Source: Roseococcus sp. SDR (GTDB taxonomy: Bacteria; Pseudomonadota; Alphaproteobacteria; Acetobacterales; Acetobacteraceae). From it: a stretch of DNA of 64,000 nucleotides. The DNA lies in NCBI RefSeq assembly GCF_019083995.1, contig NZ_JAHRCU010000011.1:1-64000 (forward strand), read 5' to 3'. The position numbers were made by a program, and so were the translations under genes. The notes under the pieces are model-generated. The model did no database searches. It saw nothing but the letters and a program-made list of their open reading frames with translations, and was not told the origin of the DNA. This document shows positions 1 through 64,000 of the stretch, piece after piece. Position 1 is the first letter of the stretch. Each line of letters starts with the position of its first letter.

Positions 1-248
1 GCGTTGCGCGGCGGCTCCGGCGGCTCGGGCGTCGGCGTGGGCGGCGCGGGCACGGGCGTGGGCGGCGCCGGGCGCGGCGCGGGCGTGTCGCCCTGGGCCT
101 GCTGCGCCGGGGCGAATTCCACCGCGAAGGCCTGTTCCGTCGGCTCGGGCAGGCGCTTGGGCGCCAGCTCGAACAGGATCAGCACGAGCACCAGCAGGTG
201 CACCCCGAAGGAGATGCCGACCCAGAGGCGGAAACGCCCGTCATCCAT
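1..248 (-). CDS. tolA: TolA/TonB-like protein, N-terminal part (cut by window edge)
   Basis: Partial gene running off the left edge; about 82 residues are visible. It starts MDDGRFRLWVG, has one membrane anchor (roughly residues 8-26), then a cytoplasm-to-periplasm linker that becomes a Pro/Thr/Glu repeat region. This is the build of TolA, the inner-membrane protein that spans the periplasm and links TolQ-TolR to Pal and TolB. It lies directly downstream of tolQ and tolR on the same strand, which supports tolA over tonB. The C-terminal domain that would settle it lies outside the window. The 78-base spacer to tolR is GC-rich with hairpin potential. Confidence 0.8.
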   Translation of the reverse strand, partial: MDDGRFRLWVGISFGVHLLVLVLILFELAPKRLPEPTEQAFAVEFAPAQQAQGDTPAPRPAPPTPVPAPPTPTPEPPEPPRN

Positions 249-326
249 GGCTCAGCGCCCGGGGCGCTGACGGCGCCCCGGCCCCAGGGGCCTTTGCGCC
301 GCGAGCGAGGGAATACGGCTCATGGC

Positions 327-860
<534 letters not shown>

Positions 861-864
861 GGGC

Positions 865-1671
865 TTATTCCGCCGCCGCGGCGCGGGGCGCGTTGGCCGC
901 CGCCGCTTCGGTCTGGCGGGCCAGGATGGCGCCGAATTCGGAGGCGAAGCCCTCCATGCGGCCAGCGAACTTGCCCATCTGCGAGGCCAGCATGTTGTAG
1001 ATCAGCACCGCCGGGATGGCGGCGACGAGGCCGATCGCGGTGGCGAAGAGCGCCTCGGCGATGCCGGGCGCCACGACCGCCAGGCTCGTGTTCTGCATGC
1101 CCGCGATCGCGGCGAAGCTGTTCATGATGCCCCAGACCGTGCCGAAGAGGCCGACGAAGGGCGCGGCCGAACCGGTGGAGGCGAGGAAGGTCATGCGCTT
1201 CTCCAGCCGCTCCATCTCGCGCTGGATCGTCACGGCCATGGCGCGCTCCACGCGCTCGCGCGTGCCGGCGACCATCATGGCGCCCGTGCCGGCGGCCGTG
1301 GACGCATGCCATTCGCGCATGCCGACGACGAAGACCGAGGCCATGGGGTGGGCGGGATTGTCGCCCTGGGCGCGATACAGCTCGTCCAGGCTGCCGCCGC
1401 GCCAGAAGCGGTCCTCGAAGTCGTCCGCCTCGCGCTTGGCGCGCTTCAGCGCGGTGAACTTCTCGAAGGCGATGGCCCAGACATAGACGCTGGCCAGCAG
1501 CAGGGCGATCATCACCGCCTTCACCACCCAGTCGGCCTGGAGGAACAGCCCCATCAGCGAGAGGTCATGCGCGGGGGCGGCCAGCGGCGCGGAGGAGACG
1601 CCCTGGGCCAGGGCGGGCAGGCCGAGCGCCAGGAGCGGGAGGGCGATGGCCGCGGCGAGGATGGTCTTCAA
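865..1671 (-). CDS. tolQ: TolQ, motor subunit of the Tol-Pal system
   Basis: MotA/TolQ/ExbB family. The core begins at LFLQADWVVK and has the usual three membrane helices, the first around residues 50-70 and two near the C-terminus with the conserved TGSAAPFVGLFGTVWGIM region. As drawn the protein has 268 residues and starts at TTG behind a GGAGG. This adds about 39 residues that look like a cleavable signal peptide (hydrophobic core ending ALAQ). An ATG at 1554 would give a conventional length but has no clear ribosome binding site. It shares an operon with tolR and tolA, and ybgC is 17 bases upstream, as in many proteobacteria. Confidence 0.93.
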   Translation of the reverse strand: MKTILAAAIALPLLALGLPALAQGVSSAPLAAPAHDLSLMGLFLQADWVVKAVMIALLLASVYVWAIAFEKFTALKRAKREADDFEDRFWRGGSLDELYRAQGDNPAHPMASVFVVGMREWHASTAAGTGAMMVAGTRERVERAMAVTIQREMERLEKRMTFLASTGSAAPFVGLFGTVWGIMNSFAAIAGMQNTSLAVVAPGIAEALFATAIGLVAAIPAVLIYNMLASQMGKFAGRMEGFASEFGAILARQTEAAAANAPRAAAAE

Positions 1672-1688
1672 GGGGCGATGCCTCCGGG

Positions 1689-2117
1689 TCAGGACGAAGC
1701 TTCGGTTGCGATCCGGGCGCGCAGCGCGCCCAGCCAGGGTTCGGGCAGCCGCCGCGGGGCCAGGCTCGCCGCATCCACGCAGGCGAGCGTCACCTCGATG
1801 ACAGCCAATGTCTCCTCCCCCCGAAAGACCCGCTGCTCCAGCAGCAGGCTTGCGGCCGCGCGGCGAATCCGGGTGGCGACCACCACCTCGTCATCAAGCC
1901 GCGCCGGGCGTGCATACTCCACGGCGGCGCGGCGCACCACCAGGAAGCAGCCGTGCAGGCGCTGCATCTCGGAATGGGGGAGTCCCATGTCGCGCAGGGC
2001 TTCGGTGCGGGCACGCTCAGCCCAGCGCAGGTAATTGGCGTGATAGACGACGCCGCCGGCATCCGTGTCCTCGAAATAGACGCGGATGGCGTGGCGGTGC
2101 TCGTAACTCTTTGTCAT
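1689..2117 (-). CDS. ybgC: YbgC-type acyl-CoA thioesterase of the tol-pal cluster
   Basis: Hotdog-fold thioesterase of 142 residues, the usual size. The family signature [16 protein letters not shown] sits at residues 15-30 with the catalytic Asp17. YbgC hydrolyses acyl-CoA or acyl-ACP thioesters at the cytoplasmic face of the membrane and is linked to phospholipid metabolism. It lies between ruvB (start and stop overlap by 4 bases, ATGA type) and tolQ, so ruvA-ruvB-ybgC-tolQRA is probably read through as one long transcript. Confidence 0.94.
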
Positions 2118-3145
2118 GCTGGACCGTCCAGCAGGTCCGGCTGCGTGGTGCTGCCGGCGGGCGGCGTGAGGCCCAGATGCCGCCAGCCGGCCTCGCCCAG
2201 CATGCGGCCGCGGGGCGTGCGCAGGACCAGACCTTCCTGGATCAGGAAGGGCTCCACCACATCCTCCAGCGTGTCCCGGCTTTCCGAGAGGGCGGCGGCG
2301 AGCGTCTCGACGCCGACGGGGCCGCCATTGTGGTGCTCGGCGATGCGGCGGAGGTAGCGGCGGTCCATCGCGTCCAGGCCCTTCGCGTCCACCTCCAGCC
2401 GTTCCAGCGCCAGGTTCGCCATGGCGCGATCGGCCACGCGGCCCTCCACCACGGCGAAGTCCCGCACACGGCGCAGCAGCCGGCCGGCGATGCGGGGCGT
2501 ACCGCGCGAGCGGTTGGCGATCTCCCGCGCGCCATCCTCGGAAAGGGCGAAGGCCAGCTTCTCCGCGCCGCGCCGGACAATGCGGAAAAGCTCATCCGGC
2601 GTGTAGAGGTTGAGGCGGAGCGGAATGCCGAAGCGGTCCCGCAGGGGCGTGCTCAGCAGGCCGGAGCGCGTGGTCGCCCCCACCAGGGTGAAGGGCGGAA
2701 GGTCGATGCGCACGGTGCGCGCGGCCGGCCCCTCGCCGATGATGAGGTCGAGCTGGAAATCCTCCATCGCCGGATAGAGGGTTTCCTCGATGGCGGGCTG
2801 CAGGCGGTGGATCTCATCCACGAAGAGCACGTCGCGCGGCTGCAGATTGGTGAGGATGGCCGCGAGGTCGCCCGCGCGTTGCAGCACCGGGCCGGAGGTG
2901 GCGCGGAAGCCCACGCCCATCTCGCGCGCCACGATCTGCGCGAGCGTGGTCTTGCCCAGGCCCGGGGGCCCGTGCAGCAGCACATGGTCCAGCGCCTCGC
3001 CCCGCGCGGAGGCGGCCTGGATGAAGACCGAGAGATTCTCGCGCAGCAGCTTCTGGCCGGTGAATTCGGAGAGGAGTTGCGGGCGGAGGCTCGCTTCCCC
3101 CGCATCCTCCTCCTGGCGCTCGCGGCCGGTCAGGCGTTCAGACAT
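2114..3145 (-). CDS. ruvB: Holliday junction branch migration helicase RuvB
   Basis: AAA+ motor of 343 residues that drives branch migration with RuvA. Visible motifs are Walker [10 protein letters not shown] (59-67), Walker B with DEIH (110-113), sensor 1 GATTRSGLL (about 185) and the C-terminal winged-helix domain that binds DNA. The N-terminus is a little longer than in E. coli RuvB. The start ATG lies inside ruvA (8-base overlap) and the stop overlaps the ybgC start, so it is translationally coupled on both sides. Confidence 0.97.
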
Positions 3146-3761
3146 GGCGGGCGGATTCCCGCAGTGCGGCGGTGATCAGCGCGTTGAGGTCGAAGCCGGC
3201 AGGCAGCTGCGCCTTGGCGCGCGCCACGGCGCGCTCGGCCTCCGGGCGCTTCAGGCCGAGGTTCAAAAGGGCGCTCACCGCATCGGCCTCGGGGCTTTCG
3301 GGCGCGACGGGGGCGAGGGTCACGCCGCCGCCATCCTCCTCCGGCGTGGCGCGGCCCACGGCCCATTTCTGCATCGCCGGCTCGTCGATCACGCGATTGG
3401 CGGTGGCCGCACCCAGGCCCTTCACCTCGGCCAGCTTCTTGCGCTCCTTGGCGGCGATGACGCGGGCCAGCTGCTCGGGCGAGAGGCCGGAGAGCACCAG
3501 CAGCGCCTTTTGCGGGCCCACCGTCTTCACCTCGATCAGGGCGCGGAAGGCCTCGCGCTCGGCCGCGTCGAGGAAGCCGTAGAGGGTGATGGCGTCCTGG
3601 CTGACGCGCGTCTCGACCAGCAGCTTCTGCACGCCCTCGCGCGCCGTCAGCCGGTCCAGCGTCTTGCGGGAGCACGCCACGAGATAGCCCACGCCGTTCA
3701 CATCCAGCACGCAGGCGCCATCGGCGACGCTGTCCACGATGCCGCGCAACATCCCGATCAT
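3138..3761 (-). CDS. ruvA: Holliday junction DNA-binding protein RuvA
   Basis: RuvA (207 residues) forms the tetramer that holds the four-way junction for RuvB and RuvC. The N-terminal OB fold begins MIGMLRGIV. Two helix-hairpin-helix regions follow ([27 protein letters not shown] and [15 protein letters not shown], the second with the GLG turn). The C-terminal three-helix domain that contacts RuvB is joined by a flexible acidic/Pro linker near residues 140-155. It overlaps ruvB by 8 bases. A 55-base spacer with an inverted repeat separates it from ruvC. Confidence 0.96.
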
Positions 3762-3765
3762 GCCG

Positions 3766-3801
3766 CCCTCCGATGGCCGGAGGCGCGCATGCGCCGGAGG
3801 G
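3766..3801. repeat. Inverted repeat between ruvC and ruvA
   Basis: The 55-base spacer between the ruvC stop and the ruvA start contains a 7-base stem (3766-3772 with 3795-3801) enclosing a second small stem (3782-3786 with 3791-3795). No T-tract follows on either strand, so a simple intrinsic terminator is unlikely. It could shape ruvC-ruvA mRNA processing or be a small dispersed palindrome. Confidence 0.4.
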
Positions 3802-3816
3802 CTGAATCGGCGGCCA

Positions 3817-4329
3817 TCATGCTTGTGCGAGCCTCGCCATCAGGTTGCGCGTCCCGCGGTGATGCGCGTGGCAGATGGCGATCGCCAGCGCATCCGCCGC
3901 ATCGGCGCGCTTCAGCACGGCACCCGGCAGCAGGCGCTTCACCATGTCCTGCACCTGGATCTTGTCGGCATGGCCGGTGCCGACGACGGCGCGCTTCACC
4001 TCCATCGCCTGGTATTCCGCGACCGGCAGCCCCGCCATGGCCGGGGCCAGCAGCGCGACACCGCGCGCCTGGCCGAGCTTGAGCGCGGCGGCGGGGTTCT
4101 TGTTCACATAGGTGTGCTCGACGGCCGCCTCATCCGGCCGCCACTCGCCGATCAGGTGCGAGAGCGCGTTGTGGATCTGCACAAGCCGCGCCGGCAGGTC
4201 ATCCACCGTGCCCGTGCTGATGGCGCCTGCCGCGACGAAACGCAGATGCGAGCCCGCGCTCTCGATCACCCCCCAGCCCGTATGGGTCAGACCAGGGTCG
4301 ATCCCGAGAATGCGAACGCCGCCGATCAC
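3817..4329 (-). CDS. ruvC: Holliday junction resolvase RuvC
   Basis: RuvC (170 residues) is the nuclease that makes paired nicks in the RuvAB-bound junction. The RNase H-like fold starts [16 protein letters not shown] with catalytic Asp11; the second acidic site is near [12 protein letters not shown], and the C-terminal [12 protein letters not shown] carries the last acidic pair. The start is GTG, one base after the yebC stop. The order yebC-ruvC-ruvA-ruvB is the standard one in alphaproteobacteria. Confidence 0.96.
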
Positions 4330-4330
4330 A

Positions 4331-5074
4331 TCAACCCGAGAGCTTCGCCATCACGGCGTCGCTCACCTCGAAATTGGCATAGACCTGCTGAACGTCGTCA
4401 TGGTCGTCCAGCGCGTCGATGAACTTCAGGACACTGGCCGCGGCCTCTTCCTCCAGCTCGACGGTCAGGTTGGGCTTCCACTCCAGGCGCGCGGCCTGGG
4501 GCTCGCCGAAGCGGCTCTCCAGCGCGTCACGCACGGTGTTGAGGTCTTCCGGCAGGGTCAGCACCTCATGACCATCGGCCGTGCTGCTCACATCCTGCGC
4601 GCCGGCCTCGATGGCGGCTTCCAGCATGGTGTCGGCATCCGCGACGTTCGCGCCGAAGCGCAGCGCGCCCACGCGGTCGAACTGAAAAGCGACCGTCTCG
4701 CCCATCGCACCGCCGGCCTTGCCGAACATGGAGCGCAGGTCGCTCGCGGTGCGGTTGCGATTGTCGGTCAGTGCCTCGACGATGATGGCGACCCCGCCGG
4801 GGCCGCGCCCCTCGTAGCGGACCTCGACGTAATCCTCGCCCGAGCCGACGCCCTGGGCCTTCTTGATGGCGCGGTCCACCACATCCTTCGTCATGTTGGC
4901 GAGGCGCGCGGCCACCAGCGCCGCGCGCAGGCGCGGGTTGTGCGCCGGGTCGGGCAGGCCCTGCTTGGCCGCCACCGTGATCTCGCGGCTGATCTTCGCG
5001 AAGGCGCGGGCGCGCTTGGCGTCCTGCCCGCCCTTGCGGTGCATGATGTTCTTGAACTGTGAATGCCCAGCCAT
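4331..5074 (-). CDS. yebC: YebC/PmpR family DNA-binding regulatory protein
   Basis: A 247-residue protein, the family's normal size. The start ATG at 5074 gives the canonical N-terminus [15 protein letters not shown]; the frame stays open far upstream, but nothing before this Met resembles the family. Three domains follow, with acidic C-terminal surfaces ([23 protein letters not shown]). Members bind DNA and tune gene expression (PmpR in Pseudomonas quorum sensing), and recent work links some to translation of proline-rich stretches. It is first gene of the yebC-ruvCAB group. Confidence 0.95.
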
Positions 5075-5143
5075 GGTGAACTTCAGAAATCGGTTGAAGC
5101 CGGGGGTATAGCGCCCGGCGCAAGGTTTCGCCACCATGCGGGC

Positions 5144-5755
5144 ATGGACCCGCACGCCGTCACCTCCCTCGACCAGCTCCGCGCCCTTTATGACGAGGTG
5201 ACGCCCGTCGCCGCCTCGAAATCCACCGACCGGCTGGATGCGCCGACGCGCGCCTTCATCGCGGCCTCGCCGTTCTGCCTCCTGGGCACACAGGGCTCCC
5301 GCGGCAATCATATCACGCCGCGCGGCGATGCGCCGGGCTTCGTGGAGGTGCTGGACGACCGCCGCGTCATGCTGCCCGACCGCAAGGGCAATAACCGCCT
5401 GGACGGGCTGCGCGACATCCTGGAGGACAACCGCGTCTCCCTGCTTTTTCTCGTGCCCGGCGTGAACGAGACGCTGCGCCTGCATGGGCTTGCCACCATC
5501 TCGACCGACCCGGCGCTCCGCGCCCGCTGCGTCGCCCAGGGCAAGACGCCGACCACGGTGCTGGTCGTCGAGGTGCGGGAGATCTTCATGCAATGCGCCA
5601 AGGCCTTCATGCGCTCTGGCCTCTGGGCCGGGCGGCCGCGCCCGACCGAGGTGCCGACCATGGGGCAGCTCATCGCGGCCCATAAGAAGGGCGGGATCGA
5701 CCCGGCGGAGTATGATCAGGCGGCACCGGCACGGCTGAAGGCCAATCTTTACTGA
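5144..5755 (+). CDS. PPOX-class FMN-binding flavoprotein
   Basis: A 203-residue protein of the pyridoxamine 5'-phosphate oxidase-like split-barrel family, close to the MSMEG_1061 type. Visible marks are [17 protein letters not shown] near residue 50, then [31 protein letters not shown], the strand and loop that bind the flavin phosphate in this fold. The start was placed at 5144 because upstream codons run into the divergent yebC promoter. The substrate is unknown; relatives are predicted oxidoreductases of small molecules. Confidence 0.8.
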
Positions 5756-5831
5756 TATGTAACGAACGCGCCCGCTGTCCCGGTTGGGTGCGGGCGTCAG
5801 GCTCTCCCCGTCTCTCCTCCGGGGAACGCCC

Positions 5832-6698
5832 ATGATCCGCCGTATCCTGCTTCTCCTGCTCCTCGGCATGGCGCTGCCGCCCGCCGCGCGCGCCTGGCCG
5901 GACCGGGCCGTCACCATCATCATCCCCTTCGCGCCCGGCAACGCAGCCGATGTGATCACGCGCCTGCTGGCCCCCGTGCTGAGCGAGCGCTGGGGGCAGC
6001 CCGTGGTGGTGCAGAACCTGCCCGGCGCCAGCGGCGGCATCGGCGTGGAGCGCATGGTGCGCGCCCCCGCCGATGGGCACACGCTGGCGATGTCAGGCGA
6101 TGCGGCGGTGGTGGTGCGGGCCAGCGCCGCGCCGCGTGACCTGGCGCAATTCCTGGCGGCCGCACGGGCGGCACGGGGCGGCTTCAACGACGGCCATGCG
6201 GGGCCGGGCACATCCGTCCAGATCGCCTCGGAACTGCTGGCGCAGATGACGGGGCTCACCCTGAACGGCGTGGGCTATCCGAGCCTGCCCGCGGTGATGC
6301 AGGACGTGATGGCGGGGCGGCTGGAATTCGCCTTCCTGCCGGCCGTCGTCGCGGGCCCGATGGTGACGGAGGGGCGTCTGCGCGCACTCGGCCTCTCCTC
6401 CCCCGGGCGGCTCGCCGCCTTCCCCGATGTGACGAGCCTCGCCGAGCACGGGCTGCCCGGCTTCGACGCCAGCGCCTGGTTCGGGCTGCTGGCGCCGGCC
6501 GCGACGCCCGCACCGGTCGTCGCCCGCATCCATGCCGATGTGGCGGTGGCCTTTGCCGCGCCCGCCATGCGCGCGCGGCTGGATGGGCTGGGTGCCTCTC
6601 TGGTCGCCAACACGCCGCAGGAATTCGCCGCCCTGATCGCCACCGAAATCCCGCGCATGGCCGAGGTGCTGCGGCGGGCGGGCATCAGCGGCCCCTGA
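5832..6698 (+). CDS. Bug/TctC-type extracytoplasmic solute receptor
   Basis: A 288-residue secreted protein. A signal peptide ([14 protein letters not shown], cleavage after ARA near residue 21) is followed by [26 protein letters not shown], the entry motif of the Bug family. These bind carboxylates and similar anions for tripartite tricarboxylate transporters or signal solute presence. No tctA or tctB membrane genes are near, the usual situation for the expanded Bug families of Acetobacteraceae and Burkholderiales. It is slightly shorter than typical (about 320). Ligand unknown. Confidence 0.88.
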
Positions 6699-6761
6699 GC
6701 CCCGCTGGACGGCCGGGCGGATTGCGCCGCACTCTCCTGGCCACAGCACGGAGGGAACAGC

Positions 6762-7514
6762 ATGGAACTCAGGGGCAAGGTGGCGCTGGTCACCGGGGGC
6801 AATGGCGGCCTCGGCCAACGGATCTGCGAGGCGCTGGCGCGGGAGGGCGTGCACCTCGCCATCATGTATGCGCAAAGCCGCGAGCAGGCCGAGGGCGTGG
6901 CGCGCGACATCACGGCCCGCCATCAGGTGAACGCCACCGCCTTCGGCTGCGACATCACCGACCCTGCGGCGGTGCAGGCGCTGGTAACGGCCGTGACGGC
7001 GCGCTTCGGGCGCCTCGACATCCTGGTGAATGACGCCGCCTTCAACAAGGCGATCCCCTTCCCCGACCTGGACAACCTGACCGAGGATGTCTGGGAGAAG
7101 ATCATGGCCGTGAATCTCACCGGCCCCATGCGCCTGACCAAGGCCGTCGCCCCGGTGATGAAGGCGCAAGGCTCCGGGCGCATCGTGAACATCTCGTCCG
7201 TCGCGGGGCTGGGGCCGAGTGGGTCGTCCATCGCCTACGCCGTCTCCAAGGCGGGGCTGATCCACCTGACGAAGTGCATGGCCGTCGCCCTCGCACCACA
7301 AGTGCTGGTGAATTGCGTGGCCCCCGGCCTGCTCGAGGGCACGCGCGCCACGGCCAATCTGCTGCCGGAGCAGATCGAGCGCTCGGCCGCCGGCGCGTTG
7401 CTGGGCAAGGCGGCCGACAAGGATGATTGCGCCGATATGGTGGTCACCATGTGCCGGACGGAGACCATGACCGGGCAGACCGTGGTGATCGATTCCGGCC
7501 GGGTGTTCCACTGA
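6762..7514 (+). CDS. Short-chain dehydrogenase/reductase, FabG-like
   Basis: Classical SDR of 250 residues. The nucleotide-binding TGGNGGLG motif lies at residues 10-17, NDAAF is a variant of the NNAG motif, and the catalytic set is Ser in ISSVAG with YAVSK about a dozen residues later. The C-terminus (MTGQTVVIDSGRVFH) is the usual cofactor-side closing strand. A GGAGGG precedes the ATG. It stands between a Bug receptor and an FAH-fold hydrolase, which suggests degradation of a small carbonyl or hydroxy acid, but the substrate cannot be read from sequence. Confidence 0.9.
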   Translation: MELRGKVALVTGGNGGLGQRICEALAREGVHLAIMYAQSREQAEGVARDITARHQVNATAFGCDITDPAAVQALVTAVTARFGRLDILVNDAAFNKAIPFPDLDNLTEDVWEKIMAVNLTGPMRLTKAVAPVMKAQGSGRIVNISSVAGLGPSGSSIAYAVSKAGLIHLTKCMAVALAPQVLVNCVAPGLLEGTRATANLLPEQIERSAAGALLGKAADKDDCADMVVTMCRTETMTGQTVVIDSGRVFH

Positions 7515-7583
7515 GCCGGCACCCTTCGCGCCGATGATTTTTGCGGGCAATCTCCCGCCGCCCGATTCAGGAGGAAACACCCC

Positions 7584-8435
7584 ATGAAACTGCTCCGCTA
7601 CGGCCCCAAGGGCCAGGAAAAGCCCGGCATGCTCGATGCCGCCGGCACCATCCGCGACCTTTCGGGCGTCATCCCCGACGTGAATGGCGATGCGCTGGCG
7701 CCCGGCGTGCTGGCCAAGCTCGCGAAGATCGACCCGGCGACGCTGCCGGCCGTCACCGGCTCGCCGCGCATCGGCGCCTGCGTCACCGGCATGAAGAACC
7801 TGATCTGCATCGGCCTGAACTACGCCGACCACGCGGCCGAGACGGGTGCGGCCGTGCCGAAGGAGCCGATCGTCTTCATCAAGTCGCTCGGCGCGCTGAA
7901 CGGCCCTTACGACGACATCATCATCCCCAAGAACTCGGTGAAGACGGACTGGGAGTGCGAGCTCTGCGTCGTCATCGGCACCACCGCCCGCTACGTGACG
8001 GAAGAGGCCGCGATGGATCACGTCGCCGGCTATGCCGTCGGCAATGATGTGAGCGAGCGCGAATGGCAGGCCGAGCGCGGCCCGACCTGGGACAAGGGCA
8101 AGGGCTTCGAGACCTTCGGCCCGCTGGGACCCTGGATGGTCACGAAGGATGAGGTGCCCGACCCGCAGGATTTGAAGATGTGGGCCGATGTGGACGGCGT
8201 GCGCCAGCAGGATGGCAGCACCAAGACCATGATCTTCAACGTGAAGCAGCTGGTGAGCTATGTCAGCCAGTGCATCACGCTCTTCCCGGGCGACGTGATC
8301 TTCACCGGCACGCCGCCCGGTGTGGGCCTCGGCAAGAAGCCGACGCCCTGGTTCCTCAAGGCGGGCCAGGAGGTGAAGGTCGGCATCGCGGGGCTGGGCG
8401 AGCAGGTCACGCGCACCGTGGCCTACAAGGGCTGA
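7584..8435 (+). CDS. Fumarylacetoacetate hydrolase (FAH) family protein
   Basis: A 283-residue FAH-fold enzyme. The metal site is visible as DWECELCVVIG (the two Glu ligands) and the Asp of VGNDVSER; the C-terminal FTGTPPGVG motif is characteristic. Family members cleave or hydrate 2-keto or 1,3-diketo acids, for example 2-keto-4-pentenoate hydratases and ureidoglycolate lyases. AGGAGG lies just upstream of the ATG. Five bases later comes a YdhR-like gene, so the two are probably co-translated. Confidence 0.92.
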   Translation: MKLLRYGPKGQEKPGMLDAAGTIRDLSGVIPDVNGDALAPGVLAKLAKIDPATLPAVTGSPRIGACVTGMKNLICIGLNYADHAAETGAAVPKEPIVFIKSLGALNGPYDDIIIPKNSVKTDWECELCVVIGTTARYVTEEAAMDHVAGYAVGNDVSEREWQAERGPTWDKGKGFETFGPLGPWMVTKDEVPDPQDLKMWADVDGVRQQDGSTKTMIFNVKQLVSYVSQCITLFPGDVIFTGTPPGVGLGKKPTPWFLKAGQEVKVGIAGLGEQVTRTVAYKG

Positions 8436-8440
8436 CACCG

Positions 8441-8767
8441 GTGAGCGCCGTCCCGACCGTCATTCTCCAGATGGACTTCGCGACGGCGCCGCCCCCCTAT
8501 CCGGCGCCGGGGGCAGAGCGCAACGCGCTGCTGCGCCCCCTCGCCCATTCCATCGCGGCGGATACGCCGGGCCTGGTCTGGAAGATCTGGACCGAGGATG
8601 CGGCGGCCGGCCGCGCCGGCGGGCTCTATGCCTTCACGACGCGCGAACACGCGCTGGCCTACCAGGCGATGCACACGCAGCGCGTGACGGCGCGCGGTGC
8701 GACCGACATCCGCGCCGTGCTCTGGGACATCAATGCCGAGCTGACCGCCATCACCAAGCCGGCCTGA
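8441..8767 (+). CDS. YdhR-type putative monooxygenase
   Basis: A 108-residue ferredoxin-like alpha/beta-barrel protein. It matches the YdhR family pattern: an N-terminal VILQMDF strand, then a [21 protein letters not shown] block, [19 protein letters not shown], and ending [13 protein letters not shown]. YdhR relatives are small cofactor-less dimeric monooxygenase-like proteins thought to act on aromatic or quinone-like compounds. The start is GTG at 8441, five bases after the FAH gene stop. Confidence 0.8.
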
Positions 8768-8852
8768 CGCTTCAGGCTTTCTTCACCTTCTCGCCCGATC
8801 CTCCAGGCTGCGCGCCAGGCGGCGCGATCCATCCTCGGAGGGGCAGAAGGCC

Positions 8853-9830
8853 ATGCGTCGTGACAGAAAGCGCGTCCTCGTCACCGGCGGCGCCGGGTTC
8901 ATCGGCACGCATCTCTGCGAGACGCTGCTGGCGCGGAATTGTCATGTGCTCTGCGTGGACAATTTCTTCACCGGTTCGCGCGAGAACATCGCGCATCTGC
9001 TGAACGATCCCTTCTTCGAGCTGCTGCGGCACGACATCACCTTCCCGCTCTATGTGGAGGTGGATGAGATCTACAACCTCGCCTGCCCGGCCTCACCGGT
9101 GCATTACCAGTTCGACCCGGTGCAGACGACGAAGACCAGCGTCATTGGCGCCATCAACATGCTGGGCCTCGCCAAGCGGCTGCGCGTGCCCATCCTCCAG
9201 GCCTCGACCAGCGAGGTCTATGGCGACCCGACGGTCCACCCACAGCCCGAGGATTACCGTGGCAACGTCAACATGATCGGCCCCCGCGCCTGCTATGATG
9301 AGGGCAAGCGCTGCGCCGAGACGCTCTTCTTCGACTACCACCGCCAGCACAAGGTGCCGATCAAGGTGGTGCGCATCTTCAACACCTATGGGCCGCGCAT
9401 GCACCCCAATGACGGGCGCGTCGTCTCCAACTTCATCATGCAGGCGCTGCGGGGCGAGCCCATCACGCTCTATGGCGATGGCGGGCAGAGTCGCGCCTTC
9501 TGCTACGTGGATGACCTGGTGGAGGGGATGGTCGGCTTCATGGAAACCGCCAGCGCGGGGACCGGCCCGATGAACCTCGGCAATCCTGGCGAGTTCACCA
9601 TCCGGCACCTGGCCGAGGAGGTGCTGCGCCTGACCGGCTCCGCCTCGCGTATCGAATTCCGTGACCTGCCCGCGGATGACCCCCGGCAGCGCCAGCCCGA
9701 CATCACCAAGGCGCGCGCCGCATTGGGGTGGGAGCCGCGCATCCCGCTGGAGGCCGGGCTGATCCGCACCATCGAGGATTTTCGGCGCCGCTACTTCGAG
9801 ACGGGCCGGGCGGCGCGCTTCGCCGCCTGA
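8853..9830 (+). CDS. NAD-dependent epimerase, UDP-glucuronate decarboxylase-like
   Basis: Extended SDR of 325 residues. [11 protein letters not shown] at residues 11-21 binds [13 protein letters not shown] holds the catalytic Ser/Thr, and YDEGKR carries the Tyr-Lys pair. The block [12 protein letters not shown] and the ending with IEDFRRRYF closely follow UXS/UGD-decarboxylase enzymes that convert UDP-glucuronate to UDP-xylose or the 4-keto intermediate. dTDP-glucose dehydratase is less likely. No polysaccharide genes are adjacent. A strong inverted repeat follows the stop. Confidence 0.85.
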
Positions 9831-9840
9831 GCTTTTGCCC

Positions 9841-9885
9841 GAGGCTGATTCACGCCTTTGGTGACTTCACCAAAGGCGATCAGCC

Positions 9886-9887
<2 letters not shown>
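9841..9887. terminator. Bidirectional terminator between the epimerase gene and ftsK
   Basis: Long inverted repeat. The inner arms at 9853-9863 and 9868-9878 are perfect 11-base complements with a 4-base loop; the outer arms at 9841-9849 and 9879-9887 add 9 pairs, with a 3-base bulge on the left. The right arm enters the ftsK stop codon (9886-9888). It sits exactly where two convergent genes end, so it probably ends or stabilises both transcripts. A T-run is weak on both strands. Confidence 0.75.
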
Positions 9888-12327
<2,440 letters not shown>

Positions 12328-12437
12328 CGGAGCCTCGGCAAAGGGACGCGCCACAGGGACCGGGCCTTCGGGGGCAGGCACGGGAAACGCCGGGGGGAGT
12401 GCCCAGGATAACAGCGCCGGGGGCGTTTCGCTACCGA

Positions 12438-13400
12438 CTAAAGCCCCTCGAACAGCTCTGTGGAGAGGTAGCGCTCGGCGAAGGAGGCGGCGATGCCGAG
12501 GATGAGCTTGCCTTCCATCCCGGGCTCCCGCGCCAGGCGGATCATGGCGTGCAGAACGGCGCCGGAGGAAATGCCGACCGGCACGCCATCCAGCCGCGCC
12601 ACCTGGCGGGCTGCGGCGAAGGCCTCGCGCTCGGCCACGCGCTCCACGCCGTCCAGGTTCGAAAGCTCCAGCACGCCGGGGCAGAAGCCGGCTCCGATGC
12701 CCTGGATGCGGTGGGGCCCGGGCTCATCCCCGTTCAGCACCGCGCTCTCCGCGGGCTCGATGCCGATGACGCGCAGCCCCGGCTTGCGGGGCTTCAGCGT
12801 GCGGGCAATGCCGGTCAGCGTGCCGCCGGTGCCGATGCCGCCCATCACCACATCCACCTCGCCCGCCGTGTCCCGCCAGATCTCCTCCGCGGTGGTGCGG
12901 GCATGGATGTCCGGGTTCGCGCCATTGTCGAATTGCCGGGCCATCCAGGCGCCGCGCGTCTTGGCGACGATCTCCTCCGCGCGGGAGATGGCGCCCGCCA
13001 TGCCACGCTTGGCGGGCGTGAGTTCCAGTTCGGCGCCCAGCAGCTTCAGCATCCTGCGCCGCTCGATCGAGGCGCCGTCGGGCATCACCACGATCAGGCG
13101 ATAACCCTTGGCCGCGGCCACGAAGGCCAGCGCGATGCCGGTATTGCCTGAAGTGGGTTCAACGATGACCGAGCGTTCGGGCGCGATCTCGCCAGCCGCC
13201 TCGGCCGCCTCGATCATGGCGAGGCCGATTCGGTCCTTCACCGAGCCGGCCGGGTTGAAAAATTCGAGCTTGAGCGCAAGCCGCGCCTTCAGCCCCTCAG
13301 CCGCCATCAACCGGGGCAGGAGAACGGACGGCGTGTCGCCGACGGTGTCGAGAATGCTGGCGCGGAGGCGATGGCGGGTCGGGGGCGATTCGGCGTCCAT
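12438..13400 (-). CDS. cysK: Cysteine synthase A (O-acetylserine sulfhydrylase)
   Basis: PLP enzyme of 320 residues that makes cysteine from O-acetylserine and sulfide. NPAGSVKDR holds the PLP Lys55; [12 protein letters not shown] is the substrate-binding loop; [13 protein letters not shown] binds the PLP phosphate; and GISSGAV is the C-terminal signature. The ATG at 13400 was chosen over an upstream TTG. It is divergent from an Rrf2 regulator across a 102-base spacer, an arrangement reminiscent of CymR-type control of cysteine synthesis. Confidence 0.93.
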
Positions 13401-13502
13401 GCGAGGGCGATACCACAAAAAAACCGGCGCATGACCGGCTGATGGCTGGATTTTCGGCCATTTGGCGATATTCTACGCCTGAACGCGGGAGAATTTAGGA
13501 AC

Positions 13503-13949
13503 ATGCTGCTGCGCCAGGATCGTGGGCTCCTCGCCCTCGACATTGCGCTCGACATCGCCTTCCACGCCGGCCGCGGGGGCGAGGTGACCGGCGCGGCCGA
13601 GATCGCCGAGCGCCTGGGCGCCGCGCGGCGCGGCATCGAGCCGTTGCTGCAATCGCTGGTGCGGGCAGGCTTGCTCGATTCACTACGCGGCCCGCGCGGG
13701 GGCTACCGCATGGCCCGCGCACCACGCGAGGTGCCGCTGATCGAGATCATCGCCGCCGTCACCGAGGATGAGCCGCCCCCGGAGCCCCCCGGGAAGCTGG
13801 CCGCGCTGGTGACCGCGCCCCTCTGGCAGGAGATGGAGGCGGCCACAGCCAAGCGCCTCAAGGCGATGACGCTGGAGGATCTTTTGAAGCGCGCTGCGGC
13901 CGCGGGTCTGCGCCGGCCGGTGACGGAACCTCTGCACTTCGTGATCTGA
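13503..13949 (+). CDS. Rrf2-family transcriptional regulator without cysteines
   Basis: A 148-residue protein with an N-terminal winged helix (residues 5-70) that ends LDSLRGPRGGYRMARAPREVPLIEIIAAV, the Rrf2 wing and dimer-helix signature. IscR-like members carry three Cys for an Fe-S cluster; this protein has no cysteine at all, so it resembles the CymR branch that senses without a cluster. It is divergent from cysK and may control it. The start ATG has AGGA just upstream. Confidence 0.85.
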   Translation: MLLRQDRGLLALDIALDIAFHAGRGGEVTGAAEIAERLGAARRGIEPLLQSLVRAGLLDSLRGPRGGYRMARAPREVPLIEIIAAVTEDEPPPEPPGKLAALVTAPLWQEMEAATAKRLKAMTLEDLLKRAAAAGLRRPVTEPLHFVI

Positions 13950-14080
13950 TGCCCGCTGACGCCGGGCCGCTGCTGCGCCGGGCCAGCAGGTCAGGCGGGC
14001 GGCGCCAGCCGCCATTCGTCCGGATTCTCGAACGGCGGGGCTGGATTTCTTCGTCGGGCGCTGCCACGCGTTAGTCCCCG

Positions 14081-14644
14081 ATGCCCAAGATCACCGAAAC
14101 CGCCCTGCGCGAGGCTGCGCTCGCCCATCTCGCCCGCTTCGCCACCACCGAGGCCGGGTTGCGCCGGGTGCTGGGCAACCGCATCCGCCGCTGGGCACGC
14201 GAAGCGGCAGCCGAGGGGCAGGACGCCGAGGCCATCGCCGCTGCGGCCGCCACGGCACAGGCGCAGGCAGCCGCCATCGCGGCAAGACTCGTGCAGGTCG
14301 GCGCGGTGGATGACACGCTCTTCGCCCAGGCTCGTGCGCGGCGGCTGCAGGGCTCCGGCCGCTCGGCGCGGGCAGCCCTCGCCCATCTCGCGGCCAAGGG
14401 GGTGGCGCGCGAGACCGCCCGCGCCGCACTGGCGCAGGAGGATATGCCGGGCGAATTCGCGGCCGCCCTCATCCTCTGCCGCAAGCGCCGCTTCGGCCCC
14501 TTCGCCGCCGCCACGCCCGAACCCGAGACCCGCCGCAAGTGGCTCGCCAGCCTTGCGCGAGCCGGTTTCAGCGGAGAGGTGGCACGCCGCGCGCTGGCCA
14601 CCCCCCGCGCCGAGGCCGAGACCCTGCTGGCGGCCCGCCGATGA
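14081..14644 (+). CDS. recX: RecX family regulator of RecA
   Basis: A 187-residue RecX protein, which caps or disassembles RecA filaments. It is helical with three repeated three-helix units: the VGAVDDTLFAQARARRLQGSGRSARAALAHLAAKGV block is typical, and the C-terminal WLASLARAGFSGEVARRAL repeat follows. It is longer than E. coli RecX (166), as is common in alphaproteobacteria. No recA is near. Its stop overlaps the azlC start (ATGA). Confidence 0.85.
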   Translation: MPKITETALREAALAHLARFATTEAGLRRVLGNRIRRWAREAAAEGQDAEAIAAAAATAQAQAAAIAARLVQVGAVDDTLFAQARARRLQGSGRSARAALAHLAAKGVARETARAALAQEDMPGEFAAALILCRKRRFGPFAAATPEPETRRKWLASLARAGFSGEVARRALATPRAEAETLLAARR

Positions 14645-15345
14645 GCGGCAGCCGCGTCGTCTTCACCCGCCATGGGTTCTGGCGCGGGGTGCGCCTCTCG
14701 CTGCCCATGGTGCCGGCCATGGCGCCCTTCGGCCTGATCGTGGGTGTGCTGGCCGATGCGCGGGGGCTCTCCCTGCTCGAGACCATGCTCATGTCCGCCC
14801 TGGTCTTCGCCGGCACCAGCCAGCTTGTGGCACTGGAGCTCTGGGCCGACCCCGCGCCCATCCTGGGCGCCACACTCGCGGCCTTCGTCATCAACCTCCG
14901 CCTGGCGCCGATGGGCGCGGCCCTGGCCCCCTGGCTCGACAAGCTGCGGGGCTGGAAGCTCTGGGGCACGCTGGCGACCCTCGTGGACAACAGCTTCGCC
15001 ATGTCCATCGCGGACCAGCGGGCCGGCGGGAAGGATGCGGCCTTCCTGCTGGGTGTCGGCCTGACCTTCTGGGTCTTCTGGATGAGCATGACCGGTCTCG
15101 GCCATGCCTTTTCCGCCCTGATCGCCCTGCCACCGGGTCACCCGATCTTCTTCGCCAGCGTGGCCACGCTGGTGGCGCTGATGGTTCCGCTCTGGCGCGG
15201 CGCGGGCGAGATCTTTCCCTGGGCTGTGGCGGCACTGGCCGCCGTCACCGCTTCGCATGGCCTGGGGCTGGGGCAGCCCTGGCCGGTGCTGGCTGGCGCC
15301 ATCCTCGGCGCAGCCGCGGGGGCATGGCGCGATCGGCTGCGGTAG
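14641..15345 (+). CDS. azlC: AzlC family branched-chain amino acid exporter subunit
   Basis: A 234-residue inner-membrane protein with about six hydrophobic helices; SLPMVPAMAPFGLIVGVLA and AFVINLRLAPMGAALAPWL fit the AzlC (YgaZ) pattern. AzlC normally works with the small AzlD (YgaH) subunit to export branched-chain amino acids. No azlD follows: the next gene, mltG, is on the other strand 8 bases away. The start overlaps the recX stop, so the pair is translationally coupled. Confidence 0.9.
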   Translation: MSGSRVVFTRHGFWRGVRLSLPMVPAMAPFGLIVGVLADARGLSLLETMLMSALVFAGTSQLVALELWADPAPILGATLAAFVINLRLAPMGAALAPWLDKLRGWKLWGTLATLVDNSFAMSIADQRAGGKDAAFLLGVGLTFWVFWMSMTGLGHAFSALIALPPGHPIFFASVATLVALMVPLWRGAGEIFPWAVAALAAVTASHGLGLGQPWPVLAGAILGAAAGAWRDRLR

Positions 15346-15353
15346 CGCGCCGC

Positions 15354-16313
15354 TTATCGCAAGGCGCGCCAGCGCGCGACGTTGCGATTGTGCTCCTCCA
15401 GCGTGCGGGCGAAGGCGTGCCCGCCCGTGCCATCGGCGACGAAGAACAGGAACTCCGTCTCGGCCGGGCGGGTCGCGGCGCGCAGCGCCTCCCGCCCCGG
15501 CGAGGCGATGGGGCCCGGCGGAAGCCCCCGGATGCGATAGGTGTTGAAGGGGTGGGGCTGGTCGAGATCCGCCCGCGTCAGCGGCCGGTCGAGCGGCAGG
15601 CCCTGCCCCGGCACATAGGCCACCGTGGGGTCGGATTGCAGCATCATCCCGCGCCGCAGGCGGTTCACGAAGACGCCCGCCACCAGCGCCCGCTCGCCCG
15701 CCACGCCGGTCTCGCGCTCGATGATGGAGGCCAGGATCAACGCCTCGCGCGCATTGGCGAGCGGCAGGTTGGGGGCCCGCCCGGCCCAGGCCTCGGCCAG
15801 CGCGGCGTCCATCGCCGCCACGGCACGGCGCGCGACGGAGGCCCGGCTGTCGCCCCAGGTGAAGGCATAGGTCTCGGGCAGGGCCGCGCCTTCCGCCAGC
15901 GCCGGCACATCGCCCGTCAGCCCGTCGGTGCGCTCCAGCAGGGCCATGATCTGCCGCGCGGTGAGCCCCTCAGGGATGGTCAGGCGGCGCTGCACCGGCC
16001 GCCCCTCACGCAGAATGGCGAGCACGTCCCGGATCGAGGCGCGGGCGGGGAAAGTGAACTCGGCGGCGCGCAGCGGCCCGGCCTCGCGGCTGCGCCAGGC
16101 CGCGAAGGCAAAGAGGCGCGCGTCGGCGATGACGCCGGCCTCTCGCAGCACGGCGGCAATGCTCTCGGTGCCACCGCGGGGAATCACGAGGTTGGTGGCA
16201 TCGCTCAGGGGGCCGGGCGCGGCGATTCGCTGCACCGCGAACCAGAAGGCACCGCCTGCCAGCAGGGCCAGGGCCAAGAGCCCGGCGCCGGCCAGCTTCA
16301 GAAGGCGGGGCAT
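15354..16313 (-). CDS. mltG: Endolytic murein transglycosylase MltG
   Basis: A 319-residue YceG-like enzyme that cuts nascent glycan strands at the inner membrane and so sets strand length. It has one N-terminal membrane helix (residues 8-28), a LysM-like subdomain, and the catalytic motif ILASIIERETG with Glu199. The usual SDPTVAYVPGQ and FNTYRIRGLPPGPIASPG blocks are present. It is 6 bases downstream of fabF; fabF-mltG adjacency is widespread in proteobacteria. Confidence 0.95.
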   Translation of the reverse strand: MPRLLKLAGAGLLALALLAGGAFWFAVQRIAAPGPLSDATNLVIPRGGTESIAAVLREAGVIADARLFAFAAWRSREAGPLRAAEFTFPARASIRDVLAILREGRPVQRRLTIPEGLTARQIMALLERTDGLTGDVPALAEGAALPETYAFTWGDSRASVARRAVAAMDAALAEAWAGRAPNLPLANAREALILASIIERETGVAGERALVAGVFVNRLRRGMMLQSDPTVAYVPGQGLPLDRPLTRADLDQPHPFNTYRIRGLPPGPIASPGREALRAATRPAETEFLFFVADGTGGHAFARTLEEHNRNVARWRALR

Positions 16314-16319
16314 CGGCGC

Positions 16320-17603
16320 TTAGGGTGCGCCCCGGAAGATGACCGAAGCGTTGGTGCCGCCGAAGCCGAAGCTGTTGGACAGTGCCACGTCGATCTTGCG
16401 CTCTTGCGCCACTTTGGCCACGCGATCGATCGGGCTCTCGCGCGAGGGATTTTCGAGGTTCAGCGTGGGCGGTGCCACGTTGTCACGGATGGCGAGGATG
16501 GAGAAGATCGCCTCCACCGCACCCGCGGCACCAAGCAGATGGCCGGTGGCGGACTTGGTCGACGACATGGCCACGCCCTTGGCGCTCTCGCCGAAGAGGC
16601 GCTCGACGGCGGAAAGCTCGATGTCGTCGCCGAGCGGCGTGCTGGTGCCGTGGGCGTTCACATAATGCACATCGCCCGGGGTGAGCCCGGCATCGCGCAG
16701 CGCGGCCTTCATGGCACGGAAGCCGCCATCGCCATCCTCGGCGGGGGACGTGATGTGGTAGGCGTCGCCGCTCATGCCATAGCCGATCACCTCGGCATGG
16801 ATGGTCGCACCGCGCGCCTTGGCGTGCTCGTATTCCTCGAGCACGAGGACGCCGGCGCCCTCGCCCATCACGAAGCCGTCACGGTCCTTGTCCCAGGGGC
16901 GGGAGGCGGCGGTCGGCGTGTCGTTGAAACTGGTCGAGAGGGCGCGGGCCGCGCAGAAGCCGCCGATGCCGAGTTCGCAGATCGCGGCCTCGGCGCCGCC
17001 GGCCACCATCACATCGGCATCGCCCAGCGCGATGAGGCGCGCGGCATCGCCGATGGCGTGCACGCCCGTGGCGCAGGCGGTCACGGCCGAGTGGTTCGGG
17101 CCCTTGAAACCGTAGCGGATCGAGACGTGGCCGGAGGCAAGGTTCACCAGCGCGGAGGGAATGAAGAAGGGCGAGAGGCGCCGCGTGCGGCCGGCCGCGA
17201 CCAGCGCCGCCGCCTCCTGGATCGTGCCCAGGCCACCGATGCCGGAGCCGATCATCACGCCTGTCGCGCAACGCCCGGCCTCATCCTCGGGCATCCAGCC
17301 GGAGTCCTCGATCGCTTCCACCGCCGCCACGAGGGCGAGCTGGATGAAGCGATCCATCTTCTTCTGATCCTTGACGGGGATCCACTCGGCAAGGTCAAGC
17401 CGGCCGTCCGCCCTCACGCCCGCGGGAATCTGGCCGGCGATGCGCGCGGGCAGATCCTTCACGTCGAAGGACTGGATGTTGGAGATGCCGCTTTCGCCGT
17501 TGATCAGCCGCTTCCAGACATTGTCGATCCCGAGCCCGAGCGGGCTCGCGATTCCCATGCCGGTAACGACGACGCGGCGCGGCGCATGACCCTGCGCGAA
17601 CAC
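16320..17603 (-). CDS. fabF: Beta-ketoacyl-ACP synthase II (FabF)
   Basis: A 427-residue condensing enzyme of fatty acid elongation. The catalytic triad is visible: Cys177 in AVTACATGVHAIG, His318 in NAHGTSTPLGD and His355 in SATGHLLGAAG. The short N-terminal extension MFAQGHAPRR precedes the canonical VVVTGMGIASPLG. It lies 40 bases downstream of acpP and 6 bases upstream of mltG, so the three probably share a transcript. Confidence 0.97.
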   Translation of the reverse strand: MFAQGHAPRRVVVTGMGIASPLGLGIDNVWKRLINGESGISNIQSFDVKDLPARIAGQIPAGVRADGRLDLAEWIPVKDQKKMDRFIQLALVAAVEAIEDSGWMPEDEAGRCATGVMIGSGIGGLGTIQEAAALVAAGRTRRLSPFFIPSALVNLASGHVSIRYGFKGPNHSAVTACATGVHAIGDAARLIALGDADVMVAGGAEAAICELGIGGFCAARALSTSFNDTPTAASRPWDKDRDGFVMGEGAGVLVLEEYEHAKARGATIHAEVIGYGMSGDAYHITSPAEDGDGGFRAMKAALRDAGLTPGDVHYVNAHGTSTPLGDDIELSAVERLFGESAKGVAMSSTKSATGHLLGAAGAVEAIFSILAIRDNVAPPTLNLENPSRESPIDRVAKVAQERKIDVALSNSFGFGGTNASVIFRGAP

Positions 17604-17643
17604 GTGGCGTTCCTATCCCTGTCGAGGCGTCAGGCGCGGCAGG

Positions 17644-17886
17644 TCAGGCCGAGGCCTGCTGCTTCTCGATGAACTCGATCGCGTCCTTGACGGTCTGAAT
17701 CTTCTCGGCCGCGTCGTCCGGGATTTCCACCCCGAAGGCTTCCTCGAAGGCCATGACCAGCTCGACCGTGTCGAGGCTGTCGGCGCCGAGATCGTCAATG
17801 AACGAAGCCTCGGCCGTCACCTTGGCCTCTTCGACGCCCAGATGCTCGACGACGATCTTCTTAACCTTTTCGGCGGTCTCGCTCAT
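17644..17886 (-). CDS. acpP: Acyl carrier protein
   Basis: An 80-residue, strongly acidic four-helix protein. [10 protein letters not shown] carries Ser37, the site that receives 4'-phosphopantetheine. It carries acyl chains in fatty acid synthesis and donates to FabF encoded just downstream. The ATG at 17886 gives the canonical N-terminus [10 protein letters not shown] and is preceded by GGAGAACAGGG. fabD and fabG, often upstream, are not here; a divergent motB follows instead. Confidence 0.98.
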
Positions 17887-18176
17887 TACCCTGTTCTCCT
17901 GCTGCCAGCGGTCCCGTGGAATCCGTCCCATGGGCCCAGCCGGGATTCCCCCTGGAGCCATCGGTCAGGCTCCGCGAGGCCGGTTACCATGATCGTGCGG
18001 GGCGGACTAGGCTGCCGCGCGCGCCGTGGCAAGCCCGCAACTTGGAATTTCTCTGCCGCGTTGCAGCAGGCGGGCCGTTCACTTCAAGCTTCACCAGATT
18101 ACGCCACCCGTCTTCCCGGCCTTAGCCCTCGGTTAACCCGCCGTGGGCAGAGTGCTGCCGCGGCAGAACGCCGCTG
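17887..18176. promoter_or_regulatory. Divergent spacer between acpP and motB
   Basis: A 290-base non-coding stretch with start sites facing away at both ends, so it must hold promoters for acpP (minus) and motB (plus). I see no long inverted repeat and no convincing small reading frame. A GGTTAACC-type half-palindrome lies near 18131. Base composition is a little lower in GC than the flanking genes around 18040-18110. Confidence 0.5.
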
Positions 18177-19235
18177 ATGGGGTGCGGCTTGGCCAAGCGT
18201 GGCAAGGGGGATGGCGGGGTCACCGTCATCAAGCGGATCGAGGAGGGCGGCCATGGGCATCATGGCGGTGCCTGGAAGGTCGCCTATGCGGATTTCGTGA
18301 CGGCCATGATGGCCTTCTTCCTGCTGATGTGGCTGCTCAACGCCACCACCGAGGAACAACGCCGCGGCATCGCCGATTTCTTTAACCCGACCAATGCCCT
18401 CGCCTCCGGCACCACGGGGTCTGGCCAGCCCTTCGGCGGCATGACACCGCACAGCGCCGGCAACATGACGGCCGATACGGGCGCGATCCGCCTGGAGCGC
18501 GGACCACGCCCCGTGGAGCAGGAGCTGGAGGAGGACGACAACGACCGCCCGGCCGAGCCGACGCGCCGCGTCCCCGGCCCGCCCGGCGAGGAGGACAGCC
18601 GCGCGAGCCGCGTGGATTCGGTCAGCGCCCCGCGCCCCGATTCGACCCATGAGGCGAGCGCCGAGCCCGCGGACACAAGGCCGCCCCCGCCGCCCCTGAC
18701 GGGCGAGGCCGCCCGGCGGCTGGAGGCGGCGCGCGCCGAGCAGGAACGCTTCGAGGAGATGGCCGACGCGCTGCGCCAGACCTTCCTCGCCGACCCCGCC
18801 CTGGCCGATCTCGCCCGCCAGGTGCTGGTCGAGATCACGCCCGAGGGGCTGCGCGTCCAGCTGCTCGAGGCCGATGGCCAGCCGATGTTCGCGAGCGGCG
18901 GCGCCGCGCCGACGGAGCGCGCGCGGCAGATGATCCAGCGCGTCGCCCAGGCCGCCGCCCGCCTGCCCAACCCGGTCCAGGTCACCGGCCATACCGACAG
19001 CACGCCCTTCCGCGGCGGCGCGCGCAGCAACTGGGATCTCTCGGCCGAGCGGGCGAATGCCACTCGCCGCATGCTGAGCGAGGCGGGCGTCGCGGAGACC
19101 CGAATCCGTGGTGTCACCGGCATGGCCGACCGTGAGCCGCTCTTGCCCGAACAACCCCAGGCCGCCGGCAATCGCCGCGTCGCCATCACCCTGCTGCGCC
19201 AGGCGGAGCATCCCAGCCAAGGAACGGGCCGATGA
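18177..19235 (+). CDS. motB: Flagellar motor stator protein MotB
   Basis: A 352-residue protein. One membrane helix holds the proton-carrying Asp39 (AYADFVTAMMAFFLLMWLL). An unusually long acidic, Pro-rich linker runs from about 100 to 200. The OmpA-like peptidoglycan-binding domain (VTGHTDSTPF, SAERANATRRML) closes it. It anchors the stator to the cell wall. Unusually motB precedes motA, with a 4-base ATGA overlap. A TTG four codons in would give MAKRGKG and is an alternative start. Confidence 0.93.
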   Translation: MGCGLAKRGKGDGGVTVIKRIEEGGHGHHGGAWKVAYADFVTAMMAFFLLMWLLNATTEEQRRGIADFFNPTNALASGTTGSGQPFGGMTPHSAGNMTADTGAIRLERGPRPVEQELEEDDNDRPAEPTRRVPGPPGEEDSRASRVDSVSAPRPDSTHEASAEPADTRPPPPPLTGEAARRLEAARAEQERFEEMADALRQTFLADPALADLARQVLVEITPEGLRVQLLEADGQPMFASGGAAPTERARQMIQRVAQAAARLPNPVQVTGHTDSTPFRGGARSNWDLSAERANATRRMLSEAGVAETRIRGVTGMADREPLLPEQPQAAGNRRVAITLLRQAEHPSQGTGR

Positions 19236-20098
19236 ACACGATCCTCGGCCTGGTCGTCGTGATGGTGATGGTGTTCGGCGGCTACATGCTCGCCGGCGGC
19301 AAGTTCGGCATCATCCTGAAGGCGCTGCCCTTCGAGATGATGATGATCGGCGGCGCCGCGCTCGGCACCTTCCTCATGGCCAATTCCATGCATGACGTGA
19401 AGCACACGCTGGGCGGGTTCGGCAAAATCCTGAAGGGGCCGCGCTTCAAGAAAGCCGACTACACCGAGCTGCTTTCGCTGCTCTACTATTTCGTGCGGCT
19501 CGCGCAGACCAAGGGCGCCATGGCGCTGGAGCCGCATATCGAGAAGCCCGATGAAAGCCCCGCCTTCAGCAAGTTCCCCAAGATCCAGAAGGATCACCAC
19601 GCGACGGACCTGATCTGCGACTACCTGCGCATGATCGGCATGAACGCCGATGACCCGCACCAGATCGAGGACAGCATGGCGCGCGAGCTGAAGAAGCTGA
19701 AGGAGGAGGAAATGCATCCCTCCCACGCCATGCAGAGCACCGCCGATGCGCTGCCGGCGCTCGGCATCGTCGCCGCCGTGCTGGGCGTCATCAAGACCAT
19801 GGCCTCGATCGACAGCCCGCCTTCGGTGCTCGGCGGCATGATCGGCGGCGCGCTGGTCGGCACCTTTCTCGGCATCTTCCTGGCCTATGGCATCATGGGG
19901 CCCTGCGCCTCGCGGCTGAAGGCCATCGTCGAGGAGGAGGCCGCCTATTATGAGGTGATCCGCGCCGTACTCGTCGCGCATCTGCACGGCAATGCGCCGC
20001 AGGTCTCGGTCGAGACCGGGCGGAAGGTCGCGCCATCCTTCCTCATGCCGAGCTTCGCCGAGACCGAGGCCGCGCTGCAGGAGCTTTCCATCACCTGA
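19232..20098 (+). CDS. motA: Flagellar motor stator protein MotA
   Basis: A 288-residue four-helix membrane protein, the proton-channel partner of MotB. The first helices begin at residue 2 and 33; the large cytoplasmic loop (about 60-165) contains the charged residues that push on FliG. The last two helices, with ADALPALGIVAAVLGVIKTM and GGMIGGALVGTFLGIFLAYG, carry the conserved channel prolines. It overlaps motB by 4 bases. No other flagellar gene is in the window. Confidence 0.95.
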   Translation: MNTILGLVVVMVMVFGGYMLAGGKFGIILKALPFEMMMIGGAALGTFLMANSMHDVKHTLGGFGKILKGPRFKKADYTELLSLLYYFVRLAQTKGAMALEPHIEKPDESPAFSKFPKIQKDHHATDLICDYLRMIGMNADDPHQIEDSMARELKKLKEEEMHPSHAMQSTADALPALGIVAAVLGVIKTMASIDSPPSVLGGMIGGALVGTFLGIFLAYGIMGPCASRLKAIVEEEAAYYEVIRAVLVAHLHGNAPQVSVETGRKVAPSFLMPSFAETEAALQELSIT

Positions 20099-20119
20099 GC
20101 GGGCGGGCATGGTCCCGCC

Positions 20120-20563
20120 ATGGATCATCTGCCCGAACATATCCGCGCCCAGGCGCTCTCACCCTTCCACGGCCTGCTTGGCATCGAGATGCAGCATTGG
20201 GAGGAGGGCCTGGCCCGCCTCGTCTGCACGCCGGGACCGCAGCACGCGAATCGCTCCGGCATCGTGCATGGCGGCGTGATGCTGGCGCTGCTGGACCAGG
20301 CCAATGCCTTCGCGGGCCTCTATTGCCCGACCCCGGGCCGCAAGCGCCATGCGGTCACGCTCGACCTCGACACGCGCTTCACCGGGCAGGGCAAGCTCGG
20401 CGCGGTGCTGATCGCGGAAGGGCGGCTGGTGAGTGCCGGGCGCAACATCTTCTTCGCGCGCGGCGAGGTGAAGGATGAGGCCGGCAACCTGATCGCCTTC
20501 GGCGCCTCCACCCATCGCTACCGCGCGGGCAGCCACACGCTGGAGGGCGTGCCGGTGGAGTGA
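20120..20563 (+). CDS. PaaI-type hotdog thioesterase
   Basis: A 147-residue hotdog protein. The motif ANRSGIVHGGVMLALLDQANA near residues 41-61, with HGG and an acidic residue in the following helix, is that of PaaI/YigI-like acyl-CoA thioesterases. Such enzymes release CoA from aryl- or medium-chain acyl-CoAs. It starts 22 bases after motA and may be co-transcribed, but no functional link is evident. Substrate unknown. Confidence 0.85.
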   Translation: MDHLPEHIRAQALSPFHGLLGIEMQHWEEGLARLVCTPGPQHANRSGIVHGGVMLALLDQANAFAGLYCPTPGRKRHAVTLDLDTRFTGQGKLGAVLIAEGRLVSAGRNIFFARGEVKDEAGNLIAFGASTHRYRAGSHTLEGVPVE

Positions 20564-20566
20564 CGG

Positions 20567-21022
20567 CTACAGCCGCTTCTCCAGAAAGCGGCTGATGGGC
20601 GAGGCGCGATAAGCACCGAAGGGCGCGCAATCGGTGAAACCCGCGCGGCGGTAAAGCGCCTCCCCCGCGCTGTTGCGGATGCCGACCTCGAGCCGCAGCC
20701 GCATGGCACCTTGGGCTCGCACCAGCGCCTCCGCGGCCTGCAGCAGCGCTTGGCCCACGCCCTGCCGCCGATCCGCCGGCATCACCACCATCCGCTTCAG
20801 CTCGGCCGTTCCATCGCCTCCCGCGAGGACCGCGCAGCACCCGACGGCCGCACCCTCCCGCCGCGCCACAAGGAGGTGGATGCCAGGCGCGTCCAGCGTC
20901 TCCGGGTTCAGCGCACGGCGTGGTTCGCCAGGGTAGAGAACCTGTGCGATCGAATCGGAGAGGGCAAGGAGCGCCGCTACTTCCGCCTGACGCGGGGTTT
21001 CCACCGCGACGACCAGGCTCAT
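20567..21022 (-). CDS. GNAT-family N-acetyltransferase
   Basis: A 151-residue GNAT protein. The acetyl-CoA site is seen as LKRMVVMPADRRQGVGQALL (motif A), and the closing LEVGIRNSAGEALYRRAGF is motif B. The target (amine or protein N-terminus) is unknown. Its start overlaps the 3' end of the upstream sensor kinase gene by 4 bases, so the two are translationally coupled. Confidence 0.85.
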   Translation of the reverse strand: MSLVVAVETPRQAEVAALLALSDSIAQVLYPGEPRRALNPETLDAPGIHLLVARREGAAVGCCAVLAGGDGTAELKRMVVMPADRRQGVGQALLQAAEALVRAQGAMRLRLEVGIRNSAGEALYRRAGFTDCAPFGAYRASPISRFLEKRL

Positions 21023-22326
21023 CCCCCCGGCACCCAGACACGGAAGGTGGCACCCGCGCCGAGCTCGCTCTCGATGGCCAGCTGCCCGCGATGGCGCGTC
21101 AGGATGTGCTTCACGATGGCGAGGCCGAGGCCGGTATTGCCGGCGCCGCGCGCGCGCGCCTTGTCGACGCGGTAAAAGCGCTCGGTCAGGCGGGGGATAT
21201 GCTCGCGCGCCACCCCCGGCCCGTCATCCTGGACGCTGAAGGCAACGCCGTCGCGCCCGCCCTGCAGCGCGGTTTCGGCCGAGAGCCGCACCTCGGCGCG
21301 CGCATGGCGCAACGCATTGTCGAGCAGGTTGCGCGCCACCTGGCCCAGCTGGTCGGCATCGGCGGGGCTGGCGGTCAGCGGGCCCTCGGGCAGGGCGAGC
21401 ACAAGGCGGATGCCGCGTGCGGCATAGAGCGGCTCCATCGCCGCCACTTCGGCGCGCAACAGGTCCCCGAGGTCGGCCGTTTCGGAAGGCGGCTGGTGCT
21501 CGCTCATCTCGACGCGGGAGAGGCCCAGCAGGTCATCGATCAGGCGGCGCATCCGCTCCGACTGCTCGGCCATGATGGCAAGGAAGCGCTGCTGCGCCTC
21601 GGGGTCATCGCGCGCCGGGCCACGCAGCGTCTCGATGAAGCCCATGACGCTGGCGAGCGGCGTGCGGAGTTCGTGGCTCGCATTGGTGATGAAGTCGGCG
21701 CGCATGCGCTCCACCGCGCGCGCCGCCGTGCGGTCGGCCAGCATCACGACGAGCCGCCCGCCATCGGCCAGGGGCGGCTGCATGAGCATCACCTGACCCG
21801 AGAGGTCGCGCGTGACGGCACCGGGCAGGGCAAGCTCCACCGCCTGTGGCGTGCCCTCGGCGAGGCAGCGGTCCAGCGCCGTCGCCATCACCGGGTGGCG
21901 CAGCAGGGCACCGAGATCACCGCGGGAGAGCCCCTCCCCCACCAGGCCGAAGAGGCGCCGGGCCGCGTGGTTGGCGCGCAGCGGCGTGCGGTCCCCGGCC
22001 AGGACGATCAGCGGATCGGGCAGCGCCTCGACGATCTGCTGGTCGGCCGCTCGCAATTGACCCACGAGTTCAGCCCGGGCCTGAAGCGAGCGGGTGAGGC
22101 GCGCGAGACCCTCCTCGATCTCGCCCAGCGCGGGCAGGCGCGGCGTGGGCAGGGGTGCGCTGAAGGGGCCCTGCTCCTCCGCGGCGCGGCGCAGTGCGGC
22201 ATCGAGGCGCGCAACGCCGGCCAGCCAGGCGGCGGCGAGGGCGAAGCCCGCCGCAAGGCAGAGCGCGAGCGCCAGAATGCCCGGGCGCGTCGCCAAGGCG
22301 CCCACCGCCATCAACCCGCCCAACAC
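21019..22326 (-). CDS. Membrane sensor histidine kinase, PhoR-like
   Basis: Roughly 435 residues: two N-terminal membrane helices, a PAS-like domain (QIVEALPDPLIVLAGDRTPLRANHAA), the phosphoacceptor H-box ASHELRTPLASVMGF, and the ATP-binding N, G1 and G2 boxes (NLLDNALRHA, DDGPGV, GLGLAIV). The layout is that of PhoR. No response regulator is adjacent. The start is uncertain: no ATG or good ribosome site precedes the first helix. GTG at 22326 is used, but hydrophobic coding-like sequence continues about 50 bases upstream to a possible CTG at the lipoprotein gene's stop. Confidence 0.88.
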   Translation of the reverse strand: MLGGLMAVGALATRPGILALALCLAAGFALAAAWLAGVARLDAALRRAAEEQGPFSAPLPTPRLPALGEIEEGLARLTRSLQARAELVGQLRAADQQIVEALPDPLIVLAGDRTPLRANHAARRLFGLVGEGLSRGDLGALLRHPVMATALDRCLAEGTPQAVELALPGAVTRDLSGQVMLMQPPLADGGRLVVMLADRTAARAVERMRADFITNASHELRTPLASVMGFIETLRGPARDDPEAQQRFLAIMAEQSERMRRLIDDLLGLSRVEMSEHQPPSETADLGDLLRAEVAAMEPLYAARGIRLVLALPEGPLTASPADADQLGQVARNLLDNALRHARAEVRLSAETALQGGRDGVAFSVQDDGPGVAREHIPRLTERFYRVDKARARGAGNTGLGLAIVKHILTRHRGQLAIESELGAGATFRVWVPGG

Positions 22327-22379
22327 GAGGGCAGGCGGGCCGGCGATCAGCGCGGCGGCAGCGAGGAGCGGGCCTTGCT

Positions 22380-23519
22380 TCAGCTGCCGGCGCCCCCGGG
22401 CAGCGGCGCCGGCTGCACCAGCTCCGCCTCGCCACCCGGGCGGATGGCGAAGACGGCGAGGCCACGGGTCAGCGCGCCCGCCTCCAGCAGGCGGATCGGG
22501 CCGTCCGCCCCCATGAAGGCGGCGCCGACCGGCGGCGCGCCCTCCCGCGCCGAACGGGCTGCGAGCGCCACCGCGTCATAGGCCGCACCCGCGAGGCGCG
22601 GCGCGCGCTCGCCGAAGGCAGCGTCATACTGCGAATCGAAGCGGGCGCGCCCCACCGGGTCAGGGCCGGGGAACCAGGCGCCGGCCAGTGCCGCCTCCTG
22701 CCCCAGGGTCGCGTCGGTCGCCCAGAGGCTGGTGCCGAGCAGGCGTGGCGTGTTGCCGGGGAAGGTCGCGGCGATCGCATTGGCCGCCGCCCGCGCGCCG
22801 GGGCCACCGAAGCCGATCAGGACCGCATCGGGCGGGGTGCCGGCGAGCTGCTGGGCCAGGGCCGTCATGTCGCCCCGGTTGGAGGCGAGGATGACCGTGG
22901 GGGCCGGCGCCCCCAGGCCTTGCGCGGCAGTGCGGAGCGCTGCGGCCAGGCGCTGGCCAAAGGCGTCATCCGGCGCCAGCAGCGCGAATCGGCGGGCGCC
23001 GGCCTCGGAGGCCGCAGCCACGATGCGCCGGACCTGCTGCGAGGGCGTGATGCCCAGCACCCAGACATTGGCTCCGGCCTGCGCCTCGTCCGAGGTAAAG
23101 GCGAAGACGGGGACGCGGCCACTCGCGGCGCCGACGGCCTGGGCGGTCTCACCCAGGGTGAGCGGGCCGGCGAGCGCCACCGCCCCCTCGGCCAGCGCCG
23201 CCTGGGCCGCCTGGGCGGCGCCCGAGGGCGTGCCGCGCGTGTCGCGGGGCAGGATCTCGATCCGCCGGTCGCCCTGGTCGAAGAGCGCGAGTTGCGCCGC
23301 GTTCAACATGGCCTGGCCCAGCGGCGCGTTGCCGCCCGTCAGCGGGAGCAACAGCCCGACAGGCAGGGTGCCGCCCGCGGGCGTGGCATTGGGCGCCGTC
23401 CAAGGCTGGACCGCGGCTTGCGGCCGCCGGAAATCCCGCTGCGGGGGTTGCGGGGCGCAGCCGATGAGCACAAGACAGAGAGAGGCCAGGGCGACCCCCC
23501 ATGGAAACCGACGACCCAT
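22380..23519 (-). CDS. LppC/LpoA-like penicillin-binding protein activator lipoprotein
   Basis: A 379-residue lipoprotein. The signal peptide ends in LVLIGC with lipid-acceptor Cys21. The mature part is a periplasmic type I binding-protein fold (GLLLPLTGGNAPLGQAML), as in the C-terminal domain of LpoA, the outer-membrane activator of PBP1A. The N-terminal TPR domain of LpoA is missing, normal in alphaproteobacteria. An amino acid receptor role is less likely because it is next to rsmI, the usual neighbour of this family. It overlaps the rsmI start by 19 bases, divergently. Confidence 0.88.
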   Translation of the reverse strand: MGRRFPWGVALASLCLVLIGCAPQPPQRDFRRPQAAVQPWTAPNATPAGGTLPVGLLLPLTGGNAPLGQAMLNAAQLALFDQGDRRIEILPRDTRGTPSGAAQAAQAALAEGAVALAGPLTLGETAQAVGAASGRVPVFAFTSDEAQAGANVWVLGITPSQQVRRIVAAASEAGARRFALLAPDDAFGQRLAAALRTAAQGLGAPAPTVILASNRGDMTALAQQLAGTPPDAVLIGFGGPGARAAANAIAATFPGNTPRLLGTSLWATDATLGQEAALAGAWFPGPDPVGRARFDSQYDAAFGERAPRLAGAAYDAVALAARSAREGAPPVGAAFMGADGPIRLLEAGALTRGLAVFAIRPGGEAELVQPAPLPGGAGS

Positions 23520-24397
23520 CCGAACCCCCTTCTTCCGCCCCGGCCAAGCTTGGCCCGGGCCTCACGCTCGTGGCCACGCCGATCGGCAATCTGGCGGATT
23601 TCTCTCCCCGCGCGCAGCAGGCGCTGGCCGAGGCCCGCGCCATCCTGTGTGAGGATACCAGAGTCACCGCCCGTCTGCTCGCCCGGCACAGCATCGCCGC
23701 GCCGCTTCTCGCTTTGCACGACCACAACGAGGAAAGCGAGGCCCCCCGGCTGGTGGGCCGCCTGATGGCCGGCGAGAAGCTGGCCTTGGTGAGCGATGCC
23801 GGGACGCCACTCGTATCCGACCCCGGCTTCCGCTTGGTGCGGGCGGCCATCGCGGCGGGGGTGCCGGTCTCGGCCATTCCCGGCCCGAACGCGGCGGTGA
23901 TGGCGCTGACGCTCTCGGGCCTGCCACCGCATCCCTTCCTGTTCCATGGCTTCCTGCCGCCGAAATCCGCCGCCCGCGCGGCCGAGATCGCGCGCCTCGC
24001 GGCGATGGAGGCGGCGGGCCTTTCCGCCACGCTGATCTTCTACGAGGCGCCGCATCGCGTGGCCGAGGCCCTGGCCGCGCTGGCCGAGGGCCTGGGGCCC
24101 GACCGCCCCGCCGCGGTGGCGCGCGAACTCACCAAGCGCTTCGAGGAGGTGCGGCGCGGCTCGCTCGCAGACCTCGCCGTGCATTACGCGGCGCATGAGG
24201 CGCGCGGCGAAGTGGTGCTCTGCGTCGGCCCAGCGCCGCCGCCGGCCGAGCCCAGCGCCGACACGCTCGATTCGGCGCTCCGGGCCGCCATGGCACGGAT
24301 GACGCTGCGGGATGCGGCAGCGCATGTGGCCGCCGCGACCGGCCTGCCGCGCAAGCGCGTCTATGCCCGCGCGCTGGAGTTGGCCGAGGGCGCATGA
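23501..24397 (+). CDS. rsmI: 16S rRNA 2'-O-methyltransferase RsmI
   Basis: A 298-residue tetrapyrrole-methylase-fold enzyme that methylates the ribose of C1402 in 16S rRNA. LTLVATPIGNLADFSPRAQ near residue 23 is the signature; LCEDTRVTARLL and LVSDAGTPLVSDPGF form the SAM site, and FEEVRRGSL follows. Its 5' end overlaps the divergent lipoprotein gene by 19 bases, so the two share promoter DNA or depend on internal promoters. The stop overlaps the next gene (ATGA). Confidence 0.96.
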   Translation: METDDPSEPPSSAPAKLGPGLTLVATPIGNLADFSPRAQQALAEARAILCEDTRVTARLLARHSIAAPLLALHDHNEESEAPRLVGRLMAGEKLALVSDAGTPLVSDPGFRLVRAAIAAGVPVSAIPGPNAAVMALTLSGLPPHPFLFHGFLPPKSAARAAEIARLAAMEAAGLSATLIFYEAPHRVAEALAALAEGLGPDRPAAVARELTKRFEEVRRGSLADLAVHYAAHEARGEVVLCVGPAPPPAEPSADTLDSALRAAMARMTLRDAAAHVAAATGLPRKRVYARALELAEGA

Positions 24398-24717
24398 ACC
24401 CGGGCCGCCGCGTGCTCTGGATCAATATCCTCTTCGGCGCGGGGCTGGCGCTGGGCCTGCCCTGGCTGGCGGCGGGCTTGCTCGCGCATCTCTGGGGCGG
24501 GGCGCGCGGCACGGCCTGGTCCTCGCAGCATGCCTATGCGGTGCGGACCTTCTGGATGGGGTTGATGGGCGTTGCGGGCGCATTGGCCTCGGCCGGCATC
24601 GGCTTCATGGAGCCGCTGCTGGCGCTCACCTGGCTCTATATGGCCGCCCGCGTGACGCGCGGCTTCCTGGCCTGGGAGCGGGAGGAATGGATCACCGATC
24701 CGGGGCGCTTTCTTTGA
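24394..24717 (+). CDS. Small integral membrane protein of unknown function
   Basis: Not recognised. A 107-residue protein with about three hydrophobic helices (residues 8-32, 50-68, 72-90) and a charged C-terminal tail. It starts inside the rsmI stop codon. In many bacteria rsmI is followed by yraN, a soluble nuclease-like gene; this protein is not YraN. Its last 26 bases overlap the 3' end of the convergent methyltransferase gene. Confidence 0.7.
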   Translation: MNPGRRVLWINILFGAGLALGLPWLAAGLLAHLWGGARGTAWSSQHAYAVRTFWMGLMGVAGALASAGIGFMEPLLALTWLYMAARVTRGFLAWEREEWITDPGRFL

Positions 24718-25420
24718 CCCGCGCATAGCCGGCGGGAAGTTCCGCCACCACGCGGCGGCCGAGGGCGGGGGCCCCCGCCGGCATGGCGGCAAAGAGGTCC
24801 TTCTCGGCCTCGATCAGCGTGACGCCCCCGAGCCGGGGCAGGACGGCCCGGCCCAGGCGGTCCCAGACGCGGGCGCCGCGCAGCGCGAAGCCCCAGGGCA
24901 GCGGTGGCACGAAGAGCGCCGAGTCGCGGCGGCTGACGGCGAACATCTGGCGGCGCAGCTGCCCTTCCAGCTGGCCGCGCGAATAGGGGCGCCCCTGGCC
25001 GAAGGGTGTGTGGTCGAAAAGCGACCAGCAGCCCAGGCGATTGGGGACGATCACCAGCAGCCGGCCATCGTCGCGCAGCACGCGCCAGCATTCGCGCAGC
25101 AGGGCGTGGGCGCCCTCGCTCGCCTCCAGCGCATGCACCAGCATGACACGGTCGACGCAGCGGTCGGGCAGCGGCAGGTGGCGGTCCTGCACCTGGGCGG
25201 AGCCCGGCAGGAGGCCGAGGCCATCGGGGGCGAAGGCGAGGCGCCGACCATCCTGGCCGGGCCAGAGGGTCAGATAGGGCTCGGCCCAGCCCAGGCCCAG
25301 CAGATCCAGCCCCTTCAGTTCCGGCCAGAGGGCCAGAAGCCGCCCGCGCAGCAGCCGCGCCGCAACCCGGCCAAGCGGCGCGCGATAGAACTCCGCCAGA
25401 CCGTGGACCTCACCGCTCAT
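24692..25420 (-). CDS. Class I SAM-dependent methyltransferase
   Basis: A 242-residue Rossmann-type methyltransferase. GLDLLGLGWAEPYL is a degenerate motif I, LPLPDRCVDRVMLVHALE the motif II/III region, and LRECWRVLRDDGRLLVIVPNRLG the post-motif strand, close to Methyltransf_11 proteins of unknown target that commonly sit divergent from gloB in alphaproteobacteria. Start MSGEVHGLAEFY at 25420 is chosen. Longer starts would run into the gloB 5' end. Confidence 0.85.
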   Translation of the reverse strand: MSGEVHGLAEFYRAPLGRVAARLLRGRLLALWPELKGLDLLGLGWAEPYLTLWPGQDGRRLAFAPDGLGLLPGSAQVQDRHLPLPDRCVDRVMLVHALEASEGAHALLRECWRVLRDDGRLLVIVPNRLGCWSLFDHTPFGQGRPYSRGQLEGQLRRQMFAVSRRDSALFVPPLPWGFALRGARVWDRLGRAVLPRLGGVTLIEAEKDLFAAMPAGAPALGRRVVAELPAGYARVKESAPDR

Positions 25421-25475
25421 GCGGGGGATATAGGGCAGGAACCCGCCCCGAGGGAGTGCCCCGGATGGAGAAGCC

Positions 25476-26204
25476 ATGACCCTGACCGTGAAGCCCATTC
25501 CGATCCTGGACGATAATTACGCCTGGTTCCTGCGCGACGAAGCGACGGGAATGACGGCGGTGATGGATGCGGCCGTGGTGGCCCCCGTTGCGGATTTCAT
25601 CATGGCGGAGGGCGGGCGGCTCGATTGGCTCCTGATCACCCATCACCATGGCGACCATATCGCGGGCATCCCGGAACTGGCCCAGCGCTTCGGCGCGAAG
25701 ATCGCGGGAAATGCGAATGACGCGGCGCGTCTGCCGCCGCTGGATGCCGCACTCAAGCCGGGCGACAGCTTCGCCCTGGGCGAGAGCAAGGCCAGCATCC
25801 TGGACAGCCCCGGCCATACGCGCGGGCACATTGCCTGGAGCTTTGCCGCCGACAATGCGCTGTTCTGCGGCGACACGCTCTTCGCCGTCGGCTGCGGGCG
25901 GCTGCTGGAGGGCACGGCCGAGGAGATGTTCGCCTCGCTCGCCGCCTTCGCGCCGCTGCCGGATGCGACGCGCGTCTATTGCGGACATGAATACACGCTT
26001 TCGAACATCCGATACGCGCTGACGGTGGAGCCCGAGAACCTGGCGCTGATGGCCTATTCCGTGCAGGCCAAGGCGCAGCGCGAGGCGGGGCAGCCCACCA
26101 TTCCCACCACCCTTGGCCTGGAACGCGCGGTGAACCCCTTCATGCGCGCGAAGGATGTGGCCGAGCTTGCGGCGCGCCGCGCCGGAAAGGACAGCTTCCG
26201 ATGA
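25476..26204 (+). CDS. gloB: Hydroxyacylglutathione hydrolase (glyoxalase II)
   Basis: A 242-residue metallo-beta-lactamase-fold enzyme that hydrolyses S-lactoylglutathione, the second step of methylglyoxal detoxification. THHHGDHIAG provides His56, His58, Asp60 and His61 for the binuclear metal centre; further ligands are in DSPGHTRGHI and FCGDTLFAVGCG. The C-terminal glutathione-binding region (CGHEYTLSNIRYAL) is present. Its stop overlaps a GST gene start, making a glutathione-centred pair. Confidence 0.96.
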   Translation: MTLTVKPIPILDDNYAWFLRDEATGMTAVMDAAVVAPVADFIMAEGGRLDWLLITHHHGDHIAGIPELAQRFGAKIAGNANDAARLPPLDAALKPGDSFALGESKASILDSPGHTRGHIAWSFAADNALFCGDTLFAVGCGRLLEGTAEEMFASLAAFAPLPDATRVYCGHEYTLSNIRYALTVEPENLALMAYSVQAKAQREAGQPTIPTTLGLERAVNPFMRAKDVAELAARRAGKDSFR

Positions 26205-26788
26205 AACTCCATTACTCCGCCGCCAGCCCCTTCGTCCGCAAGGTGGTGGCGACCGCGATGCACCACGGCATCCCGCTGGAGCGCGTGGGGAGCAACCCGC
26301 ATGCGAGCCCTGCCGAGCTGCTGGCCGACAACCCGCTCTCGAAAGTGCCCGCGCTGGTGACGGATGCGGGCATGACGCTGCCGGACAGCCCGCTCATCTG
26401 CGAGTATCTCGACAGCATCGGCGGGGCCGCGAAGCTCTACCCCACGGGCGAGGCGCGCTGGCCGGCGCTGCGGCTGGCGGCGCTGGCGGACGGCATCCTG
26501 ACCGCGGCCGTGCTGCGCCGCGGGCAATCGCTGATGCCGGCCGAGGAGGCGCGCGCCGGCCTGATCGCGCGGCAGCAGGCCGCCGTAACCCGCACGCTTG
26601 ACCTGCTGGAGACAGAGGGCGTGCCGGCCGCTCTGAACATCGGCACGCTGACGCTGGTCTGCGCGCTGGGCTATCTCGATTTCCGCTTCGGCGAGGAGGA
26701 TTGGCGCCCGGGCCGGCCGAAGCTGACCGCGTTCTACGAGGCGCATATGGCGAACCCGATCTTCGCTGAGACGGTGCCCGCAGGGTGA
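26201..26788 (+). CDS. Glutathione S-transferase family protein
   Basis: A 195-residue GST. The N-terminal thioredoxin-like domain begins MKLHYSAASPFVRKVV, with the possible catalytic Ser in the SPF turn; NPLSKVPALV holds the cis-Pro and DSPLICEYLD the glutathione-binding Ser. A helical C-terminal domain follows. It overlaps gloB (ATGA) and the next cupin gene (GTGA), so all three are translationally coupled. Confidence 0.9.
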   Translation: MKLHYSAASPFVRKVVATAMHHGIPLERVGSNPHASPAELLADNPLSKVPALVTDAGMTLPDSPLICEYLDSIGGAAKLYPTGEARWPALRLAALADGILTAAVLRRGQSLMPAEEARAGLIARQQAAVTRTLDLLETEGVPAALNIGTLTLVCALGYLDFRFGEEDWRPGRPKLTAFYEAHMANPIFAETVPAG

Positions 26789-27222
26789 GGCTCACTGATC
26801 CCCATTTCGATCCGCGCGCGCTGATCGCAGAACTCGGGCTGCAGCCGCACCCCGAGGGCGGCCATTTCCGTGAGATCTTCCGCCACACGCCGAGCGACGG
26901 CGCGCGCGGCGAGAGCACGGCGATCTACTACCTGCTGGCAGCGGGCGAGCGCAGCCATTGGCATCGCGTGGACGCCGATGAAGGCTGGCACTGGTATGGC
27001 GGCGGCGCGCTGGCGCTGCGGCTCTGGGCTGGGGGCGCGGTACGGACCCTGCATCTGGGCCCGGACATCGCGGCGGGGCAGAGGCCCTTCGCGATGGTGC
27101 CGCGCGGCGTCTGGCAGGCCGCGGCGCCGCTGGAGGGCTGGGTGCTTTGCGGCTGCACGGTGGCGCCGGCCTTTCGCTTCGAAGGGTTCGAGCTGGCGGC
27201 GCCGGGGTGGGAACCGCAGTAA
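26785..27222 (+). CDS. Cupin protein of the DUF985 (cupin_5) family
   Basis: A 145-residue single-domain cupin. The pattern LGLQPHPEGGHFREIFRH, then YYLLAAGERSHWHRVDADEGWHWYGGGAL, is the DUF985 signature; the two His of SHWHR and a downstream Glu are likely metal ligands. Family proteins bind a metal and small ligands, but no reaction is firmly established. GTG start overlaps the GST stop. Last gene of the gloB-GST-cupin unit, or continued into the methyltransferase after a hairpin spacer. Confidence 0.88.
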   Translation: MRLTDPHFDPRALIAELGLQPHPEGGHFREIFRHTPSDGARGESTAIYYLLAAGERSHWHRVDADEGWHWYGGGALALRLWAGGAVRTLHLGPDIAAGQRPFAMVPRGVWQAAAPLEGWVLCGCTVAPAFRFEGFELAAPGWEPQ

Positions 27223-27241
27223 GGAAAAGGGCCTCCGGCGG

Positions 27242-27277
27242 CTGGGGCCGAAAGGCCCCAGACCCCGGGACCTGGGG
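27242..27277. repeat. Mutually exclusive hairpins before a methyltransferase gene
   Basis: The 65-base spacer holds a perfect 8-base stem (27242-27249 with 27254-27261) capped by a GAAA tetraloop. The right arm can also pair with 27272-27277, giving a second hairpin that covers the likely ribosome site (GGGGAAG, about 9 bases before the ATG at 27288). This resembles either a small RNA switch or a palindromic intergenic (REP-like) element. No T-tract follows. Confidence 0.55.
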
Positions 27278-27287
27278 AAGCACAATC

Positions 27288-27893
27288 ATGAGCACATCAC
27301 TCGCCTGGGATGAACGCTACGCAGGCGGCGAGTTTCAGTTCGGCAGCGCGCCGAACGACTATCTCCGCGCCCAGGCCTGGCGGTTCCGGCCGGGCATGAC
27401 GACGCTGGCGGTGGGCGATGGCGAAGGGCGCAACGGCGTCTGGCTCGCCAAGCTGGGGCTCGCCGTCACCAGCCTCGACTGGTCTGCGGTCGCGGTCGCG
27501 AAGGCGCGGGATTTCGCGGCAAAGCGTGGCGTCGAACTCGATGCGCGGCAGGCGGATGTGGCGCGCTGGGACTGGCCCGAGGCGCAATACGACCTGATCG
27601 CCTGGATCTACCTGCACCTGCCCCCCGAGGATCGCGCACTGGCCACCGCCGGCTGCCTGCGCGCGCTGAAGCCCGGTGGCCTTCTCGTGCTCGAGTGCTT
27701 CTCGCCGGCGCAGGAAGGGCGCCGCTCGGGCGGACCGAAGATGCCGGCCCTGCTTTGGGACCGCGCCATCGTCGAGCGGGAATTCGTGGGGCTCGAGGTG
27801 CTGGAACTGACCGAAGGTGCGGTGCGGCTGGATGAGGGGCCGCGCCACCAGGGCCTCGCCGAGGTCGTTCGCTGCGTTCTCCGAAAACCCTGA
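27288..27893 (+). CDS. SAM-dependent methyltransferase, TehB/TPMT-like
   Basis: A 201-residue protein beginning MSTSLAWDERYAGGEFQFG, a start shared with TehB/UbiE-like small methyltransferases. Motif I is present as TLAVGDGEGRNGVWLAKLG; the acidic residue of motif II is SLDWSAVAV; LRALKPGGLLVLECFSP is the post-motif strand. Members methylate thiols, tellurite or small metabolites. Target unknown. The frame extends upstream, but the family starts here. Confidence 0.87.
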   Translation: MSTSLAWDERYAGGEFQFGSAPNDYLRAQAWRFRPGMTTLAVGDGEGRNGVWLAKLGLAVTSLDWSAVAVAKARDFAAKRGVELDARQADVARWDWPEAQYDLIAWIYLHLPPEDRALATAGCLRALKPGGLLVLECFSPAQEGRRSGGPKMPALLWDRAIVEREFVGLEVLELTEGAVRLDEGPRHQGLAEVVRCVLRKP

Positions 27894-27945
27894 TTTCGCG
27901 GCGGTGGAATTCATGCCAGCCTCCCGGAAAACACCCGGAGGACAG

Positions 27946-28926
27946 ATGACCATCTCGCGCCGCGCCCTTCTCGCCACCCCCATCCTGGCCACCCCCATCC
28001 TGGCCGCGCCCGCCCTCGCGCAGGCCTTCCCGGCCCGGCCCATCCGCCTTGTCGTCGGCTTCCCGCCGGGCGGCGGCTCGGACCTCGTCGCGCGCCCCAT
28101 CGCGCAACGCATGAGCGAGAGCCTGGGCCAGCCCGTGCTGGTGGAGAACCGGGGCGGCGCGAACGGCAATCTCGGCCTCGACGCCGTCGCGAAGAGTGCG
28201 CCGGATGGCTACACCTTCGGCCATGTGAACAATGCGGTGATCGCGGTGAACCCGCTGCTCTACCGCAACCTGCCTTTCGACTCCGCGCGGGACCTCACGC
28301 CCATCGCGCTCGCCACCGTGGGTGGCCTCTTCTTCATGGTGCCGGCCGAGCTGAACATTCGCACCCTGCCGGAATTCGTGGCCCTGGCGCGCGCGCGCCC
28401 CGGGCAGCTCAATTTCGGCTCGGCCGGCCAGGGCTCGATCACGCAGCTCGCCTTCGAGCTCTTCGCCGCGCAGTCCGGCACGCAGATCGAGGTGGTGCAT
28501 TACCGCGGCAGCGCGCCCGCGCTGCAGGACATGCTGGGCGGGCGCGTGCAGTTCATGATCGACGGGATCAACCTGGCCAAGCCGCAGGTGGATTCTGGCC
28601 GCGTGCGCGCCATCGCTTTCCTCGGCGGCACCGAGCGCCATCCGCTGATGCCCGATGTGCCCACGGCCTCCGAGCAGGGCATGCCGGACCTCGTGGTGCG
28701 CGGCTGGCAGGGCTTCGTCGGCCGTGCCGGCACGCCGGAGCCCATCCTGATCGCGCTGCAGAACGCGATCCGCGATGCGGTGAACGACCCGGGCGTGCAG
28801 GCCACCTTCAGCGCGCAGGGGATCATCCCGCGCTTCCAGGATCGCGCGACCATGGCCCGCCTGATCCGCGAGGAGACGGCGACCTGGCAGCCCATCATCC
28901 AGCGGCTGGGGCTCAGGCTCGACTAG
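27946..28926 (+). CDS. Bug/TctC-type extracytoplasmic solute receptor
   Basis: A 326-residue exported protein. The N-terminus MTISRRALLATPIL carries an RR pair and ends in ALAQA, so Tat or Sec export is likely. The Bug entry motif PIRLVVGFPPGGGSDLVARPIAQ follows within the first 60 residues. It is the second of three Bug proteins in the window, again without TctA/TctB. A GGAGGACAG precedes the start. Its 3' end overlaps a convergent LysR gene by 4 bases. Ligand unknown. Confidence 0.9.
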   Translation: MTISRRALLATPILATPILAAPALAQAFPARPIRLVVGFPPGGGSDLVARPIAQRMSESLGQPVLVENRGGANGNLGLDAVAKSAPDGYTFGHVNNAVIAVNPLLYRNLPFDSARDLTPIALATVGGLFFMVPAELNIRTLPEFVALARARPGQLNFGSAGQGSITQLAFELFAAQSGTQIEVVHYRGSAPALQDMLGGRVQFMIDGINLAKPQVDSGRVRAIAFLGGTERHPLMPDVPTASEQGMPDLVVRGWQGFVGRAGTPEPILIALQNAIRDAVNDPGVQATFSAQGIIPRFQDRATMARLIREETATWQPIIQRLGLRLD

Positions 28927-29831
28927 ACTTCCCGCGCTTCGGCCAGCAGCAGGCGCCTGAGCCAGGCATGGCCGGGATCGCCCTCGAAGCGGCGGTGGAA
29001 GATCATCGAAAGCCGCGTGTGCCGCACATTGATCGGCGGCTCACGCGTGACGATGCTCCCGCTCGTCGCCATCTGCTGCGCCAGCCGGGCGGAGAGCGTC
29101 ATGATCATCTCGGTGCGGCCCAGGATCTCCGGCACGGCCGAGAGATGGGCCACGACGGCGCCGAGCCGGCGGGAGAGCCCCTGGGCCGCCAGGATGGAAT
29201 CCAGCGCACCGTCGCGCGAGCCATTGGGCGAATGCAGAAGATGCGGCACCGAGATGAATCGCTCCAGCGTCAATTCGCCCTCCGCCAACGGATGGTCTGC
29301 GCGCATCAGGGTCAGGAAGGCCTCGGGCAGCAGGCGTAACCGCGTGTAAAGCGCGCCAGGCTCGGGCAGGACGGCGATCGCGAGTTGCGCCTCGCCGCGC
29401 TCCAGCAGCGCCTCGGCATTGGTGCGGTCGGCATGGCGGATGGCGAGCAGGCAATCGGGCGCCTCGCGCGCCATGCGCTCCAGGACGCGCGGCGCCAGCG
29501 CGGCCTCGGCATATTCCGAGAAGGCGACCGTGAAGACGCGCCGCGCCGTCGCGGGATCGAAGGGCGCCTGCACGGCCAGCGCATCGGCCAGCCGGTCCAG
29601 TGCCTCGGCCACCGGCGCGGCGAGAGCGTTGGCCAGAGCCGTCGGCTCCACGCCGCCGGGCCTGCGCAGAAAGAGCTCATCGCCCAGCGCTCCGCGCAGC
29701 CGCGCCAGCGCGTTGGAAACGGCGGGCTGCGACAGGTTCAACCGCTGCGCCGCGCGCGTCACGTGCCGCTCGCGCGCCACCGCGTCGAAGACGCGCAGCA
29801 GGTTCAGGTCGAGCTGGGAGAGTTCAGTCAT
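28923..29831 (-). CDS. LysR-family transcriptional regulator
   Basis: A 302-residue LysR regulator. The winged helix at residues 4-65 (LDLNLLRVFDAVARERHVTRAAQRLNLSQPAVSNALARLR) is textbook, and the rest is the two-lobed effector domain. The start MTELSQLDLNLL at 29831 is preferred to an ATG 5 codons upstream. It is divergent from a doxX gene, with palindromes in the spacer that may be its operator. The convergent Bug receptor could supply its ligand, but this is inference. Confidence 0.93.
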   Translation of the reverse strand: MTELSQLDLNLLRVFDAVARERHVTRAAQRLNLSQPAVSNALARLRGALGDELFLRRPGGVEPTALANALAAPVAEALDRLADALAVQAPFDPATARRVFTVAFSEYAEAALAPRVLERMAREAPDCLLAIRHADRTNAEALLERGEAQLAIAVLPEPGALYTRLRLLPEAFLTLMRADHPLAEGELTLERFISVPHLLHSPNGSRDGALDSILAAQGLSRRLGAVVAHLSAVPEILGRTEMIMTLSARLAQQMATSGSIVTREPPINVRHTRLSMIFHRRFEGDPGHAWLRRLLLAEAREV

Positions 29832-29841
29832 GGCGCGCCCC

Positions 29842-29886
29842 ATCATTCACCACGGTGATGATCCCCGTTCCAAGCCGGGATTGGAA
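29842..29886. promoter_or_regulatory. Candidate LysR operator between lysR-type gene and doxX
   Basis: Two palindromes lie in the 118-base divergent spacer. One is imperfect (29842-29851 against 29854-29862, one inserted base). The other is exact: TTCCAA at 29868-29873 and TTGGAA at 29881-29886 with a 7-base spacer. Both suit binding by the LysR protein, which normally controls the divergent gene from such a site. Confidence 0.5.
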
Positions 29887-29949
29887 GGGCGCGGCGCACA
29901 GGCGCAGCTTGCCGCCATCGGAACACGCAGTCCCAAAGGAGATCCCGCA

Positions 29950-30384
29950 ATGCCTTCCACCCAGCTCACCACCCCCTATGCCGCCCTGCTGCTGCGGCTT
30001 TCCCTCGGCGCGATCATGCTGGCGCATGGCGCCTGGCTGAAGCTTGGCGTCTTCGGCCTCGCCGGCACCATGGGCTATTTCGGCTCGATCGGCTTCCCGC
30101 CCATCCTCGGCGCCGTGGTCGCCCTTGGCGAGACCGCGGCGGGCCTGGCGCTCATCACCGGCGTGCTGGTTCGGCCGGCGGCGCTCCTCAGCCTGCCCAT
30201 CCTGCTGGGCGCGACCGCGATGCACGCGGGCAATGGCTGGCTGTTCACCGCGCCAAATGGCGGGTGGGAGTTCCCGGCCTTCCTGACGGCCGCGATGCTG
30301 GTCCAGGCGGGCCTCGGCGCCGGCGCCCATGCGCTGGATGTCTCCCGCCTGCTGGGCCGGACACCGGCCACCCGCACGGCCTGA
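29950..30384 (+). CDS. DoxX family membrane protein
   Basis: A 144-residue protein with four membrane helices. LLLRLSLGAIMLAHGAWLKLGVFGL near residues 13-37 is the DoxX/YphA signature, with the GPxF-like glycine loop replaced by SIGFPP. DoxX relatives occur in thiosulfate oxidation and in redox-stress complexes, but most are uncharacterised. An AAAGGAG precedes the ATG. A LysR gene is divergent, and doxX genes controlled by a divergent LysR are common. Confidence 0.9.
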   Translation: MPSTQLTTPYAALLLRLSLGAIMLAHGAWLKLGVFGLAGTMGYFGSIGFPPILGAVVALGETAAGLALITGVLVRPAALLSLPILLGATAMHAGNGWLFTAPNGGWEFPAFLTAAMLVQAGLGAGAHALDVSRLLGRTPATRTA

Positions 30385-30390
30385 ACCAAG

Positions 30391-30439
30391 CGGGCCACGA
30401 GCCCGATGCGGAGGCGGCCTCCAGCAGCTGGAGGCCGCC
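30391..30439 (+). terminator. Double hairpin after doxX
   Basis: Just after the doxX stop there is a 5-base stem (30391-30395 with 30401-30405) and then a perfect 12-base stem (30413-30424 with 30428-30439) with a 3-base loop. The sequence following is not a clear T-run, so termination may be inefficient or Rho-assisted. It separates doxX from the radical SAM locus. Confidence 0.6.
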
Positions 30440-30486
30440 GTTGCGCATGCATCCACCAGGCCCGATGGTCACAAGATACAATTTTT

Positions 30487-30548
30487 GGTTGTAAAGAACG
30501 CAATCTTCATGATTGCATTCGTTTCGTCCAAACAACCCTGGATTGCAT
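30487..30548 (+). promoter_or_regulatory. AT-rich upstream region with repeated GATTGCAT boxes
   Basis: This stretch is clearly lower in GC than its surroundings. GATTGCAT occurs twice in direct orientation at 30511-30518 and 30541-30548, exactly 30 bases apart; the first copy is also half of an inverted repeat (GCAATC 30500-30505, GATTGC 30511-30516). A second inverted pair is GGTTGT (30487-30492) and ACAACC (30532-30537). It probably holds the promoter and a regulator site for the following gene pair. Confidence 0.45.
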
Positions 30549-30592
30549 CACAAGGGAATCATCCCGACAGCGCTTGGAGGACGGCAAGATGA
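30509..30592 (+). CDS. Possible 27-residue upstream peptide (weak)
   Basis: A short frame starting at ATG 30509 ends at a stop that overlaps the start of the next gene (ATGA at 30589-30592). The position would allow translational coupling, but there is no visible ribosome site before its ATG, and the frame overlaps the repeated GATTGCAT boxes. It may simply be chance in an AT-rich leader. Confidence 0.15.
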   Translation: MIAFVSSKQPWIASQGNHPDSAWRTAR

Positions 30593-31449
30593 AAACACTC
30601 ATGGTCTTCGGTGGCGGCACCCAAGGGGCCCTGCTCCTCACGGAGGAACGGGTTCTCCCCCTCCCGCCCCTCAAGCCGGAGCTGCTCTCCTCGATCAAGG
30701 CGGCCGGGCGCCTCGTCCAGGCCCTCGCCGCGGCGCAGGAGCGCGCCATGCAGTCCAAGCTCTCCAAGATGGCGATCGGCGCCGCCAACCTGGCCGTGGA
30801 GATCGCGGAGGGGCAATATGGCGCGCTCAATCCCGGTCGCGCCATCATCTACCAGAGCGATGATGGGGGCTTCACCTGCGGCAGCACCGGCAAGCCGCCC
30901 ATCCCCTTCCCCTGGCCGCCGCGCCCCATCAAGGAGCCGCAGGACCTCGTACGCCAGGGCGTGATCGAGGCCGATGTGCTGGAACTGATCCGCACCGCCA
31001 AGGCGGGCGGGCGGGACCTCACCCAGGTCTTCGAGAAGCCGGCCGCGGTCGCGAAGGAACTCGGCCTCAAGCTCAGCGCCAAGAATGCCGAGGCGCTGCA
31101 GCTGCTCGCCCCCTCCAACCTGGCCCGCATCAAGGACCCGGTGGACCAGGAGGTGATGAAGCTGTTCCACGCCGTGCTGAAGGATGGCCGGTTCACGACC
31201 GACTGGTTCGACCGGCCGAAGGCGGTGGCGGACAATCTGAAGGTGAAGATCAGCGAATCCGCGATTGAGAAGATCATCGCCGTCGGCGGCCGCGGCTCCC
31301 TGGCGGATCGCCTCTCGGATGGCGGCTCCGCGATCGCGGCAGGCGTGATCTGGGCGGGCGTCTGCATCGCCATCGGCACGCTCTTCGTCGGCCAGATGAA
31401 CCCGATCGACAGCCTGATCCGCGACCGCTCGGGCGTCGAGAAGTTCTAG
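30589..31449 (+). CDS. Unrecognised protein with two leader-like repeats and a hydrophobic tail; candidate RiPP substrate or partner
   Basis: Not a family I recognise; 286 residues. Residues 130-174 and 189-233 are two 45-residue repeats that align without gaps and share about 14 identities (V..L, GR, F..P.AVA..L.K..S). Their shape recalls NHLP/Nif11 leader segments. Gly245-Gly246 then precedes a hydrophobic stretch (about 247-268) and a short polar tail ending SGVEKF. The N-terminal half (1-120) has a Pro-rich patch near 103-113. A strong GGAGG sits upstream. A B12 radical SAM gene follows after 7 bases, so this may be its substrate or a carrier; that role is inference. Confidence 0.75.
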   Translation: MKTLMVFGGGTQGALLLTEERVLPLPPLKPELLSSIKAAGRLVQALAAAQERAMQSKLSKMAIGAANLAVEIAEGQYGALNPGRAIIYQSDDGGFTCGSTGKPPIPFPWPPRPIKEPQDLVRQGVIEADVLELIRTAKAGGRDLTQVFEKPAAVAKELGLKLSAKNAEALQLLAPSNLARIKDPVDQEVMKLFHAVLKDGRFTTDWFDRPKAVADNLKVKISESAIEKIIAVGGRGSLADRLSDGGSAIAAGVIWAGVCIAIGTLFVGQMNPIDSLIRDRSGVEKF

Positions 31450-31456
31450 CCGCGCC

Positions 31457-33415
31457 ATGGATGCGCTGTTGCCCGAGCCGTGGCAGGATCGCCCCGAGCC
31501 GGAGATCCTGCTGGTCAGCATGCCATGGACCAATGTGATCGAGCCGGGCCTCGGCCTCGCCCTGCTCAAGGCGATCCTGGCGCGACAGGGCGTCGAGGCG
31601 CGGGTGCTGCACCTGAACCTCTTCGCCCTCGAATTCCTGAAGGCCAGCACCTATGACGGCATCAGCGTCGTCTATGCGCTGAACGACTTCCTGTTCAGCC
31701 ACACGCTCGACCCGGTGGTGACCGACGCACAGCGCCGGCATCTGCGCGTGAAGGCCGAGGACCTGGCCTTCGCCGGCGCGCTCGACCCCGAGCGTGTGGG
31801 CTCGGTGGATGTGGTGATCGAGCGGCTGCTGCACCTGCGCGCGGAGGTCATCCCGCACTGGCTGGAACGCTGGGCGGATGAGATCGCCGCCTCGCCCGCG
31901 CGCCTCGTCGGCTTCACCTGCATGTTCGACCAGACCATCGCCTCGCTGGCGCTCTCCAAGCTCGTGAAGGCGCGCGCGCCGGAGAAGCTGGTGGCGCTCG
32001 GCGGCTATGCGGTGCGCGACCCGACGGGCAGCATGCTGATGCACAGCCATCCCTGGGTGGATGCGATCTGCGTGGGCGAGGGCGAGACCACCATCCTCGA
32101 CCTCGTCGAGGCCGCGCGCGGCGCCCGCCCCCTCGCCGCGGTGCGCGGAATCCTGCATCGCGGCGCCGATGGCGCGGTGATCGCGACACCCCCCGCGCCC
32201 AAGGCCGATCTCGATGCCAATCCGGTGCCAGATTATAGCGATTTCTTCGCCGACACGGCGCGCCTTTCGGCCGAATGCCAGGTGGACCTGACACCCGCCT
32301 CCATCCCGGTCGAGAATTCACGCGGCTGCTGGTGGGGGGCGAAGCACCATTGCGTCTTCTGCGGCATCGACAAGCCGGACCTGGTCTACCGCCATCGCGC
32401 GGCGGAGACGGTGCTGGAGGGGCTGCGCACATTGCGCGCGCGCCACGGCATCTCAAGCTTCCGCTTCTCGGACTACATCCTGCCGCACGGCTTCTACAAG
32501 ACGCTGCTGCCCATGCTGGCGGCGGAGCGGCCGAAATTCATCCTGAGCTGCGAGATGAAATCCAACGTGACGGAGGAGCATTTCCGCCTGCTCGCCGATG
32601 CGGGATTCCATGAGGTGCAGCCCGGCATCGAGAGCTTCAGCTCCGAGGTGCTGCGGCGGATCGACAAGGGCGTCACCGCCATCCAGAACGTGTTCACGCT
32701 GAAGCTCGGCCGGAAATACGGCATCCGGATCCTCTACAACATCCTCTACGGCTTCCCGGACGACACCCTGCCCGAATACCGGCGGATGGAGGCGCTGCTG
32801 CCCAAGCTCGCGCATTTCGACCCGCCCGTCTCCTGCGTGCCGGTGCAGGTCACGCGCTATGCGCCGCTGCAGGCGCAGCCCGAGCGCTTCGGCATTCCGC
32901 CCGCGGCGCATGGGCCGACCTATGAGCTGATCTTCTCGCGCGAGTACGTCGAGCGCACCGGCTTCCGCTACGAGGATTTCTGCTACTATTTCGAGCGCGG
33001 CTGGGAAAATTCGCTGCATCTGCAGCAGAGCTACGGCCAGATCCATGACACGGTGAAGGCCTGGGGCATCCCGCAGAACGAGCTCTTCGCGCATCTGCAT
33101 GTGCTGCGACCGCGCGAGGGTGGCGGCGTGGTGGTCCTCGACAGCCGCGGCGGGCAGCGACGCGAACTCGAACTCGACGCGCTGGCCCAGGCCGTGCTGG
33201 AAGCGACGGACCGGCCGGTGACGGAGGCGGCGGTGATCGAGGCGCTGGCCGCTTACCCCGCCGACGCCATCGCCACGTCGTTGGCGGCGCTCGAGGCGGA
33301 GGACATGGTGATCCGCGAGGATGATCGGTTGCTCTCGCTGGTCCTTCCCCGGGCCCCGGCGAGCGAGGGCAGCTATCGCACCGGCGTCACGTTGCCCGAG
33401 GCCGTCCCCGCCTGA
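31457..33415 (+). CDS. B12-binding radical SAM RiPP maturase (C-methyltransferase type)
   Basis: A 652-residue enzyme in three parts. The N-terminal part (about 15-250) is a cobalamin-binding-like domain (ALGGYAVRDP, VDAICVGEGE). The radical SAM core follows, with an unusual Cys motif C-x7-C-x2-C: Cys291, Cys299 and Cys302 in SRGCWWGAKHHCVFCG. This spacing marks the RiPP maturation radical SAM protein 1 family (rSAM_ocin type, related to PoyB/PoyC), whose studied members C-methylate peptides. The end (about 568-636) resembles a PqqD-like peptide-recognition domain. It is seven bases downstream of the 286-residue gene. No transporter or peptidase is adjacent. Confidence 0.9.
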   Translation: MDALLPEPWQDRPEPEILLVSMPWTNVIEPGLGLALLKAILARQGVEARVLHLNLFALEFLKASTYDGISVVYALNDFLFSHTLDPVVTDAQRRHLRVKAEDLAFAGALDPERVGSVDVVIERLLHLRAEVIPHWLERWADEIAASPARLVGFTCMFDQTIASLALSKLVKARAPEKLVALGGYAVRDPTGSMLMHSHPWVDAICVGEGETTILDLVEAARGARPLAAVRGILHRGADGAVIATPPAPKADLDANPVPDYSDFFADTARLSAECQVDLTPASIPVENSRGCWWGAKHHCVFCGIDKPDLVYRHRAAETVLEGLRTLRARHGISSFRFSDYILPHGFYKTLLPMLAAERPKFILSCEMKSNVTEEHFRLLADAGFHEVQPGIESFSSEVLRRIDKGVTAIQNVFTLKLGRKYGIRILYNILYGFPDDTLPEYRRMEALLPKLAHFDPPVSCVPVQVTRYAPLQAQPERFGIPPAAHGPTYELIFSREYVERTGFRYEDFCYYFERGWENSLHLQQSYGQIHDTVKAWGIPQNELFAHLHVLRPREGGGVVVLDSRGGQRRELELDALAQAVLEATDRPVTEAAVIEALAAYPADAIATSLAALEAEDMVIREDDRLLSLVLPRAPASEGSYRTGVTLPEAVPA

Positions 33416-33422
33416 CGCTCGG

Positions 33423-33953
33423 TCACACGCCCAGCAGTGCGGTGACGCGGGCGAAGGGCGGCCAGGCGGCAGCGATGGCATCGCCATAGAAGACGAGCCC
33501 GGCAAGACCGAGGAGCAGGGTGGCGACGCTCACCGCCCAGGCGAGACGCAGTGCTCCGACCCGGCCGCGCGGTCCCGTGCCGGCGGGCCGGCGCTGCAGG
33601 ACAGGTGGGTTCAGCGGTGGGGGGGTGAGTGGCGAGGCGTGGCGGGCCGGCGCCGAAGGCGGCGGTTCCGCGGCAAGGGCGGCGACAGGCTCGGGCGGTG
33701 GAGGCACGGCATCTGGGGCCGCTGCCTCGGACGGAACGGCCGCCGGGAGGTCAGGCTCAGGAAGAGGGGCATCCAGGCCCGGATGTTCGGCAGGCGGGGG
33801 CTCCACCGGGTCCGCCGCCGCCATTGGGGCGGCGGGCGGCATCTCGGGCACCCAGCTCTCGCCGCAGGCCGCGCATCGCAGCGGCTTCCCCTGGGCGAGG
33901 AGCGCCTCGGGAACACGGTAGGTTGCGGCGCAATTCGGGCAGGCAATGTCCAT
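33423..33953 (-). CDS. MJ0042-type zinc-ribbon membrane protein
   Basis: A 176-residue protein. The N-terminus MDIACPNCAATYRVPEALL with CxxC pairs at residues 5-8 and about 28-31 (LRCAACGESW) is the MJ0042 zinc ribbon. A long Pro/Ala/Glu linker and one C-terminal membrane helix (about 146-165) follow. Such proteins are common in alphaproteobacteria, often beside ftsE/ftsX, and their role is unknown. The start at 33953 is set by the ribbon. It is divergent from ftsE and 8 bases from the convergent radical SAM stop. Confidence 0.85.
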   Translation of the reverse strand: MDIACPNCAATYRVPEALLAQGKPLRCAACGESWVPEMPPAAPMAAADPVEPPPAEHPGLDAPLPEPDLPAAVPSEAAAPDAVPPPPEPVAALAAEPPPSAPARHASPLTPPPLNPPVLQRRPAGTGPRGRVGALRLAWAVSVATLLLGLAGLVFYGDAIAAAWPPFARVTALLGV

Positions 33954-34036
33954 CTCGGTGTCGCATGTGCCAAGGCGGGGCGCATCCTGCAACCTGCGGT
34001 TTGCTTTATCCTGAATGCCGCTGCGAAACTTGACCC

Positions 34037-34702
34037 ATGGTGCGATTCTCCCGCGTTGGGCTGCGCTATCCGGAAAGCGACGGCTACTGGACCCTCTCGG
34101 AGGTGAGCTTCGCGCTGACGCCCGGCAGCTTCACCTGGCTGCTTGGCCCCTCGGGCGCGGGCAAGTCCAGCCTGCTGGGCCTCATCAGCCTCTCGCTCCG
34201 CGCGACCGAAGGGGAGGTGGAAGTGCTGGATTCGCGCATCCGCCGCCTGCCGCGCCGGGCCTTCCCCGCGCTGCGCCGGCGCATCGGCGTGGTCTTCCAG
34301 GATTACCGCCTGCTGCCGCATCTCTCGGTGTATGAGAACGCCGCTCTGCCGCTGCGCATCCAGGGCCTGACCGAGGCGCGGCTCGCCGCCGATGTGCGCG
34401 AGATCCTGCGCTGGGTGGGCCTGCTGGACCGTGCCGAGGCCCCGCCCTCGACCCTCTCGGGGGGCGAGCAGCAGCGCCTCGCGCTGGCCCGCGCCGTGGT
34501 GGCGCGGCCCGCCCTGCTGGTGGCGGATGAACCCACCGGCAATCTGGACGCCGCTCAGGCGCGGCGCGTCATCAGCCTGCTGCGGGAGATGCACCGCATG
34601 GGAACCACGGTCATCGTCGCCACCCACAGCGAGGAATTGCCCCAGGAATATCCCGCGCCCACGCTCCGGCTCGAAGCTGGACGGCTGGTGAGCCATGGCT
34701 GA
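34037..34702 (+). CDS. ftsE: Cell-division ATP-binding protein FtsE
   Basis: A 221-residue ABC ATPase. Walker [10 protein letters not shown], signature [16 protein letters not shown] and Walker [13 protein letters not shown] are complete. With FtsX it forms the inner-membrane complex that activates peptidoglycan amidases at the septum. Overlaps ftsX by 8 bases. Confidence 0.95.
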
Positions 34703-35546
34703 GGGCCGCCGCCTCAAGGGGCGCGACCCGCTGGGGCTCCGCCGTGCGCTGGCCGACCGGCTGCTGCCGGCGCTGGTCGCCGCCATGGCATTGCTGGCCG
34801 CACTCGCCATCGCGGGCGCCGATGGCGCGGGGCGCCTCGCGGAGCGCTGGCAGCAGGGCGAGGCCGGGCAGTTGCTGCTGCAATTGCCGCGCGAGACGGC
34901 GCCTGAGACGGTGATCGCGCGGCTGGAGGCGCTGCCTGGCGTCACCTCGGTCACCGCCGTGCCGGATGAGCGGCTTCGGCAATTGCTCGCCCCCTGGCTC
35001 GGCGAGGTGCCGAGCCTGCCTTTGCCCCGCATGCTCGCCATCACCCTGCCGGGGGGCGCGGATCACCAGCCGTTGCTGGAGGCGGTGCAGGCGATTCCCG
35101 GCGCGCAGCTCGAATTGCGCAGCGAGGCGGTGCGGCTTGCCATGCGCCTGGCGGATGGCCTGCGCGGGCTCTCGCTCGCCATGCTGGGGCTGATCGGGCT
35201 GGTGGGCGCGGCGCTGGTGGCGGTGGCGACACGCGCGGGCATCGCGGCACGGCGGGAGACCATCGTCATCCTGCACGAATTGGGCGCGCGCGATGCCGAC
35301 ATCGCGGGCCGCTTCGCCCGGCGGCTGGGCTGGCTCTGCTTCCTCGGCGCGCTTCTGGGCCTCGCCATCGCATTGCCCGCGCTGTGGTTCCTGGCGATGC
35401 AGGCGCTGCCTGTCGTGCTGGCGCGGGACGCGCAGATCACCGACCTGCCCTGGCCGCTGCTGGCGCTGGTGCCGCCGACCGCCGCCACGATCGGCTGGCT
35501 CACCGCGCTCATCACGCTGCGCGCCTGGCTGCGGCGCTTGCCCTGA
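34695..35546 (+). CDS. ftsX: Cell-division protein FtsX
   Basis: A 283-residue permease-like protein with four membrane helices (near 25-48, 155-180, 208-232, 253-275) and a periplasmic loop after the first helix. The cytoplasmic FtsE-docking segment is ARREEIV-like (GIAARRETIVILHELGARDADIAGRF), the conserved coupling region. The start overlaps ftsE. The sequence is weakly conserved, as FtsX is in alphaproteobacteria. tsaB starts 26 bases later. Confidence 0.92.
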   Translation: MAEGRRLKGRDPLGLRRALADRLLPALVAAMALLAALAIAGADGAGRLAERWQQGEAGQLLLQLPRETAPETVIARLEALPGVTSVTAVPDERLRQLLAPWLGEVPSLPLPRMLAITLPGGADHQPLLEAVQAIPGAQLELRSEAVRLAMRLADGLRGLSLAMLGLIGLVGAALVAVATRAGIAARRETIVILHELGARDADIAGRFARRLGWLCFLGALLGLAIALPALWFLAMQALPVVLARDAQITDLPWPLLALVPPTAATIGWLTALITLRAWLRRLP

Positions 35547-35572
35547 CCGCCCGCTTGGTGCCAAGCGGGGGC

Positions 35573-36175
35573 ATGCGCCTTCTCGTTCTCGATGCCGCCC
35601 TCTCCCGCTGCCTTGCCGCCCTGGTGGAGGATGAGCATGTGCTGATGGAGCGCGTGCATGAGGGCGCGCATGGCCAGGCCGCCGCGCTGCCGCCGCTGGT
35701 CGAGACGGTGCTGCAGGGCGATGTGGAGGCGGTGGCGGTCGGCGTCGGTCCGGGCAGCTTCACCGGGCTGCGGACGGCGATCGCGCTGGCGCAGGGCATC
35801 GGCCTCGCACGCGGCATTCCCGTGGTGGCGGTGACGACGGGCGAGGCGCTGGTGGCGATGAGCGACCCCGCCTTCCCCGCCTGGGCGGTGACGGAGAACC
35901 GGCGCGGCGATCTCTTCCTGGAGCGGCCGGATGCGCTGCCCTGCGTGGTCGCGGAAGACGCGTTGCCACGGCCGGAGGGCCACACCTGGATCATGGGCGA
36001 TGGCGCACCGCGCGCGGTCGCGCGGATGCGCGCGCGCGGCTGGCCGGCCGGGCTCGGCGATGCGCGGCGGATCGAGGCGGCGGCGCTGGCGCGCGTGGCC
36101 TTGCGGCGGCTGCGGGGCGAGGTGCCGGCCCTGGCGCTGGAGCCGCTCTATGTCGAACCACCGGCCACCACGTGA
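35573..36175 (+). CDS. tsaB: tRNA t6A modification protein TsaB
   Basis: A 200-residue ASKHA-fold protein that partners TsaD in making N6-threonylcarbamoyladenosine at A37 of ANN-reading tRNAs. MRLLVLDAALSRCLAAL and VAVGVGPGSFTGLRTAIALAQGIGLA are the family marks. It is shorter than E. coli TsaB (231) in its C-terminal part. Its stop overlaps the rimI start; tsaB-rimI is a classic pair. Confidence 0.92.
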   Translation: MRLLVLDAALSRCLAALVEDEHVLMERVHEGAHGQAAALPPLVETVLQGDVEAVAVGVGPGSFTGLRTAIALAQGIGLARGIPVVAVTTGEALVAMSDPAFPAWAVTENRRGDLFLERPDALPCVVAEDALPRPEGHTWIMGDGAPRAVARMRARGWPAGLGDARRIEAAALARVALRRLRGEVPALALEPLYVEPPATT

Positions 36176-36600
36176 AGCTCGCCACCGCCAGTGCCGCGGA
36201 TGCGCCTGCGCTCGCCGCGCTGCATGCGGCCGCCTTCCCGCCCGGCGCGGCCTGGAGTGCGGAGACGATCGCGACCCTGCTTGGCATGCAGGGCGTGGTG
36301 GGCCTCACCGCGCCCGGCGGCTTCATTCTCGCGCGGCGCGTGCTGGACGAGGCGGAGATCCTGACGCTGGCCGTCCATCCCGATCATCGCCGGCAGGGTC
36401 TGGGCGAGGCGCTGGTGGAGACGGCGGCGGTGGTGACGGCGGCGGCGGGGGCGCGGGTGATGTTCCTGGAAGTGGCCGAGGATAATGCGCCGGCCATGGC
36501 GCTCTACGCCAAGGCCGGCTTCGAGAGGGCCGGGCGCCGGCGCGACTATTACGCGCCGGGCGCCCATGCCTGGCTGCTGCGACGCTCGCTGGAGGCGTAG
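36172..36600 (+). CDS. rimI: Ribosomal protein S18 alanine N-acetyltransferase-like (RimI)
   Basis: A 142-residue GNAT enzyme. Acetyl-CoA site LTLAVHPDHRRQGLGEALVE, then FLEVAEDNAPAMALYAKAGFERAGRRRDYY, the RimI pattern. RimI acetylates the N-terminus of S18 and perhaps other proteins. GTG start overlaps the tsaB stop (GTGA). Confidence 0.92.
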   Translation: MKLATASAADAPALAALHAAAFPPGAAWSAETIATLLGMQGVVGLTAPGGFILARRVLDEAEILTLAVHPDHRRQGLGEALVETAAVVTAAAGARVMFLEVAEDNAPAMALYAKAGFERAGRRRDYYAPGAHAWLLRRSLEA

Positions 36601-36605
36601 CCCGC

Positions 36606-36776
36606 TCAGCGATGGGCGGGCTGGCCGCGCTCGCCACAGGCGTAGTTGTGCGAGTGGACGAGACCGTCGTCGTACTCCTCCGGCCGCGTGGTCGGCGGGC
36701 GATTGGCCATGCGGCCGCGCTCGCTGCAGGCGTAGTTGTGGGAATGCACCAGGCCGTCATCGTGGTTGTCGTTCAT
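36606..36776 (-). CDS. 56-residue peptide with two near-identical His/Cys repeats
   Basis: Not recognised. Two copies of DDGLVHSHNYACxERGx (residues 6-22 and 36-52) share 15 of 17 residues and are 30 residues apart. The two copies differ at seven synonymous sites but only two amino acid sites, so the peptide, not the DNA, is what selection keeps. AAGGAG stands 7 bases before the ATG, a strong ribosome site. His-x-His and Cys-rich content fits metal binding or a modified peptide. There is no signal peptide. It lies between rimI and aceA on the minus strand; 67 bases separate it from aceA. Confidence 0.8.
   Translation of the reverse strand: MNDNHDDGLVHSHNYACSERGRMANRPPTTRPEEYDDGLVHSHNYACGERGQPAHR
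36625..36763. repeat. Two-copy 49-base tandem repeat inside the small His/Cys gene
   Basis: The DNA copies at 36625-36673 and 36715-36763 are each 49 bases with a 90-base period and encode the peptide repeats. Differences fall mostly in third codon positions. Confidence 0.85.
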
Positions 36777-36843
36777 GGCGTGTCTCCTTGGGGTTGGCAC
36801 AGATTGGACGAAGGTAAGCGATGCGTTCCGGAAGGCCGGGCCG

Positions 36844-38163
36844 CTATGCATGATGGAATTGAGCCGCCTCGGTGCTGTCCTTCAGCGCGGTGGTGCTGGC
36901 CTTCCCGCCGCTCGCCGCATTCGCGATCGCGTCGAAATAGCCCACACCCACCTCGCGCTGGTGGCGCACGGCGGTGAAGCCGTTCACCTCCTCGGCGAAC
37001 TCGGCCTGCTGCAGCTCGCTATAGGCGCCCATGCCGCGCTCCGCGTAGCCACGGGCCAGGCGGAACATGGAGAGGTTGAGGCTGTGGAAGCCCGCCAGCG
37101 TCACGAACTGGAACTTGTAGCCCATGGCGCCCAGCTCACGCTGGAACTTCGCGGCCGCATCCACGCCCATCTTCCGCTGCCAGTTGAAGCTGGGCGAGCA
37201 GTTGTAGGCGAGCATCTTGCCGGGGAACTGGCGGTGGATCGCCTCCGCGAAGTCGCGCGCATCATCGAGATCAGGGTCCGACGTCTCCCACCAGAGCAGA
37301 TCGGCATAGGGCGCATAGGCGAGGCTGCGCGCGATGGCGTATGGCTTGCCCATGCCGGGGGTGATGCGGAAGAAGCCCTCCGGCGTGCGCTCGCCGCTCA
37401 GGAAGGGGCGGTCGCGCTCATCCACGTCGCTGGTCAGCAGCTGCGCGGATTCCGCGTCCGTGCGGCAGAGCAGGACGGTGGAGACGCCCTCGACATCGGC
37501 GGCGAGGCGCGCGGCATTCAGCGTGCGGATGTGCTGACTGATGGGCACCAGCACCTTGCCGCCGAGATGGCCGCATTTCTTCTCGCTGGCGAGCTGATCC
37601 TCGAAATGCACGCCGGCCGCACCCGCCTCGATCATCGCGCGCATCAGCTCATAGGCGTTGAGCGCGCCGCCGAAGCCCGCCTCCGCATCGGCGATGATCG
37701 GCGCCATGTAGTGCGTGCGGTCATCGCCCGTGCCGTCATGCCGCTCCATGGTGGCGATCTGGTCGGCGCGACGCAGCGCGTTGTTGATGCGGCGGATCAC
37801 ATTGGGCACGCTGTCCACCGGATAGAGCGACTGGTCCGGGTACATGGTATTGGCGGAATTGGCGTCGGCCGCGACCTGCCAGCCCGAAAGGTAGATGGCC
37901 TTCAGTCCCGCCTTCACCTGCTGCAGCGCCTGCATGCCGGTCATGGCGCCCAGCGTCGTCACCTGCGGCTCGGTGCGCAGCAGCTGCCAGAGGCGGCGGG
38001 CGCCCATCTCGGCCAGCGTGTGCTGGGTGCGGAAGCTGCCGGCGAGGCGGGCGACGTCAGCCGGCGTATAGTCCCGGCGGATGCCGTCGAAGCGGCCGGG
38101 CTCGCCGCCCGAGCCGGGGGGCATGCCGTCGGGCGCGGTCAGCTTGGTGGTTTCGGGGCGCAT
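36844..38163 (-). CDS. aceA: Isocitrate lyase
   Basis: A 439-residue glyoxylate-shunt enzyme that splits isocitrate into glyoxylate and succinate. The signature [13 protein letters not shown] carries catalytic Cys197. [12 protein letters not shown], the metal-binding DAEAGFGG and the C-terminal [11 protein letters not shown] fit the bacterial class. The tail ends AAQFHHA, close to the usual end. No malate synthase is near. A divergent ScfR/RamB-type regulator probably controls it. The start ATG at 38163 is the only good one. Confidence 0.97.
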
Positions 38164-38312
38164 CGGAAAATCTCCTCAGGTCTTGGCGACCTGTGAAAGA
38201 TTGACATTGCGCCGCGCCAAGTCACGCGCAAAACTGGGTGACACACGGCAAGACTGTGCATCCGGCGACGTTTCAAAGCCCGATTTAGTCAATCGTGTAA
38301 AAGGAGAGCGCC
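38164..38312. promoter_or_regulatory. Divergent aceA/scfR control region
   Basis: A 149-base spacer holding both promoters. An inverted repeat CAGGTC-N5-GACCTG lies at 38177-38193, inside the likely aceA leader. Around 38222-38250 a mixed A-rich stretch (GCGCAAAACTGGGTGAC) loosely resembles sites of RamB regulators, but the match is not firm. Confidence 0.45.
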
Positions 38313-39725
38313 ATGGCCCGCCCGCTGATCGGCCGCACCGTTCGTCGCATCCGCACCGAGCGCGGCATGACGCAGCAGGCGCTGGCCGTGCGCCTCGGCA
38401 TCTCGGCCAGCTACCTCAACCTGATCGAGCATGATCAGCGCTCGGTGACGGCCGCCGTCCTGTTCAAGCTGACCGAGGCGCTGGGGGTGGATCTGGCGGC
38501 CCTCTCCGGTCACACGGAGCGGCAACTGGAAGCGGGCCTGCGCGAAGTGCTGGGCGATCCGGTGCTGGGCCTGGATTCCGTGCCGGAGGGCGAGCTGCAG
38601 GCGATGGCGGCGGCCGCGCCCAATGCCTCGCGCGGCGTGCTCGCGCTGTATCGCGCCTGGCGCGTGGCGCGGGAGGACAGCTCGGGCATCGCGCTGCCTT
38701 CCGGCCGGCGCATGCTGCTGCCGACGGAGGAGGCGCGCGACTTCTTCCATGAGCGCGGCAACCACTTCCCCGAGCTCGAGCGCTTCGGCGAGAAGCTCGG
38801 CGCGGAATTGCGCGCCGCACCGGCCGAGATGAACCACGCCATCGCCGAGCGGCTGCGCAACGCGCATGGCGTGCGCGTGACGGTCGCCCCCATGCCCGAG
38901 AGCGACCGCCGCTTCGACCCGCGCACGCGCGACCTCTGGCTCGCCGAGTCCCTGCCGCGCGAATCCCGCGGCTTCCGCATGGCCTTCCAGCTCATGCTGA
39001 TGGAAGCGCGCGAGGTGGTGGACGCGACCTTGGGCGAGGAGCCGCCCTCCAGCGCGGAGGCGACGCAGCTCATCCGCATCGGCCTCCTGAACTACGCGGC
39101 GGCCGTGCTGCTCATGCCCTATCTGCCCTTCCTGCATGCGGCGCGCGAGCTCAGGCACGATGTCGAGAAGCTCGCCGCACGCTTCGGCGTCTCCTACGAG
39201 CAGGCGGCGCAGCGGCTTTCCACCTTGCAGCGCGAGGGGCATCGCGGCGTGCCCTTCTTCTTCCTCCGCGTGGACACGGCAGGCAATGTGACCAAGCGCT
39301 TCGCGGCGGCGGGCTTTCCCTTCGCGCGGTTCGGCGGCAGCTGCCCGAAATGGGTGGTGCACCACGCCTTCGGCACGCCCGAGCAGGTGCGCGTGCAGGC
39401 GGCGGAGCTGCCGGATGGCGCGGCCTTCCTCTGCATCGCCCGCGCCGTGCATGGACCCACACCGCGCTGGGGCGAGCCATCGCCCACGCATGTCGTGGCG
39501 ATCGGCTGCGACATCTCACGCGCCGCGGAGCTGGTCTATTCGGATGGGCTCGACCTGACGACGGCGCGCGTGGGCATCGGCCTCTCTTGCAGGCTCTGCG
39601 ACAGGGCGGATTGCCGCAGCCGCGCCTTCCCACCGCTGGAGCACCGGCTGCGGCTGGACGCCAATGACGATGGCGGGTCGCCCTGGCGGTTCGAGACCAA
39701 GGCGAAACCCGCACCGCGCGGCTGA
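38313..39725 (+). CDS. ScfR/RamB-type regulator with XRE and ImmA/IrrE-like domains
   Basis: A 470-residue protein. An XRE helix-turn-helix spans residues 5-65 (RTERGMTQQALAVRLGISASYLNLIEHDQ). The middle region (about 150-300) is IrrE/ImmA-like but appears not to keep a full HExxH motif. The C-terminal ScfR domain ends in CRLCDRADCRSRAFPPL, a Cys cluster. Family members such as RamB and ScfR control short-chain fatty acid and acetate genes, including aceA, which lies divergently here. This makes control of the glyoxylate shunt likely. Confidence 0.9.
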   Translation: MARPLIGRTVRRIRTERGMTQQALAVRLGISASYLNLIEHDQRSVTAAVLFKLTEALGVDLAALSGHTERQLEAGLREVLGDPVLGLDSVPEGELQAMAAAAPNASRGVLALYRAWRVAREDSSGIALPSGRRMLLPTEEARDFFHERGNHFPELERFGEKLGAELRAAPAEMNHAIAERLRNAHGVRVTVAPMPESDRRFDPRTRDLWLAESLPRESRGFRMAFQLMLMEAREVVDATLGEEPPSSAEATQLIRIGLLNYAAAVLLMPYLPFLHAARELRHDVEKLAARFGVSYEQAAQRLSTLQREGHRGVPFFFLRVDTAGNVTKRFAAAGFPFARFGGSCPKWVVHHAFGTPEQVRVQAAELPDGAAFLCIARAVHGPTPRWGEPSPTHVVAIGCDISRAAELVYSDGLDLTTARVGIGLSCRLCDRADCRSRAFPPLEHRLRLDANDDGGSPWRFETKAKPAPRG

Positions 39726-39834
39726 GCCTCGGCCAGGCCGCACCGACGGGCGGACCATCCGCTGCCGGTGCCGCGGCCAGCGCGGTCCCGGAGGGTGTGC
39801 CGGGCGATGTAGACCAGGAGTATTTCCCGCAAAA

Positions 39835-39920
39835 CATGTAAAATTTATCATGATCCAGCGGCGTTCATATCCCTGGCGGCACAAGGAAGAAGGCGGCAAT
39901 TTGCGCAGATCGACGCGCAA
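39835..39920 (+). promoter_or_regulatory. AT-rich leader and palindromes before a GST gene
   Basis: A 215-base spacer follows scfR. At 39835-39852 an imperfect palindrome of CATGTAAA type lies in an AT-rich patch, a plausible promoter or operator. TTGCGC-N8-GCGCAA at 39901-39920 is an exact inverted repeat just ahead of the ribosome site (CCAGGAG). The rest of the spacer shows nothing clear. Confidence 0.4.
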
Positions 39921-39940
39921 GCCCCAGGAGACCGCGCACC

Positions 39941-40579
39941 GTGATCGAGCTCTATGGCCGCGTGAACAGCGTGAATGTCTGGAAGACCCTCTGGGTGCTG
40001 GAGGAGCTGGGCCAACCCTATGAGCGCCAGGACGCCGGGATGGAGCATGGCGTGGTGGACACGCCGGCCTATCGCGCGCTCAACCCCAACGGCCGCATTC
40101 CCTCGCTCCGTCATGATGGCGTGGAGTTGTGGGAGAGCAACAGCATCTGCCGCTATCTCTGCATGATGGTGGGCGGCGATGCGCGCGGCCTGTATCCTGA
40201 AGCGGCAGGCGCACGGGCCAGCGTGGACCGCTGGCTGGACTGGCAGCTTTCCACCCTCTCACCGGCAGAGCGAGACCTCTTCTGGAACATGGTCCGCACG
40301 CCGGAGGCGAAGCGCGACATGGCGGCGGTGGCCGCCGCGGTGAAGAACAGCGCGCGCTGCTGGGCCATTCTCGAAGCACGGCTCGACGATGGGCGCCCCT
40401 TCATCGAGGGCGAGACCTTCACCCTCGCCGATATCGTGCTCGGCTGCTACGCGCGGCGCTGGTTCGGGCCCGAGGTGCAGCAGCGCGGCATGCCGAAATT
40501 CCCCAGGCTCGCCGCCTGGTACGCAAGGCTGGGCGAGCGCGAAGGCTTTCAGAAATGGATCGCGCCGCCGCTGTTCTGA
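39941..40579 (+). CDS. Glutathione S-transferase family protein
   Basis: A 212-residue GST. N-terminal thioredoxin-like domain MIELYGRVNSVNVWKTLWVLEEL with the active Ser/Asn region, NPNGRIPSLRHDG with the cis-Pro, and ESNSICRYLC for glutathione binding; helical C-terminal domain with FTLADIVLG. Start is GTG with CCAGGAG upstream. Likely conjugation, isomerase or thiol-protection role; substrate unknown. Confidence 0.9.
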   Translation: MIELYGRVNSVNVWKTLWVLEELGQPYERQDAGMEHGVVDTPAYRALNPNGRIPSLRHDGVELWESNSICRYLCMMVGGDARGLYPEAAGARASVDRWLDWQLSTLSPAERDLFWNMVRTPEAKRDMAAVAAAVKNSARCWAILEARLDDGRPFIEGETFTLADIVLGCYARRWFGPEVQQRGMPKFPRLAAWYARLGEREGFQKWIAPPLF

Positions 40580-40587
40580 GCCGGCGG

Positions 40588-41136
40588 TCAGTCCGGGCGG
40601 AAGCGCGTGATCTTCGTGCCGTTGAGGGCGAGCGCCGCCATCAGCCCCCGCTGGCCGAAGGTGATGGAATAGACCGGCTCGCGCAGCGTCGTGATGCTGG
40701 CATTGGCCTGCAGTCCATGATCGAGCGCCACCACGCTGGGGCCGGTGCCGATCTCCCAGCCATCGGCGGCCATCAGCGCCCGAAGCGACGCTTCGTTCAT
40801 GAAGAACATGGCGATGCCCGCGGTCTGCGCGCCGGCCAGCAGGCCAAAGCTGGCGCCGGCGATGCGGTAATGGCCCTCGGTCTCATGGCCGCGGATCAGC
40901 GCACCCTCGCCATACTGACCGCCGACGATGAAGCCGCCGCTGATGATGCGCGGAAACACCAGGATCGCGTGCGCAGCCTGGAAGAGGGGGCGGACATGCT
41001 CCATGCCGCGCAGCGTCTCGAGCGCGATCGCCACCTCCGCGTCGATCTCGCGGCGGGTGGCGGCCTCCGCGGCGCCGGGCAGCAATGGCAGGGCCGCAAG
41101 CGCGGGCAGATGGGCGATCAGGCGACGACGGTTCAC
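40588..41136 (-). CDS. SYLF/YSC84-domain lipid-binding protein, exported
   Basis: A 182-residue protein. A signal peptide (VNRRRLIAHLPALAALPLLPGAAEA, cleavage near residue 25) is followed by a SYLF domain (VRPLFQAAHAILVFPRIISGGFIVGGQYGEGALI, QTAGIAMFF, ASITTLREPVYSITFGQRGLM). SYLF domains bind phosphoinositides in eukaryotes and unknown lipids in bacteria. GTG start with a GGGAG box; longer starts lack it. Confidence 0.87.
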   Translation of the reverse strand: MNRRRLIAHLPALAALPLLPGAAEAATRREIDAEVAIALETLRGMEHVRPLFQAAHAILVFPRIISGGFIVGGQYGEGALIRGHETEGHYRIAGASFGLLAGAQTAGIAMFFMNEASLRALMAADGWEIGTGPSVVALDHGLQANASITTLREPVYSITFGQRGLMAALALNGTKITRFRPD

Positions 41137-41194
41137 GGCGGGCTCCCTTCGGGCTTCGGCAGGAATCTGGCGCCATGCCAAGCCTTGCCAAGTG

Positions 41195-42049
41195 TCAGAA
41201 AGCCACCTCGAAGCCATCGGTGGCAAGGCTCAAGGGCCCGCTGAAATCGCGGGCCACCTCTTCCAGCAGCGCGGCTTGCCACGCGTCGTCCGGCCGCGGC
41301 TTGTGGTGCGTCAGGACGAGTTGCTTCACGCCGCAAGCGGTGGCGATCTTTCCCACCGTGTCGCCGCAGGCCAGCGTATGCCGCGCAAGGACACGGAAAT
41401 GCTCCGAGGTGAGTTCGCTGCTCGCGGCATAGCAGCAGATGGCCAGCACGTCCGCGCCCGCGGCCAACTTGCGCAACCCAGGGCAATCCACCGTGTCGCC
41501 GGTGAAGGCGAAGACGCGGCCCGCCACCTCGAAGCGATAGCCATGGCAGAACCAGCGGCTGAGGAAGGCGGGGGTGAGCGTGGGCAGTCCGTGGCCGTGG
41601 CTCATTTCATGCGCCGTCGCGCGCCAGCCGGCGCCGGAGGTGGCTTCCCCCGCGCAGATCTCGCGCACCTCGACCGGCGCCCAGCCGCCATGGGCGGGCT
41701 CGCCCAGGCTGCGCCAGGTGAGGTCCCGGTCGTACACATGGTTCAGCAGCGCATCCACGATGCCCTTGGTGCCGGGCGGCCCTTCGATGAGCAGCGGGTG
41801 GCGCCGGCCCTCCAGCCAGGAATTCAGGATCACGTCGTAGAGATCGCCGATATGGTCGAAATGGTGGTGCGTCAGCAGGATCCGCCGCAGCCCAGCGATA
41901 TTGGCGCGGGCTTCGCCCAGGCCCAGCAGCGCGCCGCGGCCGCTGTCGATCAGCACCTCCTCCTGCCCGCTGCGCAGCAGCAGCGAGGTGGCGCGGCGGT
42001 GCGGATCCCGGCGCGGGCCGCCGGTGCCCATGAAGGTGACGCTCGGCAT
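41195..42049 (-). CDS. MBL-fold metallo-hydrolase
   Basis: A 284-residue metallo-beta-lactamase protein of the RNase Z/PhnP-like type. The metal motif THHHFDHIGD lies at residues 60-69; further ligands are the His of HGHGLPT and TGDTVDC and the closing LTHHKP. Most likely a hydrolase of esters or thioesters. No exosite of true RNase Z is seen. It overlaps nothing but has a 2-base gap to the Bug gene upstream. Confidence 0.87.
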   Translation of the reverse strand: MPSVTFMGTGGPRRDPHRRATSLLLRSGQEEVLIDSGRGALLGLGEARANIAGLRRILLTHHHFDHIGDLYDVILNSWLEGRRHPLLIEGPPGTKGIVDALLNHVYDRDLTWRSLGEPAHGGWAPVEVREICAGEATSGAGWRATAHEMSHGHGLPTLTPAFLSRWFCHGYRFEVAGRVFAFTGDTVDCPGLRKLAAGADVLAICCYAASSELTSEHFRVLARHTLACGDTVGKIATACGVKQLVLTHHKPRPDDAWQAALLEEVARDFSGPLSLATDGFEVAF

Positions 42050-42051
42050 GC

Positions 42052-43017
42052 TCAATCCTCCAGGCGAAAGCCGGTGGCGCGGATGATGGGGCCCCAGCGC
42101 GCGAGATCGGCCTGGATGGCGGCGGCGAAGGCGGCGGGGCCGAGCGGCCGGGGCGGCACGTCCAGCGCGCGCAGCCGTGCCGTCGTCTCCGGCTCCGCCA
42201 CCACGGCGAGCGTGGCTGCGCCGATGGGTTCGATCACCGTGGACGGCGTCGACCCGGGGGCAAAGAGCCCGTACCACATCTCCGCCTCGCCCATCTCGCC
42301 GAGGTCGAGACCCGTCTCGGCGAAGCGCGGCACATCGGGCAGCAGGGGCGAGCGGTTGGCGCCGGTGACGGCCAGTGCGCGCAGTGAGCCGTCCTGCAGA
42401 TGCGGCACCAGGCTGGCTGTGGTGGTGAAGCCGCAGGGGATCTCGCCCGCCAGCAGCGCCAGCACCATGGGGCCGGAGCCGCGATAGGGCACATGCTCCA
42501 TCCGCGTGCCGGTGGCGCGGTTGAACAGCACGCCCAGGAAATGCGCGGGCGTGCCGGCGGAGAGCGAGCCATAGCTCACGCGGTCCCCCTGTGCGCGGGC
42601 CCAGGCGACGAACTCGGCCAGGTTGCGGGCCGGATGGTCGGCGCGGACGGCGAGCGCGAAGTTGAAGCTCGTCACCATGGCGACGGGGGCGATGTCCCGC
42701 ACCGGGTCGAAGGGCAGGCGGGCGTAGAGGAAGGGAAAGAAGACCGGCACGACGATGGGCGCCATCATCAGCGTCGAGCCATCGCCCGGCGCGCGGGCCA
42801 GCGCTTCGGCGGCGATACGGCTGCCGCCGCCGGGGCGGTTCTCGACGAGGACGGGGCGGTTCAGGCGCGCCGGCAAGCGTTCGGCGATCAGGCGCGTCAT
42901 CAGGTCGAGCCCGCTGCCGGGTGGGAAACCCACCAGGATGCGGGTGGGCCGTGGCGCCTGGGCATGCGCGACGGCGGGGAGAGTGGCCCCGGCGAGAAGA
43001 AGGCGGCGGGCGATCAT
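42052..43017 (-). CDS. Bug/TctC-type extracytoplasmic solute receptor
   Basis: A 321-residue exported receptor. The signal peptide MIARRLLLAGATLPAVAHAQA is followed by RPTRILVGFPPGSGLDLMTRLIAE. It is the third Bug protein here. Downstream by 2 bases is an MBL-fold hydrolase, so the pair may bind and degrade the same compound. No TctAB genes are present. Confidence 0.9.
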   Translation of the reverse strand: MIARRLLLAGATLPAVAHAQAPRPTRILVGFPPGSGLDLMTRLIAERLPARLNRPVLVENRPGGGSRIAAEALARAPGDGSTLMMAPIVVPVFFPFLYARLPFDPVRDIAPVAMVTSFNFALAVRADHPARNLAEFVAWARAQGDRVSYGSLSAGTPAHFLGVLFNRATGTRMEHVPYRGSGPMVLALLAGEIPCGFTTTASLVPHLQDGSLRALAVTGANRSPLLPDVPRFAETGLDLGEMGEAEMWYGLFAPGSTPSTVIEPIGAATLAVVAEPETTARLRALDVPPRPLGPAAFAAAIQADLARWGPIIRATGFRLED

Positions 43018-43057
43018 CGGGCAGGCTCCGTCATGGCCTGCCCGAAGCTATCGTCCG

Positions 43058-43957
43058 TCAGCCCTTCACGTCCATCGCCTGCCGCAACCCGTCGGAGACG
43101 AGGTTGAAGCAGATGGAGGTGACGAAGATGCAGACGCCGGGCAGCACGGCCACCCAGGGCTGCACATAGATGGCCGTGCGCAGCGTGTTCAGCATCAGGC
43201 CCCACTCGGCCTCCGGCGGGCGGGTGCCCAGGCCGAGGAAGGAGAGGCCCGAGGCCAGGATCATGCAGACCGAGATGAGCGAGGTGGCATAGACGAAGAT
43301 CGGCCCCAGCACATTGCCCAGCACATGCACGCGCACGATCGTGACCGCCGAAGCGCCGGAAGCGCGCGCCGCATCCACGAAGTCGAGGTTGCGGACGCCG
43401 GTGGTGACGCTTTCGGCCACGCGGATGATGGGCGGCACGAAGACCAGCGTGAGCGAGAGGATGGCGTTCATGATGCCCGCCCCCAGCGCGCCGGAGATGG
43501 CGACGGCCAGCAGGACCGAGGGGAAGGCGTAGAACACGTCCGTCACGCGCATGATGAGCATGTTCGTGCGCCCGCCGACGAAGCCCGCGATGACGCCGAG
43601 GAAGGTGCCGATCACGAAGGCCAGCGCGACAGGCAGGATGCCCATGAACCAGGAAAGACGGCCGCCATAGATGAGCCGCGTCAGCATGTCGCGGCCCAGT
43701 TCATCGGTGCCGAGCGGGTAATTCTCGGTGCCGATGGGGCGCAGGCGGCGGATCATGCTGCCCTGGAAGGGATCGTGCGGCGCGATGTAGGGCGCGAAGA
43801 CGATGATCATCAGCATGACGAAGAGCACGCTGGCGCAGAAGATCGTCACCGGGTCGCGCTTCAGGCGCTTCCAGACGCCGGCCCAATAGCCTTCGGAGCG
43901 CAGGACGGCGGTTTTCGCCTGGATGGCGAGCTCGGCGGTGGCGGCGGAGGTGCTCAT
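43058..43957 (-). CDS. Peptide-type ABC transporter permease (DppC-like)
   Basis: A 299-residue permease with about six helices; GTDELGRDMLTRLIYGGRLS is the periplasmic DppC signature and the EAA loop is VDAARASGASAVTIVRVHVLGNV. It lies 2 bases downstream of the partner permease. Together with the binding protein it would import oligopeptides or related solutes; the ATPases are not in the window. Confidence 0.95.
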   Translation of the reverse strand: MSTSAATAELAIQAKTAVLRSEGYWAGVWKRLKRDPVTIFCASVLFVMLMIIVFAPYIAPHDPFQGSMIRRLRPIGTENYPLGTDELGRDMLTRLIYGGRLSWFMGILPVALAFVIGTFLGVIAGFVGGRTNMLIMRVTDVFYAFPSVLLAVAISGALGAGIMNAILSLTLVFVPPIIRVAESVTTGVRNLDFVDAARASGASAVTIVRVHVLGNVLGPIFVYATSLISVCMILASGLSFLGLGTRPPEAEWGLMLNTLRTAIYVQPWVAVLPGVCIFVTSICFNLVSDGLRQAMDVKG

Positions 43958-43959
43958 GC

Positions 43960-44913
43960 TCAGGCTCGCTTGATCCGGGGGTCGAGCGCGGTCTGGATGA
44001 GATCCACGCAGAGGTTGAGCGCCACGAAGAACATCGCCAGCACCAGGATGGTGCCCTGCAGCACCGGAAGGTCACGCTGGAAAATGGCGCTGTTCAGCAA
44101 GAGGCCGGTGCCCGGCCAGGAGAACACGGTCTCCACCAGGATCGAGCCGCCCATCAGGTAGCCGAGCTGCAGGCCGATCACGGCCAGCGCATTCGGCGCC
44201 GCGTTCTTCACGACATGCAGGAAGACGTTCCAGGAGGTGAGGCCCTTGCCGCGGAGTGCCACCACGAATTCCTGGTTCATGATCTCGGCCACGATGCCGC
44301 GCACGGTGCGCGTCACGATGCCCATGGGGATCACGGAGAGCGTCACGGCCGGCAGAATGAGGTGCTGGATATGCTCCCAGTCCCAGGCCCAGTCGGCGCT
44401 GCCGCCGGGCCCCGCCCCCATGGCCGGCAGCCAGTTCAGCTGTACGGAGAAGATGACGACCAGCACCATGCCGAGCCAGTAATGGGGCACGGAGACGCCG
44501 GCGACGGCGGTGGTGACGGCCATGCGGTCGAGCAGCGAGCCGCGGAAGGTGCCGGCCAGGCCGCCCAGGATGCAGCCCAGCACGAAGCCGATGAGCGAGG
44601 CGGCGAAAGCGAGCGTCAGCGTGTTGCCGATGGCCGAATGCAGGTCGCTCCAGACCGGGCGGCCGGTGGCGAGCGAGCGGCCGAGATCGCCCTGCACCAC
44701 CTTCATCAGCCAGAGGCCGAACTGCACGGGCAGCGGCTTGTCCAGGCCGTAGTCGCGGCGAACCTGCTCCACCACTTCCTGCGGCGCGTCGGGCGGTACG
44801 ATCGCGTTGATCGGATCACCCGGCGCGATCTGCACCAGCATGAAGCAGACGAACCCCACCGCGAGCGCGATGGGGATCGCGTAGATGAGCCGTTTGATCA
44901 GGTAGAAGAACAT
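43960..44913 (-). CDS. Peptide-type ABC transporter permease (DppB-like)
   Basis: A 317-residue permease. N-terminus FYLIKRLIYAIPIALAVGFVCFMLVQIAPGDP is the DppB signature; ALRGKGLTSWNVFLHVVKNAAPN is the EAA loop. Six helices. A GC-rich 151-base spacer with hairpins separates it from the binding-protein gene. Its start overlaps the end of a possible small reading frame (TAATG). Confidence 0.95.
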   Translation of the reverse strand: MFFYLIKRLIYAIPIALAVGFVCFMLVQIAPGDPINAIVPPDAPQEVVEQVRRDYGLDKPLPVQFGLWLMKVVQGDLGRSLATGRPVWSDLHSAIGNTLTLAFAASLIGFVLGCILGGLAGTFRGSLLDRMAVTTAVAGVSVPHYWLGMVLVVIFSVQLNWLPAMGAGPGGSADWAWDWEHIQHLILPAVTLSVIPMGIVTRTVRGIVAEIMNQEFVVALRGKGLTSWNVFLHVVKNAAPNALAVIGLQLGYLMGGSILVETVFSWPGTGLLLNSAIFQRDLPVLQGTILVLAMFFVALNLCVDLIQTALDPRIKRA

Positions 44914-45050
44914 TATGCGACGCCCTCAGACGCCATGCTGCGGCATGCCTGCGGCATGACGCGCGCGCATCCGCGCGCTTGGCTTCGGCCGCACAGGCGG
45001 CCGCCGCGGCTATTCGCCGCGGATTCTCTGAAGGCGCGCATGAGGCTCAT
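44913..45050 (-). CDS. Possible 45-residue peptide between binding-protein and permease genes (weak)
   Basis: A frame from ATG 45050 to TAA 44913-44915, whose stop overlaps the permease start (TAATG). AAGGA stands 6 bases before the ATG. The product would be Arg/Ala-rich with three Cys. The same bases form strong hairpins, so codon choice may be a by-product. It could be a coupling peptide. Confidence 0.25.
   Translation of the reverse strand: MSLMRAFRESAANSRGGRLCGRSQARGCARVMPQACRSMASEGVA
44986..45022. repeat. Adjacent hairpins in the peptide ABC transporter spacer
   Basis: Two perfect 7-base stems in a row: 44986-44992 with 44997-45003 (4-base loop) and 45004-45010 with 45016-45022 (5-base loop). 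Such structures between a binding-protein gene and its permeases usually stabilise or attenuate the message so that the receptor is made in excess. That use is inferred. Confidence 0.6.
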
Positions 45051-45064
45051 GACCAGTCCTTTGC

Positions 45065-46678
45065 TTACTGGATGTGAGGGAGACGCAGATCCACGAACCA
45101 GCTCTGCGGCTGGACATGGCCACGCACCCGCGGGCTCATCGCGCGCGGGCCCACGTCATGGGCGATCCAGATGAAGAGCGCCTCGTCCACACCGGCCGCA
45201 TGCAGGCGGGCCAGCGCCGCGTCACGCTCGGCCGGCTCGAAGGAGGTGCGGGCGGCGGCGACCATCTGGTCGAAGCGCGGATCGTTGAACATGCCCCAGT
45301 TGTTGGAGACGGGTGGCGCCATCTTGCTGTCGTAGAAGCGGACCAGCGAGAAGAACGGGTCCATCGCCGAGAAGCTGACATTGGTGGCATGCGCGCCGCG
45401 CGCCGAGGCATGGCCGCAGCCATTGCGCCAATTGGTGAAGAGCGCGTTCCACTCGATCACGTCGAACTCGACATTCACGCCGACCGTGCGGAGATCCTGC
45501 TGGAGGAACTCATTCATCGAGAGCGGCTGCATCTGGCCCGAGCCGCTCGCGCTGATCTGCACACGGATCGTCAGCGGCCGCTGCGGGCCGTAGCCGGCTT
45601 CGGCCAGCAGGCGGCGCGCCTCGGCCTTGTCGGTGCGGATCTGGAAGGTCGGGTTGCCGGCCCAGGGGTGGCCCGCCGGATAGGTGCTGACCGCCGGCTG
45701 CATCATGCCGCCCAGCAGCGTGCGCAGCCCCTCGCGGTCAATGGCGAGGTTCAGCGCGCGGCGGACCCGCACGTCACTGAGCGGGGATGAGGGCAGGAAG
45801 CAGGGCTGCCAGGGCCAGACATGCGGCTGCGGGTTGGTCGCGATCTGCATGTTGCGGCTGCGCAGCTGCGGCACGGCATCGGGCGAGGGCGCCTCGATCC
45901 AGTCCACCTGGCCCGAGAGCAGCGCGGCGGTGCGGGCATTGGCCTCCGGGATCGGCAGCAGCACGATGCGGTCGAGCTTCGCCTTGGTGCCCCAGTAGTT
46001 GTCGTTGCGCGTCATCTCCGCGCGCTCACGCGGGACAAAGCGCGTCAGGCGGAAGGGGCCGGTGCCCGAGGGGTTCGCGGCGAAGGCGTTCCAGGTGGCC
46101 TCGGCCGTCGGGTGCTGCGCGCGCAGCGCCTGCCAATGGGTCGGGCTCGCCATGAAGAGGTTGGTGAGGTTGATCGGCAGCAGGCTGTCCGGCTCGCTGG
46201 TGAAGAGCGCGACGGTCATGTCGTCGATCTTCTCGGCGCGGCGCAGCGTGGGCATGCGCGTCGCGGTCACGCCGACCTGGCGCGGGTCGAAATGCGGCGC
46301 GTCGCGGTCCAGCACCTTGCGGACGTTCCAGACCACCGCATCGGCGTTGAAGGGGCTGCCGTCGTGGAAGGTGACGCCGGGGCGCAGGCGGAAGATCCAG
46401 CGCGTGCGGTCGTTCGGGTCGCTCGTCCATTCGGTGGCGAGGCTCGGGATCACGGTGGAGGGGCGATCGGCCCGGCTCAGATCCCAGGCGGTCAGGCCGT
46501 CATAAAGCGGAATGCCGGTGAAGCGGTTGCCCTCGAAGCCCTGGTCAGGCTGGCCATGGGTCAGCGGGATGTCGGCCGCGGTCATGCCGATCCGCAGCGT
46601 CCCCTGCGCGGCGGCGGGTCCGGTGGCGGATAGGGCGAGCGGCAGCAAGGCCGCCATGATGACGTGACGCAAACGCAT
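45065..46678 (-). CDS. Peptide-type ABC transporter substrate-binding protein
   Basis: A 537-residue SBP_bac_5 family protein. Signal peptide MRLRHVIMAALLPLALSATGPAAA (cleaved near residue 25), then the two-lobed DppA/OppA-like fold (LRPGVTFHDGSPFNADAVVWNVRKVLD, NPSGTGPFRLTRFVPRERAEMTRNDNYW). It starts the operon with the two permeases. The start at 46678 gives a proper signal peptide; upstream frames do not. Confidence 0.95.
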   Translation of the reverse strand: MRLRHVIMAALLPLALSATGPAAAQGTLRIGMTAADIPLTHGQPDQGFEGNRFTGIPLYDGLTAWDLSRADRPSTVIPSLATEWTSDPNDRTRWIFRLRPGVTFHDGSPFNADAVVWNVRKVLDRDAPHFDPRQVGVTATRMPTLRRAEKIDDMTVALFTSEPDSLLPINLTNLFMASPTHWQALRAQHPTAEATWNAFAANPSGTGPFRLTRFVPRERAEMTRNDNYWGTKAKLDRIVLLPIPEANARTAALLSGQVDWIEAPSPDAVPQLRSRNMQIATNPQPHVWPWQPCFLPSSPLSDVRVRRALNLAIDREGLRTLLGGMMQPAVSTYPAGHPWAGNPTFQIRTDKAEARRLLAEAGYGPQRPLTIRVQISASGSGQMQPLSMNEFLQQDLRTVGVNVEFDVIEWNALFTNWRNGCGHASARGAHATNVSFSAMDPFFSLVRFYDSKMAPPVSNNWGMFNDPRFDQMVAAARTSFEPAERDAALARLHAAGVDEALFIWIAHDVGPRAMSPRVRGHVQPQSWFVDLRLPHIQ

Positions 46679-46814
46679 GTTGTTGATCCCTGTCTGGGGT
46701 TTCCTCACGGTGTTACTTAGCGCCGAAGGCACCCTGCGGGGCAAGCGCTCTCCGCCGCCCGAACGCCCCCTCCCCCCTTGTCTTTGCCCAAGGCCCGGGC
46801 ACAACTGCCCGCCG

Positions 46815-47534
46815 ATGAAGCTTCTCCTCCTCAACGGCAACACCGATCCCGCGATCACCGAGCGCATGGCGCAGGGGGCGCGGCGCATGTGCACGCATGA
46901 GATCGTGCCCCTGACCGCGCGCTTCGGCGCGCGCTACATCGCCTCGCGCGCCGCCTCGGCGGTCGCCGCCCATGCGGTGCTCGATTCGCTGGCGAGCGAG
47001 ATCGGGCGCGACAATCCCAAGGGCTATGACGCCGCCATCATCGGCTGCTTCGGCGACCCGGGGCTGGAGGCGGCGCGGGAGTGCTTCCCCATCCCCATTC
47101 TCGGCATGGCCGATGCGGCGATCTTCGCGGCGCTGCGCGTGGCGCCGCGCGTGGGCGTGCTGACCGGGGGGGCGGCCTGGGTGCCGATGCTGGAGGAGTT
47201 TTTCCTGTTGCGTGGCCTCGGGCCTGACAAGGTGCGCGTGGCCGCGATCCCACCCACGGGCGACATGATCGCGCGCGAGCCGGCGAAGGCGGCCGGCCTG
47301 CTGGCCGAGACCGCGCGCGGCGAGGTGGCGCGCGGGGCGGGCGTGATCCTGTTGGGCGGCGCCGGCTTGGTGGGCCTCGATGCCCTGGTGGCGCCGCAGG
47401 TCACGGTGCCGGTGCTGGATGGGCTGCGCTGTGCGATCGAGGCGGCGGAGACCGCGACGGCGGCGCGGCAATTGAGCAGCATCGCGCCGAGCGTGGGCCT
47501 CTCGGACGCGCTGGCAGCGAGCCTCGCTGGTTAG
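46815..47534 (+). CDS. Asp/Glu/hydantoin racemase family protein lacking the second catalytic Cys
   Basis: A 239-residue protein. N-terminal LLLLNGNTDPAITERM and GCFGDPGL (Cys78) are the hydantoin/Asp racemase signature. The second Cys, normally in an LGCAGM-like loop, is Gly here (Gly182 in VILLGGAGLVGL). True two-base racemisation would then fail, so another reaction (decarboxylation or isomerisation) or substrate is likely. Divergent from the peptide transporter; ends in a 4-base convergent overlap with an FkbM gene. Confidence 0.82.
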   Translation: MKLLLLNGNTDPAITERMAQGARRMCTHEIVPLTARFGARYIASRAASAVAAHAVLDSLASEIGRDNPKGYDAAIIGCFGDPGLEAARECFPIPILGMADAAIFAALRVAPRVGVLTGGAAWVPMLEEFFLLRGLGPDKVRVAAIPPTGDMIAREPAKAAGLLAETARGEVARGAGVILLGGAGLVGLDALVAPQVTVPVLDGLRCAIEAAETATAARQLSSIAPSVGLSDALAASLAG

Positions 47535-48316
47535 CCCTTCACGAAGCGGCGGTTGCGTGCGGCGCCATCCATCGGCGCCTCGCTGAACCCGGCCTCGGCC
47601 AGCAATTCCGGGATGCCATTGCCGCCGGCGGCCGCATTGGCGCCGTCGATCTCCACCAGCACCTCGCGCACATGCTGGCGCAGCGTCGCCATGGCGCCGC
47701 GCAGGATCAGCGGCTCGATGCCGTCCACGTCGAGCTTGATGGCATCCGGCGCCGGCGGCGCGAAGCGGGCCATGAACTCATCCACCGCGAAACCAGGCAC
47801 GGCCTGGCGGAAGCCGCCCTCCCGCGCCTCGATGCTGTGCATGGAATGCCCGGCCGCCGTATTGGCCATGTTCAGCGTGACGAGCGATGTCTGCTCCGCG
47901 AAGGCCAGGCAATAGGCGCTGATGCGGTCGTCAAAACCGTTGATCTCGATGTTGCGGACCATGGCCGCGAAGCTGGAGGCCGAGGGCTCGAAGGCCAGAA
48001 CCCGCAGTCCGCGCCTCGCGGCGAAGAGGCTGTAGAGGCCGATATTCGCGCCGATGTCCCAAAGCACGCTGCCCACCGGCCGGGACATGATCCAGGCCAC
48101 CGTCTCCGGCTCGTCCTGGCCGAAGCCCTGCGGGTCATGCAGCGCGCGGGCCGAGGGGCATTCCACCAGCAGCGGGCCGGCTTCGGTCGGCACCGTCAGG
48201 CGCTGGATCAGGTTTTCGGCGACCAGGGCGCGCGTGGCCTCGGCGCGGCGGGGGCGCATGGGGCTTGTCGCGGTACGGACGACGCCGGAGAGGAAGCGGG
48301 CGAGGCTGCGGCTCAT
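47531..48316 (-). CDS. FkbM-family methyltransferase
   Basis: A 261-residue SAM methyltransferase. Motif I region VLWDIGANIGLYSLFAARRGLRVLAFEPSASSFAAM, then NIEINGFDDRISAYCLA, is that of FkbM. The C-terminal half holds AIKLDVDGIEPLIL with the catalytic region. Members O-methylate sugars, lipids or small products. Downstream by 6 bases of ggt on the same strand; no glycan genes near. Confidence 0.9.
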   Translation of the reverse strand: MSRSLARFLSGVVRTATSPMRPRRAEATRALVAENLIQRLTVPTEAGPLLVECPSARALHDPQGFGQDEPETVAWIMSRPVGSVLWDIGANIGLYSLFAARRGLRVLAFEPSASSFAAMVRNIEINGFDDRISAYCLAFAEQTSLVTLNMANTAAGHSMHSIEAREGGFRQAVPGFAVDEFMARFAPPAPDAIKLDVDGIEPLILRGAMATLRQHVREVLVEIDGANAAAGGNGIPELLAEAGFSEAPMDGAARNRRFVKG

Positions 48317-48322
48317 GCGCGT

Positions 48323-50011
48323 TCAGTCACCGGCGACCATCCCCTCGCGGCGCGGATCGGTGCCGCCCAGCAGGCGCCGCGCCTCGCCCTGGCGTTGGAT
48401 GCGGATGAGGTTCAGGCCGGAATTCATCTCCCGCGCCTCGGCCGGTGCGCCGCGCGCGATGAGCCCAGGTGCCAGCCCGGCGGCGGCGGTGCCGCGCTCC
48501 ACCTCGGTCATCGCATTGAGCGCGCCGACATGGGGCAGCGCCGCGGCGGCCTGGGGGTCGAGGTTCCAGTCGAGCATCGCGACCAGCGCCTGGGCGACAT
48601 AGCCGATGATGCGCGCGCCCCCCGGGGAGCCGGCCACGGCCTCGAGCTGCCCCTGCTGGAAGACGAGCATGGGCGACATGGAGGAGCGCGGCCGCTTGCC
48701 CCCCTCGACACGGTTGGCCACCGGCCTGCCGTCCAGCTCCGGCTGGAAGGAGAAATCCGTGAGCTGATTGTTCAGGAAAAAACCGCGCACCACCACGTGG
48801 GAGCCGAAGGCGCTTTCCACCGTGGTGGTCATCGAGACGGCGCGGCCCTCGGCATCCAGGATGGACATATGGGCGGTGCCGCCCTCGGGCTGTGGCGGCT
48901 GGCTGGCGAGCGCCGGGCCGAAGCGGCGCGGATTGCCGGGTTGCGGCGCGGCGATGGCGCGATCGGGCGAGAGAAGCTGCGCCCGGCCGGTCAGATAGGC
49001 GCCATCCAGCAGGCCGCTCACTGGGACGGGCACGAAGCCAGGATCGGCCATGAAGCGGTTGCGGTCGGCGAAGGAGAGCCGCCCCGCCTCGCCCAGCAGC
49101 ATGGCGGCGTCGAGGCCGCCGGGCTCCAGCGCCGGCATCTCGAAATGGCCGAGCAGGCCCAGGATCTGCAGCACCACGGCCGCGCCCGAGGGGGGCGGCG
49201 GGCCGCAGAGGGTGAAGGCGCGATAGGGCAGGCAGAGGGCGGCGCGACGGAGCGGCGCATAGCCCGCAAGGTCATCCGCCGTCATCAGCCCCGGATTGGC
49301 ATGGCCGCGCACGGCCCGGACGATATCCTGCGCGATGGGGCCGCGATGCAGCGCGACCGCGCCTTCCTCCGCGATGGCACGCAACGTCGCGGCGAGCGCC
49401 GGGTTGCGCAGCCGCGCCCCCTCGGCGAGCGGCGCGCCTTCGGCGGTGAAGTAGATCGCGCGCGCGCCGGGGTCACGCCGCAAAGAGCCGCCGAAGGCGC
49501 TGAGCAGCTGCGCAAGGCGGGGCGAGACGTCGAAGCCCTCCTCGGCGAGGCGAATGGCGGGCGCGAAGAGATCGGCCCAGGCCAGCCGGCCATGGGCGCG
49601 ATGGGCCTCCTCCAGCATGCGGACCACGCCGGGCACGCCGACGGCGCGGCCGCCGATCGCCGCATCGAAGAAATCCATCGGGCGGCCGTCGCGCAGGAAG
49701 AGATCGCCACGCGCGGCCGCCGGTGCCGTCTCCCGCCCGTCCCAGGCGACAAGCTCGCGCGCGGCGGGGTCCCAATGCAGCAGGAAGGCGCCGCCACCGA
49801 TGCCGGAGGATTGCGGCTCCACCAGTGTCAGCACCGCCTGCACGGCGATGGCGGCATCCACGGCGGAGCCGCCCGCGCGCAGCATGGCCTGGCCGGCTTC
49901 GGCCGCGAGTGGGTGCGAGGCGACGACCATGTGGTTCTGCGCCACCACGGGCTGCGCGGCCGCCGGTGCGGCCATGAGCAGGAGCAGGGCAAGGAGGGGC
50001 GCGCGAATCAC
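48323..50011 (-). CDS. ggt: Gamma-glutamyltransferase
   Basis: A 562-residue N-terminal-nucleophile enzyme, exported (signal peptide ending PAAA at about 19). The self-processing Thr is Thr379 (EGGTAHMSILD), giving a large and a small subunit. SSGIGGGAFLLHW and PRSSMSPMLVF are further family motifs. It hydrolyses glutathione and transfers gamma-glutamyl groups. Start is GTG. Confidence 0.95.
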   Translation of the reverse strand: MIRAPLLALLLLMAAPAAAQPVVAQNHMVVASHPLAAEAGQAMLRAGGSAVDAAIAVQAVLTLVEPQSSGIGGGAFLLHWDPAARELVAWDGRETAPAAARGDLFLRDGRPMDFFDAAIGGRAVGVPGVVRMLEEAHRAHGRLAWADLFAPAIRLAEEGFDVSPRLAQLLSAFGGSLRRDPGARAIYFTAEGAPLAEGARLRNPALAATLRAIAEEGAVALHRGPIAQDIVRAVRGHANPGLMTADDLAGYAPLRRAALCLPYRAFTLCGPPPPSGAAVVLQILGLLGHFEMPALEPGGLDAAMLLGEAGRLSFADRNRFMADPGFVPVPVSGLLDGAYLTGRAQLLSPDRAIAAPQPGNPRRFGPALASQPPQPEGGTAHMSILDAEGRAVSMTTTVESAFGSHVVVRGFFLNNQLTDFSFQPELDGRPVANRVEGGKRPRSSMSPMLVFQQGQLEAVAGSPGGARIIGYVAQALVAMLDWNLDPQAAAALPHVGALNAMTEVERGTAAAGLAPGLIARGAPAEAREMNSGLNLIRIQRQGEARRLLGGTDPRREGMVAGD

Positions 50012-50070
50012 GCCCGCGGGTGTAGCCCCATTTGGGCGGGCGCGTCACGCGGGGGTGTCAAGCCGGCTTG

Positions 50071-51585
50071 TCAGATGGCGCGGCGGCGCCCCCGATAGGC
50101 CAGGGCCTCGGCCACATGGGCGCGCTGGATCGCGGCGCTGCCGGCGAGGTCGGCGATGGTGCGCGCGAGGCGGATGGAGCGGATGAAGCCGCGTGCGGAA
50201 AGCCCCAGACGCTCGGCCGCCTGCTCCAGCAATTGCCGGGCCTCGGGCAGAAGCGCGCCGCGTTCCTCCAGCAGCGCGCCGTCGGCCGCGGCGTTGTGGC
50301 GCGGGCCATCCTCGCCCCAGCGCGCGCGCTGCACATCGCGCGCCGCCTGCACGCGGGCGGCGATGCGTTCGGTCGTCTCGCCGGCCGGCGCGCGGGAGAG
50401 TTCGGCCGGCGGCACGGCCTGGACCTGGAGGGTGATGTCCATGCGGTCGAGCAGCGGGCCGCTCAGGCGTTCGGCGTATTCCTCGCCGCAGCGCGGCGCG
50501 CGGGAGCATTCGCGCCCCGCCTCGCCCAGATGGCCGCAGCGGCAGGGGTTCATCGCGGCGATGCACTGGAAGCGCGCGGGATACTCCACATGCGCGTTGG
50601 CGCGGGCGATGACGGCGCGGCCCGTCTCCATGGGCTGGCGCAGCGCCTCCAGCGCGGGGCGCGGGAATTCCGGCCACTCGTCGAGAAAGAGCACGCCGTG
50701 ATGCGCGAGGCTGATCTCGCCGGGCTTGGCGCGCGCGCCGCCGCCGATCAGCGCCGCCTGGCTCGCCGAATGATGCGGCTCGCGGAAGGGCGGGCGCGTC
50801 AGCAGCCTGCCGTCGCGTAGCAGGCCGGCGACGGAATGCACCATGGAGAGTTCCAGCGCCTCGCCAGGTGTCAGGTCCGGCAGCAGGCCCGGCAGGCGGG
50901 CGGCGAGCATGGATTTCCCAGCCCCGGGCGGGCCGATCATCAGCAGGTTGTGGCCGCCGGCGGCGGCGATCTCCAGCGCGCGCTTCGCGCTTTCCTGGCC
51001 CTTCACCTCGGAGAGGCAGGGGCCGCGCCAGGCTTCGCGCTCCAGGCGCGGCGGCTCGGGCGGGGACATGACCTGCACGCCGCGGAAATGGTTGAGGATG
51101 GCGGGCAGGTCGGGCGGGGCCAGCACCTCGCCGCGCCCGGCCCAGGCGGCCTCCCCGCCCTGTGCCGCAGGGCAGATCAGGCCGAGGCCGCGTTGCGAGG
51201 CGCCCAGCGCCGCGGGCAACACGCCCGCCACGGGCAGAATCGCGCCGTCCAGCGAGAGTTCACCGAGGGCGGCGAAGCCTGCCAGTTCCTCGCGCGGCAG
51301 CACCTCCATGGCGGCGAGCAGGGCGAGGGCGATGGGCAGGTCGTAATGGCTGCCTTCCTTGGCGAGGTCGGCGGGGGCGAGGTTCACCAGAACCCGCTTG
51401 GGCGGGAGTGCCAGGCCGAGGCCGGTGAGTGCGGCGCGCACCCGCTCGCGCGATTCGCCCACGGCCTTGTCGGCCAGGCCCACCAGCAGAAAGGCCGGCA
51501 GGCCCGGCGCCAATTGCACCTGCACCTCCACCGGGACGGCGTTGATGCCGGCGAAGGCGAAGGTGGCGATGCGGGCGAGGCTCAT
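50071..51585 (-). CDS. comM: ComM/YifB-type Mg-chelatase-like AAA+ ATPase
   Basis: A 504-residue protein. An N-terminal Lon-like domain (about 15-165) is followed by the AAA+ core with Walker A GPPGAGKSML near residue 218 and Walker B FLDEWPEF. CRCGHLGEAGRECSRAPRCGEEY is the typical Cys-rich loop of the family. ComM is a helicase that promotes branch migration of natural-transformation DNA. The start ATG at 51585 gives the usual SLARIATFAF start. Confidence 0.95.
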   Translation of the reverse strand: MSLARIATFAFAGINAVPVEVQVQLAPGLPAFLLVGLADKAVGESRERVRAALTGLGLALPPKRVLVNLAPADLAKEGSHYDLPIALALLAAMEVLPREELAGFAALGELSLDGAILPVAGVLPAALGASQRGLGLICPAAQGGEAAWAGRGEVLAPPDLPAILNHFRGVQVMSPPEPPRLEREAWRGPCLSEVKGQESAKRALEIAAAGGHNLLMIGPPGAGKSMLAARLPGLLPDLTPGEALELSMVHSVAGLLRDGRLLTRPPFREPHHSASQAALIGGGARAKPGEISLAHHGVLFLDEWPEFPRPALEALRQPMETGRAVIARANAHVEYPARFQCIAAMNPCRCGHLGEAGRECSRAPRCGEEYAERLSGPLLDRMDITLQVQAVPPAELSRAPAGETTERIAARVQAARDVQRARWGEDGPRHNAAADGALLEERGALLPEARQLLEQAAERLGLSARGFIRSIRLARTIADLAGSAAIQRAHVAEALAYRGRRRAI

Positions 51586-51626
51586 GCCGGTGCAGTGTCT
51601 TCACCCGCCAGCGTCCCGCGCAAGCG

Positions 51627-52667
51627 CTATTTGGCGAGCGCTTCCCGCACCATCCCCATGAAGGCGTTCAGATGCGCCGGATCGAGCCAGCGCGAGACGG
51701 CGACGATCCCCTCGGCCGGCTCCATCCAAGTGGTGTTGCCGCCAGCGCCCGAGAAACACACCGCCCCCTCGCTCGCCGCCGGCCATTTCGTGCGGCCGGT
51801 GTTGAGCCAGAAGAGGAAGCCGTAATGCGGGTTGAGCGCGCAGGGCGTGCGGCAGAGATCCAGCCATTCCTTGGACAGGATGCGCTTGCCGTTCCATTCG
51901 CCATCGGCCGCGACCAGCAGGCCGATCTTCGCCTGGTCTTCCGCGCTGATGATGATGCCACCGCCCCAATGGCCACCGCCGGAGACGCTCTCGATCATCC
52001 GGCCGTCGATCTCGACCTGGGAGGTGGAATAGCCGCGCCATTGCCAGTCGGTGGAGGCACCGATTGGCGCCATGATCCGCTCCGCCCAGACCTCGGGCAG
52101 CGGCCGGCGGAACAGGTGCAGCAAAGCGAGCGCCAGCGCGTTCACGCGGACGTCGTTGTATTCCCAATAGCTGCCGGGCGGCTGCATGGGGCGCGGGCTG
52201 CGCTTCTTGCCCTGGCCTTCCACGCCCAGGTTCCGGCCGCGATCGATCAGGTCGCTTTTGCCGAAGAGCGTGCCCTCGAACTCGGAGGTGTTGGTCAGCA
52301 GATGCCGCCAGGTGATGGGGGCATTCTGTGCGGTGGCGAAGGCCTGATGCGGCACGCGGTCACTGACGCGGGCGTCGAGATCGGGCAGCAGCCCATCCTG
52401 CACGGCGAGGCCGGCCAGCATGGCGAGGTAGCTCTTGGCCACGCTGAAGGTCATGTCGGCGCGGGCGGGGTCGCCCCATTCGGCCACGCGCTTGCCGTGC
52501 TGGTAGATCACGCCATTCGGCCCGCCGCGCGGGGCGGTGGGGCCGATCACGGCATTGTCGGGCGGGCCCTCGAAATAGCCGCCTTCGAGATGCGCCAGGA
52601 TGTCGCGCGGCCAGGGGGTCTCATGCGCCGCGGCGAAATCCGTCGCGGCCTTCAGCTCGGCGGTCAC
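51627..52667 (-). CDS. Serine hydrolase, beta-lactamase/AmpC-like family
   Basis: A 346-residue protein of the class C beta-lactamase/EstB superfamily. The catalytic SxxK is Ser75-Val-Ala-Lys78 (MTFSVAKSYLAML), and a YxN-like motif is WEYNDVR. No signal peptide, so it probably acts in the cytoplasm as an esterase or amidase. The GTG start overlaps the minE stop (GTGA), so it is translationally coupled to the min genes. Substrate unknown. Confidence 0.87.
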   Translation of the reverse strand: MTAELKAATDFAAAHETPWPRDILAHLEGGYFEGPPDNAVIGPTAPRGGPNGVIYQHGKRVAEWGDPARADMTFSVAKSYLAMLAGLAVQDGLLPDLDARVSDRVPHQAFATAQNAPITWRHLLTNTSEFEGTLFGKSDLIDRGRNLGVEGQGKKRSPRPMQPPGSYWEYNDVRVNALALALLHLFRRPLPEVWAERIMAPIGASTDWQWRGYSTSQVEIDGRMIESVSGGGHWGGGIIISAEDQAKIGLLVAADGEWNGKRILSKEWLDLCRTPCALNPHYGFLFWLNTGRTKWPAASEGAVCFSGAGGNTTWMEPAEGIVAVSRWLDPAHLNAFMGMVREALAK

Positions 52668-52944
52668 GCCGCGCGGCCACCCGTGACGGCGGCCGGACCC
52701 GGCAGCTCGATATCGATGGCGAGCGTCGAGAAATCCCCGCCGCGCTCCAGGTTCACCTGCACCTTGGCGGGGTCGATCGCGACATAGCGCGCGACCACGG
52801 CCACCAGCTCCTGCTGCAGCTTGGGCAGGAAATCGGCCTGGCCGCGGCTGACGCGCTCATGGCTGATGATGACCTGCAGCCGGTCCTTCGCGGCGGCGGC
52901 GGTGCCCTTGGTCTCGCGCTCCTTGCGGAAGAAGTTCAGCCAGC

Positions 52945-52948
<4 letters not shown>
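52664..52948 (-). CDS. minE: Cell-division topological specificity factor MinE
   Basis: A 94-residue MinE. The N-terminal amphipathic membrane-binding segment MSWLNFFRKE and anti-MinCD helix (KDRLQVIISHERV) lead into the topological-specificity domain (VVARYVAIDPAKVQVNLER). It sets MinD oscillation and keeps the ring at mid-cell. The start overlaps the minD stop and the stop overlaps the serine hydrolase start. Confidence 0.95.
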
Positions 52949-53766
<818 letters not shown>

Positions 53767-53796
53767 GTTGTCTTCCCTCGTGAATGGATCCTGGGT

Positions 53797-54555
53797 TCAG
53801 CCAAAGGGGTCGAACCGCAATTGCTCGCCGTCGAGGCGCACCTGCACGCCGCGGCCGATGACGGCGGGGGGCACCCCGTCGCGCACCGCATAGAGACCGG
53901 AGATGGCCACCAGCTCCGGGTCAAAATTCTGCGCGAAGATGCGGGCCGTGCCGTCCTCGCTCGCCCCTGCCACGGCGCGGCCGCGCAAGGCGCCGTAGAT
54001 GTGGATGTTGCCGTCGGCGATCACCTCGGCGCCCGCATTCACGGGGCCGACGACGATCAGGTCACTGCCCTCGGCATAGACGCGCTGGCCGGCGCGGACG
54101 GCCTGGTTCACCACCATGGTGCGCGCGGCGGGCGCCGGGCGCGCGGGCTCGGGCGGCGGCGGGATGGCGACGGCGGGGGCGGCCACGGGCGCGGGCGCCT
54201 CCACCTCCGTCTCGCGCTGGCCGGCGGGGCGCAGCGTGGGCAGGCCGGCGCCGGCGGCGGCGGCGCGCAGCAGCTGGGGGCCGCCCACCACACCGATCGG
54301 CAGGATCTCCAGCGCGCGCAACCCGGCGACGAGGGCGGGGAAATCCACCTGCTCGCCGCCCAGATCATCGAGGCTGATGGCGATGGGGGCATAGCGCAGG
54401 AAGCCGGGCGCCTTGCGGAACTGGTCACCCAGCGCTGGCAGCACCGCCTGGACGTCACCCGTCAGCAGTCGCAGCGTCAGCAGGCTGTAATTGCTGCCGC
54501 GCAGCCGGAATGTCTCGGTCGGCAGGCCGGAGGTGGGCCTGGCTTCGGCGGTCAT
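53797..54555 (-). CDS. minC: Septum formation inhibitor MinC
   Basis: A 252-residue MinC. The N-terminal FtsZ-inhibiting domain (residues 10-105) is followed by a Pro/Ala/Glu linker and the C-terminal beta-helix that binds MinD (VRAGQRVYAEGSDLIVVGPVNAGAEVIADGNIHIYGALRGRAVAG region). ATG at 54555; an upstream TTG is less likely. First gene of minC-minD-minE-serine hydrolase. Confidence 0.95.
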   Translation of the reverse strand: MTAEARPTSGLPTETFRLRGSNYSLLTLRLLTGDVQAVLPALGDQFRKAPGFLRYAPIAISLDDLGGEQVDFPALVAGLRALEILPIGVVGGPQLLRAAAAGAGLPTLRPAGQRETEVEAPAPVAAPAVAIPPPPEPARPAPAARTMVVNQAVRAGQRVYAEGSDLIVVGPVNAGAEVIADGNIHIYGALRGRAVAGASEDGTARIFAQNFDPELVAISGLYAVRDGVPPAVIGRGVQVRLDGEQLRFDPFG

Positions 54556-54680
54556 GGGGTCCAAGGGCTTCCCGGGCAAACAGGTGAAGGGGTGTGATAG
54601 CCGCCCGCGCGCCGGCAGCGAAGCCCCAACTGCGGGTCTGGGAGTGGAATCCGTGCCGAATCCGCCGCATGCTGGCTGGC

Positions 54681-55580
54681 ATGCCCGAGACCCTGATCCT
54701 CGCCGAGCCCTTCCGCGCCCTGTTCTACGCCCCCTACTACCTGGCCGAGGCGCGCGGCGCCTTCACCCGGAACGGGCTGGACCTCCGGATGGAGACCGCC
54801 GGCACCCCCACCCTCGCCGCCGAGGCCGTGCTGGCCGGCCGCGCCGATCTCGCCTGGAGCGGGCCGATGCGCGTGATGCAGCACCGCGCGGCGGACCCCG
54901 CCTCGCCGCTCACCGCCTTCTGCGCGGTCATCATGCGCGATCCCTTCCTGATCGTCGGCCGCTCCGCGCGGGAGGGGATGCATCTGGCGGAACTCAACGG
55001 CTTCCGGCTGGGGCTGGTGACCGAGGTGCCCACGCCCGTCTGGTGTCTGGCCGATGCGGTGGCCCGCGCCGGTGGCCGGCCGGTGAAGGACCGCGCGGGC
55101 GGCAGCATGGCGCAGAACGTGGCATCGCTGCTGGAAGGCAAGCTCGACGCGATCCAGGTCTTCGAGCCCTTCGCCTCCCAGGTGGAGGAGGCGGGCGGCG
55201 CGGTCTGGTTCAGCCAGGCGAGCACCGGGCCCATGGCCTATAGCTCGCTCTACAGCACCACGGCCACGCTCGCCGCGCGGCGGGAGGCGATGCGCGCCAT
55301 GGTCCGCGCCCTGGCCGAGACGCTGCGCTGGATGGAAAGCGCCACGCCCGCCGAGATCGCCACGCTGCTGGAGGCGCGCTTCCCCGACCTGCCGCTTGCG
55401 ACTCGCGAGCGCGCCGTGGCCCGCTATCAGGCGGCGGGCCTCTGGACCGATGGGCCGCATATGCCGCGCGCCGCCTTCCAGGCCCTGGGCGAGGCGATGA
55501 TCCGCGCCGGCGCCCTGCCGCATATCCCGGATTTCGGCCTCTGCGTGGATGAGGCGGTGGTGACGGAGGCTCTCTCGTGA
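54681..55580 (+). CDS. NMT1/THI5-like periplasmic-binding-fold protein without signal peptide
   Basis: A 299-residue binding-protein fold of the NMT1/SsuA family (PETLILAEPFRALFYAPYYLAEARGAF, AVLAGRADLAWSGPMRVM, GGSMAQNVASLLEGKLDAIQVFEPF). It has no signal peptide or lipobox under any start; 54681 or 54669 are both possible. No permease or ATPase follows. It is instead joined by a 4-base overlap to a thioesterase. It may bind a cytoplasmic ligand or have lost export. Function unknown. Confidence 0.8.
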   Translation: MPETLILAEPFRALFYAPYYLAEARGAFTRNGLDLRMETAGTPTLAAEAVLAGRADLAWSGPMRVMQHRAADPASPLTAFCAVIMRDPFLIVGRSAREGMHLAELNGFRLGLVTEVPTPVWCLADAVARAGGRPVKDRAGGSMAQNVASLLEGKLDAIQVFEPFASQVEEAGGAVWFSQASTGPMAYSSLYSTTATLAARREAMRAMVRALAETLRWMESATPAEIATLLEARFPDLPLATRERAVARYQAAGLWTDGPHMPRAAFQALGEAMIRAGALPHIPDFGLCVDEAVVTEALS

Positions 55581-56011
55581 GGGCGCCCCCCGGCAAACGC
55601 GCCGATTACCGCTGGTTCCTGGCCATGCCGACCCGCTGGATGGACAATGACATCTACGGGCACATGAACAACGTCCAGCACTACAGCTTCTTCGACACGC
55701 TGGTGGCGCGCTTCCTGCTGGCACATGGCGTACTGGATCTGAAGAGCAGCGAGCATGTCGGCCTCGTCGTCGAGACGGGGTGCCGCTACCACGCGCCGCT
55801 CGCCTTCCCGGATGAGATCACGGGCGGGCTGCGCGTGAGCCGGCTGGGTTCCTCCTCCATCACCTATGCGCTGGCGCTGTTCCGCAATGAGGAGGATGTG
55901 GCGGCGGCGGAAGGCCACTTCACCCATGTCTATGTGAAGCGCGCCGCGCAATCCGAGACGGTGCCGCTGCCGGCCGCGCTGCGGGCGGCGGGGGAAGCGG
56001 TGCGCGCGTGA
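55577..56011 (+). CDS. 4-hydroxybenzoyl-CoA thioesterase-like hotdog protein
   Basis: A 144-residue hotdog-fold protein. TRWMDNDIYGHMNNVQHYSFFDTLV at residues 19-43 is the 4HBT/FcbC signature, with Asp in the DNDIYGHMNN loop as catalytic residue. It would release CoA from a small or aromatic acyl-CoA. GTG start overlaps the upstream stop, and its own stop overlaps the ATPase gene start. Substrate unknown. Confidence 0.86.
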   Translation: MRAPPGKRADYRWFLAMPTRWMDNDIYGHMNNVQHYSFFDTLVARFLLAHGVLDLKSSEHVGLVVETGCRYHAPLAFPDEITGGLRVSRLGSSSITYALALFRNEEDVAAAEGHFTHVYVKRAAQSETVPLPAALRAAGEAVRA

Positions 56012-57804
56012 ACCCGCTCGCGGACCGGCGCCTGCTCGTCGCCTGTCCGCTGCTGGGGCTGATCGCGGGCGGCTGGCTCTGGGCCGCGGGCGGCCGGGCC
56101 GAGATCGCTTTCGCCATGGGCACGCTGCCCGTGCTGGTGCTGCTGGTTGCGGAGATGATCCGCAGCCTGCGGCAGGGCGCCTTCGGGCTCGACCTGATCG
56201 CGGCCCTCGCCATGGCCGCGGGCCTTGCGATGGGCGAGCCGCTGGCCGCCTGCATCGTGGCGCTGATGTATGCGGGCGGGCAGTATCTGGAGGATTACGC
56301 CCACAGGCGCGCCGGCGCCGAGATGACGGCACTGCTGGCCCGCCAGCCCCGCACAGCGCTGCGCCATGATGACGGGGCGCTGACCGAAATCCCCATCGAG
56401 CAGATCGCGGTCGGCGATGTGCTGCTGATCCGCCGCGGCGCGGTGCTGCCGGTGGATGGCGTGCTGGCCTCGCCGCTGGCCATGCTCGACACGGCGGCGC
56501 TGACGGGCGAGCCCATGCCGGTGCGCGTGACGGAGGGCGAGGCGATGCTCTCGGGCTGCGCCAATGCGGGCGACGCCTTCGACCTGCGCGCCACCACCGA
56601 TGCGGCGGCCAGCACCTATGCCGGCATCGTGCGCATGGTGCGGGCGGCGGCCGACAGCCGGGCGCCGATGGCGCGCCTCGCGGATCAGTGGTCGGTCGGA
56701 TTCCTCCTGCTGACGTTTGCCATGGCGGGCGGCGCCTGGGCGTTGACGGGCGAAGCGCAACGCGCGCTGGCGGTGCTGGTCATCGCCACCCCCTGCCCGC
56801 TCATCCTCGCCGTGCCGGTCGCGCTGCTGGCCGGGCTGTCACGCACGGCCAAGCTCGGCGTGCTGGTGAAGTCGGCGGCGGTGCTGGAGGCGATGGCGCG
56901 GATTCGCGTGCTGGTCATCGACAAGACCGGGACCATCACGGCGGGTGCGCCCGCGCTGGTGAGCATGACGGGCCATGACGAGGCGCTGCGCCTCGCCGCC
57001 TCGCTCGACCAGGCCTCGGAACATCCCATCGCGCGCGCGCTGGTCGCCGCCGCACGGGCGCGCGGGCTCATGCTCAGCGCGCCGGAGGAAGTGCATGAAG
57101 TGCCGGGCGAGGGCCTGACCGGGTTCGTCGAAGGCCGGCGCGTGGCGGTGGGCGGGCCGAACTGGGTGGCGGAGATGACGGGCGCGCCGGCCTTGCCGGT
57201 GGGCGCGATTCCCGAAGGCGCCATGCGTTGCGCGGTCGCGGTGGATGGCGCGCAGGCGGCAACCCTCATCTTCGCCGACCAGTTGCGCGCGGATGCGGTC
57301 GAAACCATCGGCACGCTGCGCGCCGCGGGCATCCGCCGCATCATCCTCGCATCGGGCGACGCCAATACCCCGGTGCGCGCGGCCGGGGCCGCCATCGGCG
57401 CCGATGCAGCCCATGCGCGGCAAAGCCCGGCGGACAAGGTGGCGCTGATCGCGGCTGCCCGCGCGGAGGGCCCCGTGCTGATGCTGGGCGATGGGCTGAA
57501 CGACGCGCCGGCGCTGGCGGCCGCCGATGTCGGCGTGGCCGTCGCCACCAAGGGCGCGGCGGCGGCCGAGGCGGCGGATGCAGTGCTTCTGGTGGATGGG
57601 CTGTCGCGCCTGGCTGGCACGTTGAGCGCCGCCCGCCGGGCGCGCGCCATCGCGCTGCAATCCGTCACCATCGGGATCGGGCTTTCCAGCCTCGGCATGG
57701 TGCTGGCGGCCTTCGGCCACCTGACGCCCGTGCAGGGCGCCCTGATCCAGGAGGCCATTGACGTCGCGGTGATTCTCAATGCCCTTCGCGCCCTGACCGA
57801 CTGA
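56008..57804 (+). CDS. Heavy-metal P1B-type ATPase with TPCP motif
   Basis: A 598-residue P-type ATPase. The phosphorylated Asp is Asp305 in DKTGT; TGEP at 166-169 is the A-domain loop and EHPIARAL the HP motif. The metal-site motif is TPCP at 261-264, not CPC or SPC, so it falls near the TPC (P1B-5-like, Ni/Co/Fe) group. It lacks an N-terminal HMA domain and the hemerythrin tail of some TPC ATPases. GTG start overlaps the thioesterase stop. Metal not certain. Confidence 0.88.
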   Translation: MNPLADRRLLVACPLLGLIAGGWLWAAGGRAEIAFAMGTLPVLVLLVAEMIRSLRQGAFGLDLIAALAMAAGLAMGEPLAACIVALMYAGGQYLEDYAHRRAGAEMTALLARQPRTALRHDDGALTEIPIEQIAVGDVLLIRRGAVLPVDGVLASPLAMLDTAALTGEPMPVRVTEGEAMLSGCANAGDAFDLRATTDAAASTYAGIVRMVRAAADSRAPMARLADQWSVGFLLLTFAMAGGAWALTGEAQRALAVLVIATPCPLILAVPVALLAGLSRTAKLGVLVKSAAVLEAMARIRVLVIDKTGTITAGAPALVSMTGHDEALRLAASLDQASEHPIARALVAAARARGLMLSAPEEVHEVPGEGLTGFVEGRRVAVGGPNWVAEMTGAPALPVGAIPEGAMRCAVAVDGAQAATLIFADQLRADAVETIGTLRAAGIRRIILASGDANTPVRAAGAAIGADAAHARQSPADKVALIAAARAEGPVLMLGDGLNDAPALAAADVGVAVATKGAAAAEAADAVLLVDGLSRLAGTLSAARRARAIALQSVTIGIGLSSLGMVLAAFGHLTPVQGALIQEAIDVAVILNALRALTD

Positions 57805-57820
57805 CCCCAGGGAGCACGAC

Positions 57821-58777
57821 ATGCCCGAACTGAAGCGCCTCGCCATTCTTGACGACTACCAGGACGTGACCCTCTCCATGGGCCCCTGGGACCGGCTGCC
57901 GGGCCTCGAGAAGACTGTCTTCCGCGACACGATCGCGGACCGGGAAGCGCTGGTGGAGCGCCTCATGCCCTTCGACGCCATCCTCGCGATGCGCGAGCGC
58001 ACCCCCTTCCCGCGCGCGCTGATCGAGCGCCTGCCCAACCTCAAGCTGCTGATCACGACGGGCGAGCGCAATCGCGGCATCGACGCCGAGGCCTGCGCCG
58101 AGCGCGGCATCATCTTCTCCGGCACGCCCTCCTTCGGCGCGCCGACGGTGGACCTCACCTGGGGCCTGATCCTCTCGCTCGCGCGCCGCATTCCGGAGCA
58201 GGTGTCCGCGCTGCATGCGGGGAAGTGGCAGACGGCGCTGGGCGTCGGCCTCGAGGGGCGCACGCTGGGCGTGGTGGGCCTCGGCAAGCTCGGCACCAAG
58301 GTCGCCAAGGTGGGCCAGGCGCTGGGCATGAAGGTGATCGCCTGGAGCACCAACCTCACGGCCGAGGCCGCCGCCGCCGTGGGCGCCACGCGCGTGGAAA
58401 AGCAGGAGCTGTTCGCTCAGGCCGATGTGGTGACGCTGCACCTCATCCTCTCCGACCGCTCGCGCGGCATCGTCGGCGCCGCCGAGCTTGCCGCGATGAA
58501 GCCGGGGGCGATGCTGGTGAACACCTCGCGCGGGCCGCTGGTGGACCAGCCGGCCCTGCTGGAGGCGCTGCATGCCGGCCGCATCCGCGCGGGCATCGAT
58601 GTCTATGACATCGAGCCACTGCCCTCCGACCACCCGCTGCTCAAGGCGCCCAACACGGTGCTGACGCCGCATCTGGGCTATGTGACGGAGGAGAATTACC
58701 GCGCCTATTTCCAGGGCGCGGTGGAAGCGATCGAGGCCTTCCAGGCCGGCGCCCCCATCCGGGTCATCAAGGGCTGA
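57821..58777 (+). CDS. D-2-hydroxyacid dehydrogenase family protein
   Basis: A 318-residue NAD(P)-dependent enzyme. GLGKLG at 153-158 binds the cofactor; the catalytic Arg237, Glu265 and His284 are present (NTSRGP, DIEPL, LTPHLGY). The LITTGERNRGID segment is typical of the phosphoglycerate-dehydrogenase-like group with a hydroxy acid substrate. It starts 16 bases after the ATPase gene and ends before a strong hairpin. Substrate unknown. Confidence 0.9.
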   Translation: MPELKRLAILDDYQDVTLSMGPWDRLPGLEKTVFRDTIADREALVERLMPFDAILAMRERTPFPRALIERLPNLKLLITTGERNRGIDAEACAERGIIFSGTPSFGAPTVDLTWGLILSLARRIPEQVSALHAGKWQTALGVGLEGRTLGVVGLGKLGTKVAKVGQALGMKVIAWSTNLTAEAAAAVGATRVEKQELFAQADVVTLHLILSDRSRGIVGAAELAAMKPGAMLVNTSRGPLVDQPALLEALHAGRIRAGIDVYDIEPLPSDHPLLKAPNTVLTPHLGYVTEENYRAYFQGAVEAIEAFQAGAPIRVIKG

Positions 58778-58780
58778 GCT

Positions 58781-58821
58781 GTTGCCTTCCGCATGGGCGC
58801 ATTGCCTGTGCGGAAGGCAAC
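58781..58821 (+). terminator. Hairpin after the dehydrogenase gene
   Basis: Perfect 13-base inverted repeat, arms 58781-58793 and 58809-58821 with a 15-base loop, starting 3 bases after the stop. No T-run follows, so this may be a Rho-assisted stop or an mRNA-stabilising end. It separates the dehydrogenase unit from the ABC operon. Confidence 0.65.
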
Positions 58822-58923
58822 CCGATGCTTGCCAGACGCAGACCGGGCGGGAATCGGCCTTGCCCGCCCCCCGGCCCCGGCCAAAAACGCCCCCGTCACG
58901 AAATTCGATGGGAGCGCCCGATC

Positions 58924-59883
58924 ATGAGCCTTCACCGCCGCACGCTGCTGGCCGCCTCTGCCGGCACGCTCGCTGCCCCCTTGGCCGCCCCGGGCATCGT
59001 CGCCGCCCAGGGCACGCGGGTGCGGATGGGCGCGCTGCGCCTGATCCACTCCATCACCCCCTTCTTCTATGACCGCTTCATGCCCGAGGGCATGACCATC
59101 GAGGTCATCCCCTTCGAGAGCCCGACCGAGGGCAAGAACGCCGTCGTCACGCGCTCGGTCGACTTCGGCGCCTTCGGCATCGCCGCCGGCATCCTGGGTG
59201 CGGCCGCGCGCGAGCCCGTCACCGTCATCGGCTCCTGCTGCGACAAGGGCATGGCCGTCGTCGCCCGCCGCGACGGGCCGATCAACACGCTGACCGACCT
59301 GCGCGGCAAGCGCGTGGGCATCTGGCCCGGCTCGACGCAGGAGGTCTTCATCCGCGAGCGCCTGCGGATGGAGGGCATGAACATCCGCGACATCACCAGC
59401 GTGCGCGTCAGCTTCAGCGAGATGCATGCGGCGCTGGCCCGCGGCGACATCGACGCCTATGTGGGCGCCGAGCCCGGCCCGGGCATCAGCCAGGTGACGG
59501 GCATCGGCAAGGTGGTGGAATTCCCCTACTCCACCCCGATGGGCACGCTGAACATGATCTTCGCGACCCATTTCGAGACGACGCAGCGCAACGCGGCGCT
59601 CTGCGCCACCATGCTGGGCGTGCATCGCCGCGCCTCGGAATTCGCCTCGGCCAATCGGGCGGCGGCGATCGAGATGGCGGTGCAGCGCCTGGGCATGCAG
59701 CGCCCGGCACTCGAGATCAGCATCGAGAATGTGGAGCTGAACTGGCGGATGACGCCGCTCATGGTCGAGCGCAGCCGCACCTATGCCCAGCACATGCTGG
59801 AGCTGCAGCAGATCCGCGCCATTCCGGACTTCAATACCTTCTTCAACACCCGCTTCTCGGACGAGCTGGCGCGCACGGCGTGA
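58924..59883 (+). CDS. NMT1/TauA-like ABC transporter substrate-binding protein
   Basis: A 319-residue exported binding protein. The RR pair of MSLHRRTLLAASAG and the hydrophobic stretch to VAAQG (about residue 29) look like a Tat or Sec signal. ARRDGPINTLTDLRGKRVGIWPGSTQEVF is the NMT1 core. Members bind nitrate, sulfonates, hydroxymethylpyrimidine or urea-like compounds. It starts the importer operon; its stop overlaps the permease start. Confidence 0.92.
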   Translation: MSLHRRTLLAASAGTLAAPLAAPGIVAAQGTRVRMGALRLIHSITPFFYDRFMPEGMTIEVIPFESPTEGKNAVVTRSVDFGAFGIAAGILGAAAREPVTVIGSCCDKGMAVVARRDGPINTLTDLRGKRVGIWPGSTQEVFIRERLRMEGMNIRDITSVRVSFSEMHAALARGDIDAYVGAEPGPGISQVTGIGKVVEFPYSTPMGTLNMIFATHFETTQRNAALCATMLGVHRRASEFASANRAAAIEMAVQRLGMQRPALEISIENVELNWRMTPLMVERSRTYAQHMLELQQIRAIPDFNTFFNTRFSDELARTA

Positions 59884-60680
59884 AGAACCCATCCGCACTG
59901 GGCGGCGCGCGGGGGCTGTTGCTCGCCCTTTGCGCGCCGCTGCTCTTCCTCGCCTTCTGGCATTATTCCACGGCGGGGCGGCCCTTCAGCCTCATCCCGC
60001 CGCCGATGGATGTCGGTGTGCAGCTCTGGGACCTCGCCTTCGGCGGTGTCTGGGACGATCTCTATTCGCGGACGCTGGCCGAGCACGCGCTGGCCAGCAT
60101 CAGCCGCGTCTATGGCGGGTTCGCGCTGGCCGCGGCACTCGCGCTGCCGCTCGGGATGATGATCGGGCGCATCTGGCTGGTGCGCGCGCTGCTCGACCCG
60201 ACGCTGCAACTGATGCGACCCATCCCGGTGACGGCCTGGCTGCCGCTCGCCATGATCGTCTTCGGCATCGGGCCGCGCTCGGCCTTCTTCCTGGTGTTTC
60301 TCGGCGCCTTCTACCCGATCCTGGTGAACACCATCTTCGGCGTGCGCAACGTCGAGCCGCGGCTCTTCGAGGCGGCGCGGATGCTGGGCACCTCCAATTC
60401 CGCGCTGTTCTGGAAGGTGGTGCTGCCGGCCTCGCTGCCCTCCATCTTCACGGGCCTCCGGCTCGGCCTCGGCTTCGCCTGGGTCGTGATCGTGGTGGGT
60501 GAGATGACGGGCGTGCAGACGGGGCTGGGTGCGATCATCATGGAGGCGCGGCAGCTCTCCCGCACCGAGATCGTCATCAGCGGCATGATCACCATCGGGC
60601 TGCTCGGCTACCTTTCGGACTACGCCGTGCAGCTCATCGGCAAGCGCCTGCTGCGCTGGAGCCCGCAACATGGCGGCTGA
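59880..60680 (+). CDS. ABC transporter permease, SsuC/TauC-like
   Basis: A 266-residue permease with about six helices; EAA loop FEAARMLGTSNSALFWKVVLPASLPSIFTGLR is clear. GTG start overlaps the binding-protein stop, and its 3' end overlaps the ATPase gene by 11 bases. Imports the same nitrogen compound as the neighbours. Confidence 0.94.
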   Translation: MKNPSALGGARGLLLALCAPLLFLAFWHYSTAGRPFSLIPPPMDVGVQLWDLAFGGVWDDLYSRTLAEHALASISRVYGGFALAAALALPLGMMIGRIWLVRALLDPTLQLMRPIPVTAWLPLAMIVFGIGPRSAFFLVFLGAFYPILVNTIFGVRNVEPRLFEAARMLGTSNSALFWKVVLPASLPSIFTGLRLGLGFAWVVIVVGEMTGVQTGLGAIIMEARQLSRTEIVISGMITIGLLGYLSDYAVQLIGKRLLRWSPQHGG

Positions 60681-61434
60681 ACCCCTCAACATCCTCGACA
60701 TCACGCATGTCACGAAGCGCTTCGACTTCCAGGGCCAGGAGATCGTGGCGTTGCAGGACGCGACGCTCTCCATCCGCAAGGGCGAGTTCGTCTGCCTGAT
60801 CGGGCCGTCCGGCTGCGGCAAGTCAACGCTCTTGCGCATGATCGGCGGCTTCGAGACGGCGAGCGAAGGCAAGCTCGACATGTGGGGCAAGCCGATCGGC
60901 GAGCCGGGGCCGGATCGCGGCATGGTCTTTCAGGATTACGGCCTGTTTCCCTGGCTGACGGTCGCGAAGAATGTGGGCTTCGGCCCCGCCGCGCGCGGGC
61001 GGCCCGCGAAGGAAGTGGCCGAGACGACGAAGCGCTTCGTGGACATGGTGGGGCTCACCCGCTTCGCCGAGGCCTATCCGCACCAGCTCTCGGGCGGCAT
61101 GAAGCAGCGTGTGGCCATCGCCCGCGTGCTGGCGAATGAGGCGGAAGTGGTGCTGATGGACGAGCCCTTCGGCGCGCTGGACGCGATGACGCGCGAGAAC
61201 CTTCAGCAGGAATTGCTGGAGATCTGGCAGCGCACGAAGCTCACCGTCATCTTCGTCACGCACGCGATCGAGGAGGCCATCCTGATGGCGGACCGCATCG
61301 TGGTCATGTCGCCGGGCCCCGGGCGCATCGTCGCCGATGAGCGGGTGAACCTGCCGCGCCCGCGTGACCCGACGGACCCCGATTTCAACACGCTGCGCCG
61401 TCACTTCGCGGCCATGCTGGGAGGCCATCATTGA
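60670..61434 (+). CDS. ABC transporter ATPase, SsuB/TauB-like
   Basis: A 254-residue ATPase: Walker A GPSGCGKST, Q-loop FQDYGLFPW, signature LSGGMKQRVAIARVLA and Walker B VLMDEPFGALD. Energises import through the adjacent permease. It overlaps the permease by 11 bases and the PuuE-like gene by 4 (TTGA). Confidence 0.95.
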   Translation: MAAEPLNILDITHVTKRFDFQGQEIVALQDATLSIRKGEFVCLIGPSGCGKSTLLRMIGGFETASEGKLDMWGKPIGEPGPDRGMVFQDYGLFPWLTVAKNVGFGPAARGRPAKEVAETTKRFVDMVGLTRFAEAYPHQLSGGMKQRVAIARVLANEAEVVLMDEPFGALDAMTRENLQQELLEIWQRTKLTVIFVTHAIEEAILMADRIVVMSPGPGRIVADERVNLPRPRDPTDPDFNTLRRHFAAMLGGHH

Positions 61435-62297
61435 AGCCCACCGATCGCATCGCCTATGCCGCGCCGCAGGATCGCGCGCCGCGGCCAGGCCCGAACGGCG
61501 CCAAGGTGCTGGTCTATTTCGTCATCAACATCGAGGAATGGGGCATCGAGCGCCCCATGCCGCGCCAGGTGCTGCCGGCGCCGACCGGCCTGCCCGTGAT
61601 CCCGGATGTGGCGAACTGGGCCTGGCATGAATACGGCATGCGCGTGGGCTTCTGGCGCATGTTCAAGGCCTGCGAGGCGCGCGGCATCAAGCCGACACTC
61701 TCGATCAATGGCAATGTCTGCAATGCCTATCCGCGCGTGGCGGGTGCGGCGCGCGATGCGGGCTGGGAGTTCATGGGCCATGGCTTCAAGCAGATCCCGA
61801 CGCACCAGGTGCTCGACCAGCGCGAGATGGTGCGGGATGCCGTCGAGACCATCCGCGCCTTCACCGGCAAGCCGCCCGTGGGCTGGCTCGGGCCGGGCCT
61901 GACGCAGACGCTCGACACGACGGATATCCTGGCCGAGCACGGCATCCGCTATTGCGCGGATTGGGTGGTGGATGACGTACCGGTGCCGGTGCAGACGCGG
62001 CATGGGCCGATCTGGTCCATGCCCTATTCCGTCGAGCTGAACGATATCCCGATGATCATGGTGCAGCACCACCAGGCGGAGGAGTTGCAGGCGCGCACGC
62101 TGGCGCAGCTCGACCGGCTGCTGGCGGAGGCCGAGACGGAGGGGTGCAAGGTCATGGGGCTTGCGGTGCACCCCTATATCTCGGGCGTGCCGCATCGCAT
62201 CGGCGTGCTGGAAGCCACGCTCGATGCCATTGCCAGCCGGCCCGGGGCGGTGTTCGCTCAGGGGGCCGAGATCCTGGATTGGTGGGAAGCCGCATGA
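61431..62297 (+). CDS. PuuE-like polysaccharide-deacetylase-fold amidohydrolase
   Basis: A 288-residue NodB-fold protein. KVLVYFVINIEEWG, then WEFMGHGFKQIPTHQ with candidate metal His and GWLGPGLTQTLDT, fits the allantoinase PuuE subgroup and not chitin deacetylases. No signal peptide, consistent with a cytoplasmic amide or ring hydrolase. Start is TTG overlapping the ATPase stop. In this operon it may open a cyclic ureide or similar ring; the substrate is inferred. Confidence 0.82.
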   Translation: MKPTDRIAYAAPQDRAPRPGPNGAKVLVYFVINIEEWGIERPMPRQVLPAPTGLPVIPDVANWAWHEYGMRVGFWRMFKACEARGIKPTLSINGNVCNAYPRVAGAARDAGWEFMGHGFKQIPTHQVLDQREMVRDAVETIRAFTGKPPVGWLGPGLTQTLDTTDILAEHGIRYCADWVVDDVPVPVQTRHGPIWSMPYSVELNDIPMIMVQHHQAEELQARTLAQLDRLLAEAETEGCKVMGLAVHPYISGVPHRIGVLEATLDAIASRPGAVFAQGAEILDWWEAA

Positions 62298-63130
62298 GCC
62301 TTGATGTGACGAAGTCGAACTGGTTCAGCCTGACCCAGCGCGAACGTGATTCCGCCTACAACAACAATGAGGCGGTGCCCGATGCGCCGAGCCTGATCGA
62401 GGAGCGCAACCAGGCCTCCGCCGCTTTCCGCGGCGCGCATGCCAAGGCGCTGGATCTGCCCTATGGCGAAAGTCAGCGCGAGCAATGGGACCTCTATGCG
62501 GGGACGAATCCGCAGGCGCCGACGCTCGCTTTCATCCATGGCGGCTATTGGCAGCGCAACCGGCGCGAGGATTTCGCGGCCATGGCGGAAGGCGCGCTGG
62601 CCATGGGGTGGAATGTCGCGATCTGCGGTTACAGCCTCTGCCCCGAGGTGACGCTGACGCGCATCGTCTATCAGATCCATGCGGCACTCGACTGGCTGGC
62701 GGCGCATGGCGCGGAACATGGGCTGGCGGGGCCGATCGTGCTGACGGGCTGGAGTGCCGGCGGGCATCTGACGGCGCTGGGGGCGGAGCATCCGGCAGTG
62801 ACGGCGGCGATCGCCATTTCCGGCATCTTCGAGCTGGGGCCGATCCGCGACACCTACCTGAACGCCGCGCTGAAGCTGACGGATGAGGAGCTGGTGGAGC
62901 TTTCGCCGATGCGGCGGCCGGTGGTGCAGAAGCCCATCGCCATCGCCTATGGCGCGGCGGAACTGCCCGAGCTGTGCCGCCAGTCGCGCGATTTCCACCG
63001 CCTGCGCAGCGAGGCGCAGGCGCCGGGGCCGCTCTGGCCCATCCCGGGTGCCGATCATTTCCGCGTGCTGGAGGCGCTGCGCCGGCCGGATGGGGCGCTG
63101 CTGCGCCTCGCGGCCGAGCTGCTGCGATGA
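62294..63130 (+). CDS. Alpha/beta hydrolase, arylformamidase-like
   Basis: A 278-residue alpha/beta hydrolase. HGGYW at 82-86 forms the oxyanion hole, Ser154 in GWSAGGHL is the nucleophile, and PGADHFRV near the end holds the catalytic His. The set resembles kynurenine formamidases. It may cleave a formamide or ester intermediate from the PuuE-like step. ATGA overlaps at both ends couple it to its neighbours. Confidence 0.88.
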   Translation: MSLDVTKSNWFSLTQRERDSAYNNNEAVPDAPSLIEERNQASAAFRGAHAKALDLPYGESQREQWDLYAGTNPQAPTLAFIHGGYWQRNRREDFAAMAEGALAMGWNVAICGYSLCPEVTLTRIVYQIHAALDWLAAHGAEHGLAGPIVLTGWSAGGHLTALGAEHPAVTAAIAISGIFELGPIRDTYLNAALKLTDEELVELSPMRRPVVQKPIAIAYGAAELPELCRQSRDFHRLRSEAQAPGPLWPIPGADHFRVLEALRRPDGALLRLAAELLR

Positions 63131-64000
63131 GGCCGCCCGCCGCCTTCACGCTGGAGGCGCTGGCGGGGTTCTACGCCGCGGGCGGCTCGGCGGTGGAGGT
63201 GGCGCGCGAGGCGCTCTCCCGCATCAAGGCCTTCAACGACCCGGCGCTGTTCCTGGCCACCGTGCCGGAGGAGGAGTTGCTGGCGCGCGCCGCGGCTCTG
63301 CCGCCTGGGCCGCTGCATGGCGTGCCCTTCGTGGTGAAAGACAATATCGATGCGGCCGGTCTGCCGACCACGGCCGCCTGCCCCGATTTCTCGCGCATGC
63401 CGGAAGAGGATGCGCCGGCCGTGGCGCGGCTGCTGGCGGCCGGCGCGCTGCTGCTGGGCAAGGTCAATCTCGATCAGTTCGCGACAGGGCTGAACGGCAC
63501 GCGCAGCCCCTATGGCACGCCGCGCAACGCCGTGCGGGCCGACCTCATCCCCGGCGGGTCTTCCAGCGGTTCGGCGACGGCGGTGGCCGCCGGCATCGCC
63601 GCCTTCAGCTATGGCACGGACACGGCCGGTTCGGGCCGCGTGCCGGCGGCGGCGCAGAACATCGTGGGGCTGAAGCCGAGCCTGGGCCTGATCCCGACGC
63701 GGGGCGTGGTGCCGGCCTGCCGCTCGCTCGATTGCGTGTCCATCTTCGCGCAGAACGTGGCGGATGCGGCCGCCGTGCTCGCCATCGCGGCCGGGCCGGA
63801 TGCGGCGGACCCTTATGGCCGTGCGGCACCGTCCAGCTGGCGCACCATGGAAGCGGCGCCACCCGTGCTTCGGCTGGCCGTGCCGGAACAGGCGCAGCTC
63901 CTCTTCGACACGCCGGATGATGCGGCGCTCTTCGCTGGCGCGGTGGCGCGGGCGGAGGCGATGGGGGCCAAGGTCACGCGCGTGGATATCGCGCCCTTCC
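63127..64000 (+). CDS. Allophanate hydrolase-like amidase (cut by window edge)
   Basis: Partial; about 291 residues visible with the frame open to the right edge. Amidase-signature enzyme. GVPFVVKDNID holds Lys71, GGSSSGSA the cis-Ser (Ser146) and GTDTAGSGRVPAA the nucleophile Ser169. GSGRVPAA is characteristic of allophanate hydrolase (AtzF/DUR1 amidase part), which converts allophanate to ammonia and CO2, over Glu-tRNA amidotransferase GatA. The start overlaps the hydrolase stop (ATGA). Confidence 0.88.
   Translation, partial: MRPPAAFTLEALAGFYAAGGSAVEVAREALSRIKAFNDPALFLATVPEEELLARAAALPPGPLHGVPFVVKDNIDAAGLPTTAACPDFSRMPEEDAPAVARLLAAGALLLGKVNLDQFATGLNGTRSPYGTPRNAVRADLIPGGSSSGSATAVAAGIAAFSYGTDTAGSGRVPAAAQNIVGLKPSLGLIPTRGVVPACRSLDCVSIFAQNVADAAAVLAIAAGPDAADPYGRAAPSSWRTMEAAPPVLRLAVPEQAQLLFDTPDDAALFAGAVARAEAMGAKVTRVDIAPF

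Follow-up and report, generated by a model that had tools for sequence, protein, structure and literature searches.

A two-gene locus pairing a B12-binding radical SAM enzyme with a proposed long-leader precursor in Roseococcus sp. SDR

The 64,000-nucleotide stretch of Roseococcus sp. SDR DNA that we analysed (the window) carries two forward-strand genes, at 30589-31449 and 31457-33415, that are separated by a 7-base gap. The first gene, which has a GGAGG 8 nt 5′ of its ATG, encodes a 286-residue protein (P286), and the second encodes a B12-binding radical SAM enzyme; gene order and spacing agree with a sequence-only reading of the same DNA that had singled out the pair. The flanking genes are unrelated, encoding DoxX upstream and, on the opposite strand, a zinc-ribbon protein downstream (Pfam). 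In comparison with a congener, dN/dS was 0.126 for P286 (274 aligned codons) and 0.095 for the enzyme (520 codons), and this purifying selection shows that both are real genes. The features are as follows.

30477..30493, +, inverted repeat TACAA-N7-TTGTA within an AT-rich upstream stretch
30589..31449, +, P286, 286 aa, proposed long-leader precursor, upstream of a radical SAM gene in 5/5 accepted homologues
30589..30939, +, N-terminal domain, residues 1-117; predicted strands, two long helices, strands (AF2)
30859..30921, +, conserved stretch DDGGFTCGSTGKPPIPFPWPP, residues 91-111 (alignment)
30940..31131, +, helical repeat 1, residues 118-181, with a weak Os1348/NHLP signature (NF038399, 6lk7)
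31132..31284, +, helical repeat 2, residues 182-232 (hhalign against repeat 1)
31285..31446, +, tail, residues 233-286, proposed core (pLDDT 30-39, composition)
31457..33415, +, B12-binding radical SAM enzyme, 652 aa, TIGR03975 (rSAM_ocin_1; profile score)
31853..32104, +, B12-binding domain, enzyme residues 133-216 (PF02310, 3.6e-8, 33.7 vs 32.1 bits)
32327..32362, +, CWWGAKHHCVFC, cysteines 291, 299 and 302, C-x7-C-x2-C (alignment)
33074..33346, +, enzyme C-terminal domain, residues about 540-630; predicted strand-strand-strand-helix-helix-helix (DSSP of the AF2 model)

The enzyme matched TIGR03975, the family of RiPP maturation radical SAM C-methyltransferases, over the entire profile (1-606 of 606) with an E-value of 1.1e-145 and a score of 486.6 bits where the cut-off is 281.85. 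The family assignment that had been made from the motif is thus borne out, as are the B12-binding radical SAM architecture (PF02310, and PF04055 at residues 290-440 with 8.3e-13 and 49.3 vs 29.5 bits) and the three cysteines, whose spacing recurs in 15 of 16 aligned enzymes. The 16th row (L019) is in a wrong frame, measuring 1128 aa in the tree alignment vs 652 when correctly read, and it forms a long outlier in the tree. The top 16 Foldseek matches of a low-confidence enzyme model were the B12-type radical SAM enzymes OxsB, TokK, TsrM, CysS and AprD4. The C-terminal domain, alignable in 15 rows (L019 omitted), gave a best PDB profile match of E 0.019 (9sgv, ‘Ap3’), with some transcription regulators near E 1, and its predicted fold makes a leader-binding winged helix possible; for proteusins, C-terminal recognition-element fusions are reported in passages of PMC7470986. 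From its sequence, the enzyme would be a C-methyltransferase acting on a peptide.

P286 had been described as a protein that could not be placed. This holds in that no match exceeded any family cut-off in Pfam and NCBIfam, but not in full, because the protein shows a weak similarity to the Os1348/NHLP leader clan. The sole match in PHROGs, at E 0.062, was phrog_17882, whose function is unknown; PADLOC (phage defence) gave zero matches, and Foldseek against the PDB with the whole P286 model returned 108 matches at E ≤ 10 and none at E ≤ 0.001. As judged from sequence, P286 is a family without a name in the libraries scanned (Pfam, NCBIfam, PHROGs and PADLOC). The AF2 model, built on an alignment of 4 sequences (mean pLDDT 68.8, pTM 0.46), predicts that residues 1-232 are mostly ordered and gives residues 233-286 a pLDDT of 30-39. 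The predicted layout of an ordered N-terminal part, tandem helical repeats and a disordered tail would be the anatomy of a precursor.

For the N-terminal 117 residues, no relative was found in family and structure searches; their mean pairwise identity is 48% (4 sequences), and the AF2 ten-residue blocks score 72-92 through residue 100 and 59 and 48 afterwards. Residues 89-111, which contain the conserved GGFTCGS[TN]GKPP, reach a mean identity of 88% in the same four sequences vs 43-50% for the domain and the repeats. Cys97 is invariant across the 4-row alignment and is retained in the homologue from genome G1074, which reads DGEGGFTCGSTGKPPIPFPWPP in this stretch. Such conservation in an internal segment is unexpected for a mere leader and weakens the long-leader reading, as does the G1074 protein, in which the first ~11 residues are missing and the start therefore differs. 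P286 is also rare, with only four divergent sequences, which likewise weakens that reading.

Alignment of repeat 1 with repeat 2 by hhalign gave 94%, an E-value of 1.2e-7 and a score of 38.4, whereas the top score among 150 column shuffles was 15.9, and measured against these shuffles the tandem repeat in the P286 sequence is real. NF038399 matched three of the four full P286 proteins (best E 2.1e-4) and three of the four repeat-1 pieces (best E 6.4e-4), TIGR03793 (NHLP) matched one of the four members (E 0.15), and the Os1348 structure 6lk7 was the second PDB profile match to P286 (E 0.28). Every curated cut-off was missed, with 16.8 bits for the window P286 vs an NF038399 cut-off of 40, and repeat 2 alone gave no NHLP match in any of four pieces. 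Because the similarity lies under every curated cut-off and is confined to repeat 1, the reading of P286 as an NHLP-like leader is weakened. Across the class, NF038399 reached E ≤ 1e-5 in 10 of 240 genomes (L023-L032), with none above the cut-off. On the window's repeat-1 piece, two unrelated models were about equally weak (0.0075 and 0.0079).

The tail contains GG at 233-234 and 245-246, an Ile/Val-rich segment at 249-267 and a DRSGVEKF end. Its I/V:L composition is 36:3 vs 125:136 for control hydrophobic segments, and hydrophobic 19-mers (KD 2.3-2.7) occur in all four tails. Mean identity over residues 233-275 is 21% for 6 pairs, with 10-19% in five and 47% in the pair of the window and L010, and within the genus we counted 2 amino acid changes in 54. 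By sequence, the tail is mostly divergent between lineages and constrained within the genus. Two rhizobial Nif11 precursors near TIGR03975-family enzymes also have I/V-rich tails (7 I/V to 1 L each). The view that the tail is a released core is weakened because it would fit a membrane helix as well. Its reading as a core is likewise weakened by the 47% identical pair, by GG positions that are not universal (L011 is without the first and L010 without the second) and by the pheganomycin-type and CefA precursors, which are without a comparable tail.

We accepted P286 in five genomes: two from the genus (the window's and that of a congener) and three MAGs, of which one belongs to the window's family, one to the Armatimonadetes and one apparently to a third phylum. 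Co-occurrence across genera had been proposed as support for the pairing, and all five accepted homologues directly precede a TIGR03975-type enzyme gene, which follows 7-15 bases 3′; the opposite case, P286 occurring mostly without the radical SAM gene, found no full-length example in the samples searched. P286 is thus adjacent to and co-inherited with the maturase in 5/5 loci, and the enzymes of these loci form one clade (5 of 16 rows) with support of 100/100, and 100/99 in another tree. The window's genome contains a single P286 match (E ≤ 10) and a single TIGR03975 match above the cut-off, with two more B12-radical SAM frames far below it. The pair occupies the same position in two congeners. 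Of 13 further doxX loci compared among congeners, 10 have flanks that lie 31-870 bases apart with no pair between them; in the remaining 3, only the doxX side is visible.

Across the class, 8 of 385 genomes exceeded the TIGR03975 cut-off, the 1.5-kb flanks of these loci being too short for naming precursors; in G849, the enzyme is split over two places (L021/L022). Partial P286 matches in G156, G127 and G097 of the family sample (E 0.003-0.007; 94, 108 and 48 residues) were dismissed as chance; they lie inside frames of 2462, 513 (interrupted by a stop) and 638 aa, respectively. The viral contigs searched gave 5 pattern stretches and 0 confirmed matches, and the plasmids searched gave no relative. 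The titles and abstract openings of open-licence literature contained no description of the pair, which does not prove its absence in print.

That no short precursor, transporter or peptidase adjoins the pair, as the sequence-only reading had stated, agrees with the gene neighbourhoods. Among 367 stop-to-stop ORFs of at least 15 aa in the 1.5-kb flanks of the five loci (shorter at contig ends, the upstream flank of L010 being 246 bases long), composition-corrected blastp at E ≤ 0.01 gave 0 between-locus matches, with the window-G1074 comparison omitted and with blindness to very short or very divergent cores; a conserved separate precursor, which would have spoken against the pairing, was thus not seen. 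An uncorrected comparison had given many matches, mostly Arg/Pro/Ala-rich from high-GC DNA, that were gone after correction. We saw neither a dedicated protease nor a dedicated exporter by the pairs (window by Pfam; L009, L010, L011 and G1074 ORF lists by eye), and no clustered C39 peptidase-transporter in the flanks read; this weakens the reading of a released peptide. The closest genes for an ABC ATPase and an FtsX-like permease, at 34037-35543, are found past the zinc-ribbon gene in a region common to congeners without the pair. The only C39 match in the window's genome (G000) is an exported-looking stand-alone protein about 96 kb off on the same contig, and genome G202 has zero.

Comparison with plasmid relatives of the enzyme drew on 5 of 54 matching records, picked from the best matches. 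In each of the four annotated records, the cluster includes a named RiPP precursor, once of the pheganomycin type, once CefA and twice Nif11. The window enzyme is a full-length TIGR03975 member with a CWW...C-x-FC type signature, and P286 shares the I/V-rich tail of the Nif11 precursors, but the P286-locus enzymes form a separate clade with a new 286-aa family as partner. The pair is also without the second radical SAM maturase (L034), epimerase (L035, L036), GNAT and NHLP transporter (L036) of the plasmid clusters. CefA (Cys-every-fifth RiPP precursor, Methylomagnum plasmid) is very long at 679 aa and clusters with a TIGR03975 enzyme, providing a precedent for the size of P286, although it has another sequence, a Cys-rich core and a TIGR04463 SPASM maturase in its cluster.

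The PoyC/PoyB and bottromycin clusters contain further tailoring enzymes, which are absent beside the P286 pair. The likeness to their methyltransferases is one of description and consists of B12-dependent radical SAM chemistry, the common Cx7Cx2C motif of polytheonamide and bottromycin methyltransferases, and proposed C-beta methylation in a RiPP core, with valine methylated by PoyC (passages of PMC5682303). Os1348/PosA and PflA (NHLP clan, Pseudomonas) resemble P286 in the weak profile match to repeat 1 and, in sections 15 and 20 of PMC7726476 and passages of PMC12636437, in a structured helical leader, a C-terminal core and a cluster without a protease, for which PflA/PosA is the precedent (PMC12636437). 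Os1348/PosA differs in its 85 aa and its GNAT, HEXXH and nitroreductase-type enzymes, with no radical SAM enzyme among Os1348-1351 in those sections of PMC7726476, and P286 has an extra N-terminal domain and a second repeat.

We think it probable that the pair is a two-gene RiPP-type maturation module in which P286 would be the precursor and substrate, its very long leader presenting a C-terminal core for C-methylation. Residues 1-232 would fold as the leader, comprising a new N-terminal domain and two tandem NHLP-like repeats, and would dock on the enzyme, perhaps via its C-terminal winged-helix-like domain. Docking would position the flexible Ile/Val/Ala/Gly-rich tail (233-286) in the active site, where methylcobalamin, a [4Fe-4S] cluster and a 5′-deoxyadenosyl radical would serve to methylate unactivated carbons, most likely Val/Ile C-beta in a PoyC-like manner. 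The tail may be freed at either Gly-Gly by a protease encoded elsewhere or be left attached.

It is unlikely that P286 is a substrate modified at the internal DDGGFTCGSTGKPPxPxPWPP, with the tail as a membrane anchor and the full-length modified protein as product. The conservation of residues 89-111 with Cys97, the hydrophobic 19-mers and the lack of a visible protease by the pairs would fit such an arrangement, but TIGR03975 relatives are found near precursors with C-terminal cores, the I/V excess sets the tail apart from control hydrophobic segments, and the stretch is predicted to be partly ordered (blocks 72 and 59), as a structural element would be. We regard as improbable that P286 is an adaptor or carrier, like a discrete recognition protein, for a peptide or small molecule from elsewhere; its size, mostly ordered prediction and lack of a clustered protease or exporter are compatible with this role, which leaves a mostly divergent disordered tail hard to explain. 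No conserved small ORF lies by the five loci, and with the two-gene pair in distant lineages each host would need a third partner.

That P286 is merely a fused or duplicated NHLP precursor of a known proteusin/NHLP system, with nothing new, seems very unlikely to us. The NF038399, TIGR03793 and 6lk7 matches speak for it; against it stand the missed curated cut-offs, an N-terminal part of 117 residues without any match, the presence of two repeats, the lack of an adjoining peptidase-transporter and the separate clade of the enzymes. It is conceivable but rather doubtful that the pair is a mobile self-sufficient system placing C-beta methyls along the membrane-seeking tail, rich in Ile/Val, of a large, folded P286 that is never cleaved, in which case the product would be a protein whose membrane segment is tert-alkyl-hardened instead of a small peptide natural product.

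Enzymes that methylate peptides at unactivated carbons are sought after and are often found in complex clusters. One enzyme with one genetically fixed partner would be a minimal pair that could be co-expressed and read out by mass shift. If P286 is the precursor, structured leaders far longer than known (81 aa, MprE7; PMC12455567) would arise from tandem repeats and an extra domain, and whether leader size decides which beta-branched core residues get methylated would become testable.

Upstream of the pair, 30382-30588 is AT-rich (56% GC vs 70.6% for the window), and a near-identical copy of this stretch lies 5′ of the pair in G1074. Its TACAA-N7-TTGTA repeat may act as an operator or promoter; a sigma-70 pattern scan gave no site at the repeat. 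The scan's single promoter-like site (0.3 expected) falls within the enzyme gene, and its single terminator-like site (1.0 expected) is at 30500-30516.

The two-gene locus proposed in the sequence-only reading was confirmed at 30589-33415 of the window and consists of a gene for a 286-residue partner protein (P286) and a gene for a B12-binding radical SAM enzyme:

30589-31449, same strand as the enzyme gene: coding frame of P286, 286 aa
31457-33415, same strand as the P286 gene and, as claimed, 7 bases from it: coding frame of the enzyme, 652 aa

The cysteines of the C-x7-C-x2-C motif were found in the enzyme at the positions named (Cys291, Cys299 and Cys302), and the family assigned from this motif was borne out by both the B12-binding and radical SAM domains in Pfam and by a full-length match to TIGR03975 (RiPP maturation radical SAM C-methyltransferase) of 486.6 bits against a cut-off of 281.85; by sequence, we assign the enzyme to TIGR03975. 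Searching the window's genome gave a single match for P286 and a single TIGR03975 match above the cut-off. The 16 best PDB matches of a low-confidence AlphaFold2 model of the enzyme (mean pLDDT 61.3, pTM 0.54) were B12-type radical SAM proteins (OxsB, TokK, TsrM, CysS and AprD4; E 6e-10 to 2e-5, TM-scores 0.31-0.43). A leader-binding domain is predicted for the enzyme, and a profile search gave no clear match to it.

When the GTDB 220 species genomes were scanned by pattern, there were 116 matches, and three relatives of P286 were confirmed, namely L009 (PowLak16 MAG13), L010 (a MAG from the Armatimonadetes) and L011 (genome G171, a MAG bearing the label Asaia bogorensis). P286 was present in 2/200 genomes sampled from the family (the window's and G171), 1/385 from the class (the window's), 1/198 from the phylum of L009 (its own), 1/291 from the phylum of L010 (its own; probably all genomes of that phylum in the collection) and 2/21 from the genus (the window's and the congener G1074), with none found in the other 19. 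Three more weak partial matches in the family sample (E 0.003-0.007) were set aside. Because L009's genome was not returned from the 291-genome sample, L009 appears to belong to another phylum than L010. In total, five P286 loci were found, representing four divergent sequences. The enzyme gene lies directly downstream in all five, after 7 bases in the window and G1074, 8 in L010, 14 in L011 (start, 5426, taken from the printed sequence) and 15 in L009, and the five enzymes form one clade (support 100/100) in a 16-row tree that also includes enzymes from the vicinity of Nif11, pheganomycin-type and CefA precursors. The suggested pairing as a unit holds up well, and the genome-neighbourhood check with P286 as the query showed co-occurrence with this enzyme type at every locus, in distant lineages.

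P286, which the sequence-only reading could not place, reached no cut-off in Pfam or NCBIfam, and no relative was found for its N-terminal domain (residues 1-117); residues 89-111 have a mean identity of 88%. Residues 118-232 form two tandem repeats (118-181 and 182-232; hhalign 94%, E 1.2e-7) that scored 38.4 versus a top score of 15.9 in 150 column shuffles. An AlphaFold2 model from four sequences (mean pLDDT 68.8, pTM 0.46) was mostly ordered over residues 1-232, with residues 233-286, the tail, at pLDDT 30-39. A weak Os1348/NHLP signature was seen in 3/4 full proteins (best 2.1e-4), in 3/4 pieces of repeat 1 (best 6.4e-4) and in 0/4 pieces of repeat 2; two unrelated models match the window's repeat 1 about as weakly, and in the PDB the P286 profile ranked Os1348 (6lk7) second (E 0.28) after a ribosomal protein (E 0.22). 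We treat this likeness as a lead, not as membership, and class P286 as a new partner family that would work like an NHLP-type precursor.

Because of the analogy with PoyC-type methyltransferases and with NHLP leaders and precursors, we propose that residues 1-232 would act as a very long leader and residues 233-286 as a core methylated at Val/Ile, with the GG pairs 233-234 (absent in L011) and 245-246 (absent in L010) as possible cleavage sites. In the sections of a review drawn on here (PMC5682303), Cx7Cx2C is common to the polytheonamide and bottromycin methyltransferases, C-beta methylation is proposed for both, and PoyC methylates valine with methylcobalamin and produces 5'-deoxyadenosine. 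Excerpts of two further papers describe long folded NHLP leaders working via protein-protein contacts (PMC12455567) and NHLP precursors whose clusters lack a protease (PMC12636437). Against the proposed reading, conservation within P286 is highest in the internal stretch GGFTCGS[TN]GKPP, a possible site of modification or else a structural element.

A further point against the reading is that the proposed core could be a plain membrane anchor. The best hydrophobic 19-mers of the four tails, which are related to each other, contain 36 Ile/Val and 3 Leu, against 125 and 136 in 30 control segments (Fisher p 5e-8) that were selected for hydrophobicity among the window's other long open frames and picked mechanically from 77 frames, some possibly false. 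In each of two rhizobial Nif11 precursors near TIGR03975 enzymes, the tail contains 7 Ile/Val and 1 Leu; such a tail was not seen in pheganomycin-type and CefA precursors. Between lineages, residues 233-275 have a mean identity of 21%, versus 43-50% for the domain and repeats (10-19% in 5/6 pairs; 47% for the window and L010), and the final 11 residues are 47% identical. The tail is strongly conserved within the genus, with 2 amino-acid changes in 54 and a dN/dS of 0.049 from few events (12 synonymous and 2 non-synonymous differences).

No small ORF proved to be conserved beside the five loci, in agreement with the earlier view that a separate short precursor is lacking next to the pair. Nor was a dedicated peptidase or exporter seen beside the pairs, as had been stated for the window, the ORF lists of L009, L010, L011 and G1074 being judged by eye. 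An ABC ATPase and an FtsX-like permease at window 34037-35543 lie on the far side of a zinc-ribbon gene, and this region is also present in congeners without the pair. C39 peptidases occur elsewhere in four of the five genomes with the pair; in the window's genome, it is a stand-alone protein that looks exported.

G1074 carries the pair at the same place, and its P286 (92% protein identity over 274 residues) starts differently, without the first 11 or so residues. Using doxX, 13 further loci from congeners were retrieved; in ten of them the doxX side lies 31-870 bases from the zinc-ribbon/ABC-ATPase side, versus 3.0-3.5 kb with the pair; for the remaining three, the available stretch covers the doxX side alone. 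P286 was found in none of 19 of the 21 genus genomes. This pattern fits a cassette insertion, or a loss from the majority of congeners. The flanking window genes that were scanned included no mobile-element gene. The stretch upstream of the pair is AT-rich (56% GC versus 70.6% for the window) and contains TACAA-N7-TTGTA, nearly identical in G1074.

A small open frame at window 36606-36851 (-), conserved in G1074, shares 8 bases with the end of the isocitrate lyase frame and contains two copies of DDGLVHSHNYAC[SG]ERG, a Cys/His-rich tandem repeat, with no match in Pfam or NCBIfam. In genome G849, a TIGR03975 enzyme is apparently split between two places about 2.3 kb apart (L022 and L021), with a 449-aa open frame between them that is transposase-like by eye. 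Ten loci of the window's class (L023-L032) have Os1348-family matches below the cut-off and are possible further long NHLP-like proteins; in nine, the matched open frame is 211-422 aa long. A Methylomagnum ishizawai plasmid (L034) provides another giant precursor alongside the TIGR03975 family, CefA, which is 679 aa long and has a Cys-every-fifth tail; its cluster also encodes a TIGR03975 enzyme and a TIGR04463 SPASM maturase.
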